Shown: in pieces, positions 1-52,520 of the stretch
Position numbering within the stretch: position 1 is the stretch's first letter
Layout: each line of letters begins with the position of its first letter
IMG/VR virus record: IMGVR_UViG_3300006108_000018
Span: 1 to 52,520 of that record
Source of the DNA: a virus
Strand: one strand, 5' to 3'
Length of the DNA: 52,520 bases
Made by a program: the position numbers and the translations under genes
Notes under the pieces: model-generated
Told to the model about the DNA's origin: nothing
What the model saw: only the letters and a program-made list of their open reading frames with translations
The model's database searches: none

Positions 1-44
1 GCGCTAGTTGGATGCTGTAGGTTTACGACTTTAAGATATGACAT
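1..44 (-). CDS. Tail-fibre-like protein, N-terminal fragment cut by window edge
   Basis: An ATG at 44 on the minus strand is preceded by an AAGGA ribosome-binding site and opens a frame that runs off the left edge. The visible start reads MSYLKVVNLQHPTS, which resembles the N-terminus of many phage tail-fibre and tail-collar proteins (pattern LKVxxLQHPS). It follows the 204-aa fibre-like gene by 9 bases in the same orientation. Only 14 codons are visible, so the assignment rests on that short N-terminal pattern and on context. Confidence 0.55.
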   Translation of the reverse strand, partial: MSYLKVVNLQHPTS

Positions 45-53
45 TAATGTTCC

Positions 54-668
54 TTATTCATATAAGGCGTTGACTGTACCTTGAGTCCAAGTCGCAGTGC
101 CAGCAACGGATCCAAATCTAAACTGAGTTAGTGTTGAAGAAAGTGCTATTGTTCCACCAAGTTCCCAAGTATTATTAGAACTAGAATAAGCGCCACAACC
201 AGAAATTACCCAAGTGTTTGCTGTTAATAAACACATCGTAACTATACCATGCATAATATCATTAGAAGAACCTGTTGGAAATACTATTCCACTACTCCAG
301 TTACCAGCGGCACTTGATCCGCCAGTATAAGCCTCTCCGCCAACATATCCAGTAGTAACAAATCCGCTTGATGTTCCTAATTGAATACATTTGTCTGATC
401 CGCTATTATTTTGTAAATAACTTATCATAATAGTAATTCGCCTAACCCAAGAAGGTATATTAGTGAAATTTGTATAAGTTCCTGATAGTGTTTGAGAACC
501 AAGTGTTGTAAGAGGATTAGCTAATAATGTAGGAACAACTGTACCAGTATCAGCAGAAGTGATGATGTTTCCGTTAACAGCAGGAATATTAAGAGTAGTC
601 GTCGCAGCTGTGCTCGCAGCGTTTAGCGTGACCGAACCTCCGCCTGGTGATAGTAGTTTTAGTGGCAT
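54..668 (-). CDS. Tail-fibre / receptor-binding-like protein, 204 aa
   Basis: The protein is rich in Ser, Thr, Gly and Asn and has no signal peptide or membrane segment. Residues 1-50 (MPLKLLSPGGGSVTLNAAST...) match a short N-terminal segment common in phage tail proteins. The rest (TLSGTYTNFTNIPSWVRRITIM...) resembles a beta-rich distal domain common in phage fibres. It is AT-richer than the baseplate genes, as expected of a frequently exchanged host-range gene. It lies in the fibre array, 10 bases after the 365-aa gene. Receptor and exact position on the virion are unknown. Confidence 0.6.
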   Translation of the reverse strand: MPLKLLSPGGGSVTLNAASTAATTTLNIPAVNGNIITSADTGTVVPTLLANPLTTLGSQTLSGTYTNFTNIPSWVRRITIMISYLQNNSGSDKCIQLGTSSGFVTTGYVGGEAYTGGSSAAGNWSSGIVFPTGSSNDIMHGIVTMCLLTANTWVISGCGAYSSSNNTWELGGTIALSSTLTQFRFGSVAGTATWTQGTVNALYE

Positions 669-678
669 TTAATTACCT

Positions 679-1776
679 TTATAATTCTGCGTTGTACCAA
701 AGATAACCAGAAGCGGTGTTTATGTATACAGAGTATGGAACTCCAACGCCTTGATTGCCTACAGTAAAAACAAAAACATCTCCAGTAGTAGATAAATTCC
801 AATGAGTTATTGATGATAAAACAACAATTGTCGCTGATTTACTAGCATACCAACTGAAATGACTTACCGAACTAACAGAAGCAGTAGGTACAACCCTCAT
901 TGTTACAGGAAATACAACGTTTCCTTGAGCGCCTGCATTGCCATTATCCGATCCACAACAAATATTTTGATTATTTCCTGAATACGATAAGAAATATCTT
1001 TGACACAACGCTAACTCTATACCATATGATCTACGTTCGAACGGCGTCGCTACTGAACCTTGTTCTAGTTGGACACCAGTGATATACACGTTGTCATCAG
1101 CGCCTGCTGTACCCACTGGAGACCAGTTTATATAGACACCTGTCTGTGTTACTGTTGAACCTAGTGTTGCAGTAAATGAAAACCTCTGCCATGAAGTAGT
1201 TAGAGTTGCAGTCGCGCTTATAGGTGTAGCAGATCCTGTCCATGAACCTGTAGTCATATTTGCTGCAGACTGATCTGTTCCGGTACCAGTGTATAATGCA
1301 ACATATATCTGACTAGATGCAGCAGAGAAGTTAGCGCCAGCTTTTGCCCAGAAAGACAGAGTGACAGACTGACCTTGCAGATCTACAGAATTTATAGTTT
1401 CTAATGCTTGACCTAAAACCGTAACACCAGTTGTTGTATTTGATACTGGTCTGCCCCACTTTAGTGCGTACTGAAATCCAGTAAGTCCTGAAGCAACTTG
1501 TGTAGTTTGTACGCCGGCAGTTCCATTCTGATAAACAAAGAACCTATCTGGTCCTGTATAACCCACACCGTTTAATGTTACTGTTGTAGCAGTCGCTGAT
1601 CTTTGAAATATCTTAAAGTCACCGTTGATGATACGATTTCTAGGTCCAAGAGAGTTAGTCGTACTCATCTGTGTAGAGTCGCCGAAGCTCAGCGTGTTAG
1701 CTATAGACACGGCGTTGGTTGTGTTTAGGTTTAGTGGACCGCTTATCGCACCGTTACCGCTGAGTGTTAACGCCAT
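679..1776 (-). CDS. Tail-fibre-like protein with jelly-roll (carbohydrate-binding-like) domain, 365 aa
   Basis: After a short N-terminal attachment segment the protein contains RNRIINGDFKIFQRS near residues 46-60, a motif that starts a widespread phage adhesin domain. The body then shows a beta-sandwich pattern (VTLSFWAKAGAN, YITGVQLEQGSVATPFE) typical of carbohydrate-binding-like jelly rolls. Residues ERRSYGIELALCQRYF close that domain and a further C-terminal domain of about 100 residues follows. This architecture is known from phage tail fibres that touch cell-surface glycans; that it binds a glycan here is inference. It lies 10 bases after the 148-aa gene. Confidence 0.7.
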   Translation of the reverse strand: MALTLSGNGAISGPLNLNTTNAVSIANTLSFGDSTQMSTTNSLGPRNRIINGDFKIFQRSATATTVTLNGVGYTGPDRFFVYQNGTAGVQTTQVASGLTGFQYALKWGRPVSNTTTGVTVLGQALETINSVDLQGQSVTLSFWAKAGANFSAASSQIYVALYTGTGTDQSAANMTTGSWTGSATPISATATLTTSWQRFSFTATLGSTVTQTGVYINWSPVGTAGADDNVYITGVQLEQGSVATPFERRSYGIELALCQRYFLSYSGNNQNICCGSDNGNAGAQGNVVFPVTMRVVPTASVSSVSHFSWYASKSATIVVLSSITHWNLSTTGDVFVFTVGNQGVGVPYSVYINTASGYLWYNAEL

Positions 1777-1786
1777 ATCTTAATTC

Positions 1787-2233
1787 CTAACTTACTGACC
1801 AAGTCGAGCCGACCGGTACGGTCACCACTACGCCGGAGTTTATCGTTATAGGACCTGCAGAGAACGCGTTCATGCCGTTTGATATCGTGTAGTTAGCTGT
1901 AACGTTAGTCGCGTTCTCGTAGAACGGCGTAGTAGCTAGCGTTATCTGTGAGTTCAATACGACCTGCGCGTTGAACGTGTGCGTGTTGGTCCACGTGTAC
2001 TGGGCAGAAGTGTTTGTGCCGCTCAGTGGCCCGCCGTTGACGTACACTGAGGACGAGTTGACGACCACATTTACCGTCGAGTTACCGATGAACAGTCCGG
2101 ACGCCGGACTGAGGTACGTGTTACCGCGAACTACTAGGTTGTTTCCTACGCTTACACCGTTACCCGAGGTGACGAGCTGGTTGACTCCAACAACCAGTCC
2201 GTCTGTCTCGAGCTGTAGCTTGTTTACTGACAT
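1787..2233 (-). CDS. Small fibre-module protein, 148 aa
   Basis: A low-complexity Asn/Thr/Val/Ser-rich protein with the repeated fibre pattern GNSTVNVVVNSSSVYVNG followed by SAQYTWTNTHTFNA. The same module occurs inside the 1110-aa fibre at 7800-11132, and the DNA is also recognisably similar (about 1970-2095 against 9675-9800). The C-terminal part (TANYTISNGMNAFSAGPITINSGVVVTVP...) resembles beta-structured tips of other phage fibres. It starts 4 bases after the stop of the 1183-aa gene. It may be a short fibre, or a module separated from a longer fibre. Confidence 0.6.
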   Translation of the reverse strand: MSVNKLQLETDGLVVGVNQLVTSGNGVSVGNNLVVRGNTYLSPASGLFIGNSTVNVVVNSSSVYVNGGPLSGTNTSAQYTWTNTHTFNAQVVLNSQITLATTPFYENATNVTANYTISNGMNAFSAGPITINSGVVVTVPVGSTWSVS

Positions 2234-2236
2234 GTA

Positions 2237-5200
2237 CTACGCCTGCGCTTCCGTCCAAGATAGACGACCCTGAACGACTGCGTTCGCCGTGCCGATGTTG
2301 GTGGCGACGACTGTCAGTACGTCCGGCCCGTCTGGGTAGATACTAGTGCCTGGAGTGTTGGTGAGACCACCGCCGAGGATAGAGTTACCAAGATCTCTGA
2401 GCTTCGTCAGATCGGCCGTGATGACCGACTGGTTGGTAGAACCCGCCGAGTTAACCGCGTAGAACCCGTAGATCACCTCACCGCCTGATACGTAGCACGG
2501 GCCGGTGTGATCCGCGATCTGAGCGAGCGAAGACGTACCGGTAGCGATACGCGCGAACGTGCTGAGGTTGCCGTTTGGACCCGTGTAGCTGGTGGTCGTC
2601 GACGTAGAAGCTATCGGCGTGCCGTTTAGAATCAGCTGGATCAGGAACGAGCCGTTGACGAGAGCGTCTGTCGAGTTCAGAGTCAGCTGCATGCGGTTGA
2701 GGATCTCTTTAAGACCTAGAGAGCTAGGAACGCCGGAGTCGACCGCCGGTGAAGACCGCACGCTGAACATCGCTACCTGTTGGTTGTACTGCACCGTAGT
2801 GGAACCTGTTCCAGCACCTGCCTGCGACAACACGATGCTGTTGTTCGTAGACCCAGGAGTCACCGAGTACACGTACGTGCCTGCTGGGATGTTCGTGCCG
2901 GACACGAGCATTCCTGGCCAGATCGGAACCGTGTTAGCGATGCTGACCGTGTTAGAGCCAGACGTGACAGTCACCGACGATACGTTTCCGGCGACGGCAG
3001 TCGTCTGGATCGTCTCACCGAACGTAAAGATCAAAGACTTATCGTTGTCAAACTGACCGTCCATGATGACCGAAGTACCCCAGTGAGAGATGGTCGGTGC
3101 GAACTGTGGAGCGTGTAGATATACGCCGATAGGAGCCGCGGCCGAGTACGTGTGAGGCGCGTTGGCAGACGCCATCTGATTTACGTTTATCGTGACAGTG
3201 CCGGTCGCAGTCGCCGCCTGAGTCATGACGATGTTGTTGTTAGGAGCGCCAGGAACGATAGAGTACACGTACGTGCCGTTTGGAATGCCGGTACCTGTCA
3301 CGAGCATGCCGGGTTGAACGCCGGTCACCGCGCTGGTCGTTGTAAGAGTGGCTGAGTTGTTCGTCGTCAGCACCGAGGCGACCGTGTTAGACAGCTTGCC
3401 TCTGGTTAGACCGGTGAATGTGTTGCCTGACAGTCCGGTATAGCTGATGTACTCGTAGGACGCTGGGTCTGCGACCAGCAGCGTGCCGTTGCTTGGGAAT
3501 CCTGTGGTGTTTGCCACCTGAAGGATCGAAGTGTTGACGCCGTCTATAGTAGCGCCGAGTAGAGTCTTTGGCGCGATCGTGTTTGTCTCGTATCGCGCAG
3601 GTAGGTTACCAGAGCGCATCCACGCTTCGGTGTTTTGGTTGTTGTTGACGAACCTGTGCACGTAGATTACTTTACCCTGACTGTCTCTAAACCCTAGGCG
3701 AAGTGAGCCTGCGCCGTACCACGAGTAGTCGAGGTAGAACATCTGCATCTTCGATAGGTCTAGAACTAGGCCGGAAGGACCGGTGCCGTCTAGCTTGTCG
3801 ATGTTGAACTGTGACTGAGGCACGCGCACCTCTACGGTCTTAGATATGATGGCGTAGTTTGGAGCCACTAGAGTAGCGCCGCGATACGGAGGAGTTATCG
3901 TCATCGACGTGTCAGACAGGATATCGAGAACGCGATAAGAAGAGCCGCGGATGACGATGAAGTCTCCAGGAACGAGCTGCTTGGTGAACTTAGTCGTAAC
4001 ACCGTTTACTGTAGCGCCGGTGATCACCGCCGAGCCGTTGGTGACTGACACCCAACCTGCGATCTGGTCTGTGGATCTCCTGCGAACTGCATACAGCGTC
4101 TGACCGTCGAACTCAAAGAACATTCCGTTCTGGTTATCAAACAGTCCGAGACGAGTAACTGCCCCGTACCAACTAGATACTGAAACTGTCGGAAGGCCTG
4201 TAGCCGGAGTCGCAGAAGGAGTAGACAGAGCGGTGTAGGTGAACTGGAAAGCGTTCAGCACTGATGTGACCACGAACGTGCCGTTGTACGCCGTCTCGTT
4301 CGCGCTAGAAACTACGATGGTCGCGCCTGGGTTGATCTGGTGCGCTACTTTAGTAGTTACAGTCACCGTCGTTCCGGAAGAGCTGATATCGTCTACGTTT
4401 ATGTTTGGCTTGAGAATAGTACCAGTAGAGATCTGAATGCCCTTACCAGACTGGTAGCGGAAGTATCTGCGAGTCTGACGAATCGTCTGGTTATTGTGCG
4501 CCTGGTTACCAGTCGTGAACTGAACACCGCCGTCGAACGCGCGATGCAGGTACACACCGTCAGGTCTTGGATAGACCGCTGCGTTAGTCACCGTGCCGGA
4601 AGGAGAAGTCGTAGTCAGAATCTGGAACGACGTGCTGTTAGTCACGGCCGCGACCTGATACGACGAGTTGATAGGTCCGCCAGACGTCACCGATGAGTTT
4701 GCAAGATAGCAGCCGTCACCGACCTGAAGGCCGTGAGGCTCTGTGGTGGCCACCGTGATTGTGTTGCCGGACACTGTCGGCTGAGATGGAAGGGTGTACG
4801 CGGCGCCGGTGTAGAACGAGCCAGTATAGACCTGTGTCAGCGCTGAGTTGTATACCTGACCCGTTGTGCCTGTGAACGCGTAGCGGGCCGTGTACGTGAA
4901 GTACGAGCTCTGCTGGATAGTAGGTGAGCCGGCGATCGATGTGCCTAGGCTGCTTGTCAGACCTGGGAACAACACCGTAATTGAAGTAGTGCCGCCGACG
5001 AGAACGTATGCTGGATTAGAAGAAGAGGTGTTGTAGCCTGCGAGCGAGCCGGTGATGCCGGCGATCGTGACGTACGCACCCGCCACGAAACCGGTACCTG
5101 ATGTGACGCTTAATACGACAGAGAGACCCTGTCCAGCTACGTATGTTCCTGCGGCCGCGGCCGAGATGGTGTAGCTAGAACCAGCTGCGTATGAGTTTTC

Positions 5201-5788
5201 AACTAGGAACGGGCCGTTACCGCCTTGGAACAGAGAGTCCTGCATCAGGAACGGGATACTGGTAGTAGTCTGCAGCGGTGTAGATACGTATACTGTCGTA
5301 GAGCTGTTTGTAGCGAACACACCGTTGATCGCGAATGGCGACTGAGTGTTGACGTAGAAGCTCGGGCGGTTATTCAGGAGAGTGAGTGTCTCCCACTTGG
5401 TAGGCTGTAGACCGTACTCAAAGTCGGTATCGATAAGGGCCTGAGGTTGCGATGTTCTGATCTTACCTACCGGATCTAGAAACGCCTCATCTGGAGCGAA
5501 CAGCTCAGCGGGTTCGTCTACTACGATCTGGAGCTGATGTGTGGCAAGCATCGCAGTGGTGTTGAAGCTCAGCGTCACCGTAGTTACAGGATTGGTCGTG
5601 TTCGTTCCCTGTGTTATGGAATAGGAAGTAGCAGTGAGCGCAGGATCGCTGAAGTTGTAGATCACCTGATTGGTAGTAACGTTGGTGATAAGAAGTAGGC
5701 GCTCGCGCGGGAGCGCTCTTGGAATCGTCACTGTCTGAGTAGATGGTGAGAACGTATATTGTGTATCGAGAATTACTCTTCTTGCCAT
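2237..5788 (-). CDS. Large virion structural (fibre-like) protein, 1183 aa
   Basis: The N-terminus (MARRVILDTQYTFSPSTQ) is followed by many beta-rich Thr/Ser/Gly/Val repeats. The centre contains segments such as FRYQSGKGIQISTG, FFEFDGQTLYAVRRRS and DLSKMQMFYLDYSWYGAG, which I recognise from very large virion structural proteins of T4-like cyanophages and related rhizobial phages. Two internal repeats with the form GMLVxGTxIPxGTYVYSxxPG (residues about 810-850 and 950-990) are visible. No enzymatic motif is seen. It probably forms part of the long-fibre or baseplate periphery, but its exact role is not established. Confidence 0.7.
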   Translation of the reverse strand: MARRVILDTQYTFSPSTQTVTIPRALPRERLLLITNVTTNQVIYNFSDPALTATSYSITQGTNTTNPVTTVTLSFNTTAMLATHQLQIVVDEPAELFAPDEAFLDPVGKIRTSQPQALIDTDFEYGLQPTKWETLTLLNNRPSFYVNTQSPFAINGVFATNSSTTVYVSTPLQTTTSIPFLMQDSLFQGGNGPFLVENSYAAGSSYTISAAAAGTYVAGQGLSVVLSVTSGTGFVAGAYVTIAGITGSLAGYNTSSSNPAYVLVGGTTSITVLFPGLTSSLGTSIAGSPTIQQSSYFTYTARYAFTGTTGQVYNSALTQVYTGSFYTGAAYTLPSQPTVSGNTITVATTEPHGLQVGDGCYLANSSVTSGGPINSSYQVAAVTNSTSFQILTTTSPSGTVTNAAVYPRPDGVYLHRAFDGGVQFTTGNQAHNNQTIRQTRRYFRYQSGKGIQISTGTILKPNINVDDISSSGTTVTVTTKVAHQINPGATIVVSSANETAYNGTFVVTSVLNAFQFTYTALSTPSATPATGLPTVSVSSWYGAVTRLGLFDNQNGMFFEFDGQTLYAVRRRSTDQIAGWVSVTNGSAVITGATVNGVTTKFTKQLVPGDFIVIRGSSYRVLDILSDTSMTITPPYRGATLVAPNYAIISKTVEVRVPQSQFNIDKLDGTGPSGLVLDLSKMQMFYLDYSWYGAGSLRLGFRDSQGKVIYVHRFVNNNQNTEAWMRSGNLPARYETNTIAPKTLLGATIDGVNTSILQVANTTGFPSNGTLLVADPASYEYISYTGLSGNTFTGLTRGKLSNTVASVLTTNNSATLTTTSAVTGVQPGMLVTGTGIPNGTYVYSIVPGAPNNNIVMTQAATATGTVTINVNQMASANAPHTYSAAAPIGVYLHAPQFAPTISHWGTSVIMDGQFDNDKSLIFTFGETIQTTAVAGNVSSVTVTSGSNTVSIANTVPIWPGMLVSGTNIPAGTYVYSVTPGSTNNSIVLSQAGAGTGSTTVQYNQQVAMFSVRSSPAVDSGVPSSLGLKEILNRMQLTLNSTDALVNGSFLIQLILNGTPIASTSTTTSYTGPNGNLSTFARIATGTSSLAQIADHTGPCYVSGGEVIYGFYAVNSAGSTNQSVITADLTKLRDLGNSILGGGLTNTPGTSIYPDGPDVLTVVATNIGTANAVVQGRLSWTEAQA

Positions 5789-5800
5789 TGTAAATTTCCT

Positions 5801-6295
5801 CTATGCTCCAAACATTATATTTATCGCAGAAAACGGGGTCTGCTTATATGAAAAACTGGGTGCAGCGTCTTGACTGGTCCTGTAGGTCCCGTAGAAACTC
5901 ATGCCCGGCATCGGCGCGGTCGAGAATGATACGTTGGAACCACTTACTACAAACCCAGACTTGAACGTATATAGCTCTGGTAGGTTCTGAAAGTCTCTAA
6001 TGTAGCTGGCTGGAGTGACAGGAATCCCGCCTATAACTATATTTATCATACTCGGATTTGATGGTGTAATCGATACGCTGTTTACTGTAAGCGCGAACGT
6101 GTTTGAGAACCCGTTGAACTGATGAGAGAAGTCGTCTATCAGGTATGTGGTACCAACACCCTCACCGTTGGCATAAGTGTGGTTAGTGAAAGAGCCGGTG
6201 ACAGCCACTACCGCGTTTGAGAACGTGGCGGTGTTGGTCGTGGCGTTTGCCGTTACGAACTGACCGAGTACACTGAGCTGTTGGTTCTGTGACAT
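5801..6295 (-). CDS. Tail-tip/adaptor protein, 164 aa
   Basis: The N-terminal 25 residues (MSQNQQLSVLGQFVTANATT) closely resemble the start of the 212-aa protein at 6845-7483 (MTQNSQLGTLAQLVTVNTAA), so the two share an attachment domain and carry different C-terminal parts. The C-terminal part (about 60-164) is beta-rich with no repeats. It overlaps the following 80-aa gene by 1 base and ends 13 bases before the 1183-aa gene. It is likely a fibre tip or adaptor of the tail. Confidence 0.55.
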   Translation of the reverse strand: MSQNQQLSVLGQFVTANATTNTATFSNAVVAVTGSFTNHTYANGEGVGTTYLIDDFSHQFNGFSNTFALTVNSVSITPSNPSMINIVIGGIPVTPASYIRDFQNLPELYTFKSGFVVSGSNVSFSTAPMPGMSFYGTYRTSQDAAPSFSYKQTPFSAINIMFGA

Positions 6296-6537
6296 TAGTT
6301 ACCTTGTGTATTAGAAACTGGTGTGATTTTTGCATTCCACATATCAATATATTTTTGATAATCTGAAATATCGGTTATTTCTTCTTGTAATTTACAATTA
6401 TTAACAAATTCAATCCAACCAGAAGAACCATTCCATTGTAAAGCATGAAAGTCTGGAGGTAAATCAGAACAATCTATATTCTTAGCAATACCATCTACAT
6501 AGACAGCATTATCTTCTCTAATTATTGTCAGACGCAT
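6295..6537 (-). CDS. Small phage protein in fibre cassette, 80 aa, unknown function
   Basis: The protein starts MRLTIIREDNAVYVDGIA and contains LQWNGSSGWIEF, a pattern I recognise from small proteins encoded beside tail-fibre genes in many unrelated phages. Its role is unknown; a fibre chaperone or assembly role would fit the neighbourhood. Its start lies 20 bases inside the preceding 107-aa gene, with a GAGG site placed correctly, so the two are translationally coupled. It is clearly AT-richer than the baseplate genes. Confidence 0.6.
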   Translation of the reverse strand: MRLTIIREDNAVYVDGIAKNIDCSDLPPDFHALQWNGSSGWIEFVNNCKLQEEITDISDYQKYIDMWNAKITPVSNTQGN

Positions 6538-6841
6538 CTATCAGCCTCATAGTTTTATTTTCTTCTCTATTACTATTTGCTATTTGCAACATAGCTTGAA
6601 TACTGTTCTCTGATGCTTTAACCATTTCGTTTCTAAAACTTTCTGTGGCAGCAGCACCTTGTCTAACTTGTCCTGCGTTTTCAATCAATAAATGTGGTAA
6701 CCACGCAATTGAACATCCCCATTCATCAATCTCTTTACCAGTATTCATATCTTTACCACGAACTTGAATGAACCAGTTACACTGTAACTGCACACAATCT
6801 TTTTTAAGTAAAGGACAATATTTTCCTGGTTTTAATTCCAT
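6518..6841 (-). CDS. Cys-containing small protein in fibre cassette, 107 aa, unknown function
   Basis: The N-terminal half contains CPLLKKDCVQLQCNWFIQVRG and WGCSIAWLPHLL. Four cysteines in a compact arrangement could bind a metal or an iron-sulphur cluster, but this is inference. The C-terminal half is helical and polar. Proteins of this pattern occur beside tail-fibre genes in other phages and have no known function. It follows the 212-aa gene after 3 bases and overlaps the 80-aa gene by 20 bases. A TATAAATA on the minus strand at 6889-6896 sits 48 bases before its start. Confidence 0.6.
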   Translation of the reverse strand: MELKPGKYCPLLKKDCVQLQCNWFIQVRGKDMNTGKEIDEWGCSIAWLPHLLIENAGQVRQGAAATESFRNEMVKASENSIQAMLQIANSNREENKTMRLIDASDNN

Positions 6842-6844
6842 AAT

Positions 6845-7483
6845 TTAATTTGCCTGTGCTAGAATAAAGTCAATATAATTTACGGCCATATTTATATTAG
6901 TACCTGTGAATGTGTGATTATGAGAAGTTGCCGTGAATGTATGGCTATGAGCACCGCCACCACCCGCTCCTATATCATACCATCCAGCAAATCCATCACC
7001 TCCTGAAGCTGCTTGAGGACCATTACTATATCCACCCAAGCTGCCACGAATATGAATAGTTTCATAACCACCGCCGCCATGAAGATGGCTTGGAATTTCT
7101 GAAGTAGAAAGTGTGTGACCATCACTTGTACCAGTAACACTAACAGAACTAATTGAACCAGAGACAGACTGAGATGAAAACGCGGAAGAGAATGCTACAG
7201 ATCCACCATTTCCAACAGAACCAGATACTATTCTCATCGCATAATCATGATATGTAGTAACTTTTGTCCATCCTGTAGGAGCGGCAGACTGTTGAAACGT
7301 ATGAATAGTACCACTCGGTACTAACCATCCATTTACTCCATTTACTATAAATCCCGTCGATGAATGAACGACATTAACTGAAGCGTTACCTACTGAAAAA
7401 CCACTAGAAAATTGCACAGAGTTAGCCGCGGTATTTACCGTGACGAGCTGAGCTAGCGTTCCTAGTTGGCTGTTCTGTGTCAT
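6845..7483 (-). CDS. Tail-collar/needle-type fibre tip with HxH motifs, 212 aa
   Basis: Residues 53-90 (WLVPSGTIHTFQQSAAPTGW) are a classic phage tail-collar-domain start (PSGTI..F....PTGW). The glycine-rich second half carries three HxH motifs: HLH at 133-135, HSH at 179-181 and HNH at 188-190. The end reads MAVNYIDFILAQ, the typical terminus of these proteins. In T4 gp37 such HxH motifs coordinate iron along the receptor-binding needle; the same role here is inferred. The N-terminus is paralogous to the 164-aa gene at 5801-6295. Confidence 0.75.
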   Translation of the reverse strand: MTQNSQLGTLAQLVTVNTAANSVQFSSGFSVGNASVNVVHSSTGFIVNGVNGWLVPSGTIHTFQQSAAPTGWTKVTTYHDYAMRIVSGSVGNGGSVAFSSAFSSQSVSGSISSVSVTGTSDGHTLSTSEIPSHLHGGGGYETIHIRGSLGGYSNGPQAASGGDGFAGWYDIGAGGGGAHSHTFTATSHNHTFTGTNINMAVNYIDFILAQAN

Positions 7484-7491
7484 AACTTACC

Positions 7492-7803
7492 TTATGGTTT
7501 CTTATATTTATTTTTAACTGTCTTGATAGACGTATAGAATTCTGAATTCTTGTCCAGCTTACCCTCGTCTATCGCGTGCCAGAGCATGTCGAGCTGGTCT
7601 TCTATAGACGGATACTCTGTCTTTCTAGATCTCTGGTACTCGCTCTTTAAGTACTCCTGCTTTAGACGATCGATCTCGATATCTATTTTATTTTTATCAA
7701 TATTGATTAATTTACCAGATTCATCCCACGCTTCTATAATATCATTACCTGTAGATATAGTTACAGCATTAGGATGAACTATTTTAACTGCGTCATGAAT
7801 CAT
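7492..7803 (-). CDS. Small helical protein in fibre cassette, 103 aa
   Basis: The protein is charged and mostly helical. Residues about 53-80 (YQRSRKTEYPSIEDQLDMLWHAID) contain the pattern R...YP(S/P)IxDQLDxLW, which is common in small proteins encoded next to phage tail fibres, including tail-fibre assembly-type proteins. Function is not established. Its start overlaps the stop of the 1110-aa fibre gene by 4 bases, so it is translationally coupled to that fibre and could assist its folding or assembly. Confidence 0.6.
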   Translation of the reverse strand: MIHDAVKIVHPNAVTISTGNDIIEAWDESGKLINIDKNKIDIEIDRLKQEYLKSEYQRSRKTEYPSIEDQLDMLWHAIDEGKLDKNSEFYTSIKTVKNKYKKP

Positions 7804-10800
7804 TGAGCTAACTCCATGACTGTGATATCACTGCTAGTAGTTTGATCTCCTGCATATCCTCTACCATTTACGTAAACTGTTCCAGCCCCAGTCCAAAATT
7901 GAACTTGATAAGTCACAGAAGAAGTTGTTGCCGGACTATCTAAAAAACAAATACTTGCATCACTAGTTGATAAATTATATTGGCCTGCAGTATGTCCAAA
8001 CGAACCGGAAGTGCTAGAGTCAATAAGTGTTCCATTGCGTAGTACGCGACAGTAGGCGTCACCCGCAGTAGACATACCAATTTGACAATTTATTATTAAA
8101 AGAATTTTACTAGATACTAAACTTGGCGTTATTGATACTGCAAAATTTGGTACATTAGTTGCAGTTGCAGAAGTTGTAGAAACAACATTCGTAAATGGAA
8201 CGTTTACTACTTGAATAATAGAACCAGCTGGCATCGAACCTTTGGTGATACCACGTGAAGATACGTCTAATAATCCAGTCGGAGAGGTGCAGGCTATACC
8301 CATATTTCCATTAGCAAGTATCGTGACCATTGCATTTGCTCCGACACCAGCATTATATATACTTAAACCATCTCCTGGACCTACAGATATACGTCCATTA
8401 CCTGTCACATAGTCTATTACTGTACCATCTGAATAACTTCCATTAAATGGACCGATAGAGTATAGACCATTAGATGATGTAGTAGAATATGAGTTTATCG
8501 TACCATTAACGAACACACCAGTCGCATTAATAATCATCGTCTGATTTGCAGCGACGCCTCCGGTATAGAAAGTTAAGTTATCTAATGGACCAACGCTTAT
8601 TCTGCCATTACCTGTAACATAGTCTGTGACTATACCATCTGAATAACTCCCATTAAATGGACCGATAGAGTATAGACCATTAGATGATGTAATATTATTA
8701 GCGTTAATGACGTTGGCCGTAATGGCGTTGGTGAATGAGTGTGTGTTAGTCCAAGTGTACTGCGCAGAGGTATTAGTTATAGTATAGTTTAGGGGCACGA
8801 CGCCTACTACGTCAATGGTAGAACCATTAATAGGCGGTGTAGAGAATACTATGATCGATCCTGAACCGGTGTTGACGTCGGTCGGGTTGCTCTGTCTCAC
8901 GCCGTTAAGATAGACGTCTAGGTTGTTTGGCGTATAACCGCCGGTGACCGTGAACGTTGTTGCAGAACCTGTACCGGTGAATGTCTGTCTGACAAACACT
9001 GAGCTGTTGCTCCAGTATACAGAGCTGCCGTTAGACGTCAGTACCTGGCCGTTCGTGCCATACGAGCCGTTCGCAGATATACCTGCAGTCGATATCATAA
9101 CTAGGTTAGAGAACGTCTGAGTGTTAGTCCAGCTATACTGCGCAGACGTGTTAGCATAGGTGTATGTAGTCGGCGATAGACCTACGACGTCAATGTATGC
9201 CCCGTTTGGAGGAGCGACGGTGAATACTATGTTAGCGCCAGAGCTTAAGTTTACGTCTACTACACTCTCTTGCTTGACGCCGTTAACGTACACGTCTAGA
9301 TTCAACGGCGTATAGCCGCCGGTGATCGCAAAGTTCGTCGCTGAACCATTACCTGTAAAAGACTGTCTGATGGTAGTAGCGGCGTTAGACCAGTATACTC
9401 CAGCGCCATTGGATACCAGTATCTGTCCAGCAACACCGGCCGAGCCGTTAGCGTATATAGTATTGCTTATAACGACATTACCGTTTAGTACGACATTAGC
9501 GCTAAATGATTGTGTATTAGTCCAAGTGTACTGCGCGGAAGTGTTAACCCCAGCGGCACCCCAGTATACTGTAGAGCCGTTAGACAGGAGCGCCTGACCA
9601 GCAGTACCATATGAACCATTAGCCGATATGCCGGCAGATGTACTAATGGTCACGTTGCCATTAATATTTACGTTCGCGTTGAACGTATGAGCGTTAGACC
9701 AGACGTACTGGGCATTGGTGTTGGTGCCGCTGAGTGGTCCGCCGTTGACATAAACCGAAGATGAGTTGATTACGACGTTTACTGAAGAGTTACCGATGTA
9801 GAGTACTGTGTTACTTAGATTGACGCCGTTGGAGTTGATGCTCGTGTTGGCTACGCTGTTGCCAAACGTTATGCCGCTCGTGTTGATATTCGTGTTTACT
9901 GTGCTGTTGCCAAAAGTAAACGAGCTCTTAGTTACAGTTACGTTACCACCGATATAGAGGTTGTTGGCCACCAGCGGATCAGGAACAGAAGATGCCGATA
10001 TGATTTGAGACTGAAACCCAAATACGTCAATCGCCCATGTGTTAGACGGTGTGACATAGAAGTTTACGTTGGCACCAGAAGATATATCGACGTCAACGAA
10101 CGGTATCTGTTTGACGCCGTTTAGATATACTTGAACACCGCCAGGAATGTATCCGCCGGTTATAGCGAAGCTGTTAGCCGTACCGTTCGCGGTGTACTGT
10201 TGTGATACTAGTATGCTCGGACCGAAGTTCGAGTATGGGAGGTTGTTTACGTATCCTATGACGTCGATCAGCGCGCCGTTGTTCGGCGGTGTCGCAAAAG
10301 TTATAGAGCTGCCGTTTGTCGCGGTTACTTCTGTAGTGTTTCTCGAGAGTACGCCGTTGACGTATACTGATAGAGTGCCAGGCGTGTAACCGCCTGTAAC
10401 AAAGAATAACGTAGTAGACCCATCGCCTGTGTACTGCTGTCTGACGGGCGTGGATGTGTTTAGACTGCTCCAGAACGAGCTCGTGCCGTTAGACGTCAGT
10501 ACCTGGCCGAGAGTACCGACGCCGCCGTTAGCGTTGATAGTATTCGCTACGACAGTTATTGTGTTTATCGTGTTAGATACGAATAGAGTATTTGTGGTCT
10601 TGTTGAACGTGAACGACGCTAGAGCGTTAGACTTGCCTGAGTCGTTGAACACGATCTGAGTGTTAGATCCAGGAGGCGTGGTGATCGTGTTGATGTACAC
10701 CGGATCTACGAACACGCCGGACGTATTAGATATGATACCGGTATTCGCTAGTACGTATATCGTACCGACTGTCGTGACAGGACCGCCGAACAGGCCGTTG

Positions 10801-11132
10801 CCGCTGTTTACTTGTGTGACAGTACCAGTGCCTGCGCCAGTTCCCCAGTACACCGAAGAGCCGTTAGAGAACAGGGTCGCACCTGAGCCACCGAACGAAC
10901 CGTTGGCGTATATGCCGCCGGTGCCAAAGATGACGTTGTTGACTGTCGTGTTTGTGGAGACTACTAGGGTAGTTAGATTCGCGCCGGTCTCAAAGATGTT
11001 CGTGCCATCAGATGAATACAGCTTGCGGTCAGTTAAGTTTAACGCGAGCTCGCCGGTGTTTAGCGTTGATGTTGTAGGCTTCTTGCCTGCGACGCTAGAG
11101 CGCTTGAGCTGAAATACTGTATTACCTGCCAT
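7800..11132 (-). CDS. Long modular tail fibre, 1110 aa
   Basis: The N-terminus (FQLKRSSVAGKKPTTSTLNTGELALNLTDRKLYSSDG) is the phage fibre N-terminal domain with the pattern KRS...P....L..GELA.N....LY..DG. Four copies of a module of about 65 residues follow, each with the core ITGGYTPxxLDVYVNGVKQ and ending near IDVxG; they lie near 10243-10445, 10009-10203, 9176-9372 and 8797-8996. They are separated by SAQYTWTNTxxF and GxxGQxLxSNGSxVYW segments. Near the C-terminus a shorter segment (NGLYSIGPFNGSYSDG) is duplicated in tandem. The last 140 residues form a distinct beta-rich tip. The 3' third (about 7800-8700) is AT-richer than the rest, as if the tip had been exchanged. Confidence 0.8.
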   Translation of the reverse strand: MAGNTVFQLKRSSVAGKKPTTSTLNTGELALNLTDRKLYSSDGTNIFETGANLTTLVVSTNTTVNNVIFGTGGIYANGSFGGSGATLFSNGSSVYWGTGAGTGTVTQVNSGNGLFGGPVTTVGTIYVLANTGIISNTSGVFVDPVYINTITTPPGSNTQIVFNDSGKSNALASFTFNKTTNTLFVSNTINTITVVANTINANGGVGTLGQVLTSNGTSSFWSSLNTSTPVRQQYTGDGSTTLFFVTGGYTPGTLSVYVNGVLSRNTTEVTATNGSSITFATPPNNGALIDVIGYVNNLPYSNFGPSILVSQQYTANGTANSFAITGGYIPGGVQVYLNGVKQIPFVDVDISSGANVNFYVTPSNTWAIDVFGFQSQIISASSVPDPLVANNLYIGGNVTVTKSSFTFGNSTVNTNINTSGITFGNSVANTSINSNGVNLSNTVLYIGNSSVNVVINSSSVYVNGGPLSGTNTNAQYVWSNAHTFNANVNINGNVTISTSAGISANGSYGTAGQALLSNGSTVYWGAAGVNTSAQYTWTNTQSFSANVVLNGNVVISNTIYANGSAGVAGQILVSNGAGVYWSNAATTIRQSFTGNGSATNFAITGGYTPLNLDVYVNGVKQESVVDVNLSSGANIVFTVAPPNGAYIDVVGLSPTTYTYANTSAQYSWTNTQTFSNLVMISTAGISANGSYGTNGQVLTSNGSSVYWSNSSVFVRQTFTGTGSATTFTVTGGYTPNNLDVYLNGVRQSNPTDVNTGSGSIIVFSTPPINGSTIDVVGVVPLNYTITNTSAQYTWTNTHSFTNAITANVINANNITSSNGLYSIGPFNGSYSDGIVTDYVTGNGRISVGPLDNLTFYTGGVAANQTMIINATGVFVNGTINSYSTTSSNGLYSIGPFNGSYSDGTVIDYVTGNGRISVGPGDGLSIYNAGVGANAMVTILANGNMGIACTSPTGLLDVSSRGITKGSMPAGSIIQVVNVPFTNVVSTTSATATNVPNFAVSITPSLVSSKILLIINCQIGMSTAGDAYCRVLRNGTLIDSSTSGSFGHTAGQYNLSTSDASICFLDSPATTSSVTYQVQFWTGAGTVYVNGRGYAGDQTTSSDITVMELAQ
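8365..8482. repeat. Direct repeat copy 1 in the long fibre gene
   Basis: This segment and the one at 8575-8692 are near-identical at the DNA level, especially over the last 80 bases (8401-8481 against 8611-8691). They are in the same orientation and 210 bases apart. They encode two copies of the NGLYSIGPFNGSYSDG...GNGRISVGP segment near the C-terminus of the fibre. Confidence 0.85.
8575..8692. repeat. Direct repeat copy 2 in the long fibre gene
   Basis: Partner of 8365-8482. The low divergence suggests recent duplication, or continuing exchange between the copies, in the receptor-facing part of the fibre. Confidence 0.85.
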
Positions 11133-11162
11133 ATGGCTCCCTCAGACCAGTATATACCGGCG

Positions 11163-11750
11163 TTAAAATGTATTGTCTTCTGGTATCTTCTTCTTCGCTA
11201 CTTTCTTAAAATCTGTTGAGTATCTACTCAGCTCTGACTTTAATAATTCGTTCTCATTAAATGTAGTCTGTAGTTCTTGCTTTTGTCTCTCGTATTCTCT
11301 ATTTAGAGTATCGAAATTCTTCTTTATAGATTCATAGTTTGTCTTTAATTCAGTTACATTATTATTTAGTTCGCCGATCTGGTTGGTATATTCTACGGTA
11401 TAGTTAGAAGTCTTACCCTCTACTTCTTTCACCTTCTTGTCGGCTTCGGCTTTTGCGTCTATTAGTTTTTGTTTATTTATCTCTTCTATCTCAACGATTC
11501 TATCGCGAAGCTTCGTGTCGGCTTTCTTTAGATCGTTTCTCTCAACAGTTATAAGCTCTAGAGAGGTGGATAACTCTTTAATCATGTTTAGATTATTGGA
11601 GTTATGTTCGCTGAGCTCTTCGAATTTAGCCTTAAGGCCGGCATACGATACTTCTAGCTGAATAGTCTTTCTAATATAGTCTACTAGAAGCTGTTCTTGT
11701 CTCTGCACATACGCTACTGCTATATTCGCCGCCTCATCACCATTTTCCAT
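11163..11750 (-). CDS. Coiled-coil protein between two fibre genes, 195 aa
   Basis: Almost the whole protein is charged and helical, with heptad-like leucine/isoleucine spacing from about residue 15 to 180 (for example LVDYIRKTIQLEVSY, LKAKFEELSEHNSNN, VEEINKQKL-type segments). It has no signal peptide or membrane segment. It could be a trimeric fibre shaft component or a fibre-assembly chaperone; the sequence does not decide. It lies between the 705-aa and 1110-aa fibre genes in the same orientation. The ribosome-binding site lies in the 17-base gap after the 705-aa gene. Confidence 0.65.
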   Translation of the reverse strand: MENGDEAANIAVAYVQRQEQLLVDYIRKTIQLEVSYAGLKAKFEELSEHNSNNLNMIKELSTSLELITVERNDLKKADTKLRDRIVEIEEINKQKLIDAKAEADKKVKEVEGKTSNYTVEYTNQIGELNNNVTELKTNYESIKKNFDTLNREYERQKQELQTTFNENELLKSELSRYSTDFKKVAKKKIPEDNTF

Positions 11751-11767
11751 AATATAATCACTCCTAT

Positions 11768-13885
11768 TTAGAAAGCTCCACCGTCAAGAATATCGTAAAC
11801 GACAGTGGTGCCGTTAGACTGAAGAACGTATCCAGAAGTACCAAGACTTAGTTGATTATAACCATTTGTTGAGTTACCAACTAATAACGCATTATTAGTA
11901 ACAGTCTTATAACCAGTACCACCTTCAGTTCCTGCAAGAGCAGTTGATAACGTTAGAGTATTTGCTACTATATTAACGCCGAGAGTGCTGTTGGCAGTAA
12001 TCTGGACGTTCGAAGAGTTGGCTACAAATCCACCACCGACACCGTATGGTACTAGGTAAGCCTGCAGGGTAGCCGTGGCTGAGTTAGAAGAAGTGTCTAT
12101 GTTGACTGCAGTGTTTGGATTAGTATTAGAACCAAATAGCCAGAAGTATGGATTAGCGTTCGTCGATCTATTAGCGACGCGAACCATACCAGAATACCAG
12201 ATGCTCGTGCTGTTACCTGCAGGAGAGAACCAGCCAGTATCTACGACGTCTGATGTGGTGTTGTTGTCACCGAGCTCGATGATGTTGTCGTTTACCTGAA
12301 GCGTTATGGTATTAACAGAGAATACCGTGCCAGTGACGACGAGGTTACCACCGACCGAAACGTTTCTGATAGTAAGATCAGTAGCAGGAGCGTTAACGTA
12401 CGCACCGGAGATCGTAACGTTAGAGGCGATAGTCGTGTTTGTACCGTTTAGGAATGTGTTACCATTGAACGTCATAGACGTCGTGTTCATGCTGTAGACA
12501 GTGCCTGTGGCGTTGCTCATCAAGAACGAAGTGGTATTGATTACCGTGTTGCCGGTAGAGTTAGATACTGCGAGCTGAGGAGCCGCTGTAACCGTACCGT
12601 TGCCGAACAGCGCACCGTTGCCGGTTACCGATACGGCTGCAAGCGTGGTAGTATTACCACCGATGGCCAGCGACGTCGTATTGACTGATATGTTACCGGT
12701 CGTGTTAGCGACGTAGATGTTGACGGCGCTCGTGATCGTAGTATTACCGATCGTGATACCGGCAGAGTTGACAGTAGCAGTAGCCTGAGTAGATGTGTTG
12801 CCGACGACCTGGAAAGTAGATGAGTTGGCTACGGTGTTTACCGTAGTGTTACCGAGGACGATCGACGTGCCGGTGTTGCCGACGATGCCAGTCGTGCTGA
12901 TCGTAACTACGTTGGCTGTAGAGTTGCTTATAGCGTATGAAGTTACTGAGATAAGAGTATTGCCGGTCGAGTTGGCAATGTTGATGCCTGGCAGACCAGT
13001 TACTGAGCTGTTACCGATGGTTAGGTTGTTAGCGAGTAGTGTGGCAGTCGGTAGTGTGGTAGTATTACCGGTGATGAAGAACGACGATGAGTTCTGAGTT
13101 GTGTTAGCGGTAGTGTTACCGACGTATTGGATGGCGCCTTGGTTGGCAAAGAAACCGGAGGTGTTGGCTACTAGAACGACGTAGTTCGCGTTGCTCATGG
13201 TATAGGACGTAGTGTTTACGACCGTGTTACCTATTGAGTTCGCAAGAACGAGTGTCGGCGCGCCGATTACCGAGCTGTTACCAACGACCAGACCGTTCGA
13301 TGTCATAGTGGCGGTTGGTAGAGTCGTGCCGTTGCCGGAGATAAAGAATGAAGTGGTGTTCTGTGTCGTGTTGCCGGCCGAGTTACCGACGTACATTATT
13401 GTAGTATTAACTACTGCAGTCGGACTTACGAGCGAGGTGTTGCCGACGAATAGAGAATTAGCTACGAATAGATTGTTCTGAGTCTTATCGAACGTAAAGC
13501 CGGCGACGCCGTTTGCGACGCCAGAGTCGTTGAACTGAATGTTGGTGTTCGCGCCAGAAGTACCAGTGCCCCAGTATATCGCAGTACCGTTTGTGACGAG
13601 AACCTGTCCGTTGGTACCAACTGAGCCGTTAGCGGTAAGAGTCGTAACGATGGCGTTGGCGACGATGATTCTATCGATGCCGGAAGTGGCGTTTGCTACG
13701 AGCGCTTGGTTGGCTGTAAGCGTACCAGGATAACGCGCTCCGGCGATTGCGGCTGCGCCCGAACCATCTGGAAGGCCGATCCAGAGAGTGTTACTGGCTT
13801 GGGTATATGCTAACTCACCATTTGAGAGACCAGTAACAACGGCGTTGGCTACCGATCTTTTGATTTGAATCTTGTTATTGGCCAT
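11768..13885 (-). CDS. Repeat-rich tail fibre, 705 aa
   Basis: The N-terminus (KIQIKRSVANAVVTGLSNGELAYTQASNTLWIGLPDGSG) is the common phage-fibre N-terminal domain (IQIKRS...L..GELAY....LWIG). Residues about 150-470 are built from a repeat of about 50 residues with the form NTTxNSSSFxIxGNTTTLPTATxxxNGLxxGNS, extremely rich in Asn and Thr, suggesting an elongated beta-structured shaft. The C-terminus ends YDILDGGAF, similar to the end of the 89-aa neighbour (DGNLDGGVF). A TATAAATA late promoter lies at 13913-13920 and a GGAG ribosome-binding site precedes the start. Confidence 0.75.
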   Translation of the reverse strand: MANNKIQIKRSVANAVVTGLSNGELAYTQASNTLWIGLPDGSGAAAIAGARYPGTLTANQALVANATSGIDRIIVANAIVTTLTANGSVGTNGQVLVTNGTAIYWGTGTSGANTNIQFNDSGVANGVAGFTFDKTQNNLFVANSLFVGNTSLVSPTAVVNTTIMYVGNSAGNTTQNTTSFFISGNGTTLPTATMTSNGLVVGNSSVIGAPTLVLANSIGNTVVNTTSYTMSNANYVVLVANTSGFFANQGAIQYVGNTTANTTQNSSSFFITGNTTTLPTATLLANNLTIGNSSVTGLPGINIANSTGNTLISVTSYAISNSTANVVTISTTGIVGNTGTSIVLGNTTVNTVANSSTFQVVGNTSTQATATVNSAGITIGNTTITSAVNIYVANTTGNISVNTTSLAIGGNTTTLAAVSVTGNGALFGNGTVTAAPQLAVSNSTGNTVINTTSFLMSNATGTVYSMNTTSMTFNGNTFLNGTNTTIASNVTISGAYVNAPATDLTIRNVSVGGNLVVTGTVFSVNTITLQVNDNIIELGDNNTTSDVVDTGWFSPAGNSTSIWYSGMVRVANRSTNANPYFWLFGSNTNPNTAVNIDTSSNSATATLQAYLVPYGVGGGFVANSSNVQITANSTLGVNIVANTLTLSTALAGTEGGTGYKTVTNNALLVGNSTNGYNQLSLGTSGYVLQSNGTTVVYDILDGGAF

Positions 13886-13912
13886 TTAAATGGTTCTCCT
13901 GAAATTTTTAAT

Positions 13913-13920
13913 TATTTATA
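13913..13920 (-). promoter_or_regulatory. T4-type late promoter for the 705-aa fibre
   Basis: The minus strand reads TATAAATA, the consensus late-promoter element recognised through the gp55/gp33 system in T4. It lies 28 bases upstream of the 705-aa gene in a 37-base gap between genes. Confidence 0.75.
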
Positions 13921-13922
13921 TT

Positions 13923-14192
13923 TTAAAAAACGCCACCATCTAAATTGCCATCTATCTCGGTAAAATCAACGTGCTTTACTATGTAAGTATCTGTCGGTTG
14001 ATCGTATATAAGAGTAGATCCATCTGATCTTTGAGTTAAATTAACGTCTACCATCTGATCTATACTATTCACGCCGGTGGATAGTACAGGAATATTCTTT
14101 AAAGTAACTGGAACAGATGTATCGATGATCCCACCAGTTCCGTGGGTCGATACATTGACTGTTCTCTTTCTGGATACTACTACATTTACCAT
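13923..14192 (-). CDS. Small structural protein, 89 aa, unknown function
   Basis: A short polar, beta-rich protein starting MVNVVVSRKRTVNVSTHG and ending DFTEIDGNLDGGVF. The ending with DGGxF recurs in fibre-associated proteins, including the neighbouring 705-aa fibre. Its start overlaps the end of the 128-aa gene by 1 base, so it is likely co-translated. No membrane segment or catalytic motif is visible. I do not recognise a named family. Confidence 0.6.
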   Translation of the reverse strand: MVNVVVSRKRTVNVSTHGTGGIIDTSVPVTLKNIPVLSTGVNSIDQMVDVNLTQRSDGSTLIYDQPTDTYIVKHVDFTEIDGNLDGGVF

Positions 14193-14578
14193 TATGTTAA
14201 CGGTGCGCTATTTGGATATATGTTCGTGTTTGGTGCTGGATAAGTCACGGCGGTCGCAGAAGGAGTAACTGTAACCAAGCCCTCTACGACTCTAGATACT
14301 GCACCTGACGCGGATTCTGTAATGTCCACATCGTATACGTATCTACCGGGTGTTATGCTAGAAGTTACATTAGCCGTCAGACTGAGCGTGATTATACCAG
14401 CTAGGGCGTTTACTGAAGTGGTGAATACTATAGAGTTTGAAGAAGTATACCACTTCTTCATCATAGAGTTAGCGTAAAATCCAGACAGATTTAGAGGAAA
14501 GCCTGTGTCGTCCGTCAGATTTAAGTCTGTCGAGAATGTCGTTCCCTGATCTATGACTATATTTGTCTTACTAGCCAT
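14192..14578 (-). CDS. Small beta-sandwich virion protein, 128 aa
   Basis: The start (MASKTNIVIDQGTTFSTDLNLTDDTGFPLNLSGF) and the motif ITPGRYVYDVDIT...VVEGLVTVTP resemble small Ig-like proteins of phage baseplates and tail peripheries, known in T4-like phages of cyanobacteria and in other tailed phages. It overlaps both neighbours by 1 base (240-aa gene upstream, 89-aa gene downstream), which indicates tight coupling. Its role as a structural adaptor is inferred from fold pattern and context. Confidence 0.6.
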   Translation of the reverse strand: MASKTNIVIDQGTTFSTDLNLTDDTGFPLNLSGFYANSMMKKWYTSSNSIVFTTSVNALAGIITLSLTANVTSSITPGRYVYDVDITESASGAVSRVVEGLVTVTPSATAVTYPAPNTNIYPNSAPLT

Positions 14579-15300
14579 TACGTCGTGATCCTAACAAATC
14601 GGATGGTAGCTGATGTCGTACCATTAGTTGGTGTGAAGTACAGTATCGATGTGGTACCGTCACATGTGACGTTGAAGTATCCGATAGAAGATCCAGTCGT
14701 CAACTGAGCGTATTCAGTCATCTGGACGCCCGTGGATAGCGCCATGACAAATATTTTAGTTGAGAAGTCGATGTTGTTGATGTTATCGCGAACGTGAATG
14801 ATATAGTCGGCCGTGGTGAAGTTACCGGCGTTGAATGAGTCTACTAGCTGGAGGCCGACACCTACGGTATTAAACGTGGTGGCCGCTAAGTACGGGAAGC
14901 CTGAAAGAGCAGCCCATGATCCGTTAGCGTTCAAGAAGAACTGGCCGTTCGACACCTGGGTCGTGGTAGGAATGCCTAGCGTCAGAGTGCTTGAAGAGTT
15001 GGCTAAGCTGACAGTGTTGTATGAGATTACGGTGTTGGTCGTAGAGTTGCCGACGTACATTCCTGCAGCGCTTACGGCTACAGAGTTTACCGTTAGCGTA
15101 TTTGCGAATATGTTATTATTTACAATTTGATTGTTTGAGGTAAAAGTTCCAGTTATACTCGCGTTACCAACGGCGGTAGTAGAACTGGTATTAGCGTCAG
15201 TGGTCACAACACAAGTTGACATAGCAGTTGCTAACTCGTTTGTACGCGATCTCCAGTAGTCAAATGTGTTCGTTAGATTCGTGTTTGCGATTGTTAGCAT
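14578..15300 (-). CDS. Fibre-like structural protein, 240 aa
   Basis: The N-terminal third is helical and polar (MLTIANTNLTNTFDYWRSRTNELATAMS), a start often seen in phage fibre proteins. The middle has the NSTTNTVISYNTVSLANSSSTLTLG pattern of the other fibres here, and the C-terminal 110 residues form a separate beta domain (SFNAGNFTTADYIIHVRDN...). The start overlaps the 76-aa gene by 7 bases. It is likely a short fibre or adaptor. Confidence 0.6.
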   Translation of the reverse strand: MLTIANTNLTNTFDYWRSRTNELATAMSTCVVTTDANTSSTTAVGNASITGTFTSNNQIVNNNIFANTLTVNSVAVSAAGMYVGNSTTNTVISYNTVSLANSSSTLTLGIPTTTQVSNGQFFLNANGSWAALSGFPYLAATTFNTVGVGLQLVDSFNAGNFTTADYIIHVRDNINNIDFSTKIFVMALSTGVQMTEYAQLTTGSSIGYFNVTCDGTTSILYFTPTNGTTSATIRFVRITT

Positions 15301-15524
15301 TTATTATTTTCTCTTAGTAATGCTTGAAGCATATTTTTTATGTCTGAGAGATCTTTCTCTACTTTTTCGATTCTCTCATTAGTTCTTGTAGTATTATTTA
15401 TAAACTGCTTCTGACGCTTGTAAGCTTCAAGTTTTGCGTTATCCACGCTAAGAATCGCTCCAGAAGAAGGATCTTTAACAAACCCTTCTGTGTCTGTTTT
15501 TATGTATTGAGTCTCATTGATCAT
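15294..15524 (-). CDS. Small coiled-coil protein, 76 aa
   Basis: Residues 1-30 contain YIKTDTEGFVKDPSSGAILSVDN, a pattern known from small proteins beside baseplate genes of T4-like phages. The C-terminal half (NERIEKVEKDLSDIKNMLQALL) is a clear coiled coil. It overlaps the stop of the 993-aa gene by 4 bases and the start of the 240-aa gene by 7 bases. The function is unknown; a structural linker would fit. Confidence 0.6.
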   Translation of the reverse strand: MINETQYIKTDTEGFVKDPSSGAILSVDNAKLEAYKRQKQFINNTTRTNERIEKVEKDLSDIKNMLQALLRENNKC

Positions 15525-18502
15525 AGTTGTAGAGCCAGTGCCTGTAGACTGTCGATAATTGGAATCTTAGAGCTGTCTTTTGACTGTAGAATGATCTTAA
15601 TAGCGAACTGTTTGAAGTTCGTATAAGCAGCGCCAGTGTTAGAGACATACGACGCACCGCCTGACGCTACAAGATAGGCGTTCACTTGACTGCCTGTTGA
15701 GCTCCAAGGCTCACCTACAGACAGAGACACGTTGTTCTGAATAGCTGTGATAGTCTGTCTGTCGCCGGCGATACCGATTATGCTGCCGACGTTGAACTGC
15801 GAAGTGAAGTACGTCGTGTTGAGACTGTGCGTCTGACCAGGATTAGTAGTAGCTCCAGTTAGAGTAGTCGGTGACGTGTTGTTCTGCTGAATGTTTAGTG
15901 TCACGGCCGTGCTATTAGAAGTCGCGATGTAGTAGCTGGTGTTGCCGGTCAACCCGCCGATCGCAGTATTACCAGAAGGTACGGCGTAGTATACTCTATC
16001 GCCTACGTTGAAGTACGAATTAGCGTTTGTGATGTAGATCGAGTTGTTGAAAACCGTTAGCGTGTTTGCCGTGAAGGTCTGGAAAGTACCGGTGATTGTG
16101 TTGTTGCTGGTCGACATGCTGACGGAGCCGAGTATGCTCGTGTTAGCGTTCGTGGCCATCCACGCAGTTGTTGGAGGAGGGACGATGTAGTATGCGTTAG
16201 CGGTGTATGTCGTTCCAAACGGGGCGTTCAGCGTGAGCTGTGTGGAGTTAGCGATAGACACTACCTGTCTAGCAGTCTCACCGTAAGTCGCGTTAGCGGC
16301 CATGTTGATGTAGTACCCGACGTCGATCTCACTGCCAAACAGCGTTCCTACGCCGTTGATCACGGTGCACGCACTTGTCGTGGTGATGGTTCCGGATGTT
16401 GGAACTAGGCTATAGCCGTTGTAGAACGAGTACGTATACTCTCTCATGTCAGATGGATTACTCGGATCTGCATAGATGGTGTACGACAGATTGTTCAATG
16501 GCGTCCAAGTCTTAGCGCTGATGACGTCTGGATCTTGTCCGCTTAGAAGCTTAACATAGACCTTGATGTCAGTTCCAGGCGGTCTATGGGCAGATAGAAT
16601 TACCTGCAGGTCCTGCGCGTCTTGTCCAGCAGCTAGAGTAACTACCTTTGATATATACTTTGTTCTAGATAGACCGTTGTTATAATACTCGTTATATGAG
16701 AACTGTGGATAGTCTACCAAGTTTCTAATGATAAGTGCGTTCGCGCGAACGGTGTCGATCAGAGGCGACACGAAAGGAGTGTCAGTCGTAAAGTTAGAAT
16801 GGACAGTCATAGACTTCGCGCCACCCATACGGGCTACTTCGTTAGATACGCTCGCTACCATTCTCTCTTGGTCATAGAATTCTGTCTCATAACCGAGAGT
16901 AATTGAATTCTCATTGCTCTCGACCGCGTAGGTGTTGCTGGTTCCTTTATACTTATAAGTTAAGGCAGTACCTGCTGGTGAGATGAAAGAGAACTGTCCA
17001 ACGATGTCGTTGATCTTTGGATTGTACATAGCATTAGTGTTGGCGTACGCGACCAGCGTGGTGTTCGTTACAGCGTTTGTCGCTGCAAGCGAGGCGTTAG
17101 CGAATCTATGTACCTGTATGAAAGCGTTGTTAGTAAAGTTTGCAGTGGAGTTCTCTACGTAGAACAGACCTTTGACGTTGTCGTAGTATCTTAGAGTACC
17201 CTGAATGCTCGTAGTTACTGTATTCACCCACGCATTAGCTGCGACATAGACCGTGTCTCCGGGAAGAAGTGTCGAAGTGCTGTTTGAATACGTAATGTTA
17301 TATACAGACAGGTAGTCCGTGTTAGCGTTGTTAAAGTACGCGTCCCCTGAATAGAAACCAGAACTATTATGAATAAAGTCTGCTCTATTTAAGTTGAACT
17401 TGATATATTCTGTCTGCAGCGCAGTCCACTCGTTCATGGTGGCGCCGTAGAAGGCCGTGCCGACAGTAGGCTGGCTGTAAACTTGCGTTCCTGTCTTGAT
17501 GTCGGTATCACCAAGGTTAGCGCTGTACACGAAATAGTCTGGATCGCCGTTGTCCGGACGAACGATGAACGCATATTCTTTGCCGCTGCTCAAGAATACA
17601 GGTGACTCATAGGCGAAGGTAGTTGGAACAGACGCGTCAGCGCTGGTGCTGATATCACCGTAGTTTAGATGAACTGTCGAGAACGGTAGGATGCGCGAAC
17701 CGTCTGGGTAGCCGTTGTTTACTTCACAGAGATAGGTAGTAACGCCGTTCGTATTACTAGTTAGAGACTTCTGCTTAAAGAATATGTCTAGCGAAGTCGC
17801 ATAGATACCGGCTTCGCTAGTCGGCGTGTTGATGGTCAGACCCTGAGCGATAGGCTCGTAGTAGCCGACGATGTTTACGATATCAGGAATTGTCGTGTTA
17901 ACGATCTGAACGTTGGTAGTTACTACCGTATTAGTTACCGGCCGATTTCCAAGAACAGGGTTGACTGTCGTTAGTGTGACTGCCTGCTTAGTAACGTTTA
18001 GGTTCGAAGCGACGAATGTTGCAGAAGCTTTAGAAGTAAGAGCGTCGTTGCCCTGCACGAGGCTTGTAACGTCGGCGATTTCTAATACTCTCTCGCCAGT
18101 TCTAAACTGGCCGGCAGGAACGTTGAACTGACCAAAGACATAGCCTCTAGAATCTGACGTAATTGGAGAACCCCAAGTACCAGTCAATGAGATCGTTGAT
18201 GCGCTAGAAGTATCTACAGAAGTGATCGCGCCGGTACCGGCAGATGCTAGTGCGGCAACAGTTCCAGGAGCGCAGAACTGATCAACTAAAACGCCGTCAA
18301 AGAATACGTGATACGTCTGATTAGGACGCATGTTATATGCAAAGAAACCAATTGTGATTGGTGCAATATATGGTTGAATTGCTACGTCTGTTACGAAGTT
18401 ACCAACTGCGATCGTATTAGACTGAGAACCAACTGTGAGCTGAATTCCTTGACTTGTCGAAGTAGTGACTGTAGTCGTTGTAGTTGTATTAACTGCTGCC
18501 AA
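15521..18502 (-). CDS. Very large virion structural protein, 993 aa
   Basis: A beta-rich protein with no catalytic motif. The N-terminal part (residues about 25-110, including PITIGFFAYNMRPNQTYHVFFDGVLVDQFCAPG) and the central part (YNNGLSRTKYISKVVTLAAGQDAQDLQVILSAHRPPGTDIKVYVK) recur in large virion proteins of T4-like cyanophages and the rhizobial M12 group. It is encoded directly after the DUF4815-type protein, and the pair probably forms the outer baseplate or fibre platform. A GATAAATA element on the minus strand at 18530-18537, close to the T4 late consensus, precedes the gene. Confidence 0.7.
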   Translation of the reverse strand: MAAVNTTTTTTVTTSTSQGIQLTVGSQSNTIAVGNFVTDVAIQPYIAPITIGFFAYNMRPNQTYHVFFDGVLVDQFCAPGTVAALASAGTGAITSVDTSSASTISLTGTWGSPITSDSRGYVFGQFNVPAGQFRTGERVLEIADVTSLVQGNDALTSKASATFVASNLNVTKQAVTLTTVNPVLGNRPVTNTVVTTNVQIVNTTIPDIVNIVGYYEPIAQGLTINTPTSEAGIYATSLDIFFKQKSLTSNTNGVTTYLCEVNNGYPDGSRILPFSTVHLNYGDISTSADASVPTTFAYESPVFLSSGKEYAFIVRPDNGDPDYFVYSANLGDTDIKTGTQVYSQPTVGTAFYGATMNEWTALQTEYIKFNLNRADFIHNSSGFYSGDAYFNNANTDYLSVYNITYSNSTSTLLPGDTVYVAANAWVNTVTTSIQGTLRYYDNVKGLFYVENSTANFTNNAFIQVHRFANASLAATNAVTNTTLVAYANTNAMYNPKINDIVGQFSFISPAGTALTYKYKGTSNTYAVESNENSITLGYETEFYDQERMVASVSNEVARMGGAKSMTVHSNFTTDTPFVSPLIDTVRANALIIRNLVDYPQFSYNEYYNNGLSRTKYISKVVTLAAGQDAQDLQVILSAHRPPGTDIKVYVKLLSGQDPDVISAKTWTPLNNLSYTIYADPSNPSDMREYTYSFYNGYSLVPTSGTITTTSACTVINGVGTLFGSEIDVGYYINMAANATYGETARQVVSIANSTQLTLNAPFGTTYTANAYYIVPPPTTAWMATNANTSILGSVSMSTSNNTITGTFQTFTANTLTVFNNSIYITNANSYFNVGDRVYYAVPSGNTAIGGLTGNTSYYIATSNSTAVTLNIQQNNTSPTTLTGATTNPGQTHSLNTTYFTSQFNVGSIIGIAGDRQTITAIQNNVSLSVGEPWSSTGSQVNAYLVASGGASYVSNTGAAYTNFKQFAIKIILQSKDSSKIPIIDSLQALALQL

Positions 18503-18529
18503 TTTAAAACTCCTGATTCAATAATATAA

Positions 18530-18537
18530 TATTTATC
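18530..18537 (-). promoter_or_regulatory. Possible late-promoter variant
   Basis: The minus strand reads GATAAATA, one base off the T4 late consensus, 28 bases before the 993-aa gene. The position matches that of consensus late promoters elsewhere in the window, but the mismatch makes it uncertain. Confidence 0.4.
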
Positions 18538-21500
18538 CTGTGTAAAGAGGATAGCCGGCACCGATATTCTGGTAGTTTGGTGTGTTACCTTTATTAATAA
18601 TGATCGTATTCGAAGTATCACCGGAAGCGTTAACGCTGGATACTAGCTTCGTGAAAGCACCACCGCCACCAAACTGAGCGCTAGCAGAACCGATCTGATA
18701 GCCCTGCGCAGCGTATTGAGCAGCGACCGCAGCGGCAGTCGCAGCAGCAGCACCCGCAGCGCCACCGCCGTTACCGAAGTAACCAAGCGATATGCTGTAT
18801 GTATTAGCCACTCCAGATACAACAGTATTTGTAGTAATAGACTGAGTCGTCTGCCAAGGACCCCAGATGGAGCCAAACGGCGATGAAGCAAACTGTTTCC
18901 ACGGCGTGGTATTATCGAGAGTTATGTTCACTGAAGACTTATTAAGATCAATATTATCATTGAACGATGGAAGAAGTATCATCGAGCCGTTCCACGCTGC
19001 TTGAACGTGTGCAGATGATCTATATTTAGTAGCGAACGGTTGTGAAAGATACGTAACTTCGTTGTATGGAAGCGTTAAACATCTACCCGTCTTTTGGATA
19101 TTGTTAGTAGAGTCTACAAAGAAGTTTCTATTAGAGTGAACACCTTGATTCGCTACAGTAGATAGAGTGTTGTTGACGACAAAGTTAATAGTCTCTTGAG
19201 CGAATTTAGGTCTTGCAATACCTCTTGACGAATCAATGGCTATAGAATACTCGGGATTACTTACATCAGAATACGTAAAGTCGTTGAATGGGTCTACGAA
19301 AATACCATTTTTAAATCTATTTAGCCCGTTAGCGTCGGTGACCGTTAGCGTGGTGGCTGATGATTCTAATAGCGATAGAGAAGTATAATACTCTAGATTT
19401 GTAATTCTCTGATCTAGCTTGCCGATGTCTCTCATGCTGTATGCGCGATTGGTGACGATAGCGCTTGAGATAGCGGTCGTGGTGTCTCTTATTAGATTCT
19501 TAGAAAGCTGATTAACTTTCTGGTCTTGTAGGACCTGGTCGCTAGATAAAGATGGGAATGGAGGAACGTTTAATACAGCCACTGCCATGCCGTTGTCCGG
19601 ATAGAGTGGAGTCTGCGGCGATGTACTAGATACGCCTTCTTTAACTTTGATCGCGTTATCAGGTGTAAAATATACTAAGTCTTTTCTCGCAAGATACTGA
19701 GTATAGTCTGCCTGGAAGTTTCTGCCATACGAAGGTACGTTGAGACCGTTAGTAGGTACGATAAACGATAGCGTGTTTGATGGATTGAGTGTCGCATATC
19801 CTACTGCGGCGATGATCTGCGCGGCATTAGAGGTGTCGACCGATCCCGTGTCATTAGCCGTAGGATTAGAAGGTATTCTAAAGTCTACATAGTCTCTAAG
19901 ATAATTTTGTCCACCCTGTGAGTCTATATAGAGTGGAACGTCTTTAGTTAGAATAGTATTCTTTCTATATCTGACATACACCTGACTCTGTGAGTTAGCT
20001 AAGAACGGCGAATCTACAGTGAGTGAAGTAGAATTAGTAATAGAAACGACATTCTTCGAAGTGCCAAGAACCGATATAGTATCGCCGACATTTAAGTCTG
20101 TGACGAATGACGTGTTGTTACCTGTGACTAGCGAAGTAGTAGAATATACCGTTGCAGTACCAGTTAGCGTAGTGCCATCGTCAATTGGATAAGACTCTAC
20201 AGTAAAGAATCCAACGCCTGGGCTCGTGTTCGTCGATAGATAATCGAGCTGGACCAGTAGGTATGGATACGCGGTCGCGCTGTAGCCGCCGTCATTATAG
20301 ATGTATCCAAGATCATAGTAGTTATCTTTTTGGCCGCTGTCGAACGAGAAATTAGAAGTCAAATCGACGGCGTTGATACCATTAGCGTTCGTAAACGTGG
20401 TAGTAGTCGAACCATAGATGGCTTTAACCTGGCTGACGTCGCTGAATCCCAAGCACCATGGTCCAAGTGGATTAGTGTTTGCTTGAATCTTTACGAATCT
20501 ATCTTTGTTGATGTTTTTCTTAGCAGGAGATACTGTAGTTCTCATTACGTCAAATACGACGTTGACTGGGCAGCTGCTCTGCAAGTTAAGATTCGTAGTG
20601 ATAGTAAATGAAGTCGTATTGGTGACTGTGACGTAACCAAATGGATTGTTAAGATTGCTCTGGATAGGAATGATCTTACCGTTGAGTATACTCTTATAGT
20701 ATGTCTGACCGCCGAGGGTAGACGGGAATGTCGAATCCACATATAGAGCAGTACTATTAACGACGTTATTAACTGTCTTAATAGTAGAACCTACTTTGAT
20801 CTGGTCTCCTGGATTAAACACGAGAGTGAATGTACTGCCGGAGCCGGTCACGAGTGTACTTGAGTTTGATACGGATACAGTGCCGGATAGGGCAGTCGTG
20901 TCTACGTTTGCGGTAGCAATTAAGTTTATCGTCGCTGCATCTAGAGTAGACAATATGCCGTTACCGTATGGAAGTATGTCAGTACCACCCGTCGAAGATG
21001 TAGTGATAGTTACGATCGTATTACCGTTTGAATCAGTTCCAGTGATGCTGCTAGACTGTACCGTGCGATAAACATATTCTGAATTATTGTTGTTGCTGCT
21101 GTCTCTTAAGTTCTTAACACCCTGTACGCCAAACGAGAAAAGCTGTGAAGCACCGACGCCAAGATAACTTCCAGAGGCAACGTCAGCTACTGCAGCGGGA
21201 GAACCGTTATAGAATATAGAAGCAATCTGACTAGCGCTGTAACCATTGCTCATCTGGATGTTGAACATATGAAGGTTATACAGCGTGTTATTTGCGCCAA
21301 CGAATCCAGAGTTATACGTAAAACATCTGAGCTGTGCAGTACCAATCTTAGTCGCTACAGTAGATCCCTGTGTGATGGTCGTAGTACTACCAGAAGTGAT
21401 AGGAGTAAGACTTGAGAAGTTTCTATTAGTAACGGCTTGTAGTGGCGCGTTATACAAGTCTACAGATTGCGCTTTATTAAATGGGAACGTGCCTGCTACT

Positions 21501-22672
21501 TCTTTTACGATGTAGTAGCCGCCGTAGTTAAACGTAATCTGCTGCTGCTTGTTTACGTTAGTGTCTACACCTCTTCTCATGTTGATGTAGAATACGCGAT
21601 CGTTACCTACAGACTGACCAAGAGCGTAGCCTGAACCAGGATTGACTCTACCATATACGGTATTAGCATCAATAGAAGGAAGACTTCCGGAAGGAACGTC
21701 TGTGACAGTATCAATTACGAATGGATTAGTTACGAAGTTACCAGACTGATCGTAGGTTCTCTTAGCGATAGCGTTGCCGACGATAGAATATAAGTTAGAT
21801 CCAGCTTTAGCTTTAGATACAAGAGAACCATAGTTATAAGTCGCGATAGGATTGAACCCAACCGTGTTAGCTGCAGTGTTTGGATCGAGCGAAACGAGAG
21901 TAGGAGAGATCTTAAGACGATCTGCGCCAGGAGCGTTCTGGTTAGGATAGCCGAGTGCGTTGTCGAGAAGAGACTGATCCTGGTTTGAGTTGATGATGGT
22001 CTCAGTCGCCTGGAATCCTACGACGTTGTTACCGGCTGCAAGACCATATGCGTTGACTAGACCATATGTAGGTGTTAGTACTTTAACAAACGTACCGGAT
22101 AGATACACCACACCGTCTGTTAGATAGATGCCGTGTGCGTTACCTGTAGTCACATACCCGGCAGTCGTATTAGGATATACGTTAACAGTCGCGATGACGT
22201 TTGCCGTGTTGCCGGCGCTGTTGAAAGTCAGCTGGTCAGTGTTACCAAAACGCGTCTCACCGTTGACGCCGGTGTTGAGATACTTCAGATATATAATGTT
22301 CGTCGCAGGATAGTTAGTCTGAAGACCGGTGTTAGAGAACAGCACTCTAGCCTGTAGGTTAGAAGTCAGACATATGACCTGCGAGTTTGGAAGAGCCGTG
22401 ATGTCGAACGTTGCGCCATTTGCCTGATAGTCTGAAATTCTAACATATGGAAGGATTGGAATATCTGTAATAGTACAGCCAGAGACGATATCACCGTTTT
22501 TAAATGCCCAGTCGCCAAAGCTCTCAATCTGATTTTGAAGCGTCGACTGCAGCTGTGTCATCTCACGTGCTTGGACTGCTACACCCGGCTTAAACAGAAT
22601 TCTATAATACTGGTTGTTGGCGTTAAAGTCGTCAAAATAAGGAGAGACGTTTAAATCGGTATTTAAAGGCAT
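18533..22672 (-). CDS. DUF4815-type baseplate-associated virion protein, 1379 aa
   Basis: The N-terminus (FDDFNANNQYYRILFKPGVAVQAREMTQLQSTLQNQIESFGDWAFKNGDIVSG) is the signature of a very large virion protein family (DUF4815) found in T4-like cyanophages and related myoviruses. Repeats with the form GTVSVSNSSTLVTGSGSTFTxxFNPGDQIKVGS occur around residues 595-640 and 850-890. Near the C-terminus a glycine/alanine-rich stretch with AAGAAAATAAAVAAQYAAQG (about residues 1310-1330) is followed by polar repeats. It occupies the position of T4 genes 9-12 after gp8, so a baseplate-periphery or fibre-connector role is likely. It is the longest gene in the window. Confidence 0.75.
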   Translation of the reverse strand: MPLNTDLNVSPYFDDFNANNQYYRILFKPGVAVQAREMTQLQSTLQNQIESFGDWAFKNGDIVSGCTITDIPILPYVRISDYQANGATFDITALPNSQVICLTSNLQARVLFSNTGLQTNYPATNIIYLKYLNTGVNGETRFGNTDQLTFNSAGNTANVIATVNVYPNTTAGYVTTGNAHGIYLTDGVVYLSGTFVKVLTPTYGLVNAYGLAAGNNVVGFQATETIINSNQDQSLLDNALGYPNQNAPGADRLKISPTLVSLDPNTAANTVGFNPIATYNYGSLVSKAKAGSNLYSIVGNAIAKRTYDQSGNFVTNPFVIDTVTDVPSGSLPSIDANTVYGRVNPGSGYALGQSVGNDRVFYINMRRGVDTNVNKQQQITFNYGGYYIVKEVAGTFPFNKAQSVDLYNAPLQAVTNRNFSSLTPITSGSTTTITQGSTVATKIGTAQLRCFTYNSGFVGANNTLYNLHMFNIQMSNGYSASQIASIFYNGSPAAVADVASGSYLGVGASQLFSFGVQGVKNLRDSSNNNNSEYVYRTVQSSSITGTDSNGNTIVTITTSSTGGTDILPYGNGILSTLDAATINLIATANVDTTALSGTVSVSNSSTLVTGSGSTFTLVFNPGDQIKVGSTIKTVNNVVNSTALYVDSTFPSTLGGQTYYKSILNGKIIPIQSNLNNPFGYVTVTNTTSFTITTNLNLQSSCPVNVVFDVMRTTVSPAKKNINKDRFVKIQANTNPLGPWCLGFSDVSQVKAIYGSTTTTFTNANGINAVDLTSNFSFDSGQKDNYYDLGYIYNDGGYSATAYPYLLVQLDYLSTNTSPGVGFFTVESYPIDDGTTLTGTATVYSTTSLVTGNNTSFVTDLNVGDTISVLGTSKNVVSITNSTSLTVDSPFLANSQSQVYVRYRKNTILTKDVPLYIDSQGGQNYLRDYVDFRIPSNPTANDTGSVDTSNAAQIIAAVGYATLNPSNTLSFIVPTNGLNVPSYGRNFQADYTQYLARKDLVYFTPDNAIKVKEGVSSTSPQTPLYPDNGMAVAVLNVPPFPSLSSDQVLQDQKVNQLSKNLIRDTTTAISSAIVTNRAYSMRDIGKLDQRITNLEYYTSLSLLESSATTLTVTDANGLNRFKNGIFVDPFNDFTYSDVSNPEYSIAIDSSRGIARPKFAQETINFVVNNTLSTVANQGVHSNRNFFVDSTNNIQKTGRCLTLPYNEVTYLSQPFATKYRSSAHVQAAWNGSMILLPSFNDNIDLNKSSVNITLDNTTPWKQFASSPFGSIWGPWQTTQSITTNTVVSGVANTYSISLGYFGNGGGAAGAAAATAAAVAAQYAAQGYQIGSASAQFGGGGAFTKLVSSVNASGDTSNTIIINKGNTPNYQNIGAGYPLYTG

Positions 22673-22687
22673 TTATTCTTCCATCAG

Positions 22688-24364
22688 TTAGACTTGGATT
22701 ATTAGTTTATAGCTCTCTGTCTGGCTATTTGATCGAACGACGTCGCTGATATTCTGTGTATAGAGGACGTCGCAGTCTTTGGCGTATATGTTACCATATG
22801 TATTTATATAGTAAAGATTGGCCGTATGAGTTCCATCGGTAATAGTCTCTTGTTGGATGAAGCTTTTATCGCCGACTATCCCGATCTGCGTGCTGTTAGA
22901 GAACATCACTACGCCGAGCGCACCGCTGGTGATACCTGATACCTGCGATCCAACCGTAAACGCAGTAGCCTGTGATGTGACGTTTGCAATTAGTACCTGA
23001 TTGAACGCGGCGTTAGTATAGAGAGAACCTCGAGTTATCGTAGTGGCTACGCTGTTCGTGGTTAAGTTACTAGCATAAGGATTCTTCATTATGCCGATCT
23101 TATTATAGGTGCCTGTAGTTACTACGTTTCCAGACTCGTTGTTCGCAAAGTTAAATGCGAACCCTATAGCAGAAACTTTTAGTTCGCGATAGATGTTATA
23201 TCCATGACCACCCGGAGGTGGAACGATCGCATACGCACTCGCTCTCGTGCCGCTTGAAGTATTAGGATAGCTTGTATTACTCTGAATCGTTACGTTGGCC
23301 CAGGTGATCTGAGAACCTGGATCGATGATGACGACGTTGCTGATAGAATTAGAAGTCGTGTTAATTACAGAGTACGCTACAGGGTCTCTCGTTCCATCAG
23401 TCTGGAATACTATCTTTGGAGAGATCTTATACTGTGTTACACCAGGAGTAATGTTAAATGTGTTAGCAGGTGCGTCGAGGGTTATCTGGTTGACCTGTAC
23501 GCCGCCGATCGTGTTTGACAGGTATCCTGCTACTCCAAAGTATTGAGACGTGGCCGTAGTAGTATTATAGATATAGATACCGTTGTTAGTATAGAAGTCT
23601 TTATCGACAGACGGAGGGTTGAGAGGATCTGTAGAAGAAGACTCGATCTGAATAACAGTTGAGTTCACGATACCGCGAACGTATCCATCGTGATAGCTGA
23701 TGTATCCGTTTCCGGAATTGATTAGAGACACGACGTCTACGCCTGAGTATACGAAAGCGCCAGAAGATATAGTCGTATTTGGATATACAGGTATATAGTT
23801 TCCAACGACGCTGACCGCGGTGTTGTCTAAAGTCGCAATCGGAGTCGTGGTAGAAGTGAATCTAGTATAATCTACCGCGCTGACAGTCGTTATGTATCGC
23901 CAAAGATATCCGTCGCTGGTCTGGAACGTCGTAGGCTGTACCTGCGTCGGCGTGACTGTGGAGTTAGAATTGCCGTTGTTATCGATGCAGATATAGATGT
24001 TATAACCACCGCCGTAAGTGCCAGGAGGGACCACCGCATAAAAGTTAGTGTTGGTATAGGTGCCAGCGGCTTCTGCATACACGTTTGAGTTGTTGTCGTA
24101 GCGAGCGTATACTTGGTTGTTGACCCATGGGTTGTTGACGATCATCGCTTTGACGTCGTTATTAGATAGCTTTTTACCCATGGTCATGGTCCATAGGGTA
24201 TTAAAGTACATATCATAATCGCCGTAGTGTTGAGCGTTAACACCACCGTTTGCAACTGCTACTGGATTAGACGCAAACGCGTATAGTGAGTCAGTACCAG
24301 ACGTGATGTTAGTTATTAGATCGTTTACGATACTAGCTTTAAAGCCGGGTAGTATATTTCCCAT
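22688..24364 (-). CDS. gp8: Baseplate wedge protein gp8-like, 558 aa
   Basis: Although longer than T4 gp8 (334 aa), the N-terminal 200 residues follow its pattern. The segment YDMYFNTLWTMTMGKKLSNND (about 50-70) corresponds to the T4 TDMWTHMMGTVK segment, NNPWVNNQVYARYD to its RRDWGDTRYPDPY segment, YNIYICIDNN to VYRCLDV, and SDGYLWRYITTVS to GDGYVWEYLFEIP. The rest contains inserted beta-rich domains. gp8 is part of the wedge that surrounds the hub. Gene order gp6-gp7-gp8 is the same as in T4. The match was made from memory and by eye. Confidence 0.75.
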   Translation of the reverse strand: MGNILPGFKASIVNDLITNITSGTDSLYAFASNPVAVANGGVNAQHYGDYDMYFNTLWTMTMGKKLSNNDVKAMIVNNPWVNNQVYARYDNNSNVYAEAAGTYTNTNFYAVVPPGTYGGGYNIYICIDNNGNSNSTVTPTQVQPTTFQTSDGYLWRYITTVSAVDYTRFTSTTTPIATLDNTAVSVVGNYIPVYPNTTISSGAFVYSGVDVVSLINSGNGYISYHDGYVRGIVNSTVIQIESSSTDPLNPPSVDKDFYTNNGIYIYNTTTATSQYFGVAGYLSNTIGGVQVNQITLDAPANTFNITPGVTQYKISPKIVFQTDGTRDPVAYSVINTTSNSISNVVIIDPGSQITWANVTIQSNTSYPNTSSGTRASAYAIVPPPGGHGYNIYRELKVSAIGFAFNFANNESGNVVTTGTYNKIGIMKNPYASNLTTNSVATTITRGSLYTNAAFNQVLIANVTSQATAFTVGSQVSGITSGALGVVMFSNSTQIGIVGDKSFIQQETITDGTHTANLYYINTYGNIYAKDCDVLYTQNISDVVRSNSQTESYKLIIQV

Positions 24365-24376
24365 AGATTCTCACTA

Positions 24377-26920
24377 TTAATTCTGTTCTTGTTGAATTGG
24401 TAGATCACCCTGGACGTCTTCTGTTTCGAGAATATCAGGTATGACGTTGTTTAGTAACTCGTCTGTTATCAACGTGATTTCTGGACTCGTGCTCTCAAAT
24501 ACTGGAACAAACAGTTCAGTTTCAACCATCGTGTCAGAAAACTTACCGAAAAGCCGAGTTCCAGCTACGTGGAAAGTATTGTATAAGATATCTTTATATT
24601 TATCGAGTGTAAGAGGTACCTGTATCTCATAAGAGAAGGCTTGATAGTAGTTGCTGTCTTGTAGATATTTATCAGCGCTTAGGAAGCTCCTAGATGTAGA
24701 CCAGTATCCCTGTCCTTTACCGGTTCCTGACTTCGTCACTCTTCCAGTCACCTGGCTGAGAGTGTTGAATTCGGAGATCGTAGTCGTCAGAGCAGCGCCC
24801 TTGCCGTTCTTTGATTTAACGCTTATGAATGGTATCGTCGTGTAGCCAGAACCTGCGTAGGTTAGAGTCGTTCCAACGACAGCTCCGTTGGAGCCAGCTA
24901 TGATAGTACCTCTAGCCTGCGACGTCGTGCCGCCGCCGGTGATGATTAGAGGATCGCCTGTTACGTATCCAGAACCACCGACTAATACAGTCGGAGTCGT
25001 TATACCTCTTGTCAGATATAGCGTAACGAACTCAGTGTCTACATAACCCTTACCAGAATTAACCGGTCCAACTGTACTAACGACGTTAGCACCAATAGAA
25101 GGCGCCGCCGTTATCTTTGCAGCAAGACTCTTAGAGAAATTAACAGCTGAAGTTATGACTGGATCATAAGACGTAAACTGTGATAGTATGATCTGCGGCG
25201 CCATTTTATACTGTGCGGTAGGAGCAGACGCGTATGTCGGTGGACCCCAGAGCTCGATGTAGTTGTCGTTCACGACCTGTTTGATTACGATCGCTTCTTC
25301 AGTATATGCGAAGCCGGCGTTCGCCCTGATGACGATAACGTCGCCGTTTGAGTAGTATGAGGTGAATGCAGTACCGACACCCTGCACCACGTTTGCAGTG
25401 GGCGCGTATGTTACAGTACCGGGAAGAGGGTTAGAGAGTTGTGTAGCCGCTGCAGTAGCGTACGCCTGCTGTGCGTAGTTGTTACCGGTGTTTAGGTTCG
25501 TGAGCGATGATATAGATCCAAAATAATTAGTATCAAACGACAGACAGTCGCTTAAGTTCGCAGATATATTTCCAGCAAAACTTATAGGAAAGTTGAATGT
25601 CAGAGCATTTAACTGATTATTATAGTAGTCGCATATCAGATCTGTATTATATGAAAGCTCTTGTACATAAGTAAGAGCGCCGACAGAGAACGACGCGTTA
25701 GCACCGACCTGCACGCCGTTGCTCTGGTGATCCTTGATTGGAGTACCGATGTATAGATAATGAATTTCTGCTGGGTTAGTAGTTCTAGTGTCCGTAATGT
25801 TGACAGGACCACCACCTAGAGTGCTAGATAGAGTAACGGTAGAGCTGTTTGATGCTACCACGTAGTAGTTGACGTTCGCTCCCATACCTGCTATCGCGGT
25901 GTTTCCATTTGGTACTTCGTAGTATACCTGCGTGTTCACCGCTAAGTAAGTATTAGCGTTTGGTATGCTGATTGTATCGAGAGTATTATCAAAGCCTTTG
26001 GTATTTGCTGTTATCGCAAATGAGTTGGAGAAATATGGATACGTAAAAGATAGAGAGTTAGTGGTGTATCCAAAACCACCAGAGGTGATATCGAAGTTGA
26101 TAGAGCCAAAGCCGCGTGAGAGACTACTTACTCTAACAGAGCCGTTGATGCCGTATGATATTACGTTACCGGTGCTGATGTCGGTGTGTGCGATCGCCAG
26201 AATATCGCCGACGTTGAATCCCTGGCCGCCGTTGATTACTTGAATAGAGTTGAGAGAACCAAGAACTTTTGGCGCCGCAACGATGTCTTCCGCGGATACG
26301 TTTTGATTCGCAAGAACTATCTTCTCGCCGATGATAAACTCAGCTTTTACCGGCTTGATGTTAGAAAGATTTAACGTATAGACTATATTCTTATTGATCG
26401 GCTCTTGAACGACGCTCTCGACGACCGCCGTATAGCCGGAGCTGAGACCGACGACCTGTTGACCGACGTACGACTTCAACAGTGGGCTATAGTTAACTTC
26501 AATATACTTTGGTTCAGTCCACGTACCGTCTGAAGGAATAAAGATATCGTAGCTTGGATTATAGATATCTATGTCTTCGTTGTAGATAAGTCTAAATAAT
26601 AGCTTATAACACTGTAGCGATCCCTTTGATCGATATACGTCAAATATGTGTTTAAGAAGCAGTCGTTTATTAGCGATTACGTTAAACGGTATACCGTATA
26701 GATACTTCTGTTGAAAGTGTGATAGAAATTCAGTAAGAGTGTTATCGATGTCTCTATAGTCGAATAGGTTTCTAGCCTCACCTACTGCGTTTCCGTCTTC
26801 TTCTAACCACTCATAGTACGCTTTTACGAATAGTATAAAGTTAGGACCCTCGGCCTCGTAGAAAGCAGGGAACTGCGACTGGATTAGTGGACTGATATAT
26901 TTTTCTATATCGAATTGCAT
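24377..26920 (-). CDS. gp7: Baseplate wedge protein gp7-like, 847 aa
   Basis: The first 130 residues match the C-terminal conserved domain of T4 gp7. They run FPAFYEAEGPNFILFVKAYYEWLEEDG, then YRDIDNTLTEFLSHFQQKYLYGIP, then YRSKGSLQCYKLLFRLIYNEDIDIYNP, against the T4 pattern NFEAFCEAYIQYLSDGYG ... STKGIEASYKFLFKVLYNEEVEI. Here this domain is N-terminal and the beta-rich remainder lies after it, so the domain order differs from T4 gp7 (1032 aa). The last 130 residues include a helical region and an acidic tail. gp7 is the scaffold of the wedge. It sits between gp6 and gp8 as in T4. Confidence 0.78.
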   Translation of the reverse strand: MQFDIEKYISPLIQSQFPAFYEAEGPNFILFVKAYYEWLEEDGNAVGEARNLFDYRDIDNTLTEFLSHFQQKYLYGIPFNVIANKRLLLKHIFDVYRSKGSLQCYKLLFRLIYNEDIDIYNPSYDIFIPSDGTWTEPKYIEVNYSPLLKSYVGQQVVGLSSGYTAVVESVVQEPINKNIVYTLNLSNIKPVKAEFIIGEKIVLANQNVSAEDIVAAPKVLGSLNSIQVINGGQGFNVGDILAIAHTDISTGNVISYGINGSVRVSSLSRGFGSINFDITSGGFGYTTNSLSFTYPYFSNSFAITANTKGFDNTLDTISIPNANTYLAVNTQVYYEVPNGNTAIAGMGANVNYYVVASNSSTVTLSSTLGGGPVNITDTRTTNPAEIHYLYIGTPIKDHQSNGVQVGANASFSVGALTYVQELSYNTDLICDYYNNQLNALTFNFPISFAGNISANLSDCLSFDTNYFGSISSLTNLNTGNNYAQQAYATAAATQLSNPLPGTVTYAPTANVVQGVGTAFTSYYSNGDVIVIRANAGFAYTEEAIVIKQVVNDNYIELWGPPTYASAPTAQYKMAPQIILSQFTSYDPVITSAVNFSKSLAAKITAAPSIGANVVSTVGPVNSGKGYVDTEFVTLYLTRGITTPTVLVGGSGYVTGDPLIITGGGTTSQARGTIIAGSNGAVVGTTLTYAGSGYTTIPFISVKSKNGKGAALTTTISEFNTLSQVTGRVTKSGTGKGQGYWSTSRSFLSADKYLQDSNYYQAFSYEIQVPLTLDKYKDILYNTFHVAGTRLFGKFSDTMVETELFVPVFESTSPEITLITDELLNNVIPDILETEDVQGDLPIQQEQN

Positions 26921-26924
26921 ATTA

Positions 26925-28757
26925 TTAGTTTTGCTTCTTTATGACGCTGATGATTACGTCATTTGGATCGATGAGTAGAATCTTATTTACACTGGCATAT
27001 AAATCTTTACTGACTGGCATGTAGTATACAGCGATATAAGTTCCGGTATAGTTAAGCATGACGTTGTTTATAGTGACTAAGCCGGTATCGTAGTTTATGC
27101 TTCCGACGTTTGAATTTATAGTAACGAAGTTATTATTATTTACTGTATAGACTATTATGTTTCCGTTGCCGTCATCTCTTAGATAGGAGTCAGTATACTC
27201 ATTACCTAGAGAGTCAGTGTAAGTGAATGAAGTAGAGTATACAGTAGGTTCGTCCGGATAAGTCTTTCCGTAGTACGTGCCTTCTCTCTCACCTGCGTTG
27301 TTGAACTCAAGAACGGTCGTAGTCGCTACGCCGGGTGTAGGCGAGAATCGTTTTTCTAAAATCACAGAAGTATCATTACTGACTATACTCACGTCTGTGT
27401 TGTCGATATCGTTAACGAATCTACTATATCTAAAGTCGTTGTTGAATATGCCGAGATTAGTGTTGCTGTAGTTTATAATAGTCTGTAGCACGGCGCTGGA
27501 GATGTCAGATGGTGAAAGACTAGTTAGTGTGGTGTCGTACTGGACGGTGCTGTTTACTTTTACATAGAGATAGTCTGGATCAGACGTTAGCACTCTCGTG
27601 GAGACTGAAGTATAGTTCTGTAGGTAGCTAACGATACTGTTTTTTAGATAGTCAGGAGCGATGAGGTTGTTCACACCCTTTGGCTTGACGCAGACTACGA
27701 CCTTGCCGAACTGTGCAGGCGTGATAGTCTCACCGCCGTATACATTAACGTCTGCGATCTCACCGCCAAACTGTGAAAGGACGAGAGAGGCGTAGTCGTC
27801 AGTCGCGACGGCTCTCTGCTGAGTCGCAAAGTATCGAGGCGCTCTGAATCTAATAGTTTCTATCGATTCTGCAAGACCGCCTGAAGAAGAATTAGAAGAA
27901 GCGACGATAGTAGAGAGTGTCGCCTGCCCACCGTTGAACGTGCCTAGATTCTGGCTGCACGTGAAGTTTGATATTCCGTCAGCCTCAGGCCCGTGTGCTA
28001 TTCTATAGTTAGCAGTTACTACAGCGCCGTTCTGAGGAATCGTACCGAGCACGCCGTCACCGAATACCAGCTCGTACTGACCGTTCTGCGCCGGCTGCAA
28101 GAAGTATATGTTAGAATTAGAATTGAGGTTGTAGAGTGTAGATACCTGATTGAATATCGTATTAGTCTGACCGTTGTTCTGTGATACGGACACCGACAGA
28201 CTCGTGTTGGTGATGTCGATGTTTGGATTAGAGAGGATGAATCTCTGTGTAGGATTGGTATAGTCTACGATGTATGAGTCGTTTACGAACGTACCCTCAT
28301 AGATAGCGAGATTAGCGACAGTAAAAGTACTATTTGGTGATACATAAGTAGTATTCTCAGCAGTCGTAAATGCGTATGTACCATTAGAATTAGTCCCTAC
28401 GAACACCGCGCCTTTTGGAATAGAAAAGCTACCGCTTATTCCAGTGGCGTTGATAGTGAATCCAATGAACGCGACTGAAGATCTGTTAGACTGCGGAAGA
28501 TAGTTCAGCTCTTTAGCGTGAGACACGACAGAGTTTAATTTCTGAGCTGAATCAAGAAACATCTCAGAAGCTACCATGTTGAGGTAGAACGAGTTTAAGA
28601 AGCTGTTGTAAGACATGACGTCGAGTAGGACGTTCATGTTTGAGCCAGAGAAATCGTAGTCTTTAAATGTGTTCTGCGACTGTAAGAAAGTAACGAAGTT
28701 ACTCTTTAGAGTATCAAAGTCAAGCGATGTTAGATTAAGACTACTATTTGCGGCCAT
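26925..28757 (-). CDS. gp6: Baseplate wedge protein gp6 (gpJ-like), 610 aa
   Basis: The N-terminal 110 residues (FDTLKSNFVTFLQSQNTFKDYDFSGSNMNVLLDVMSYNSFLNSFYLNMVASEMFLDSA) are the signature of the T4 gp6/P2 gpJ family, and the central region contains YGGETITPAQFGKVVVCVKP. The length is close to T4 gp6 (660 aa). gp6 dimers link neighbouring wedges into the ring around the hub and hold the baseplate in its two states. The gene starts 1 base before the gp25 stop region, so gp25 and gp6 are tightly coupled, as in T4-type phages generally. Confidence 0.93.
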   Translation of the reverse strand: MAANSSLNLTSLDFDTLKSNFVTFLQSQNTFKDYDFSGSNMNVLLDVMSYNSFLNSFYLNMVASEMFLDSAQKLNSVVSHAKELNYLPQSNRSSVAFIGFTINATGISGSFSIPKGAVFVGTNSNGTYAFTTAENTTYVSPNSTFTVANLAIYEGTFVNDSYIVDYTNPTQRFILSNPNIDITNTSLSVSVSQNNGQTNTIFNQVSTLYNLNSNSNIYFLQPAQNGQYELVFGDGVLGTIPQNGAVVTANYRIAHGPEADGISNFTCSQNLGTFNGGQATLSTIVASSNSSSGGLAESIETIRFRAPRYFATQQRAVATDDYASLVLSQFGGEIADVNVYGGETITPAQFGKVVVCVKPKGVNNLIAPDYLKNSIVSYLQNYTSVSTRVLTSDPDYLYVKVNSTVQYDTTLTSLSPSDISSAVLQTIINYSNTNLGIFNNDFRYSRFVNDIDNTDVSIVSNDTSVILEKRFSPTPGVATTTVLEFNNAGEREGTYYGKTYPDEPTVYSTSFTYTDSLGNEYTDSYLRDDGNGNIIVYTVNNNNFVTINSNVGSINYDTGLVTINNVMLNYTGTYIAVYYMPVSKDLYASVNKILLIDPNDVIISVIKKQN

Positions 28758-29186
28758 TTATCTGACTCTTTTTAGGTTTATTGTGAGATTAACTGGAGTA
28801 TTAGGATTATTTATTACAGAAAAAATAATGTTTATCTTTAGGTAGTTCTGCTCGTCTGATGGAACTACAGAGACAGATAGGTTGTTCACTCTAGGCTCAT
28901 AGTTCTTTATTGTGTTCTCGATGAACAGCTGCAGGTTTACCTGAGTGATCGCGTCGTTAGGCTCGAACAGGCTTCTATTTACGTTAGTTCCAATGTTAGG
29001 TTGAAACAGTCTCTCGCCGACGTTCGTTAGTACTAGATTCTTTACAGACTGTTTCACAGAATTTTCATTCTGCGTTATCGCTAAGGCTCCACCGTATGGA
29101 GACGCGGCAAACGAGTCCAGAAAGTCTGAAAAGAATATCTTCTTTTGCTTTGAAGAAGTATAGGTATCTGCTCTTGTGACTGCCAT
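28758..29186 (-). CDS. gp25: Baseplate wedge protein gp25 (lysozyme-like fold), 142 aa
   Basis: The sequence matches the gp25/gpW family in length (T4 132 aa) and motif: ALAITQNENSVKQSVKNLVLTNVGERLFQPNIGTNVNRSLFEP in the middle and a C-terminal strand-rich part. gp25 joins gp6 in the wedge core and helps start sheath assembly. It is placed between the spike gene and gp6. Confidence 0.95.
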   Translation of the reverse strand: MAVTRADTYTSSKQKKIFFSDFLDSFAASPYGGALAITQNENSVKQSVKNLVLTNVGERLFQPNIGTNVNRSLFEPNDAITQVNLQLFIENTIKNYEPRVNNLSVSVVPSDEQNYLKINIIFSVINNPNTPVNLTINLKRVR

Positions 29187-29194
29187 TTTTGTCC

Positions 29195-30124
29195 CTATGG
29201 ATATGTGACTGGTGGTGAAGACATGCCGCCACCGTTGATCTTTGTCGGATGACCCTTAATATCAACGTTACCACCGCCGGCGTCGATAGTAATACCAGAA
29301 CTAGTTATTTTAATAGATGCAGAACCAACTTTCAACGTAATAGTAGACTGTGAAGTAATAGTAATATCATTCTGACCGGTTATAGATATAGACGAATTAC
29401 TCGTTAAATTCATCTGTCCTGAAGAGCTGACTACAAACTTAGCATTTGACGTCATATTCGTATCAGAACTAGAATTAGTATTTATAGTCGAATTAGATAT
29501 TACCTGGACGTTTCCCTGCGCCGCGAGTCTATACTGACCTTTGTCCAGCTGCATGTCCATGTTGCCGCCAGGAAGATATAGTCCAAACTCACCAGCCACT
29601 TGACTATAGAAGTTACCGCCTGTCCACTGCGTTTGATCGCCGGCGTTATAAGCGTGATGACTGGTCGTATTTGAATCAGACCCGACGTGCATGACGTGAT
29701 CGTCTTGACCGCCTTTATAGATATCACCCGAGCCTTGATACTCGTGCTTCTCTAGTCCAGTGAAATGGAGCAGGTTTCCTTTAAACGCTGACGTTGAATC
29801 TTTATCGCCCTCGGTGTGGTCTCCGCCAAATATGATGCGTCTAAGAGAAGACGCATACATATTATCACGAGGACCTTCGGTGGAATCAGACTTACCCTGT
29901 GCGTGTACCTTATACGAAGTATTAGCTACTAATTTTCTCTCAGCGCCGTCTGCACCCCACTCTTTAAACGTACCGATCTGGTGAGCGACTCTAATTAGCT
30001 CGTTGTTTGGCGTGTTGTTCCAGATGTGCTCATGACCACACATCGTCTGCTCTACAGACGCCCAAGGATACGTCACTTGGATATCGGTGTTCGGTAGCTT
30101 CTGGTTGGTATTAGCTGACGTCAT
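29195..30124 (-). CDS. Central spike protein, beta-helix (counterpart of the C-terminal part of T4 gp5), 309 aa
   Basis: The N-terminal part (SVEQTMCGHEHIWNNTPNNELIRVAHQIGTFKEWGADGAERKL, about 23-65) follows the T4 gp5 segment that begins YPYVHTMETESGHIQEFDDTPGQERYRLVHPTG. The last 110 residues alternate short strands with Ser/Asn/Thr turns (NSSISITGQNDITITSQSTITLKVGS), the pattern of the triple-stranded beta-helix of membrane-piercing spikes. No lysozyme domain is present. It overlaps the 612-aa OB-fold protein by 4 bases (ATGA). In T4 the two parts are made as one chain and cleaved; here they are separate genes. Confidence 0.82.
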   Translation of the reverse strand: MTSANTNQKLPNTDIQVTYPWASVEQTMCGHEHIWNNTPNNELIRVAHQIGTFKEWGADGAERKLVANTSYKVHAQGKSDSTEGPRDNMYASSLRRIIFGGDHTEGDKDSTSAFKGNLLHFTGLEKHEYQGSGDIYKGGQDDHVMHVGSDSNTTSHHAYNAGDQTQWTGGNFYSQVAGEFGLYLPGGNMDMQLDKGQYRLAAQGNVQVISNSTINTNSSSDTNMTSNAKFVVSSSGQMNLTSNSSISITGQNDITITSQSTITLKVGSASIKITSSGITIDAGGGNVDIKGHPTKINGGGMSSPPVTYP

Positions 30125-31959
30125 GCTGTTGGATTTCCAGATCCGGCTGAATTATTTGATTTTATATTGTCTAAGAAACTTTGTATATTTTGTGGATTAA
30201 AATTACTTGTTGGTTTTTGATTTTTAGTCTTAACTGCTGCGGACGCTAAATTCTTTTTCTGTTTTGCATAACCCATCTGCTTTGAGGCATTCTCTAGAGT
30301 CTTTTGCATCTTACCCTGGTTTAGTACAGACTTAGGCAGGTGCTGCTGCTGCGACTGCTGGATCAACTGACCAAGCAGACCTAGTAGCTGCATGAGCATT
30401 CCCATTATATTCATATTAGAATTATTGCCGAGTGAGTGTTGGTTGCCTTGGTACTGCACTGCAGATCTTGCGTTTGTGAGTAGACCTGTGACCGCCACTA
30501 GGGTAGTCTGATTTACCTTTACGAGTTTAGTCAGATCGTCTAGTAATATATTAATTCCCGCGTTCACTGCGTCTTCGTTTGGCGTCGCGGCATATGGTTG
30601 ACTCGGCGGTCTAGGAGTAAACACTATCTCTCCATTTGGACCTTCCCACTCAATATAACCAGGATATGGATCCGTGCTTGAGTATGTGAACACCTGAAAG
30701 TAGCTATTAGGAACTTCAGACATGTCAATCAACGCGCCAGGTAGCACTGCAGGATTTAATGGAGTCACTGTTGTTACTACAGACACAGGAACACCGTTGA
30801 TGATTTCTGTAGGTGTGATCCCGCTGAATGGTGGAGTCGTAACGTAGAACGCGTTAGCTGAAACGTTTGCAGTAACAGTCGTAGTATAATTTGGAGTTAT
30901 ATCGACCCTGTCCATAAGATCAAGTAGAGCAGTATACAAAGCTTCTTTATCGTAATCTGATAGACTAGCTATTTGAGAACTCTGTGTTACTGTATTACTT
31001 ACCATGCTCAAAATATCAGCGACTGTGGCAGCCACCTGACCAATAGTCTGTGGAACGTAGTACGTATAGTAGTTACCATCAGCGCCACCGATCTGAGGCG
31101 AACCCAGTCCGGCACCTCCTCCACCGCCACCACCGCCTCCACCACCCGATCCACTCATCAATCCACCGAGCATACCGCTGAGCATGCCTGTGATCTGTCC
31201 AAGACCAAACTGGTTTGACAGTTGACCGAGTACCCCACCCATACCCATTCCTGTCAAGCCATTTATGCCACTCATGCTAGTCATATTGGACAGTTGTAAT
31301 AGCCGTTGAATACTCTGTGGCGCTTGTAGTAGGGCTCCGCTTTTATTGCTAGGGTCTATAGACTGAAGCATGCTGAATATATCAGAGGCTTTATTCTTAC
31401 TCACACTAGCAGTCGTAGGAAGTTCTGCAGTACTAGAATACTTCTTCTTCGCCTCGCCTGTTAGTTCTTTTCCATCTTCACTAGACTTATAATCTGCTTT
31501 ATTATATTCAGAAGCGTCTGGCGTTAGCTTGAACAGGTTCTGTGAGTCAGACGAAGATGATCTTGTTAGTATCGAGAACGGGTTAAGTGGAGGATCAGGA
31601 TTATCTAATGCGTGAGTAGGAACGTCGTTGTACTTATTATCGATGTCGTTATTAGCGCCGGTATTCTTCTGCTCATCTTTTAATTTACCGGCGCGCGCGA
31701 ACGTTCCGAGTATGACGGGATGCTGATGCTCCTCGTCCATATAGAATCCCATTACTCTGGATCCTACGATCATGCCTGTTGGCGACTTGCCGATCTTGCG
31801 CGTAGCTGCTGAAGTTATTGGTTGTAGAGGTAGCGCCCAAGCGAGATGCTCGTCTTTAGTGCTCTGCTCGTCGTCTTGAAAGCCGTATATTCTTATTTGA
31901 ATTCTTCCGGACTGCCATGGGTCTTTTAGACTTCTGACTTCACCGATGAAATACTTCAT
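30121..31959 (-). CDS. gp5: Hub-spike linker: gp5-type OB-fold domain plus low-complexity body, no lysozyme, 612 aa
   Basis: Residues 1-95 match the T4 gp5 OB-fold: FIGEVRSLKDPWQSGRIQIRIYG, then LPLQPITSAATRKIGKSPTGMIVGSRVMGFYMD and PVILGTFARAG, against T4 VIQPITSAAMSGIGGS.TGPVEGTRVYGHFLD ... IVLGTYGGI. No lysozyme domain follows. The middle is Met/Gly-rich with an uninterrupted glycine run near residue 275, followed by beta-rich and Gln/Asn/Lys-rich segments to the end. It is encoded between gp27 (1-base overlap) and the spike (4-base overlap), matching the physical order hub, OB collar, spike. Confidence 0.82.
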   Translation of the reverse strand: MKYFIGEVRSLKDPWQSGRIQIRIYGFQDDEQSTKDEHLAWALPLQPITSAATRKIGKSPTGMIVGSRVMGFYMDEEHQHPVILGTFARAGKLKDEQKNTGANNDIDNKYNDVPTHALDNPDPPLNPFSILTRSSSSDSQNLFKLTPDASEYNKADYKSSEDGKELTGEAKKKYSSTAELPTTASVSKNKASDIFSMLQSIDPSNKSGALLQAPQSIQRLLQLSNMTSMSGINGLTGMGMGGVLGQLSNQFGLGQITGMLSGMLGGLMSGSGGGGGGGGGGGAGLGSPQIGGADGNYYTYYVPQTIGQVAATVADILSMVSNTVTQSSQIASLSDYDKEALYTALLDLMDRVDITPNYTTTVTANVSANAFYVTTPPFSGITPTEIINGVPVSVVTTVTPLNPAVLPGALIDMSEVPNSYFQVFTYSSTDPYPGYIEWEGPNGEIVFTPRPPSQPYAATPNEDAVNAGINILLDDLTKLVKVNQTTLVAVTGLLTNARSAVQYQGNQHSLGNNSNMNIMGMLMQLLGLLGQLIQQSQQQHLPKSVLNQGKMQKTLENASKQMGYAKQKKNLASAAVKTKNQKPTSNFNPQNIQSFLDNIKSNNSAGSGNPTA

Positions 31960-33227
31960 TAACTAACTCCCTCATCAAACCCAGCTTTAATGAACTCTAC
32001 TATCGTGGTCCAACGCGGTTTTGATCCAGCGGGATTGACTTTGTTTCTAACGTTAACAGCCAAAACCTTCGCGGTTATCTGAGTCTCAGCGTTACCATCA
32101 CTGAACGCAGACTTATTCGGTATATTTATGTCAAATGTCTGGCCTACTGTTATCTTAGAGTTGCCGTTCACTTCCATCCAACCCTTGTCGTTAGTAAGTC
32201 TTGCGGCCATCGCGTGTTTGTATGGAAGGGACTCTGCGATGTATGTCTGATTAGGAACGTTAGCCTTATCATACGCTATGTGCGCGTCCATTGGTTTCTC
32301 TTCAACAGTGACAGACGAGACGTCAGACGCCTGCTGCTGAGATATTGGAGACTGTCCGGTCGGCAGTTGGAAGTTATTATTCTTAGTAAAGTCTTTCTTT
32401 ACCTGCTTGCCTGAAGCGGCGCAGTACACGCTCTGAGAAGGTGTAGAATTATATCTTAATGGTGTATAGAATGACGTAGGAACGTAGAAGTTTATTATGT
32501 TCTTATAATCGTCAGACGTTGACGTGGTCTTGCTGCCGACGGTCGGGTCCTGCTTGTACGTAAATCCAAGACCCATGTCGTCGTCCATCATCTTCTTGAA
32601 CGTAGTAAATACGTTAACCTGATCGCCGGACTGATTTCTTCCTTTATAGAGTGCGAATGCAGATCCGTCGTTTTGATAGTCTTGAGACACGTGTAGGTTT
32701 CTTAATTTCTTAATTACCTCATACGGCTTCTTGCTGTTCGCACGAAATATCTGCTTACCGTTAGTCTCTTGTCTGATGTCTATCTCGTCTTCAGTGCCGG
32801 TGTAGTTCTTGAGTATGTCTTTGACTACGTTCGACGTCTGATCGTTGTAGCTCTTATTGACTACGTTCTTCTGAGCCTTGAGCAGCTCTGGAGACACCAT
32901 ACGAAGCTCATATGTCTTTGCCTTCATCGCGCCGGTGTGTAGCAGCTTAGCGTTCTCTACCATCATAAAGTTAAAGCTGGCGGGTGAGTCTCCACCAGGA
33001 GTGCTAAAGCTTATCTTTATCTTCTCATCGCCGGCGAGCTTGTTTTGACCAAGAATATCTTGCGAGTCTAGTACGATCACGTCTGCATACGTATGATGGT
33101 CTAGTACGCTCTCATAAGTATTAAAGCTGAGTATAGTTATTCCATTTCCGTTGAAGTCCATTGTACCTCTGTCGGAACTTATCTCAAACTTTTGAATATC
33201 GATATCACCTGGTGTATATGATGCCAT
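31959..33227 (-). CDS. gp27: Baseplate hub protein gp27-like, 422 aa
   Basis: Length is close to T4 gp27 (391 aa). The N-terminal part is beta-rich (FEISSDRGTMDFNGNGITILSFNTYESVLDHHTYADVIVLDS), and the middle has YELRMVSPELLKAQKNVVNKSYNDQTSNVVKDILKNY, a segment typical of hub proteins of the gp27/gp44 group. gp27 trimers form the ring that connects tube, wedges and spike. Its position between gp53 and the gp5 OB protein supports this. It overlaps the OB gene by 1 base. Confidence 0.85.
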   Translation of the reverse strand: MASYTPGDIDIQKFEISSDRGTMDFNGNGITILSFNTYESVLDHHTYADVIVLDSQDILGQNKLAGDEKIKISFSTPGGDSPASFNFMMVENAKLLHTGAMKAKTYELRMVSPELLKAQKNVVNKSYNDQTSNVVKDILKNYTGTEDEIDIRQETNGKQIFRANSKKPYEVIKKLRNLHVSQDYQNDGSAFALYKGRNQSGDQVNVFTTFKKMMDDDMGLGFTYKQDPTVGSKTTSTSDDYKNIINFYVPTSFYTPLRYNSTPSQSVYCAASGKQVKKDFTKNNNFQLPTGQSPISQQQASDVSSVTVEEKPMDAHIAYDKANVPNQTYIAESLPYKHAMAARLTNDKGWMEVNGNSKITVGQTFDINIPNKSAFSDGNAETQITAKVLAVNVRNKVNPAGSKPRWTTIVEFIKAGFDEGVS

Positions 33228-33228
33228 G

Positions 33229-34197
33229 TTACTTCAACAGAGCCTTTATATCTAGAGCTACAGTCTTAGCGTAAGCGCTATCGAGAATGTTCAGCGTCTT
33301 CTTGCTCTCATTCTTTTCGTTCTCATAGTCGTAGTAGTTGACAGGCGAGAAGTATGCAGCTGTCGCGTCGTCAAAGTTATTTACTAGTGTCACCGCGGCA
33401 GTGAATCCGATGTTCGCGCCGCTCTGATGTCCGTAGATGTATGTAGGACCATAGTACTGCTGTTCTTGAACGATATAGGCGCTCGTCTCATCAGTTATGT
33501 AGTCGTTAAGTTCGTCTTTAATTCCATACGACTCTGGGAACTGCACTAGAGTGTTAGCTACCTCATAACCAAACACGTGCTGGAGATATAGACTATTGCC
33601 ATTAGCGAATAGTACCTGTCCAGTACCGGTCTGATTAGTATTAAATTGAATCGTGCAGAGCTCGTCCATCATAAACGCGTTTGCGTTAGAAGAGGTATCA
33701 AGAGTGTACGACACGATGCTGTTCGTGTTTATGATTACGTCTTCTTGCTTTCTTACGTAGCTGATCACGCTTCCATTTAGACCGTACTGCGGCTCCCAGA
33801 AATTCACAGCCTGAGGCGCAAGGGCGTTGTAAGCTGAAATGCTTATAGGGTCAGTTCCGGCCCAGTTGTTTCTAAAATATTTAATTCTGGACTGCGCTGA
33901 TTCTATAGAGCCGTACTTTGCTACGATGAACGCGTTAAACTCATCATATGTGAGATACCAATTGTAGTACGGATCGATCATGTTGTTAGACAGGTACAGG
34001 AGCCAGCTGTAGAAAGCGTCGTCGTAGTACCTATTCGCAAACTGATCCGGTCTCTCGTACTCATTTAGATCGTATGGATAGAAGACGTAAGGATTCTTCA
34101 GCGTGTTGTCTGTAAATACAACGCGCTCGGTAATGTCTACTACTTTATTGTTTGCGTATGTCGTTGTCGGAAACATACTAAAATATCTTTGCGGCAT
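33229..34197 (-). CDS. gp53: Baseplate wedge protein gp53, extended, 322 aa
   Basis: Residues 45-130 match T4 gp53: ERPDQFANRYYDDAFYSWLLYLSNNMIDPYYNWYLTYDEFNAFIVAKYGSIESAQ against T4 PEELANAIYGNPQLYWVLLMCNDNYDPYYGWITSQEAAY. T4 gp53 has 196 aa, so this protein carries about 120 extra residues, mostly after residue 180 (NANAFMMDELCTIQFNTNQTGTGQVLFANGNS...), which look like an inserted beta domain. gp53 clamps wedge proteins together in the T4 baseplate. It lies 9 bases after gp48. Confidence 0.9.
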   Translation of the reverse strand: MPQRYFSMFPTTTYANNKVVDITERVVFTDNTLKNPYVFYPYDLNEYERPDQFANRYYDDAFYSWLLYLSNNMIDPYYNWYLTYDEFNAFIVAKYGSIESAQSRIKYFRNNWAGTDPISISAYNALAPQAVNFWEPQYGLNGSVISYVRKQEDVIINTNSIVSYTLDTSSNANAFMMDELCTIQFNTNQTGTGQVLFANGNSLYLQHVFGYEVANTLVQFPESYGIKDELNDYITDETSAYIVQEQQYYGPTYIYGHQSGANIGFTAAVTLVNNFDDATAAYFSPVNYYDYENEKNESKKTLNILDSAYAKTVALDIKALLK

Positions 34198-34206
34198 TGT
34201 ACTACC

Positions 34207-34971
34207 TTATCCTGATGGCGGCTGCATATCGCTTCTGATCCAGTACTCTACTTCTGTCAAGTTGACTGTAAGTCTTACCTGCGCCGGACCCTGTGAGCTT
34301 CTAAAGAATGCCGGCATACCAGCACCTGTATAGTCTATGTTTACCGATCTAATGGCGCACGGCTTCATTTCAAATAGATTCTTATCTGGAAAGAAACGCG
34401 GTACGACTAAATACGGATACTTGAGAGTAGCGCCGTTAGATCCTAGTGTTCCGGCTCCAATGCCAGAATCTGGCATCATGTAGTATCTAAAAGATTGTAC
34501 TATGTTTTGGAGATCTCTACTTTCTTTCTCATTTCTAGGTGATAAGAGCCAAGTAAAATGAAAGTCTTTAAATTCTGGACTCTTAAACAGCATGACCATA
34601 AATGGGTTAATTACTTGGCCAGAAAAGTAACTAGCGACGCTCTGCGCTTTAGCTCCCACACCGAGGGCAGTAGATACCGTGCTTAGATCTAGTTTGTCCG
34701 CGACCATGCTCGCAAGATCACCGGCGGTGTCTATTAGATTCTCAGACTGCCAGTTCATAGTCGGATTGTCGTTTATTCTATCAGGCATTGGCAACGCTAC
34801 GCTGGTACCACCACCGGCAAACTGAAGCTGTGCGACCTGTGATAGATCTGATCTCTGATACTCATAGAACGAGAACATCATCCAGTACTGCTTACTGTCG
34901 TCAGCCAAATCACTCGGAAATGTATATGATGCGTTTGTATACGATGGAGCTGTAGGAGGATTTCCTGCCAT
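34207..34971 (-). CDS. gp48: Baseplate tail-tube cap protein gp48, 254 aa
   Basis: The segment VINPFMVMLFKSPEFKDFHFTWLLSPRNEKESRDLQNIVQSFRYYMMPD (about 125-175) is the conserved core of gp48-type proteins, which sit on the hub and form the first ring on which the tube is built. The C-terminal strand pattern (PCAIRSVNIDYTGAGMPAFFRSSQGPAQVRLTVNLTEVEYW) is the tube-like fold of that family. It opens the minus-strand baseplate operon. A TATAAATA late promoter is at 35003-35010 and AAGGA precedes the start. Confidence 0.85.
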   Translation of the reverse strand: MAGNPPTAPSYTNASYTFPSDLADDSKQYWMMFSFYEYQRSDLSQVAQLQFAGGGTSVALPMPDRINDNPTMNWQSENLIDTAGDLASMVADKLDLSTVSTALGVGAKAQSVASYFSGQVINPFMVMLFKSPEFKDFHFTWLLSPRNEKESRDLQNIVQSFRYYMMPDSGIGAGTLGSNGATLKYPYLVVPRFFPDKNLFEMKPCAIRSVNIDYTGAGMPAFFRSSQGPAQVRLTVNLTEVEYWIRSDMQPPSG

Positions 34972-35002
34972 GATATTCCTTGCTACTAAATATTTTATTA
35001 GT

Positions 35003-35010
35003 TATTTATA
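35003..35010 (-). promoter_or_regulatory. T4-type late promoter of the baseplate operon
   Basis: The minus strand reads TATAAATA, 32 bases upstream of gp48, in the 57-base divergent gap between gp48 and gp4. It is placed to drive the baseplate operon read leftward from 34971. Confidence 0.8.
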
Positions 35011-35028
35011 TGGTATCTGAGAGATAGA

Positions 35029-35472
35029 ATGAGAACATACAAGGGAAAATTTAAACCAAAGAATCCACAGAAGTATAAAGGCGATCCTACAAATATTGTG
35101 TATCGCTCTCGGTGGGAGCTCATGGTGATGACGCGTCTAGACGACGATCCTAAAGTCATATGGTGGCAGTCTGAAGAGACAATAATACCATATAAGTCTC
35201 CAGTCGACGGCAGGTGGCATCGCTACTTTGTCGACTTCTGCGCCAAGCTCATGAAGCCGGACGGCGGGACTAGGACTATATTGATAGAGGTAAAGCCACA
35301 CGCCCAGACCCAGCCGCCGATGATCAAAGAGAGCAAGTCTAGAAAATACATACAGGAGGTGATGACGTGGGGCGTGAACTCAGCCAAGTGGAAAGCGGCT
35401 GAGGAGTACTGCAAGGACAGAGGATACGAGTTTATCATACTGACAGAGAAAGAACTGGGTATCAAATTTTAA
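35029..35472 (+). CDS. gp4: Head completion protein gp4, 147 aa
   Basis: Strongly like T4 gp4 (150 aa): YKGKFKPKNPQKYKGDPTNIVYRSRWELMVMTRLDDDPKVIWWQSEETIIPYKSPVDGRWHRYFVDF. The fold contains a nuclease-like core (TnsA/restriction-like), with E at IVYRSRWE, D at YFVDF and E-x-K at LIEVKP in the usual arrangement. It is needed for head completion after DNA packaging. It is the first gene of the plus-strand operon, divergent from gp48. Confidence 0.93.
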   Translation: MRTYKGKFKPKNPQKYKGDPTNIVYRSRWELMVMTRLDDDPKVIWWQSEETIIPYKSPVDGRWHRYFVDFCAKLMKPDGGTRTILIEVKPHAQTQPPMIKESKSRKYIQEVMTWGVNSAKWKAAEEYCKDRGYEFIILTEKELGIKF

Positions 35473-35480
35473 TATAAATA
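35473..35480 (+). promoter_or_regulatory. T4-type late promoter before the 208-aa gene
   Basis: TATAAATA on the plus strand directly follows the gp4 stop codon and lies 26 bases before the ATG at 35506. It can drive the plus-strand tail/hub operon. Confidence 0.8.
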
Positions 35481-35505
35481 TGATGTATCTAACTTTGGAA
35501 ATTAA

Positions 35506-36132
35506 ATGGACATAGTCTTTCAAAAACTATTAAACCAGTCTACTGCTAAATTGCAGTCAGACCAGAAGAATTCGGTCGATTGGTTTAGAAAATTAGCGCT
35601 CGGCGTTAATCGCGTCAACACGCCTGAGATACTAAACACCAAAAGCCCATTCAAAAGACTAGTAAAGCTATCAGAGACGTCGATAGGTAAGATGTACATG
35701 TTTACCTACGACCCAAAGCTCAAAGACAAGCTTCCATACTACGACGTGTACCCGCTCGTGTTTCCTATCCAGTACCACAACGACGGTTTTCTAGGAATCA
35801 ACCTTCACTACCTACCACCGTTGGCTAGGGCCAAACTGATGGACGCTCTGTTTACACTAATAAATAACGATAAGCAAGATAAGACTACTAAACTGAAGAT
35901 ATCATACGACATATTGAATACGTCTGCAAGATTTAATCTCTTTAGACCGTGCGTTAAGAAGTACCTGTTCAACCACGTCAGATCTAACTTCTTATACATC
36001 GCGCCAGATGAGTGGAATGTAGCATTAATGCTTCCGACACAGAAGTTTGTTAAGACTACCAGCTCTGGTTCTCAGATTTCTGTCAGCGCAACTCAAGTTT
36101 ATAAAGAATCGGTAAGTAAATCGCATGTTTAA
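35506..36132 (+). CDS. Conserved T4-superfamily virion/morphogenesis protein, 208 aa, unassigned
   Basis: The sequence has the character of a conserved structural gene of T4-like cyanophages and relatives: FRKLALGVNRVNTPEILNTKSPFKRLVKL, then MYMFTYDPKLKDKLPYYDVYPLVFPIQYHNDGFLGINLHYLPPLARAKLMDAL, and KKYLFNHVRSNFLYIAPDEWNVALMLPTQKFVK. I cannot name the T4 counterpart with confidence. It lies between gp4 and a tail-tube-fold gene, and its end overlaps the next start by 8 bases, so a role at the tail or hub is likely. Confidence 0.7.
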   Translation: MDIVFQKLLNQSTAKLQSDQKNSVDWFRKLALGVNRVNTPEILNTKSPFKRLVKLSETSIGKMYMFTYDPKLKDKLPYYDVYPLVFPIQYHNDGFLGINLHYLPPLARAKLMDALFTLINNDKQDKTTKLKISYDILNTSARFNLFRPCVKKYLFNHVRSNFLYIAPDEWNVALMLPTQKFVKTTSSGSQISVSATQVYKESVSKSHV

Positions 36133-36829
36133 CATAGACACATTTAAGTCCGGATTCGCTCGTAACGGCTACCTGCAGACAAATCGATTCAAGGTGGTCA
36201 TAGCAGTCCCGGACGTCATGCAGGGCCAGATGAACATAAACCAGAACGGCGCTGTGAATCAGGGTGGTATAGCAAACCTGCTCACCTTTAGAGCAGAACA
36301 GGTCAAAGCGCCAGGCGTCACACTACTCACCAACGACACGTATCGCTACGGTATGGGTGTTAGACAGGCGATGCCGTACAACGCTAACTACACCGACAAC
36401 GTTATAACCTTCATCTCTGACGGATATGGCGATATCTGGACTTTCTGGTATCTCTGGATTAGATCGATATTTGGTTTTGCCGGCAACGACAACGCTAGTG
36501 GATCTTCAGGGGCGCTCAACAGCCTTCCTTCTTATCAGTTAGAATATAAAGATAACTACGCGACTCAGATATCGATAACGATATACGACGTTATTGGAAA
36601 CGATATTCAGACCATCAACATGTATGACGCGTTTCCAGTTTCTATCAACGACACACAGCTGGCATGGGGTGACAACAACAACATGCTAAGAATCACCGTA
36701 GGATTTACTTTCAAGGAGTTCACCATCATGGGTGCCGGCTCTAACATCGTTGGGGCTCAACCGCAACCTCTTCAGAATCCTACAACATTATTTCCTGCTA
36801 CTCAGAATGGATCTACACCAACTGGTTAA
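36125..36829 (+). CDS. Tail-tube-fold protein (gp54-like tube initiator or gp19-like), 234 aa
   Basis: The N-terminal pattern (FARNGYLQTNRFKVVIAVPDVMQG), the central strand region (LTFRAEQVKAPGVTLLTNDTYRYGMGVRQAMPYNANYTDNVITFI) and the domain after it (ISITIYDVIGNDIQTINMYDAFPVSINDTQLAWGDNNNMLRITVGFTFKEFTI) match the tail-tube fold shared by T4 gp19, gp54 and gp48. Because it lies in a hub operon with gp26 and not next to a sheath gene, I favour gp54 (the baseplate-tube initiator), but gp19 is possible. The C-terminal 25 residues are a Pro/Gln/Thr-rich tail. Confidence 0.72.
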   Translation: MFNIDTFKSGFARNGYLQTNRFKVVIAVPDVMQGQMNINQNGAVNQGGIANLLTFRAEQVKAPGVTLLTNDTYRYGMGVRQAMPYNANYTDNVITFISDGYGDIWTFWYLWIRSIFGFAGNDNASGSSGALNSLPSYQLEYKDNYATQISITIYDVIGNDIQTINMYDAFPVSINDTQLAWGDNNNMLRITVGFTFKEFTIMGAGSNIVGAQPQPLQNPTTLFPATQNGSTPTG

Positions 36830-36845
36830 ATGATTGGAGTATAAT

Positions 36846-37556
36846 ATGTCTCTACCGAAACTTAATTATCCTGTTAACAGTATTAAAGTACCTTCGCTTA
36901 ATAAGTCGTTCAAGTTCAGACCATTTCTCGTCAGAGAAGAGAAGATTCTACTCATCGCTAAAGAAGGTGATTCTCCTTCTGATATCCTCCACGCGATCAA
37001 GCAGGTCGTGAACAACTGCGCGGTCGACGACAAGTTCGACGTGGACAAGCTCGCTATCTTTGATCTCGAGTACGTGTTCTTAAAGCTTAGAGCCATGTCG
37101 GTGGACAACGTCGTGAAGGTATCTTATAAAGACGCTGAGGACGAGAAGGTATACGACTTCGAGGTGGACCTGAACAGCGTAGAGATTGAATTTCCTAAAG
37201 ACACCAACAACAAGATCGAGGTCACAAAGACGTCCGGCATAGTGCTCAAGTATCCTATGGCCAGTCTCTACGACGACAAGGACCTGATCGGCGCCGATAA
37301 AGACTACATCTTTGAACTAATCGTTCGCTGCATCGACAAGGTCTACGAAGAAGAGACGGTGTACGAGATGAAAGACTACACTTTTGAGAATATTAGAACG
37401 TTCCTTGAAGATCTCGATATCAAGACCTTCGATAAGATCAGAGAGTTCCTTCTTAATATTCCAAAGCTCAAGTACACCATCGAGTATAAGAATTCGCTAG
37501 AACATGATAGAAAGATTGAACTCAACTCGTTAAATGATTTTTTTACCTTGCGCTAA
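36846..37556 (+). CDS. gp26: Baseplate hub/tail assembly protein gp26-like, 236 aa
   Basis: Matches T4 gp26 through its N-terminal half: FKFRPFLVREEKILLIAKEGD and NNCAVDDKFDVDKLAIFDLEYVFLKLRAMSVDNVVKVSY, against T4 LEIRPFTVKEEKVLLIASEDD and NCTFGAIDVDTLAIFDLEYLFINIRAKSVGETVEV. The ATG at 36846 is chosen because a GGAG site lies 6 bases before it. The last codons read GAT TTT TTT ACC TTG CGC TAA. A T-TTT-TTT slippery heptamer at 37538-37544 would let a fraction of ribosomes shift to -1 and continue to 37732, giving about 295 residues. Confidence 0.9.
   Translation: MSLPKLNYPVNSIKVPSLNKSFKFRPFLVREEKILLIAKEGDSPSDILHAIKQVVNNCAVDDKFDVDKLAIFDLEYVFLKLRAMSVDNVVKVSYKDAEDEKVYDFEVDLNSVEIEFPKDTNNKIEVTKTSGIVLKYPMASLYDDKDLIGADKDYIFELIVRCIDKVYEEETVYEMKDYTFENIRTFLEDLDIKTFDKIREFLLNIPKLKYTIEYKNSLEHDRKIELNSLNDFFTLR
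37538..37544 (+). other. Slippery heptamer T-TTT-TTT for -1 frameshift
   Basis: Seven T bases are phased as the last base of GAT followed by two TTT codons, a perfect X-XXY-YYZ site. The -1 frame is closed just upstream by a TGA at 37535 and open from 37538 to the TAA at 37730-37732. Downstream, TGCGC (37549-37553) can pair with GCGCA (37601-37605), and AACAC (37562-37566) with GTGTT (37589-37593). No folding energy was computed. Confidence 0.75.
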
Positions 37557-37732
37557 ACCACAACACACTAGACAACTACTTCTCGACAGTGTTCAGTTTG
37601 GCGCAGCACCATAAATATTCAATCACAGAGATTGAAAATCTTATGCCCTTTGAGAGAGACGTCTATGTTACTATGCTCGTGAACTTTATTAAAGATCAAG
37701 AAGAAAGACAAAAGAGTCTACAGAACAGGTAA
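37538..37732 (+). CDS. gp51-position reading frame, expressed as -1 frameshift extension of gp26
   Basis: This frame has no ATG before the internal one at 37643 and begins directly at the slippery site. It encodes about 62 residues ending LMPFERDVYVTMLVNFIKDQEERQKSLQ, a pattern (..LMPFER..Y..ML..) typical of the second part of phage tail assembly chaperones. It sits where T4 has gene 51 next to gene 26, and ends 3 bases before the next gene. I infer expression as a gp26 fusion, as in the lambda G/GT pair; initiation at a non-ATG codon cannot be excluded. Confidence 0.7.
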   Translation, partial: FFYLALNHNTLDNYFSTVFSLAQHHKYSITEIENLMPFERDVYVTMLVNFIKDQEERQKSLQNR

Positions 37733-37735
37733 CAT

Positions 37736-40189
37736 ATGGCAGCCAAGAGAAATATACCATTCAGCGACATATCGGCTAATCAGGCCTTAAGAGAGGCCTA
37801 TGAAGAGGCCGTTAAGAAAGATCCAATAAAGACTAGCGACTTTAGAAAAGCAGCTCAGGCTATGGATCCGTCGTCGATGAAGTCTCTTAAAGACCTATCT
37901 AGCGCCGTTAAAGATCAGAAGGCTGCATTTGGCGCTATAGAGAAGGCGATGAAGAATATCGATACCGGTATCGGTACTCTTCAAAAGTCTACCACGCAGC
38001 TCTTAACTGACTCAATAGACATTCAAAAGAAGCTATTACTCGAAGTACAGAAACTTCAGAAACTGACGAAGCGCGAAGACGACGAGCTCGTTGAAAAGCT
38101 TGACAAGATTGATAGAGATATTAAGCACAACGAAGGTCTTGGCGTTGGCGGAAGAGGAGAAAAGGCAGACGCACTCTCGTTTAAGCAGCAGGCTCTTAAA
38201 GAACTAGCAACGCTCGGCAGAATGGGATTATTTGCAGGCGCCGGCTACGGTGGTCTTAAGATTGGCACAGGCATAAACGAAAAGATCAAGGAGTTCACCA
38301 AGAGCGATATCGGTCAGAACATCGGTGAGATATTCTCGGCTGGAAAGAAAAAGATAGGTTGGACTCAAGAGAATCTACCAGGACTGACCGAGGCGATAAG
38401 ATCTTGGTACGGCACCGGCATTCCGGCGATGTTAGGCGGCAAGACTAAAGAAGAGTTCGAAGAGAGCCATCATCTAGCTAAGAGTCAGAATGAGATATCA
38501 CAAGACATCAGGCGCGCACAGCTGCAAAAAGACATAGGATCTTTTAGATACGGCGGTGTCGAACTAACAGAAGAGCAGAGAAAAAGAGGGCAGGTCAATC
38601 CTTGGGATAGAAGAGACCAACCGGCGCCGCAGACTGATCTTACTACTTCAACCGGCTCTACGGGTCCCGGTGGACCTGCAACTGGCACGTTTAAAGACAA
38701 GGCGCCTTCGATTATGGCAAGGCTCCAAAAAGACTTTGGCATATCTAAAGAGCAGGCTGCCGGTGTCGTTGGTAGTCTTGCAGCCGAGACTGGCGGCTTT
38801 AGACTCATGCAGGAGCAGAATCCTAGATCAGGCAGAGGCGGTTATGGTTGGGCGCAGTGGACCGGACCTAGAAGAAGAGAGTTCGAATCTTTCGCTAAGG
38901 AAAAAGGTTTAGACATAACGTCTGACGAGGCCAACTACCAATTCCTAGCGCATGAGTTAAGAACGTCTCAGTCTGGAGAGCTAGAGAGACTGCGTCAGGC
39001 TAAGACGGCTTCTGAAGCTTCTAGACTATTTACTGGATCTACAAGAGAAGGATTCGGGTTCTTAAGACCCGGCGCAGAGCACTATGGAGCGAGTCAGAGA
39101 TTCGCTGAGCAGGCGATGGGTATTGAGACTCCTAAAGCGTCAGAAACGACTGGCGCCACGACGCCTTCAGACACAAAGAACAAGCAGGACGCATCACCAA
39201 CGCAGAAAGCGTTTGTTGGTAAGTCTCTTGATGGAGTCAACTCGTCTCTATCTACAGCGTTCGGTAAAGCGGCTGCAGAGTATTTTCAAAAGACCGGTAG
39301 ATACATCAACGTCACTTCTGGTCTAAGATCAAGAGCAGAGCAGGAGAGACTGTGGGCTAATAGATTTAGTAATCCTAATCCAGTCGCGCCTCCCGGTACC
39401 AGTAAGCACGAGAGAGGACTGGCGATAGACGTCAATACGAAGCAGGCTCAAGAGTTAGACTCTATGGGACTGTTGTCTAAGTACGGTCTCGCTAGACCTG
39501 TCAGAGGCGATCCTGTTCATATCGAAATGGCGGGAGGCGGTGGTGAACCCACGTCTACTCCAACTTCTAAAGCCGGCGCCACTACTCCAGGATCAGCCGG
39601 AGCTCCAGCACCAACTGTAGGAGCCACCCCGAGCCCATCACCTTCGATACAAGCGCCAATAGGTCCGCGTTCGCCTATGACTCCAGGAATGGGAATGGGT
39701 GGCATGATGCCTGGTATGGGTGGAATGGGAATGCTTGGTGGAATGATGGGTATGATCCCAGGCGCCGGAAGATTTAGTGGGTTACTAAACATGGCGATGC
39801 CGCTGCTCGGCGGTCTGTTTGGTAATATGTTTGGGATGGGTGAAGCCGAGGCTGCTGAAGTTCAGGCGCCGCCTGTAGTCGCCAACGTTCCAGTTCCTCC
39901 TGTTAGACCTTCGCAGAACGAATTAGATAATATCAACAAGCCTATACCAAAACCAACGATAAGACCTAAGCATCTAGAGCCGGCTCCTATGGCTGATGTC
40001 CCTGTCGGAAAGCACATACCCGGATCTGCGCCAGTATTGAACCAAGGGTTTCAACAGACGCGACACACTCCAAAGGTCGTCGCTGAGAATCTTGGCATCG
40101 GTACCGGTGGACCAGATCGCTCTCCTGCATCCGCTCCAGACTGGGCAAGGTCTATCAAAGATCTGCTGATAGGTTCTTCATATGCATAA
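37736..40189 (+). CDS. Tail-associated bifunctional peptidoglycan hydrolase (lysozyme-like + M15 peptidase), 817 aa
   Basis: Residues 40-135 are helical and coiled-coil-like, and 155-185 form a Gly/Ala-rich hydrophobic stretch. Residues about 323-462 match the phage tail lysozyme domain (GVVGSLAAETGGF, GYGWAQWTGPRRREF), with E351 the likely catalytic acid. Residues about 490-600 match M15-type peptidases such as VanY: SGLRSRAEQ, SKHERGLAIDV (H558, D565) and DPVHIEM (H595) supply the zinc ligands. The rest is Pro/Gly/Met-rich with a conserved end (SAPDWARSIKDLL). It follows gp26 and may be a hub lysozyme or the tape-measure protein carrying the hydrolase that gp5 lacks here. Confidence 0.82.
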   Translation: MAAKRNIPFSDISANQALREAYEEAVKKDPIKTSDFRKAAQAMDPSSMKSLKDLSSAVKDQKAAFGAIEKAMKNIDTGIGTLQKSTTQLLTDSIDIQKKLLLEVQKLQKLTKREDDELVEKLDKIDRDIKHNEGLGVGGRGEKADALSFKQQALKELATLGRMGLFAGAGYGGLKIGTGINEKIKEFTKSDIGQNIGEIFSAGKKKIGWTQENLPGLTEAIRSWYGTGIPAMLGGKTKEEFEESHHLAKSQNEISQDIRRAQLQKDIGSFRYGGVELTEEQRKRGQVNPWDRRDQPAPQTDLTTSTGSTGPGGPATGTFKDKAPSIMARLQKDFGISKEQAAGVVGSLAAETGGFRLMQEQNPRSGRGGYGWAQWTGPRRREFESFAKEKGLDITSDEANYQFLAHELRTSQSGELERLRQAKTASEASRLFTGSTREGFGFLRPGAEHYGASQRFAEQAMGIETPKASETTGATTPSDTKNKQDASPTQKAFVGKSLDGVNSSLSTAFGKAAAEYFQKTGRYINVTSGLRSRAEQERLWANRFSNPNPVAPPGTSKHERGLAIDVNTKQAQELDSMGLLSKYGLARPVRGDPVHIEMAGGGGEPTSTPTSKAGATTPGSAGAPAPTVGATPSPSPSIQAPIGPRSPMTPGMGMGGMMPGMGGMGMLGGMMGMIPGAGRFSGLLNMAMPLLGGLFGNMFGMGEAEAAEVQAPPVVANVPVPPVRPSQNELDNINKPIPKPTIRPKHLEPAPMADVPVGKHIPGSAPVLNQGFQQTRHTPKVVAENLGIGTGGPDRSPASAPDWARSIKDLLIGSSYA

Positions 40190-40194
40190 AAAAA

Positions 40195-40212
40195 GGGGAG
40201 CTTAAGCTCCCC
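40195..40212. terminator. Hairpin terminator between convergent operons
   Basis: GGGGAGCTTAAGCTCCCC is a perfect 18-base palindrome. On the minus strand it is followed by seven T bases (complement of 40188-40194), so it is a strong intrinsic terminator for the gp32 transcript. On the plus strand the following TAATTTAT is weaker but may end the tail operon. Confidence 0.9.
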
Positions 40213-40221
40213 TAATTTATC

Positions 40222-41130
40222 TTAGCCAGCGAGTGACTTAAAGAACTCTAGGCTCTCGTCGTCATCGTCCTCACTGCCAGAGTGTTTAGGCGCGTGAGTC
40301 GCCTTGAAGGTTGGTGCGGACTCTTCACGAGCCCATGGAACATCTTCCTCCTCAGCCTTCTTCACCTTAGCCGTCGCGTCGCCGGATAGTACCTTAACGA
40401 GCTTAGCCTTGAGCTCCTCGTAGCTCTTGAAGTTCTCTGGCTTCAAGAAATCCTGGAGCGAGTGTTCCGACTTCCAGATCTTCTCGAGCATATCGTCGTC
40501 TTTCGACAACGGACCCGGCTTATCAAACTCGGACTTGTCGTAGTTGCGATAGCCCTCGACCTGGCGAATCTTAAGCTTGAACGGTGCACCCGCCCATAGA
40601 TCGAACGGGTTCATTGGAGACTCGTCCTCGAACTGAGGCTCCATTGCTTCCTTGAGCTTGTCGAAGATCTTCTTACCATACTTGTAGAGGAACACCTTGC
40701 CCTCGTTAGCTGGGTTAGCCTGATCTTGGACTACGTAGATGTTTGATACGAAGTGCAGACGGCGCTTCTGCTTACGAGCCTGCTCGCGCTCTGGAGACTT
40801 GTCGTCTGTGGTTGAATTCCAGAGCTTTGAGTTATACTCAGATACTGGATCCTGCTTACCGATCGTGGTCAGCGAGTTCTCGATGTACCATCCACCCGGA
40901 CCCTGGAAGCCATGATCAAAGATTCGTACAAAAGGTACATCCTCATTAGGGGGAGCAGGGAGAAAACGAATAACAGCATAACCGTTACCTGCCTTATCTA
41001 CCGTAGGTGACCAGAAGCGATCGTCGCCCTTCTTACCGCCACCTTCTTGGTTTGTGATCTTGTTGAGTTCTGAAGTTAGAGCCTCTAGCGACTTGTTGCC
41101 GGAGGATGATTTAAGCGTCTTAAAGTCCAT
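40222..41130 (-). CDS. gp32: Single-stranded DNA-binding protein gp32, 302 aa
   Basis: Almost the same length as T4 gp32 (301 aa). It has a basic N-terminus (MDFKTLKSSSGNKSL), an OB core (GYAVIRFLPAPPNEDVPFVRIFDHGFQGPGGWYIENSLTTIG and NIYVVQDQANPANEGKVFLYKYGKKIFDKL) and an acidic tail (EDDDDESLEFFKSLAG) that recruits partner proteins in T4. It contains no cysteine, so the T4 zinc-binding motif is missing. The ATG at 41130 is preceded by AGGAG; a longer frame to 41178 lacks such a site. A consensus sigma-70 promoter at 41200-41228 precedes it. Confidence 0.95.
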   Translation of the reverse strand: MDFKTLKSSSGNKSLEALTSELNKITNQEGGGKKGDDRFWSPTVDKAGNGYAVIRFLPAPPNEDVPFVRIFDHGFQGPGGWYIENSLTTIGKQDPVSEYNSKLWNSTTDDKSPEREQARKQKRRLHFVSNIYVVQDQANPANEGKVFLYKYGKKIFDKLKEAMEPQFEDESPMNPFDLWAGAPFKLKIRQVEGYRNYDKSEFDKPGPLSKDDDMLEKIWKSEHSLQDFLKPENFKSYEELKAKLVKVLSGDATAKVKKAEEEDVPWAREESAPTFKATHAPKHSGSEDDDDESLEFFKSLAG

Positions 41131-41199
41131 ATGTATCTCCTTGTATGTGCGATGTATGTTGCGATGTATAAAGGGCATTTGTGTCGCCCGATATTATTT

Positions 41200-41228
41200 A
41201 TTATACTACTCTTTTCCATATATGTCAA
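41200..41228 (-). promoter_or_regulatory. Consensus sigma-70 promoter of gp32
   Basis: On the minus strand TTGACA (41223-41228) and TATAAT (41200-41205) are separated by exactly 17 bases. It overlaps the 3' end of gp59 and lies about 70 bases before the gp32 start. Such a perfect promoter fits early, host-polymerase transcription of gp32. Confidence 0.88.
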
Positions 41229-41787
41229 CTACTATCTTTCTAAACTTGTCCTTGTCGTACCTTATAAACGGCGTGTACTTATCCACTCTCATGCTTATCT
41301 CGTCCCATATAGGGTCGTACGCCATCTTCTTGTCCCAGTACTTCTTAGAGTTGGTAAGCTCTAGCATGATGCAGAAAGTCTCCATCGAGACTCTACCGCT
41401 CAGGTAGTTTCTAAGAAAGTGCGGGTGCTCTCCGTCTGTGTGGATAAAGTTGTCGTTGAACGGGGTCATCATCCTGCCGACTTCGTTCTTGAAGATATAT
41501 CCAAGAGACTGGTTTCTCTTACGCCACTTCTGATATACCTCCTCAGCCTTCTGAGAGTACGCTAGATCTCTTATCCACGCCTTAGGGTTCTCAGCCAGGT
41601 TCGCGACCAGAAAGTTATGTACGTCCTCGTGCTTGGCAAGCTTCTCAAAGAAGATACGATCCTTTCTCTTCTGGAACGTGTCTACCTTGGTTCGAAGCTT
41701 GCCGTTGTACTTTTGATAGTCGTAACCTGGTTTTGTGAAGTGATTCTTTAGAGCAAGATATTCGTTGTAGCACTCATACGGGTTCAT
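41206..41787 (-). CDS. gp59: DNA helicase loader gp59, 193 aa
   Basis: Length and pattern match T4 gp59 (217 aa): KRKDRIFFEKLAKHEDVHNFLVANLAENPKAWIRDL against T4 KRRDKYFFQKLSEKYKLKELALIFISNLVANQDAWIGDI. The C-terminal half is helical (YLSGRVSMETFCIMLELTNSKKYWDKK). It loads the gp41 helicase on gp32-coated DNA. It lies next to gp32 as in T4 and overlaps the preceding zinc peptidase gene by 14 bases. Confidence 0.88.
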   Translation of the reverse strand: MNPYECYNEYLALKNHFTKPGYDYQKYNGKLRTKVDTFQKRKDRIFFEKLAKHEDVHNFLVANLAENPKAWIRDLAYSQKAEEVYQKWRKRNQSLGYIFKNEVGRMMTPFNDNFIHTDGEHPHFLRNYLSGRVSMETFCIMLELTNSKKYWDKKMAYDPIWDEISMRVDKYTPFIRYDKDKFRKIVVDIYGKE

Positions 41788-42235
41788 CTTTCAAGCTCGC
41801 CATAAATTTAATGTATAAACCCTTCTCACGACCGTAGGCTTCCCACTCCCACTCCTGATCCCAATAGTCCAGTTCTCCATCAATGAACTTCACTCCTCTC
41901 CACTTGATCATTCTAACGGGCCGGAATATGTCTTTCAACTCTCCGGTAGCGTACTGTCGAAGGTGTACGCACTCATGAGCCAGGGCCATGAGGGTCTCTC
42001 TCTTACTGAGAGTCTTATCTATTGTTATGACGAAGTCTTTTGGGCGATGGTTGTCGCCGGTGTAGTCGCAGTACGCGTAGTCGTTACAGCCCTTAGAGAA
42101 CCTCTCGAACTCTATGGTAAGATTGATGGTCTCTGATAGTCTCTTGGTGAGAAGATATTGGACAAAGAATGTAGCCGCTTTTTCTACTATATTATGAGGT
42201 GTTTTCACAGATCTACCAACTATTTCTACGAACAT
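41774..42235 (-). CDS. Predicted zinc metallopeptidase (HExxH), 153 aa
   Basis: The motif MALAHECVHLRQYATGEL around residues 86-103 is a zincin active site (H-E-C-V-H), with E in YWDQEWEWEAYGREKG as likely third ligand. Size and pattern resemble the SprT/ImmA-like peptidases that T4-like cyanophages also encode. The target is unknown. A TATAAATA at 42265-42272 lies 30 bases upstream, with a 15-base palindrome between it and the gene. It overlaps gp59 by 14 bases, so the two are expressed together. Confidence 0.75.
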   Translation of the reverse strand: MFVEIVGRSVKTPHNIVEKAATFFVQYLLTKRLSETINLTIEFERFSKGCNDYAYCDYTGDNHRPKDFVITIDKTLSKRETLMALAHECVHLRQYATGELKDIFRPVRMIKWRGVKFIDGELDYWDQEWEWEAYGREKGLYIKFMASLKDEPV

Positions 42236-42264
42236 TGGTCTCTCCGTATTTTGAAAATACCTCT

Positions 42265-42272
42265 TATTTATA
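42265..42272 (-). promoter_or_regulatory. T4-type late promoter before the peptidase-gp59 pair
   Basis: The minus strand reads TATAAATA, overlapping the last codons of gp33 and 30 bases before the start at 42235. The interval holds the palindrome GTATTTTGAAAATAC at 42246-42260, a possible operator or 5'-UTR hairpin. Confidence 0.72.
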
Positions 42273-42486
42273 TTGGAAGGCGGCTCCCTCGCTTGGTCTT
42301 GAGCATATTGGCTATCTCAGCCTCGTCCTTGATCTTGGCCTTGAGCACCGGATCTTTCTTGATCAGGAGGGCGATGGACTCTACCTCGTACCGGTGCTTC
42401 TCACACCACATTATAACGCTCTCAGTATAGGATATGTCCTTCATCCAGACTAGATCCTCTATCTCATTAGCAAAGTCTTCGTTCAC
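42268..42486 (-). CDS. gp33: Late transcription coactivator gp33, 72 aa
   Basis: The sequence (FANEIEDLVWMKDISYTESVIMWCEKHRYEVESIALLIKKDPVLKAKIKDEAEIANMLK...RLPI) has the pattern of gp33 in T4-like cyanophages, shorter than T4 gp33 (112 aa). gp33 links the sliding clamp to RNA polymerase at late promoters. Its GTG start overlaps the upstream TGA (GTGA). It lies near gp59, as in T4, and its targets, the TATAAATA promoters, are numerous in the window. Confidence 0.85.
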   Translation of the reverse strand: MNEDFANEIEDLVWMKDISYTESVIMWCEKHRYEVESIALLIKKDPVLKAKIKDEAEIANMLKTKRGSRLPI

Positions 42487-42656
42487 TTGTACTTGTCCTT
42501 TAGTTCTTTGATGCGCATTCGAAGATAAGACTCTATGATCTTCTTATCGCTCTCAGGTATTGTATTGTCCAGTTGTAGAATGCCGTTGACCTCGTACTCA
42601 AAAGCGTATCTCAGGTTCCACGCTATAGATGGTGATGTATTAATCTTTCGGTCCAT
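42483..42656 (-). CDS. Small conserved-looking protein, 57 aa
   Basis: An ATG with a GGAG site opens a 57-aa frame starting MDRKINTSPSIAWNLRYAFEYEVNG and ending SYLRMRIKELKDKYK. It is charged and helical in its second half. It overlaps gp33 by 4 bases and the 37-aa gene upstream by 17 bases, so the three form one coupled unit. The function is unknown. Confidence 0.7.
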   Translation of the reverse strand: MDRKINTSPSIAWNLRYAFEYEVNGILQLDNTIPESDKKIIESYLRMRIKELKDKYK

Positions 42657-42753
42657 ATTGTTTTCTCCAGAGCCAGGCGTTTAGCGATGATACCTTACTG
42701 GCGAACCAGTTCATCGCGCCGCTGTTCCAGAAGAAGTGATCATATTTTCCCAT
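42640..42753 (-). CDS. Micro-protein, 37 aa
   Basis: The frame starts with a GGAG site 7 bases upstream and reads MGKYDHFFWNSGAMNWF then ASKVSSLNAWLWRKQYGPKD. It has five tryptophans or adjacent aromatic clusters and a basic tail. Its good ribosome-binding site and 17-base overlap with the next gene suggest that it is real. Its function is unknown. Confidence 0.6.
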   Translation of the reverse strand: MGKYDHFFWNSGAMNWFASKVSSLNAWLWRKQYGPKD

Positions 42754-42762
42754 TGAGCGCTC

Positions 42763-43164
42763 CTATTTGATAATGATTGTCGTTTCGTTGCGGTTGTCTT
42801 TTACTAGTTCATAAAGCGTTGCTGCGTTTTCTGGGGAGAGTCTGACGCATCCGTGACTTGCTGGACGACCCAGGTAACTGACATGAGGAGTAGCGTGAAT
42901 AGCGTAGCCGCCGTTAAAAAAGATTGAATTCGGCATGGGCGCATTGTCGTACTTCTTTGAGTAGTGCATACGTTGAAGGGAGTATGGATAGTAGGTTCCG
43001 GTGGGTGTGTAGTAACCCTTCCGCGCGGTGGAAACAGGCCACACGTCGACCAGCTCACCGTCCTGATAGATCTCCATTGACTGGTGCTTCTTGCTGACGA
43101 CCAGCTCGACGTCGGCTAGAGCGGGAGTAGAAAACATAGCGATAGCGATTAGTAGTCTCTTCAC
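42763..43164 (-). CDS. Exported L,D-transpeptidase (YkuD family), 133 aa
   Basis: Residues 1-18 (MKRLLIAIAMFSTPALA) are a signal peptide with a typical ALA cleavage end. The mature part has the YkuD pattern: LVVSKKHQSMEIYQDGELV, TPTGTYYPY, IFFNGGYAIHATPHV and the active site RPASHGCVRLSPENAATLYELV, with catalytic Cys in HGCVRL. Such enzymes make or exchange 3-3 crosslinks in peptidoglycan, the main crosslinks of polar-growing rhizobia. It starts with GTG after a strong GGAGGG site and follows the 243-aa gene without a gap. In a phage it may reshape, protect or weaken the host wall; this is inference. Confidence 0.9.
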   Translation of the reverse strand: MKRLLIAIAMFSTPALADVELVVSKKHQSMEIYQDGELVDVWPVSTARKGYYTPTGTYYPYSLQRMHYSKKYDNAPMPNSIFFNGGYAIHATPHVSYLGRPASHGCVRLSPENAATLYELVKDNRNETTIIIK

Positions 43165-43896
43165 TCATCCCTCCATAAGGTTGTTCTTGATCTCTTTCAG
43201 AATAGTGCTTCGCTGCTTAGACTCCTGAAAGTACTTGTACCAGTAAGGCATGCGGCTGTACTTGATGCCGATGAAGTCCTTGAGGAGAACGTTCTCTGAC
43301 ATCATCTTAGCCAGCTTAGGAGTCAGTCCGAACTTCTTGAGCGTGATGTTCTCGTCAGTTAGGAAGTTCACGTAGCAGTAGTCGTCGTCCTTAGCGAGTC
43401 TTACCCTTTCAGCCGCGGGATCGATAAGCATGGCACACTCGAGCGGTCTGAACCACTTACCGATGTTGAACCTGCCTGGAATGAGTCTAGCCGACTTCGT
43501 GAAGTCGTTGTTGACGAAGTACGGGCTCGTCGTCATGATCTCTAGAGACTCTTCACAGAAGAATATATACCTGATCTTAGCCGTAATCATACCGTCGGCG
43601 ATGCTTCGAAGATGGAGATAGTTGTCGAAGAACTTCTGATCGTACATCTCAGAGCCGACCTTCTCGCTCTCTCGATCGATCGTAAACTCGTACTCAAATG
43701 GGAACTTGAGTGCGTACGCGTTCTTAGTGGAGTCTTTTACAGCTGGACAGTACTTGATCTTTGTCTGCTCGCCGATGAAGTTCATGTCGCAGATGCGACT
43801 GAAGATATTCTCTGGTTCTGGGCAACAGCTCGATGTGGAAAATGTATCTAGTGACTCATTGAATACGTCTGTAAATGCAGACCAATATACGATCAT
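43165..43896 (-). CDS. Conserved T4-like protein of unknown function, 243 aa
   Basis: A soluble protein without signal peptide, membrane segment or recognisable catalytic motif. Visible landmarks are CCPEPENIFSRICDMNF near the N-terminus with several cysteines, IKYCPAVKDSTKNAYALKFPFEYEF, YFVNNDFTKSARLIPGRFNIGKWFRPLECAMLI and GIKYSRMPYWYKYFQES. It lies between the HNH gene (1-base TAATG overlap) and the L,D-transpeptidase (no gap). The endonuclease upstream may have been inserted before it. Confidence 0.65.
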   Translation of the reverse strand: MIVYWSAFTDVFNESLDTFSTSSCCPEPENIFSRICDMNFIGEQTKIKYCPAVKDSTKNAYALKFPFEYEFTIDRESEKVGSEMYDQKFFDNYLHLRSIADGMITAKIRYIFFCEESLEIMTTSPYFVNNDFTKSARLIPGRFNIGKWFRPLECAMLIDPAAERVRLAKDDDYCYVNFLTDENITLKKFGLTPKLAKMMSENVLLKDFIGIKYSRMPYWYKYFQESKQRSTILKEIKNNLMEG

Positions 43897-44423
43897 TATA
43901 ATACTCCATTAGATTTAATATATGTATCAACAAATCTTTTGACTTGTGTATGACTGCAATTCCATTTTTTACTTAGTCTAGCAGTTTTACCCCATGTGCT
44001 TTGGTCTTTAAAATAGTCATATATTCTAGATTGAATAATCTCTTTGCCTAACTTATTATGACCACCTCCGGCTTTTCCACCTTTTTTACCTGCTTCTTTC
44101 ATCATTTTCTTATATTCTTCTTCACCATATTTATTTTTAGTTCTTTCAAAGATTGAAAGATATGTCCCATTTTCAATTTGATCTATATAATTATCAGTAG
44201 GATTTCCCCAATATAAATGATTTGGATTAGAGCACTTATGATTATGACACGCATGACAAACATAAACTTTTTTATCACCTACAGTAGTTTTAAGATGATG
44301 AGCTAATAAACCTCTAAACAGTCTAGAATCTCCACCTATTTCAATACATAAATCATCAAGATTAAGATGATTTCTTCTCTCGTCTCTATCTTTCAACATA
44401 TATTCGTTTATATCTATAAACAT
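43896..44423 (-). CDS. HNH homing endonuclease, 175 aa
   Basis: The segment LLAHHLKTTVGDKKVYVCHACHNHKCSNPNHLYWGNPTDNYIDQ (about 38-82) is the HNH core, with paired CxxC/H residues (CHACHNHKC) and the catalytic His. The C-terminal part (KTARLSKKWNCSHTQVKRFVDTYIKS) is a helix-turn-helix, which usually gives sequence recognition. It is distinctly AT-rich compared with its neighbours, typical of a mobile gene. It has its own late promoter (TATAAATA at 44447-44454) and GGAGG site, and lies next to a tRNA gene. Confidence 0.9.
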   Translation of the reverse strand: MFIDINEYMLKDRDERRNHLNLDDLCIEIGGDSRLFRGLLAHHLKTTVGDKKVYVCHACHNHKCSNPNHLYWGNPTDNYIDQIENGTYLSIFERTKNKYGEEEYKKMMKEAGKKGGKAGGGHNKLGKEIIQSRIYDYFKDQSTWGKTARLSKKWNCSHTQVKRFVDTYIKSNGVL

Positions 44424-44446
44424 TTGAACCTCCTACCTTAAATTAT

Positions 44447-44454
44447 TATTTATA
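44447..44454 (-). promoter_or_regulatory. T4-type late promoter of the HNH gene
   Basis: The minus strand reads TATAAATA between the tRNA and the HNH gene, 23 bases before its start. It would give the endonuclease late expression. Confidence 0.78.
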
Positions 44455-44470
44455 TAGGTTGAACGTTCAA

Positions 44471-44545
44471 TGGTGGTTCCACCAGGATTCGAACCTGGAC
44501 CTAAGGTTTAGAAGACCCCTATGATATCCCTTTCACCATGGAACC
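44471..44545 (-). tRNA. tRNA-Arg (anticodon UCU)
   Basis: The minus strand folds as a full tRNA: acceptor GGTTCCA with TGGAACC, then A and encoded CCA; T-arm CCAGG-TTCGAAT-CCTGG; anticodon stem GGGGT/ACCTT and loop C-T-TCT-A-A, so the anticodon is UCU and reads AGA. AGA is used very often in the phage genes here, so the tRNA probably relieves a codon mismatch with the host. A possible promoter (TTGTAC, 18 bases, TATTAT) lies directly upstream. Confidence 0.95.
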
Positions 44546-44584
44546 ATTATACATATAATATCACGTTCCGCTGGTCTTGTACAA

Positions 44585-44731
44585 TTATTTGATCGCGTGA
44601 GTGTCTTTACCCTTGAAGCTCTTCTTCACGATCTTCAGCCAGAGCTTGCGCTCCTTCTTAGCGTCCTTATCGATGATAGCCTTATAGAACTTCATGATAA
44701 GACGCTGTGTCTTACTCAACTTCTTAGACAT
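44585..44731 (-). CDS. Small basic protein, 48 aa
   Basis: The frame follows a GGAG site and starts MSKKLSKTQRLIMKFYKAII; it contains ERKLWLKIVKKSFKGKDTHAIK. About one third of residues are Lys or Arg, suggesting binding to nucleic acid. A similar pattern is known to me from small proteins of T4-like cyanophages, without known function. It lies directly after the tmRNA and before the tRNA-Arg gene. Confidence 0.7.
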   Translation of the reverse strand: MSKKLSKTQRLIMKFYKAIIDKDAKKERKLWLKIVKKSFKGKDTHAIK

Positions 44732-44764
44732 TTGATTTCTCCAGAATTAGTTGCCAGATTCTGT

Positions 44765-45027
44765 TTCTAGGTTCTGGCGGACCCAATGATCATGCTGCTA
44801 GAGCAATCTCAAATGGAGCATTATCATTTGCTGCACCTGTTGTTTGCCTTTAGTCTCCTTACGACTTTACTACATCAGTCGATCCTATTTCTGGCCCAAT
44901 TAAGAACACTCGGTTTGCCTGCTTCCGTATCCCGGAACGGTTTTATGCGAGTGTTCTTATGGTGGACCAGTCGGGTACCGCCCCCGAGTCCTGCATGCTT
45001 ATTCTTCGTCTCTCAACGACCTTGGCA
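44765..45027 (-). ncRNA. ssrA: Two-piece (circularly permuted) tmRNA, alphaproteobacterial type
   Basis: Read on the minus strand, the acceptor piece (about 45027-44960) ends with a T-arm (TCGGG-GGCGGTA-CCCGA, 44987-44971), then CTGGTCC, A and CCA. A spacer of about 62 bases (44959-44898) follows, closed by a perfect 12-bp stem (44901-44912 with 44948-44959). The coding piece starts GGGCCAG at 44897, which pairs with CTGGTCC over 7 bp, including a G3-U70 wobble, the alanine identity signal. The conserved GGATCGAC motif follows. The tag frame 44831-44790 encodes ANDNAPFEIALAA and a stop. These features together define a permuted tmRNA for ribosome rescue and protein tagging. The outer ends are estimates. 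Confidence 0.93.
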
Positions 45028-45032
45028 ATCTC

Positions 45033-45040
45033 TATTTATA
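45033..45040 (-). promoter_or_regulatory. T4-type late promoter of the tmRNA
   Basis: The minus strand reads TATAAATA. Transcription would begin about 6 bases downstream, near the expected 5' end of the tmRNA acceptor piece. Confidence 0.8.
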
Positions 45041-45071
45041 ACTGTCTATCACCTCTTCGTCTGGTAGAGTA

Positions 45072-45188
45072 CTACCAGTTGCATGGGTTTGAAGTGTTGT
45101 CCCGTATAGCGCACTCTGCGTACTTTGCAGATTGACAGCTAGCCAAGCCACAAAAGGATAACACCATTATTACTAGTACGTACTTCAT
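45072..45188 (-). CDS. Small lipoprotein, 38 aa
   Basis: The frame starts MKYVLVIMVLSFCGLASC: a short basic start, hydrophobic stretch and lipobox LASC, so the mature protein would begin at Cys18 and carry lipid. The mature part is only 21 residues (CQSAKYAECAIRDNTSNPCNW) with three cysteines. AGGAG precedes the ATG, which overlaps the stop of the 78-aa gene (ATGA). An o-spanin-like or envelope-protecting role is possible but not shown. A perfect 7-bp hairpin (45061-45078) overlaps its stop. Confidence 0.75.
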   Translation of the reverse strand: MKYVLVIMVLSFCGLASCQSAKYAECAIRDNTSNPCNW

Positions 45189-45421
45189 TCTTCTACTCCT
45201 AGGATCTCGTCTGCATCATCGGCAGGATGACAATAGCGAATGACTACAGCATAAGCGTCTTTGACTTTCTTGTAGTACAGAAGATCTTCTAGCTCACACA
45301 GACGAATGACTTCCTTACTCTCTATCTCTTTAATAGATTCATTAACGCGAGCCCAGTCTTCTACCAGCATAGAATTATAGATCTCGTCAAACTTATCACC
45401 GACATCGATAGTAATCTTCAT
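45185..45421 (-). CDS. Small acidic protein, 78 aa, unknown function
   Basis: The ATG at 45421 is chosen because a GGAG site lies just before it; a frame reaching back to 45469 would overlap the previous gene. The sequence (MKITIDVGDKFDEIYNSMLVEDWARVNESIKEIESK) is helical and acidic, and proteins of this type are common small genes in T4-like cyanophages. It is coupled with the 89-aa gene upstream (ends at 45423) and with the lipoprotein gene downstream. Confidence 0.65.
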   Translation of the reverse strand: MKITIDVGDKFDEIYNSMLVEDWARVNESIKEIESKEVIRLCELEDLLYYKKVKDAYAVVIRYCHPADDADEILGVEE

Positions 45422-45422
45422 G

Positions 45423-45692
45423 TCACGCTCCGGCGATTGTGCTAGTCTTGTTCTCAGGATTGAACTCATGCTTCTCAGCTTCCATGATCGGCATTGAGAA
45501 CCACTCGTCTGATCCTTCGCGCTGGTACTGAAAGTCCTGCATCGGGACCATTACCATCTCTTTAGTCTGTGGATGCACCATCATCTTTGGAAACATAACG
45601 ACGCGCATGTCCGTGATTGCTTTCTTTCCACCGAGCCCCGTAGGGATGCCGGCAGACGCCTTTAAGTTCTTTAGGAGTAGATCGTCGCTCAT
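45423..45692 (-). CDS. Unknown protein, 89 aa
   Basis: A soluble protein starting MSDDLLLKNLKASAGIPTGLGG with a Met/Val/Pro-rich centre (MRVVMFPKMMVHPQTKEMVMVPMQDF). It overlaps the preceding 121-aa gene by 4 bases (ATGA) and precedes the 78-aa gene. No domain is recognised. Confidence 0.6.
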   Translation of the reverse strand: MSDDLLLKNLKASAGIPTGLGGKKAITDMRVVMFPKMMVHPQTKEMVMVPMQDFQYQREGSDEWFSMPIMEAEKHEFNPENKTSTIAGA

Positions 45693-46054
45693 ACCTTTTG
45701 TCCTCTTACTTTGTCTAGAAGTTTAGAAAGAAACTCAATAGCGGAATCGTTGAAAGTAACGTCGCGCACCACGTTGGTGACACAGTACTTCTCAGCCACG
45801 AGTGCGTTGCCGTCTTTAGTCTTGTCGTACTCTACGGTTATCGCTCGACGATCGTTAGAGATCATGAGCTCGTGTCGCTTACCGGTAGTCGTCTCGCCAC
45901 CATAGACGGTTACGAGGTGGTTGTCCTCGATGTACTTCATGAACTCCTTGTTAGGGTAGCACTTGTATTCTGGCTTTGACTCCTGCGCTGTCGCGAATGT
46001 CAGACCGAGCATCGCCCCAACAAGAATGCCATATATGTATAGACCTTTTGTCAT
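45689..46054 (-). CDS. Predicted exported protein, 121 aa
   Basis: The ATG at 46054 follows a GGAG site (a longer frame to 46174 would overlap the upstream gene). Residues 1-23 (MTKGLYIYGILVGAMLGLTFATA) form a signal peptide. The mature part contains YKCYPNKEFMKYIEDNHLVTVYGGETTTGKRHELMISNDRRAITVEYDK and a second Cys in EKYCVTNVV, so one disulphide is possible. Periplasmic location is likely. Similar small exported proteins occur in T4-like phages of marine hosts; the function is unknown. Confidence 0.68.
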   Translation of the reverse strand: MTKGLYIYGILVGAMLGLTFATAQESKPEYKCYPNKEFMKYIEDNHLVTVYGGETTTGKRHELMISNDRRAITVEYDKTKDGNALVAEKYCVTNVVRDVTFNDSAIEFLSKLLDKVRGQKV

Positions 46055-46062
46055 ATTCTCTC

Positions 46063-46308
46063 CTATTCTACATCGAGCACAGCGTTGACGCTGAGACAAG
46101 TGAACTCGATCCTGTTCTGTTTGCGATCGTAGTGATACGTATACTTTAGAGGAATTCCTCCAGCGTCTGAGCACGCCGCGTCGAACTGCAGCTTGCGGTT
46201 GTAGTCCTCATACGTGCCATACATAACTAGGAGCAGGACTACGACTCCAAGTACCATTATCGTGTTTACCAAAACGTCTATCAGCTTTAACTCTCTGTCT
46301 ATGTTCAT
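46063..46308 (-). CDS. Small membrane protein, 81 aa
   Basis: Residues 10-32 (IDVLVNTIMVLGVVVLLLVMYGTY) form one membrane helix. The remainder contains two cysteines (DAACSDAGGIPLKY and FTCLSV), compatible with a small periplasmic domain. The start overlaps the end of the 374-aa gene (TAATG) with GAGG before it. The function is unknown; phage membrane proteins of this size sometimes affect lysis timing or exclusion, but nothing here shows this. Confidence 0.65.
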   Translation of the reverse strand: MNIDRELKLIDVLVNTIMVLGVVVLLLVMYGTYEDYNRKLQFDAACSDAGGIPLKYTYHYDRKQNRIEFTCLSVNAVLDVE

Positions 46309-47432
46309 TATATCACCCTCAGTAGTATCGTGCTTTCATTAATACGCGACTGTAACGCCGCATTGCGTTTGAGTTCTTGATCGAGCTTTCTAAGAATAAT
46401 TTTTCCGCCATCCAAGACTTTCTTGACCACTTCTTCCGGCTTGCGACCAGTTCGCAGGGTAAAGGACGATGCCTCATCGAATTTAACGATCGAAGCCCCC
46501 TTAACATCGAGACCTCCGCGATCAAGCGCGCGAAATACCGAGATCGTCTTGTACTTCGTATTGAACGTCCAAAGTTCTTGCGCGCCAATGATCTTTTCAG
46601 GATTAACAGACGCAATCTTGAACGCGTTGTCTTCTTTCTGATACTTGAACGACTTAAGTTTCTTCTCGACCGACTGGACTCTCGGTTTTCTAGGCGCGCG
46701 AGTTCTCTTCGCCACTCCGGCATACTTTTCGGCATCATCGCACATAGTAGAGTAGAATTTAATAAGTTTCTGAAGATCGCTCTTTTTGCAGTTTCTATAT
46801 CCCTCTTTGAGCTGCTCATCCTTACCCTCGTACGCCTCGATCAGCTCATCAAGAACTGGTGCCAGTTTAGCAATGATAGATGCAGAGTACGTAGCCGGTA
46901 TGCTGTTACTCTGTAGCCAGTTGTATAGAGAGAACTCTTGATTCTCATGAACGTAGTCGTCGATCATCCCCTCGATCTCACCGAGTATGTCATGCGTCTT
47001 CTCTCTCATGCGATCCTGAATAGATACTACAGGCTTGTCGCTCTTCTCTTCTTTAATCTCTTCTTTAGCCTTAGACCACATGGTCGTGAAGTGACTACCG
47101 ATGAACTGCATCGTGGTGCCGGCAGGCTGGTAGCCGCGATTGATCATGCGACAGAGCCACGCAGCAGTCATAGGTATATCCGTGTCAGATATACGAGAGA
47201 GCTTCTTAGCGAGCTCAGGCTTGCCGGTGTTCTTAAAGTACTCCTTGATGTAGTCGCGCGCGTCTGAGTAGTTGCACATGTAGTTGTACCAAGTCAGCGC
47301 GCGCGCCACGTTGATCTCACCGACCATCACTGGCTCGTCGCCCAGATACTTACCGTTGATCACCTGCTGCTCGGTCTTAGTGGTGCGAGCGACTTTAGGC
47401 TTACTCTTGATCAAGTTAGGGCGACGAGCCAT
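46308..47432 (-). CDS. Conserved T4-like protein of unknown function, 374 aa
   Basis: Two ATG codons (47435, 47432) lie after a GGAG site; the second has the better spacing (MARRPNLIKSKPK). The N-terminal half contains ARALTWYNYMCNYSDARDYIKEYFKNTGKPELAKKLSRI and PMTAAWLCRMINRGYQ, a pattern I associate with conserved hypothetical proteins of T4-like cyanophages. The centre is helical and rich in Lys/Glu, followed by a basic linker (KRTRAPRKPRVQ). It could bind nucleic acid. A perfect sigma-70 promoter (47457-47485) drives it. Confidence 0.7.
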   Translation of the reverse strand: MARRPNLIKSKPKVARTTKTEQQVINGKYLGDEPVMVGEINVARALTWYNYMCNYSDARDYIKEYFKNTGKPELAKKLSRISDTDIPMTAAWLCRMINRGYQPAGTTMQFIGSHFTTMWSKAKEEIKEEKSDKPVVSIQDRMREKTHDILGEIEGMIDDYVHENQEFSLYNWLQSNSIPATYSASIIAKLAPVLDELIEAYEGKDEQLKEGYRNCKKSDLQKLIKFYSTMCDDAEKYAGVAKRTRAPRKPRVQSVEKKLKSFKYQKEDNAFKIASVNPEKIIGAQELWTFNTKYKTISVFRALDRGGLDVKGASIVKFDEASSFTLRTGRKPEEVVKKVLDGGKIILRKLDQELKRNAALQSRINESTILLRVI

Positions 47433-47456
47433 CATTATCTCCAATTGTTATATCAT

Positions 47457-47485
47457 ATTATACTACAAATAGAAAAGTTTGTCAA
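47457..47485 (-). promoter_or_regulatory. Consensus sigma-70 promoter of the 374-aa gene
   Basis: On the minus strand TTGACA (47480-47485) and TATAAT (47457-47462) are separated by 17 bases. Its -35 box directly abuts a plus-strand late promoter at 47486-47493. Confidence 0.88.
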
Positions 47486-47493
47486 TATAAATA
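47486..47493 (+). promoter_or_regulatory. T4-type late promoter of the GIY-YIG gene
   Basis: TATAAATA on the plus strand, 61 bases before the ATG at 47554. It begins a leader that is conserved at 51916-51984. Confidence 0.8.
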
Positions 47494-47498
47494 TAATA

Positions 47499-47526
47499 TC
47501 CATCGCGGTACTGCAATACCCATGGA
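47499..47526 (+). promoter_or_regulatory. Leader hairpin, copy 1
   Basis: Outer stem TCCAT/ATGGA (47499-47503 with 47522-47526), inner stem GGTA/TACC (47507-47510 with 47517-47520) and loop CTGCAA. It lies at the predicted 5' end of the late transcript. Copy 2 at 51928-51957 has a compensatory pair change (A-T to G-C), which supports an RNA structure. Confidence 0.75.
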
Positions 47527-47553
47527 CTCTATGCTCAAACAGGAGAACACAGC

Positions 47554-48081
47554 ATGACTATTTACCTCTACAAGAAAACTCATAACAAGACGGGATTAAA
47601 ATATCTCGGTAAAACTGTATCATCTAATCCTCATAAGTATCGTGGATCTGGAAAAATATGGTCTTTACATATTAAAAAACATGGTTATGACGTTACTACC
47701 GAGATACTATTTGAGACAGAAGATAAAGACTTATTAAGAGATGTAGGTCTTCACTATTCAAAACTATGGAATGTCGTAGAATCTAAAGATTGGGCCAACT
47801 TAACAGAAGAAAATGGTGATGGTGGTTCAAATGGTTATAATGCAGAAGCTAATAAAAGAAATGCTGTTCTCGGCGCTTATGCAAAAGCCAAAAAGAACTA
47901 TCCGGTATGGAATAAAGGTTTAAAGACCGGTCCTAAATCTAGAGATATAGTAGAAAATTGGCGTAGTAAAGTAGTTGGTAGAGGTTGGTGGAATAATGGT
48001 GCCAAAGAAGTAAAATCTATAGACTGCCCTGGCACCAATTTTGTCAGAGGTAGAATTAAGCGGCGGCCGCATAATCCATAG
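47554..48081 (+). CDS. GIY-YIG homing endonuclease (Seg-like), 175 aa
   Basis: The N-terminus (IYLYKKTHNKTGLKYLGKT) contains the two landmark strands of the GIY-YIG nuclease fold (IYLYK and KYLGKT), followed by HKYRGSGKIWSLHIKKHGYDVTTEILFE and a C-terminal region typical of phage Seg-type enzymes (NLTEENGDGGSNGYN, DCPGTNFVRGR). It is AT-rich and transcribed against its neighbours. It starts after AGGAGA and overlaps the end of the convergent DUF932 gene by 26 bases. It shares its promoter-leader with the gene at 51985. Confidence 0.88.
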   Translation: MTIYLYKKTHNKTGLKYLGKTVSSNPHKYRGSGKIWSLHIKKHGYDVTTEILFETEDKDLLRDVGLHYSKLWNVVESKDWANLTEENGDGGSNGYNAEANKRNAVLGAYAKAKKNYPVWNKGLKTGPKSRDIVENWRSKVVGRGWWNNGAKEVKSIDCPGTNFVRGRIKRRPHNP

Positions 48082-49012
48082 CTAGTTCTAAAGCTTTAAG
48101 CTTTAAATTTTTATTTGTACCATACCAAGCCGATGTTAATCTAGAATCAGCAGAACGACCCATCGTATGATCGGTCATGTACGTAACTGCATTAACTGCG
48201 CTCCACCAGCTACCCTCAGCATACTCAGCTCCGGGCTGCTCATGAACAATTGATAGTGCACGTGAAGCGTTACGAGAAAGATCTTTCTTATTCTCATTTG
48301 ATCCACCAACAGGGAACAGGCGTTGGAAGTACTCGACGAGTGACTCCTCCTTGTACATCTTCTCACCAAGGAACTGAGCCATCTCCTTGTATTGAGCCAG
48401 CTTGTCCTTAGCTACGCCGAGCATGATCTTGACGTTGTCCGCGTCGAACTGCTTGCGATGAGAGATCTTTGCCATTCTCTCGACTGATGAGCTAAGAGAC
48501 AGAGATAGAGTGTTGTTGCATACAACGCGGATAGGAGTGAAGCGAACATCTGTAGAGAACCCGTACTTGTGGAAGTTAGAGAATAGGAGGTAGGAGTCGA
48601 TCTTGTCGCCCTTGAACAGCTCGAAGGAGTCGTTCACCTTGGCGAGGGCCCAGACGATCTGGCCGTTCTTGAGAGAACCGGCCGTGTGCATCTGCATCTC
48701 ACCTGCGGCGATGAAGTCGTTGAAGAACTCAAAGGCCTCTAGGTTCTGCACTGGGTTCCAGTCGTCAGACACGATGTCAAGGATCTTGGAGTCAGAGGAG
48801 CGAACTAGAGCGGCGCGAGGTAGCTCTACTAGGTCTTCTTTAACGAGAGCGAAAGTCGGGGTCTTCTCGACTGTCCAATTTAGACCAGCCTCGTCCAGCA
48901 TCTGGAGTGGTGTGAGGTCTGGGGATACCTGCTTGCCGAGGCCGTGCCACGGAACGTCACCTGCGTAAGCCATCTGAGCCACGCCATTCACAAACTCAAT
49001 TTCATGTGCCAT
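48056..49012 (-). CDS. DUF932 family protein, 318 aa
   Basis: The N-terminus (MAYAGDVPWHGLGKQV) is the signature of the DUF932 family (TIGR03299-like, found in phages and plasmids), followed by FNDFIAAGEMQMHTAGSLKNGQIVWALAKVNDSF, IDSYLLFSNFHKYGFSTDVRFTPIRVVCNNTLSLSL and YTMTDHTMGRSADSRLTSAWYG-type landmarks. The function is unknown. It has its own promoter at 49047-49075. Its end overlaps the GIY-YIG gene, possibly because that gene was inserted there. Confidence 0.88.
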   Translation of the reverse strand: MAHEIEFVNGVAQMAYAGDVPWHGLGKQVSPDLTPLQMLDEAGLNWTVEKTPTFALVKEDLVELPRAALVRSSDSKILDIVSDDWNPVQNLEAFEFFNDFIAAGEMQMHTAGSLKNGQIVWALAKVNDSFELFKGDKIDSYLLFSNFHKYGFSTDVRFTPIRVVCNNTLSLSLSSSVERMAKISHRKQFDADNVKIMLGVAKDKLAQYKEMAQFLGEKMYKEESLVEYFQRLFPVGGSNENKKDLSRNASRALSIVHEQPGAEYAEGSWWSAVNAVTYMTDHTMGRSADSRLTSAWYGTNKNLKLKALELAMDYAAAA

Positions 49013-49046
49013 ACTACTTCTCCATCAGGTCAATCATTATGAGAGT

Positions 49047-49075
49047 ATATTATCACAGTTTTGATGAAGTGTCAA
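49047..49075 (-). promoter_or_regulatory. Sigma-70 promoter of the DUF932 gene
   Basis: On the minus strand TTGACA (49070-49075) is followed after 17 bases by TAATAT (49047-49052), 35 bases before the start. It overlaps the 3' end of the S74 fibre gene. Confidence 0.72.
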
Positions 49076-50541
49076 CTCTTTAATTTATCGATCTTAGAGT
49101 CTAGTTCTTTAATAGCTTCGATGAGTAGGGGGACGAGCTTGTCATAGTCAACTGTTAAAAACTCTGAGTTAGCCGGCGACGGCATCACGGCCTCGGGGAG
49201 TACTTCCTTGACCTCTTGAGCGGAGACACCTACTCTCTGAGAGTCGTTACATGCTATGGAGCTCTCTAGAGCCAGCCTGTTTGGCCTGTATATAAACCCA
49301 CTGAGAGCTTTTACCTTACTGAGAGCGTCGGTGATGTTTCCTAGCTTGTCTTTTAGTCTCTCGTCTGAGTAGGCAGACACCACATCGCCGGTGCAGTTGA
49401 GTGCCGTGGCTGTGACTGTGACCGCGGTGAGTGTAGCACCTACGGAGCCTCCGGTACCTAGCCCTCTGATGTTGAGAGTCATGTTGGCGCCGTTGCTCCC
49501 GTACGTGTCGCAGAGATTCATGTAATAGATGTTATTAGCGGCTCCAGACAGGTATGGTATGAAGTTGATCTCACCACCACCAAAGCTCGACTGTCTAACG
49601 ACGCTGTTGTTGGCATTTACAGTTATATAGCCGTTGACGTTGATCGTTCCATTAGAGTATACGTTGACTACGGTAGTGTTACTCGTTACTGTAACGTTTC
49701 CGTTGAATGTGATTGCGTTGCTGAATGTCTGAGTGTTAGACCAAGTGTATGAGTTGAGGGCTATATTAGCCCAGTAGACGTAGGACCCGCCAGAAGTTAG
49801 TATCTGCCCGACAGTGCCCGTTGAGTTGTTGACGTACAGGCCGGCCGCGAGCGATACGGTGTTGCCAAAGCCGACTGTGTTAGAGAAGGTGTACTGCGCG
49901 AAAGTATTAAGACCACTCATGCCGGTGGCCGTAGACCAGTATACCCCAGACCCGTTAGAGATGAGAGTCTGACCGATCGTCCCTGGAGACCCGTTGGCTA
50001 TCAGTGCGCCGGTGCTGAACACTAAGTTGCCGCTGTGCGTTATTATACCACCGACGGTGTAGCTGCCAGAAGTATTGACGTACGCAGTGTAGGGCGCTCC
50101 ACCTAGGTAGGAAGCGTTGTTCGCCGTTATGGTGGAGATATAAGCCGCGTTGACGTAAGTGCCCGTGGTGTTCGCCACGATGCCGGTGTTCGCGAGCACA
50201 GACACGGCACCGGTGGTGGTGATCGGGCCGCCAGTCAGACCGGCTCCCGTTCCAACGCCAGTAACGCCGACGGTGCCGCTGACTGAAGCCGTAGTCCAGT
50301 TGCCGTTGGCGTTCAAGAAGTAGACGCCACTCAGAGACTGTACCGTGTTTGGCGACTTGATAGTTATGCCGACGGTAGAGTTCTGAATGGCGATGGATGT
50401 GGTGTTGATGCTTACGTTAACGCCGTAAGTTACGTTGGCCACTGAGACTCCAGGAGCAGGAGTGTATACGTCCTGGTTTGTGAAGCTGTATGTGGATATT
50501 ACATTATTAGGATCAATGAAGGTAAAGTTATTGGACATCAA
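49072..50541 (-). CDS. Tail fibre with C-terminal S74 self-cleaving chaperone, 489 aa
   Basis: Residues 1-390 are beta-rich fibre sequence with the modules seen in the main fibre array (GSPGTIGQTLISNGSGVYWS, TFAQYTFSNT). Residues about 390-489 match the Peptidase_S74 intramolecular chaperone: SDERLKDKLGNI, then ALESSIACNDSQRVGVSAQEVKEVLPEAV and DYDKLVPLLIEAIKELDSKI. In this family Ser (here S392) starts cleavage before Asp, releasing the trimerised fibre. It lies far from the other fibre genes, among small hypothetical genes. No consensus late promoter is seen. Confidence 0.9.
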   Translation of the reverse strand: MMSNNFTFIDPNNVISTYSFTNQDVYTPAPGVSVANVTYGVNVSINTTSIAIQNSTVGITIKSPNTVQSLSGVYFLNANGNWTTASVSGTVGVTGVGTGAGLTGGPITTTGAVSVLANTGIVANTTGTYVNAAYISTITANNASYLGGAPYTAYVNTSGSYTVGGIITHSGNLVFSTGALIANGSPGTIGQTLISNGSGVYWSTATGMSGLNTFAQYTFSNTVGFGNTVSLAAGLYVNNSTGTVGQILTSGGSYVYWANIALNSYTWSNTQTFSNAITFNGNVTVTSNTTVVNVYSNGTINVNGYITVNANNSVVRQSSFGGGEINFIPYLSGAANNIYYMNLCDTYGSNGANMTLNIRGLGTGGSVGATLTAVTVTATALNCTGDVVSAYSDERLKDKLGNITDALSKVKALSGFIYRPNRLALESSIACNDSQRVGVSAQEVKEVLPEAVMPSPANSEFLTVDYDKLVPLLIEAIKELDSKIDKLKS

Positions 50542-50580
50542 GAGCTCTCGGTGACTTTACCTTATTTAGGCAAAGAGAGC

Positions 50581-50781
50581 TTAAGCAGTGATCACTGCCT
50601 TGTGACCAAACTTGAAGCCGCTAATCCACTCTTCTTGACGATACATCTCAGACTGTACCAACTTGCTGTTGGTCTGGTCCACCGTCTTGAAGTCGTAAGG
50701 ACAGTCGTTGATAGAGCCACCCTCCTCGTAGTGCTCGCGACCCTCTTCGAAGAACTGATTAGTGTACTGCCATTCGCCCAT
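50581..50781 (-). CDS. Rmf-like small protein, 66 aa
   Basis: The pattern FFEEGREHYEEGGSINDCPYDF ... YRQEEWISGFKFG resembles the ribosome modulation factor-like fold (EG..A...G....CPY....R..WL.GW) found in many short proteins of alphaproteobacteria and their phages. This is a pattern match only. It lies 40 bases after the S74 fibre gene start and is followed closely by the 67-aa gene, so it is part of a chain of small genes. Confidence 0.55.
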   Translation of the reverse strand: MGEWQYTNQFFEEGREHYEEGGSINDCPYDFKTVDQTNSKLVQSEMYRQEEWISGFKFGHKAVITA

Positions 50782-50785
50782 CTCT

Positions 50786-50989
50786 CTATTCCTCTGTTAG
50801 ACTCTTCTTCTTTCTGTCCACACCCACGAAGTTCTCAGGGTGCTTTAGTATCTCTGCTAAGAACTCTACAAACTCTAGTAGGTCTTCCTTATTATAGCGG
50901 GCTCCGATCTTCTCTTCACGGAGATAGGCCGTGATGAGGCAGTAAGCTTCGTTCGCGGCCGGATAGTTCAGTTTGTCTCCTACTAGCAT
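50786..50989 (-). CDS. Small helical protein, 67 aa
   Basis: A soluble, charged protein starting MLVGDKLNYPAANEAYCLITAYL, with a helical, acidic middle and a basic tail (VDRKKKSLTEE). The AAGGAG site lies in the 3' end of the preceding 58-aa gene. The function is unknown. Confidence 0.6.
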   Translation of the reverse strand: MLVGDKLNYPAANEAYCLITAYLREEKIGARYNKEDLLEFVEFLAEILKHPENFVGVDRKKKSLTEE

Positions 50990-50992
50990 GTA

Positions 50993-51169
50993 TCACTCCT
51001 TAAAAAAATATCTGTGCAGCTCTGCTACTATATATGATACTACTACTCCGACAGAAGCGCCGAGCGCGCCGGTGAACAGTAGCTGAACTGGAATGGGACA
51101 GTCTTCATCAAAGTACAGTGTGGGCATGGTGTCCCATAGCGCGCCCACGAACTCGGCCTGTATTACCAT
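50993..51169 (-). CDS. Small membrane protein, 58 aa
   Basis: The frame begins with ATG after AAGGAA and reads MVIQAEFVGALWDTMPTLYF, then one hydrophobic segment (LLFTGALGASVGVVVSYIVA, residues 30-49) and a short charged tail. It ends 4 bases before the start of the 67-aa gene. A GATAAATA element at 51196-51203, close to the late consensus, lies 27 bases upstream. The function is unknown. Confidence 0.6.
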   Translation of the reverse strand: MVIQAEFVGALWDTMPTLYFDEDCPIPVQLLFTGALGASVGVVVSYIVAELHRYFFKE

Positions 51170-51233
51170 ACACTTTCCTTACGCTGTTGATTAAATATTT
51201 ATCACCGCATCGTAAGGACTATTAATTAGTCTC

Positions 51234-51539
51234 TTATTTCCTCATGTAGTAGTTGTAGTTGTCCACTAAGTTTCTCAGCGACTTCTCAAGTCCCTCGTAC
51301 GCGTCGCGGTCCATGATCGCGACTAGCACGTCGGTGTAGTCCTCTGGCTCAAGAAATCTCTTGCAGAGCTCGAGATAGTCGAACCCAGTCTCGGGAGGGT
51401 GAACCTTCACCCCGTCGACCTCGTACGGCCAGTCCTCTGGAAACTCTTCTTCCTGCTTAGGAGCGAGCTGAGTACTGGTCGCTACGTTGTCAAGGTTGAT
51501 TCGCTGACGCGAGGGGAAAGCTATAATCTCGGCTGACAT
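51234..51539 (-). CDS. Acidic unknown protein, 101 aa
   Basis: The N-terminus is short and basic (MSAEIIAFPSRQRINL), followed by a flexible acidic linker and an ordered part (FDYLELCKRFLEPEDYTDVLVAIMDRDAYEGLEKSLRNLVDNY). The start overlaps the stop of the 54-aa gene (TAATG). No family is recognised. Confidence 0.6.
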   Translation of the reverse strand: MSAEIIAFPSRQRINLDNVATSTQLAPKQEEEFPEDWPYEVDGVKVHPPETGFDYLELCKRFLEPEDYTDVLVAIMDRDAYEGLEKSLRNLVDNYNYYMRK

Positions 51540-51703
51540 TATTTTTCCTCGACGATTGGACGCCCGATTAGGATGTACTGCTTGAGCTCGTTCAAGAACA
51601 TGATGGCCTCGTTCATGCTCTCGAACTTCTGTCGGCGCTCTACGATGAAGCCGTCTTCACTCTTAACAGAATAAGTGACGCGAATAGACTTACGATATCT
51701 CAT
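51539..51703 (-). CDS. Small protein, 54 aa
   Basis: ATG preceded by GGAGG; reads MRYRKSIRVTYSVKSEDGFI then VERRQKFESMNEAIMFLNEL and a short end. The strand-strand-helix pattern is that of a small alpha/beta protein. It overlaps the 101-aa gene by 1 base. The function is unknown. Confidence 0.6.
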   Translation of the reverse strand: MRYRKSIRVTYSVKSEDGFIVERRQKFESMNEAIMFLNELKQYILIGRPIVEEK

Positions 51704-51735
51704 ATCATCCTCCATCGTTGAGCTTTCAGTATTTA

Positions 51736-51891
51736 TTAGCGATTATCTAGCTTAGTGCCGATGCTGAGCAGCGCGCAGAGGATGGCGAAGAGCATGTCGT
51801 ACTCCGCCATCGCCATGTTGTTCATGAAAGCAAAATATCCAGACAAGGATATAAAGATCATGCAGATTATTTCCCAACCAACTGAAACCAT
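51736..51891 (-). CDS. Small membrane protein, 51 aa
   Basis: The ATG at 51891 follows GGAGG, whereas the frame open to 51981 lacks a ribosome-binding site. The sequence (MVSVGWEIICMIFISLSGYF, then MNNMAMAEYDMLFAILCALLSIG) contains two hydrophobic segments separated by a short polar turn, so it may cross the membrane twice. The function is unknown. Confidence 0.55.
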   Translation of the reverse strand: MVSVGWEIICMIFISLSGYFAFMNNMAMAEYDMLFAILCALLSIGTKLDNR

Positions 51892-51915
51892 TATGCAGCC
51901 TCCATTACTTTGTTG

Positions 51916-51923
51916 TATAAATA
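51916..51923 (+). promoter_or_regulatory. T4-type late promoter of the NUMOD3 gene
   Basis: TATAAATA on the plus strand, 61 bases before the ATG at 51985, in the same position relative to the leader as at 47486-47493. Confidence 0.8.
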
Positions 51924-51927
51924 TATT

Positions 51928-51957
51928 GTCCGTCGCGGTACGCCAATACCCACGGAC
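51928..51957 (+). promoter_or_regulatory. Leader hairpin, copy 2
   Basis: Outer stem GTCCGT/ACGGAC (51928-51933 with 51952-51957), inner stem GGTA/TACC (51937-51940 with 51947-51950) and loop CGCCAA. It is the partner of 47499-47526. The rest of the leader (GGACTCTATG and the GGAGA-CACAGC-ATG site) is conserved as well. Confidence 0.75.
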
Positions 51958-51984
51958 TCTATGATCCAACAAGGAGACCACAGC

Positions 51985-52434
51985 ATGGATATTTACGATC
52001 CCATTGGGAAAGCACTAGGCTTATCACCACTAGAATTTGATTATGGACTACCAGATATAGTTCCTTTCTCAGAGCCATTTTCCGGTGAAGCTCATATAAG
52101 ATATGGTCAAAAGCACACCGAAGAAAGTCGTCATCTAATGTCCCTCGCTAATAAGAAGAGGATAGAAGAAGGCAGACATCATTTTGGCAAAGAACATACT
52201 CAGCGTCAGCTTAAAGATGGTAGACATCCTTTCTCTAATAAAGAGAATCAAATTATAGGTGGACGTAAGTCCGGAAGTCTTCCAAGATCCCCAGCGCAAC
52301 TTGAGCAGCTGCGTAAACACAATGCAGAGCTTGCTAAAAGAAAATCTACATGTCCTCACTGTAGAAAGACAGGGCAAATAAGCATTATGCAGCGCTGGCA
52401 TTTTGATCGATGCAAACATCGTTCACTTCCTTAA
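51985..52434 (+). CDS. NUMOD3-type homing-endonuclease-like protein, 149 aa, no nuclease domain seen
   Basis: The ATG at 51985 follows AAGGAGA. The centre (RYGQKHTEESRHLMSLANKKR) has the NUMOD3 pattern of homing endonuclease DNA-binding modules, repeated more weakly as FGKEHTQRQLKDGRHPFSNK. The C-terminus (CPHCRKTGQISIMQRWHFDRCKHR) is a zinc-finger-like end typical of these proteins. The first 40 residues (MDIYDPIGKALGLSPLEFDY) do not show GIY-YIG or HNH residues, so it may be a truncated endonuclease or a DNA-binding remnant. It is transcribed against its neighbours. Confidence 0.75.
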   Translation: MDIYDPIGKALGLSPLEFDYGLPDIVPFSEPFSGEAHIRYGQKHTEESRHLMSLANKKRIEEGRHHFGKEHTQRQLKDGRHPFSNKENQIIGGRKSGSLPRSPAQLEQLRKHNAELAKRKSTCPHCRKTGQISIMQRWHFDRCKHRSLP

Positions 52435-52519
52435 CATGAGAACAATACTTACGATAAGACCAACCAGTGCAGTCACAGGAAAGACGCCCAGCAGTATCCA
52501 GTGAGACTGTGTACTGTTT
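52385..52519 (-). CDS. Possible SWIM zinc-finger protein, C-terminal part, cut by window edge
   Basis: One minus-strand frame reads YTVSLDTAGRLSCDCTGW then SYRKYCSHVKEVNDVC, which has the SWIM spacing CxC ... CxH (CDC, 8 residues, CSH). It runs to a TAA at 52385-52387 and overlaps the NUMOD3 gene by 50 bases. An alternative frame encodes a membrane-like end (HWILLGVFPVTALVGLIVSI...) stopping at 52423. The start lies outside the window, so the choice is uncertain. Confidence 0.45.
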   Translation of the reverse strand, partial: KQYTVSLDTAGRLSCDCTGWSYRKYCSHVKEVNDVCIDQNASAA

Positions 52520-52520
52520 G

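Follow-up and report, generated by a model that had tools for sequence, protein, structure and literature searches.

A circularly permuted tmRNA gene in a T4-like phage and predicted protein genes in viral tmRNA spacers

The window analyzed here, the whole of a 52.5-kb IMG/VR virus record that is part of a T4-like myovirus, contains, on its minus strand, a circularly permuted (two-piece) tmRNA gene that is complete and of alphaproteobacterial type (positions 44753–45021; Table 1). Its anatomy, its matches to models, the covariation of its helices, and its conservation in relatives can be demonstrated from the sequence; on this basis, it is judged with high confidence to be a phage ssrA gene of the permuted type that is intact and functional. 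Among viral genes of the same class, the spacer that separates the two tmRNA pieces is often predicted to encode a protein.

Structure, promoter, and genomic setting of the gene

In the Rfam search of the window, the permuted tmRNA model RF04321 was matched over its full length (model positions 1–213 of 213) with 91.8 bits (E 1.7e-16; curated cut-off 47 bits). The alpha tmRNA model RF01849, named as a check in the original prediction, scored 82.7 bits (E 5.5e-21; curated cut-off 50 bits). Divergence in the 5′ and pseudoknot regions keeps this match local (positions 70–183 of 355); in the sister contigs L162 and L165, the same model is matched over positions 1–355. By the E-values of both models, chance is excluded as the source of the predicted tmRNA. 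ARAGORN, the other program named for checking, is a detector rather than a defining feature and reported no tmRNA in the window at default settings; for the correct tag to be returned, the threshold had to be lowered so far that false calls appeared too. The full Rfam structure was not obtained by single-sequence folding of the two pieces with a method that cannot fold pseudoknots, and blastn of the window tmRNA against sequenced phages gave no nucleotide match.

Table 1. Features of the tmRNA gene and its surroundings (window coordinates unless a contig is given)
Feature	Position	Strand	Basis or remark
T4-late-type promoter motif TATAAATA	45033..45040	-	70 nt upstream of acceptor 3′ strand
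Acceptor piece (3′ strand of P2, T-arm, acceptor 3′ strand, CCA)	44960..45021	-	RF04321 and RF01849 matches
Intervening sequence, 62 nt, closed by 12-bp stem, no ORF	44898..44959	-	sequence parse
Coding piece, GGGCCAG to 3′ hairpin	44753..44897	-	7/7 pairing, G3:U70
Acceptor 5′ strand GGGCCAG	44891..44897	-	G3 wobbles with U70
D-loop core GGATCGAC	44878..44885	-	sequence; AAATA directly before, after GGGCCAG
Tag frame AANDNAPFEIALAA and stop TGA, probable resume codon GCA	44790..44834	-	translation
3′ terminal hairpin GCCAGA...TCTGGC, loop CTNGAAACAGAA	44753..44778	-	loop conserved
48-aa basic, lysine-rich ORF (MSKKLSKTQRLIMKFYKAIIDKDAKKERKLWLKIVKKSFKGKDTHAIK), directly downstream of tmRNA	44585..44731	-	86–98% conserved in sister phages
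tRNA-Arg (UCU), next RNA gene downstream	44471..44545	-	tRNA/RNA gene search
HNH homing-endonuclease-like gene in L168 spacer	L168:1075-1530	+	phrog_655

The original prediction had listed the parts of the gene in permuted order on the minus strand, and each of them was located there. The interval then proposed, 44765–45027, stops short of the end of the gene, which was found about 12 nt farther on, at the conserved 3′ hairpin (44778–44753). From 44991 to 44960, the acceptor piece consists of GGAC, the T-arm TCGGG(GGCGGTA)CCCGA, CTGGTCC, A, and CCA. The anticipated perfect 12-bp stem closing the spacer is formed by TAAGAACACTCG and CGAGTGTTCTTA (44948–44959 with 44901–44912). No other perfect 12-bp inverted repeat with a loop of 3–60 nt occurs in the window; block-shuffled copies contained 0–2. 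As had also been foreseen, the first seven bases of the coding piece pair with the acceptor 3′ end: GGGCCAG and CTGGTCC form seven standard pairs out of seven, with the alanine identity pair G:U at position 3:70, and the 7-bp stem is followed by the ACCA end.

The expected tag frame (44834–44790) comprises the codons GCA GCA AAT GAT AAT GCT CCA TTT GAG ATT GCT CTA GCA GCA TGA and reads AANDNAPFEIALAA*. The tags of sister phages are ANDNFAPFDIALAA and ANDNYAPFEIALAA; in the alignment with these, the window tag has one additional GCA codon at the start and one residue fewer after ANDN. Most relatives share the GAAACAGAA loop in the 3′ hairpin, and in L162 and L165 the hairpin aligns with the terminal part of the alpha model.

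The sequence TATAAATA is the core of the T4 late promoter. It occurs 12 times in the window (2.4 expected; 0/100 shuffles reached 12), and most copies lie 23–60 nt ahead of an ORF start. The copy at 45033–45040 is the probable promoter of the tmRNA. Its ATAAATA core is retained upstream of the tmRNA in L161, L162, L165, and L157, of which L157 and L165 have unlike sequences farther upstream; more distant relatives and the phage Melnitz have TTGAC(A/T) plus TATAAA/TATACT pairs instead. Based on the motif, the tmRNA is probably expressed late in the clade of the window. A sigma-70 promoter at the usual place was considered and rejected: no good −35 element precedes TATAAATA, and the lone weak pair nearby (45028–45001) is located inside the gene.

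The phage type is indicated by a gp32-type ssDNA-binding protein (PF08804, 158 bits, Pfam) and by PHROG matches to baseplate wedge, tube cap, hub, tail tube, DNA end protector, and helicase loader proteins. The prediction of a two-piece alphaproteobacterial-type tmRNA in a T4-superfamily phage is upheld by the two Rfam models, the covariation in relatives, and these T4-type gp32, baseplate, and tail genes. The tmRNA gene is situated between a small lipoprotein-like ORF and the 48-aa ORF, with the tRNA-Arg gene farther on. The 48-aa ORF is kept beside the tmRNA in the closest phages only and had no Pfam or PHROG match and no known family. The window also encodes a YkuD-type L,D-transpeptidase with a signal-like start (42763–43164, minus strand; PF03734, 81 bits) and two homing-endonuclease-like genes (43896–44423, minus strand, and 47554–48081, plus strand). 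Each of the latter has TATAAATA 23 or 60 nt ahead of its start, and both stretches are missing from the blastn matches to the sister contig L122.

Conservation in related phages and proposed role

Via the neighboring protein (46308–47444), 27 related contigs were found, of which 21 contain a permuted tmRNA exceeding the cut-off; the closest ones have the same gene neighborhood. Relatives of the neighboring gene occur in phages of Sinorhizobium, Rhizobium, Caulobacter, and Ochrobactrum, and also of Stenotrophomonas and Pseudomonas. In the same neighborhood, the Ochrobactrum phage vB_OspM_OC has an ORF noted by the depositors as a putative alternative ribosome-rescue factor ArfA (L173:6311-6508); this phage has no permuted tmRNA match.

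Among 20 distinct viral sequences including the window, the acceptor stem was paired at 140/140 positions (shuffles: mean 113.7, maximum 122) and the T-stem at 100/100 (mean 72.6, maximum 80), although these proportions are biased upwards because the parser demanded at least 6/7 acceptor and at least 4/5 T-stem pairs. Only parsed sequences were counted, and some relatives whose D-loops vary escaped an initial parser. Three acceptor-stem and four T-stem pairs displayed changes on both sides, and G3:U70 was invariant (20/20). The covariation of the two stems is not a product of the parsing filter alone. In the comparison of the window with L162, the flanks are mostly >90% identical, whereas the tRNA-like domain (45000–44850) is only about 40–70% identical; both acceptor strands are altered together and still pair, with G3:U70 preserved. 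The tRNA-like domain was probably swapped as a block by recombination between close phages.

Rescue during infection is the likeliest role of the phage tmRNA, and the following course is modeled on the known two-piece tmRNA pathway for all steps after transcription. The tmRNA would be transcribed, with its own T4-late-type motif as the probable promoter. The precursor would be processed by RNase P and tRNA 3′-end enzymes of the host, with cuts at GGGCCAG and behind CCA that release the 62-nt spacer. The two pieces would remain paired, and host AlaRS would charge the acceptor with alanine (G3:U70). No SmpB gene was found in the window or in 18 related records, so the tmRNA must use host SmpB, which together with host EF-Tu would load the charged tmRNA onto stalled ribosomes. 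The ribosome would resume at GCA and append AANDNAPFEIALAA, and the product would be degraded by host ClpXP-type proteases. The phage would benefit in that ribosomes halted on mRNAs that are cut or truncated continue to be recycled when the host ssrA becomes limiting or is lost in infection. Ribosome rescue is probably worth carrying in infection, given that a split tmRNA of the phage's own is maintained under selection in a T4-like lineage.

The main role of the tmRNA might instead lie in marking host proteins for degradation and recycling their amino acids, rather than in rescuing ribosomes for phage protein synthesis. Such a role would fit the end of the window tag, ALAA, a ClpXP-type degron, but the tag is canonical and host-like, with no special targeting visible. 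A redirection of this kind was proposed for Melnitz (PMC9004378); that proposal needs early expression, whereas the motif upstream of the gene is of the late type in the clade of the window. As the main function it is considered unlikely, but it would not be mutually exclusive with rescue, and redirection of host proteolysis is not distinguished by the sequence.

It is very improbable that the gene is a nonfunctional relic or passenger, that is, a copy of a host ssrA gained by recombination or left at an attachment site and of no use to the phage. Integrative elements do often bear ssrA fragments (PMC9004378, PMC11915505), but the gene of the window is complete, its paired positions covary, and it is present in 21/27 relatives, in the closest ones at the same place. 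Moreover, the phage type is T4-like, and no tyrosine integrase was found in the window or the related contigs, one of which is 162 kb long; among 18 related records, an integrase is encoded only by Caulobacter phage Cr30. A prophage attachment-site remnant was rejected on the same observations of completeness, conservation, covariation, and missing integrase. As a further option, the gene might produce a decoy that titrates SmpB or blocks the host tmRNA. Mycobacteriophage DS6A has a tag-less tRNA-like domain of this sort, and inhibitory viral tmRNAs of such a kind have been discussed (PMC4131195, PMC11915505). With tag frame, resume region, and 3′ hairpin intact and conserved in the window gene, this option appears extremely unlikely, and rescue is retained as the preferred interpretation.

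Protein genes in viral tmRNA spacers

The permuted tmRNA gene of phages is quite likely a dual-use transcript, in which the excised spacer provides a niche for protein genes and the precursor would act as both tmRNA and mRNA. In two sister lineages, the predicted spacer-borne gene is that of an HNH homing endonuclease; the others are small ORFs that have ribosome-binding sites. The spacer of the window itself is ORF-free, though the gene belongs to the same class. The 514-nt spacer of L168 contains the gene for a 151-aa HNH endonuclease-like protein (phrog_655, E 1.7e-11). A 67% identical HNH protein lies within the permuted tmRNA match of the five contigs L193–L197, around 2001–2462 (L196:216-677).

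The survey of spacer ORFs covered 206 parsed viral genes that had not been selected by spacer sequence and yielded 53 distinct spacers of at least 100 nt. An ATG ORF covered at least 60% of the spacer in 35 of these 53 (shuffles 7.2, maximum 14; reverse strand 11), and a ribosome-binding-like motif was detected for 27 of the 35 ORFs. In spacers of 60–100 nt, an ORF excess was not found. Homologous spacer ORFs formed 18 families in which change is biased toward the third codon position, with 2039/1395/3395 differences at the three positions, summed over pairs that are not independent within families and include some sequences from a pattern favoring AAGGA. Among the most similar pairs listed, dN/dS was mostly about 0.03–0.25. 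These substitution patterns suggest that the small-protein genes of the spacers are often under purifying selection. All ten spacer-ORF genes that were rechecked pass a tmRNA model across the ORF. Examples of spacer ORFs are found in L010, L042, L075, L103, L217, L241, L247, L248, L256, L273, L288, L290, L301, L176, and others; the Melnitz spacer contains a predicted small protein beginning MFKWLSKTRLVVITRDYF.

In single spacers, a tRNA and a repeat element have been noted (PMC11915505). No description of protein-coding tmRNA spacers was found in the literature searched, and such viral spacers are apparently undescribed before. Cultured phages such as Melnitz would allow a direct test of the prediction that the viral tmRNA spacer is often protein-coding.

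Viral two-piece tmRNAs and their detection

A two-piece tmRNA was reportedly described in Caulobacter by Keiler and colleagues in 2000. The gene of the window resembles the alphaproteobacterial two-piece tmRNA (RF01849) in the order of its parts, the T-loop GGCGGUA, the D-loop AAAUAGGAUCGAC, the ANDN...ALAA tag, and the 3′ hairpin with an ACAGAA loop; it differs in being phage-borne and in its acceptor stem, GGGCCAG/CTGGTCC. A T-arm-anchored pattern with this acceptor had 0 matches in 84,980 prokaryote genomes, and an assignment of the host by the acceptor was abandoned after two scans of these genomes without a match. A related acceptor pattern was present in 10 viral stretches.

Phage-encoded two-piece tmRNA is already known, and the gene of the window is a well-preserved further example. 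Two-piece tmRNAs were described in two T4-like phages, Methylophilales phage Melnitz and Pelagibacter phage Mosig, and of 402 phage records with tmRNA, 53 were predicted by ARAGORN to have the two-piece form (PMC9004378); elsewhere, 79 unique phage tmRNA sequences were tabulated (PMC11915505). In IMG/VR, at least 119 stretches matched one exact T-arm pattern, and all 41 of those that were tested passed the permuted model; a second exact T-arm pattern had at least 120 matches. Judged from these matches, two-piece tmRNA genes are common in viruses. The view that the alphaproteobacterial form is unusual in a T4-superfamily phage, expressed in the original prediction, is not borne out by these records or by the alpha-type gene of Rhizobium phage RHph_I1_18. 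ARAGORN called 13 of the 21 relatives exceeding the Rfam cut-off and missed 8; among the 119 listed pattern matches, some of which are cut by contig ends, it called 72. Because many genes are missed, ARAGORN-based counts of these tmRNAs are low, and surveys that rely on the program undercount two-piece phage tmRNA genes.

The Melnitz ssrA (MZ577097; 113.4 bits for RF04321, 106.7 bits for RF01849) is, like that of the window, a permuted alpha-type gene of a T4-like phage with G3:U70 and an alanine tag (ANDNYVPVDYALAA). In contrast to the window, which has only the late-type motif and no match to a glutamine riboswitch in the Rfam search, Melnitz has a TTGACA/TATAAA promoter-like pair and a glutamine riboswitch adjoining ssrA; its spacer comprises 142 nt instead of 62 nt. 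RHph_I1_18 (MN988519, 15520–15713) likewise has an alpha-type permuted tmRNA (60.1 and 60.3 bits), and both this phage and that of the window encode a neighboring phrog_11903-like protein. Unlike in the window, the spacer has just 6 nt and the gene is located inside a tRNA cluster; the sole mention of SsrA in the record is in the note to a tRNA-Ile feature. An unannotated two-piece tmRNA of the beta type was detected in Stenotrophomonas phage DLP_6 (KU682439.2, 102838–103059; 136.8 bits for RF04321, 103.7 bits for RF01850), although the tmRNA of Stenotrophomonas itself is probably of the one-piece form.
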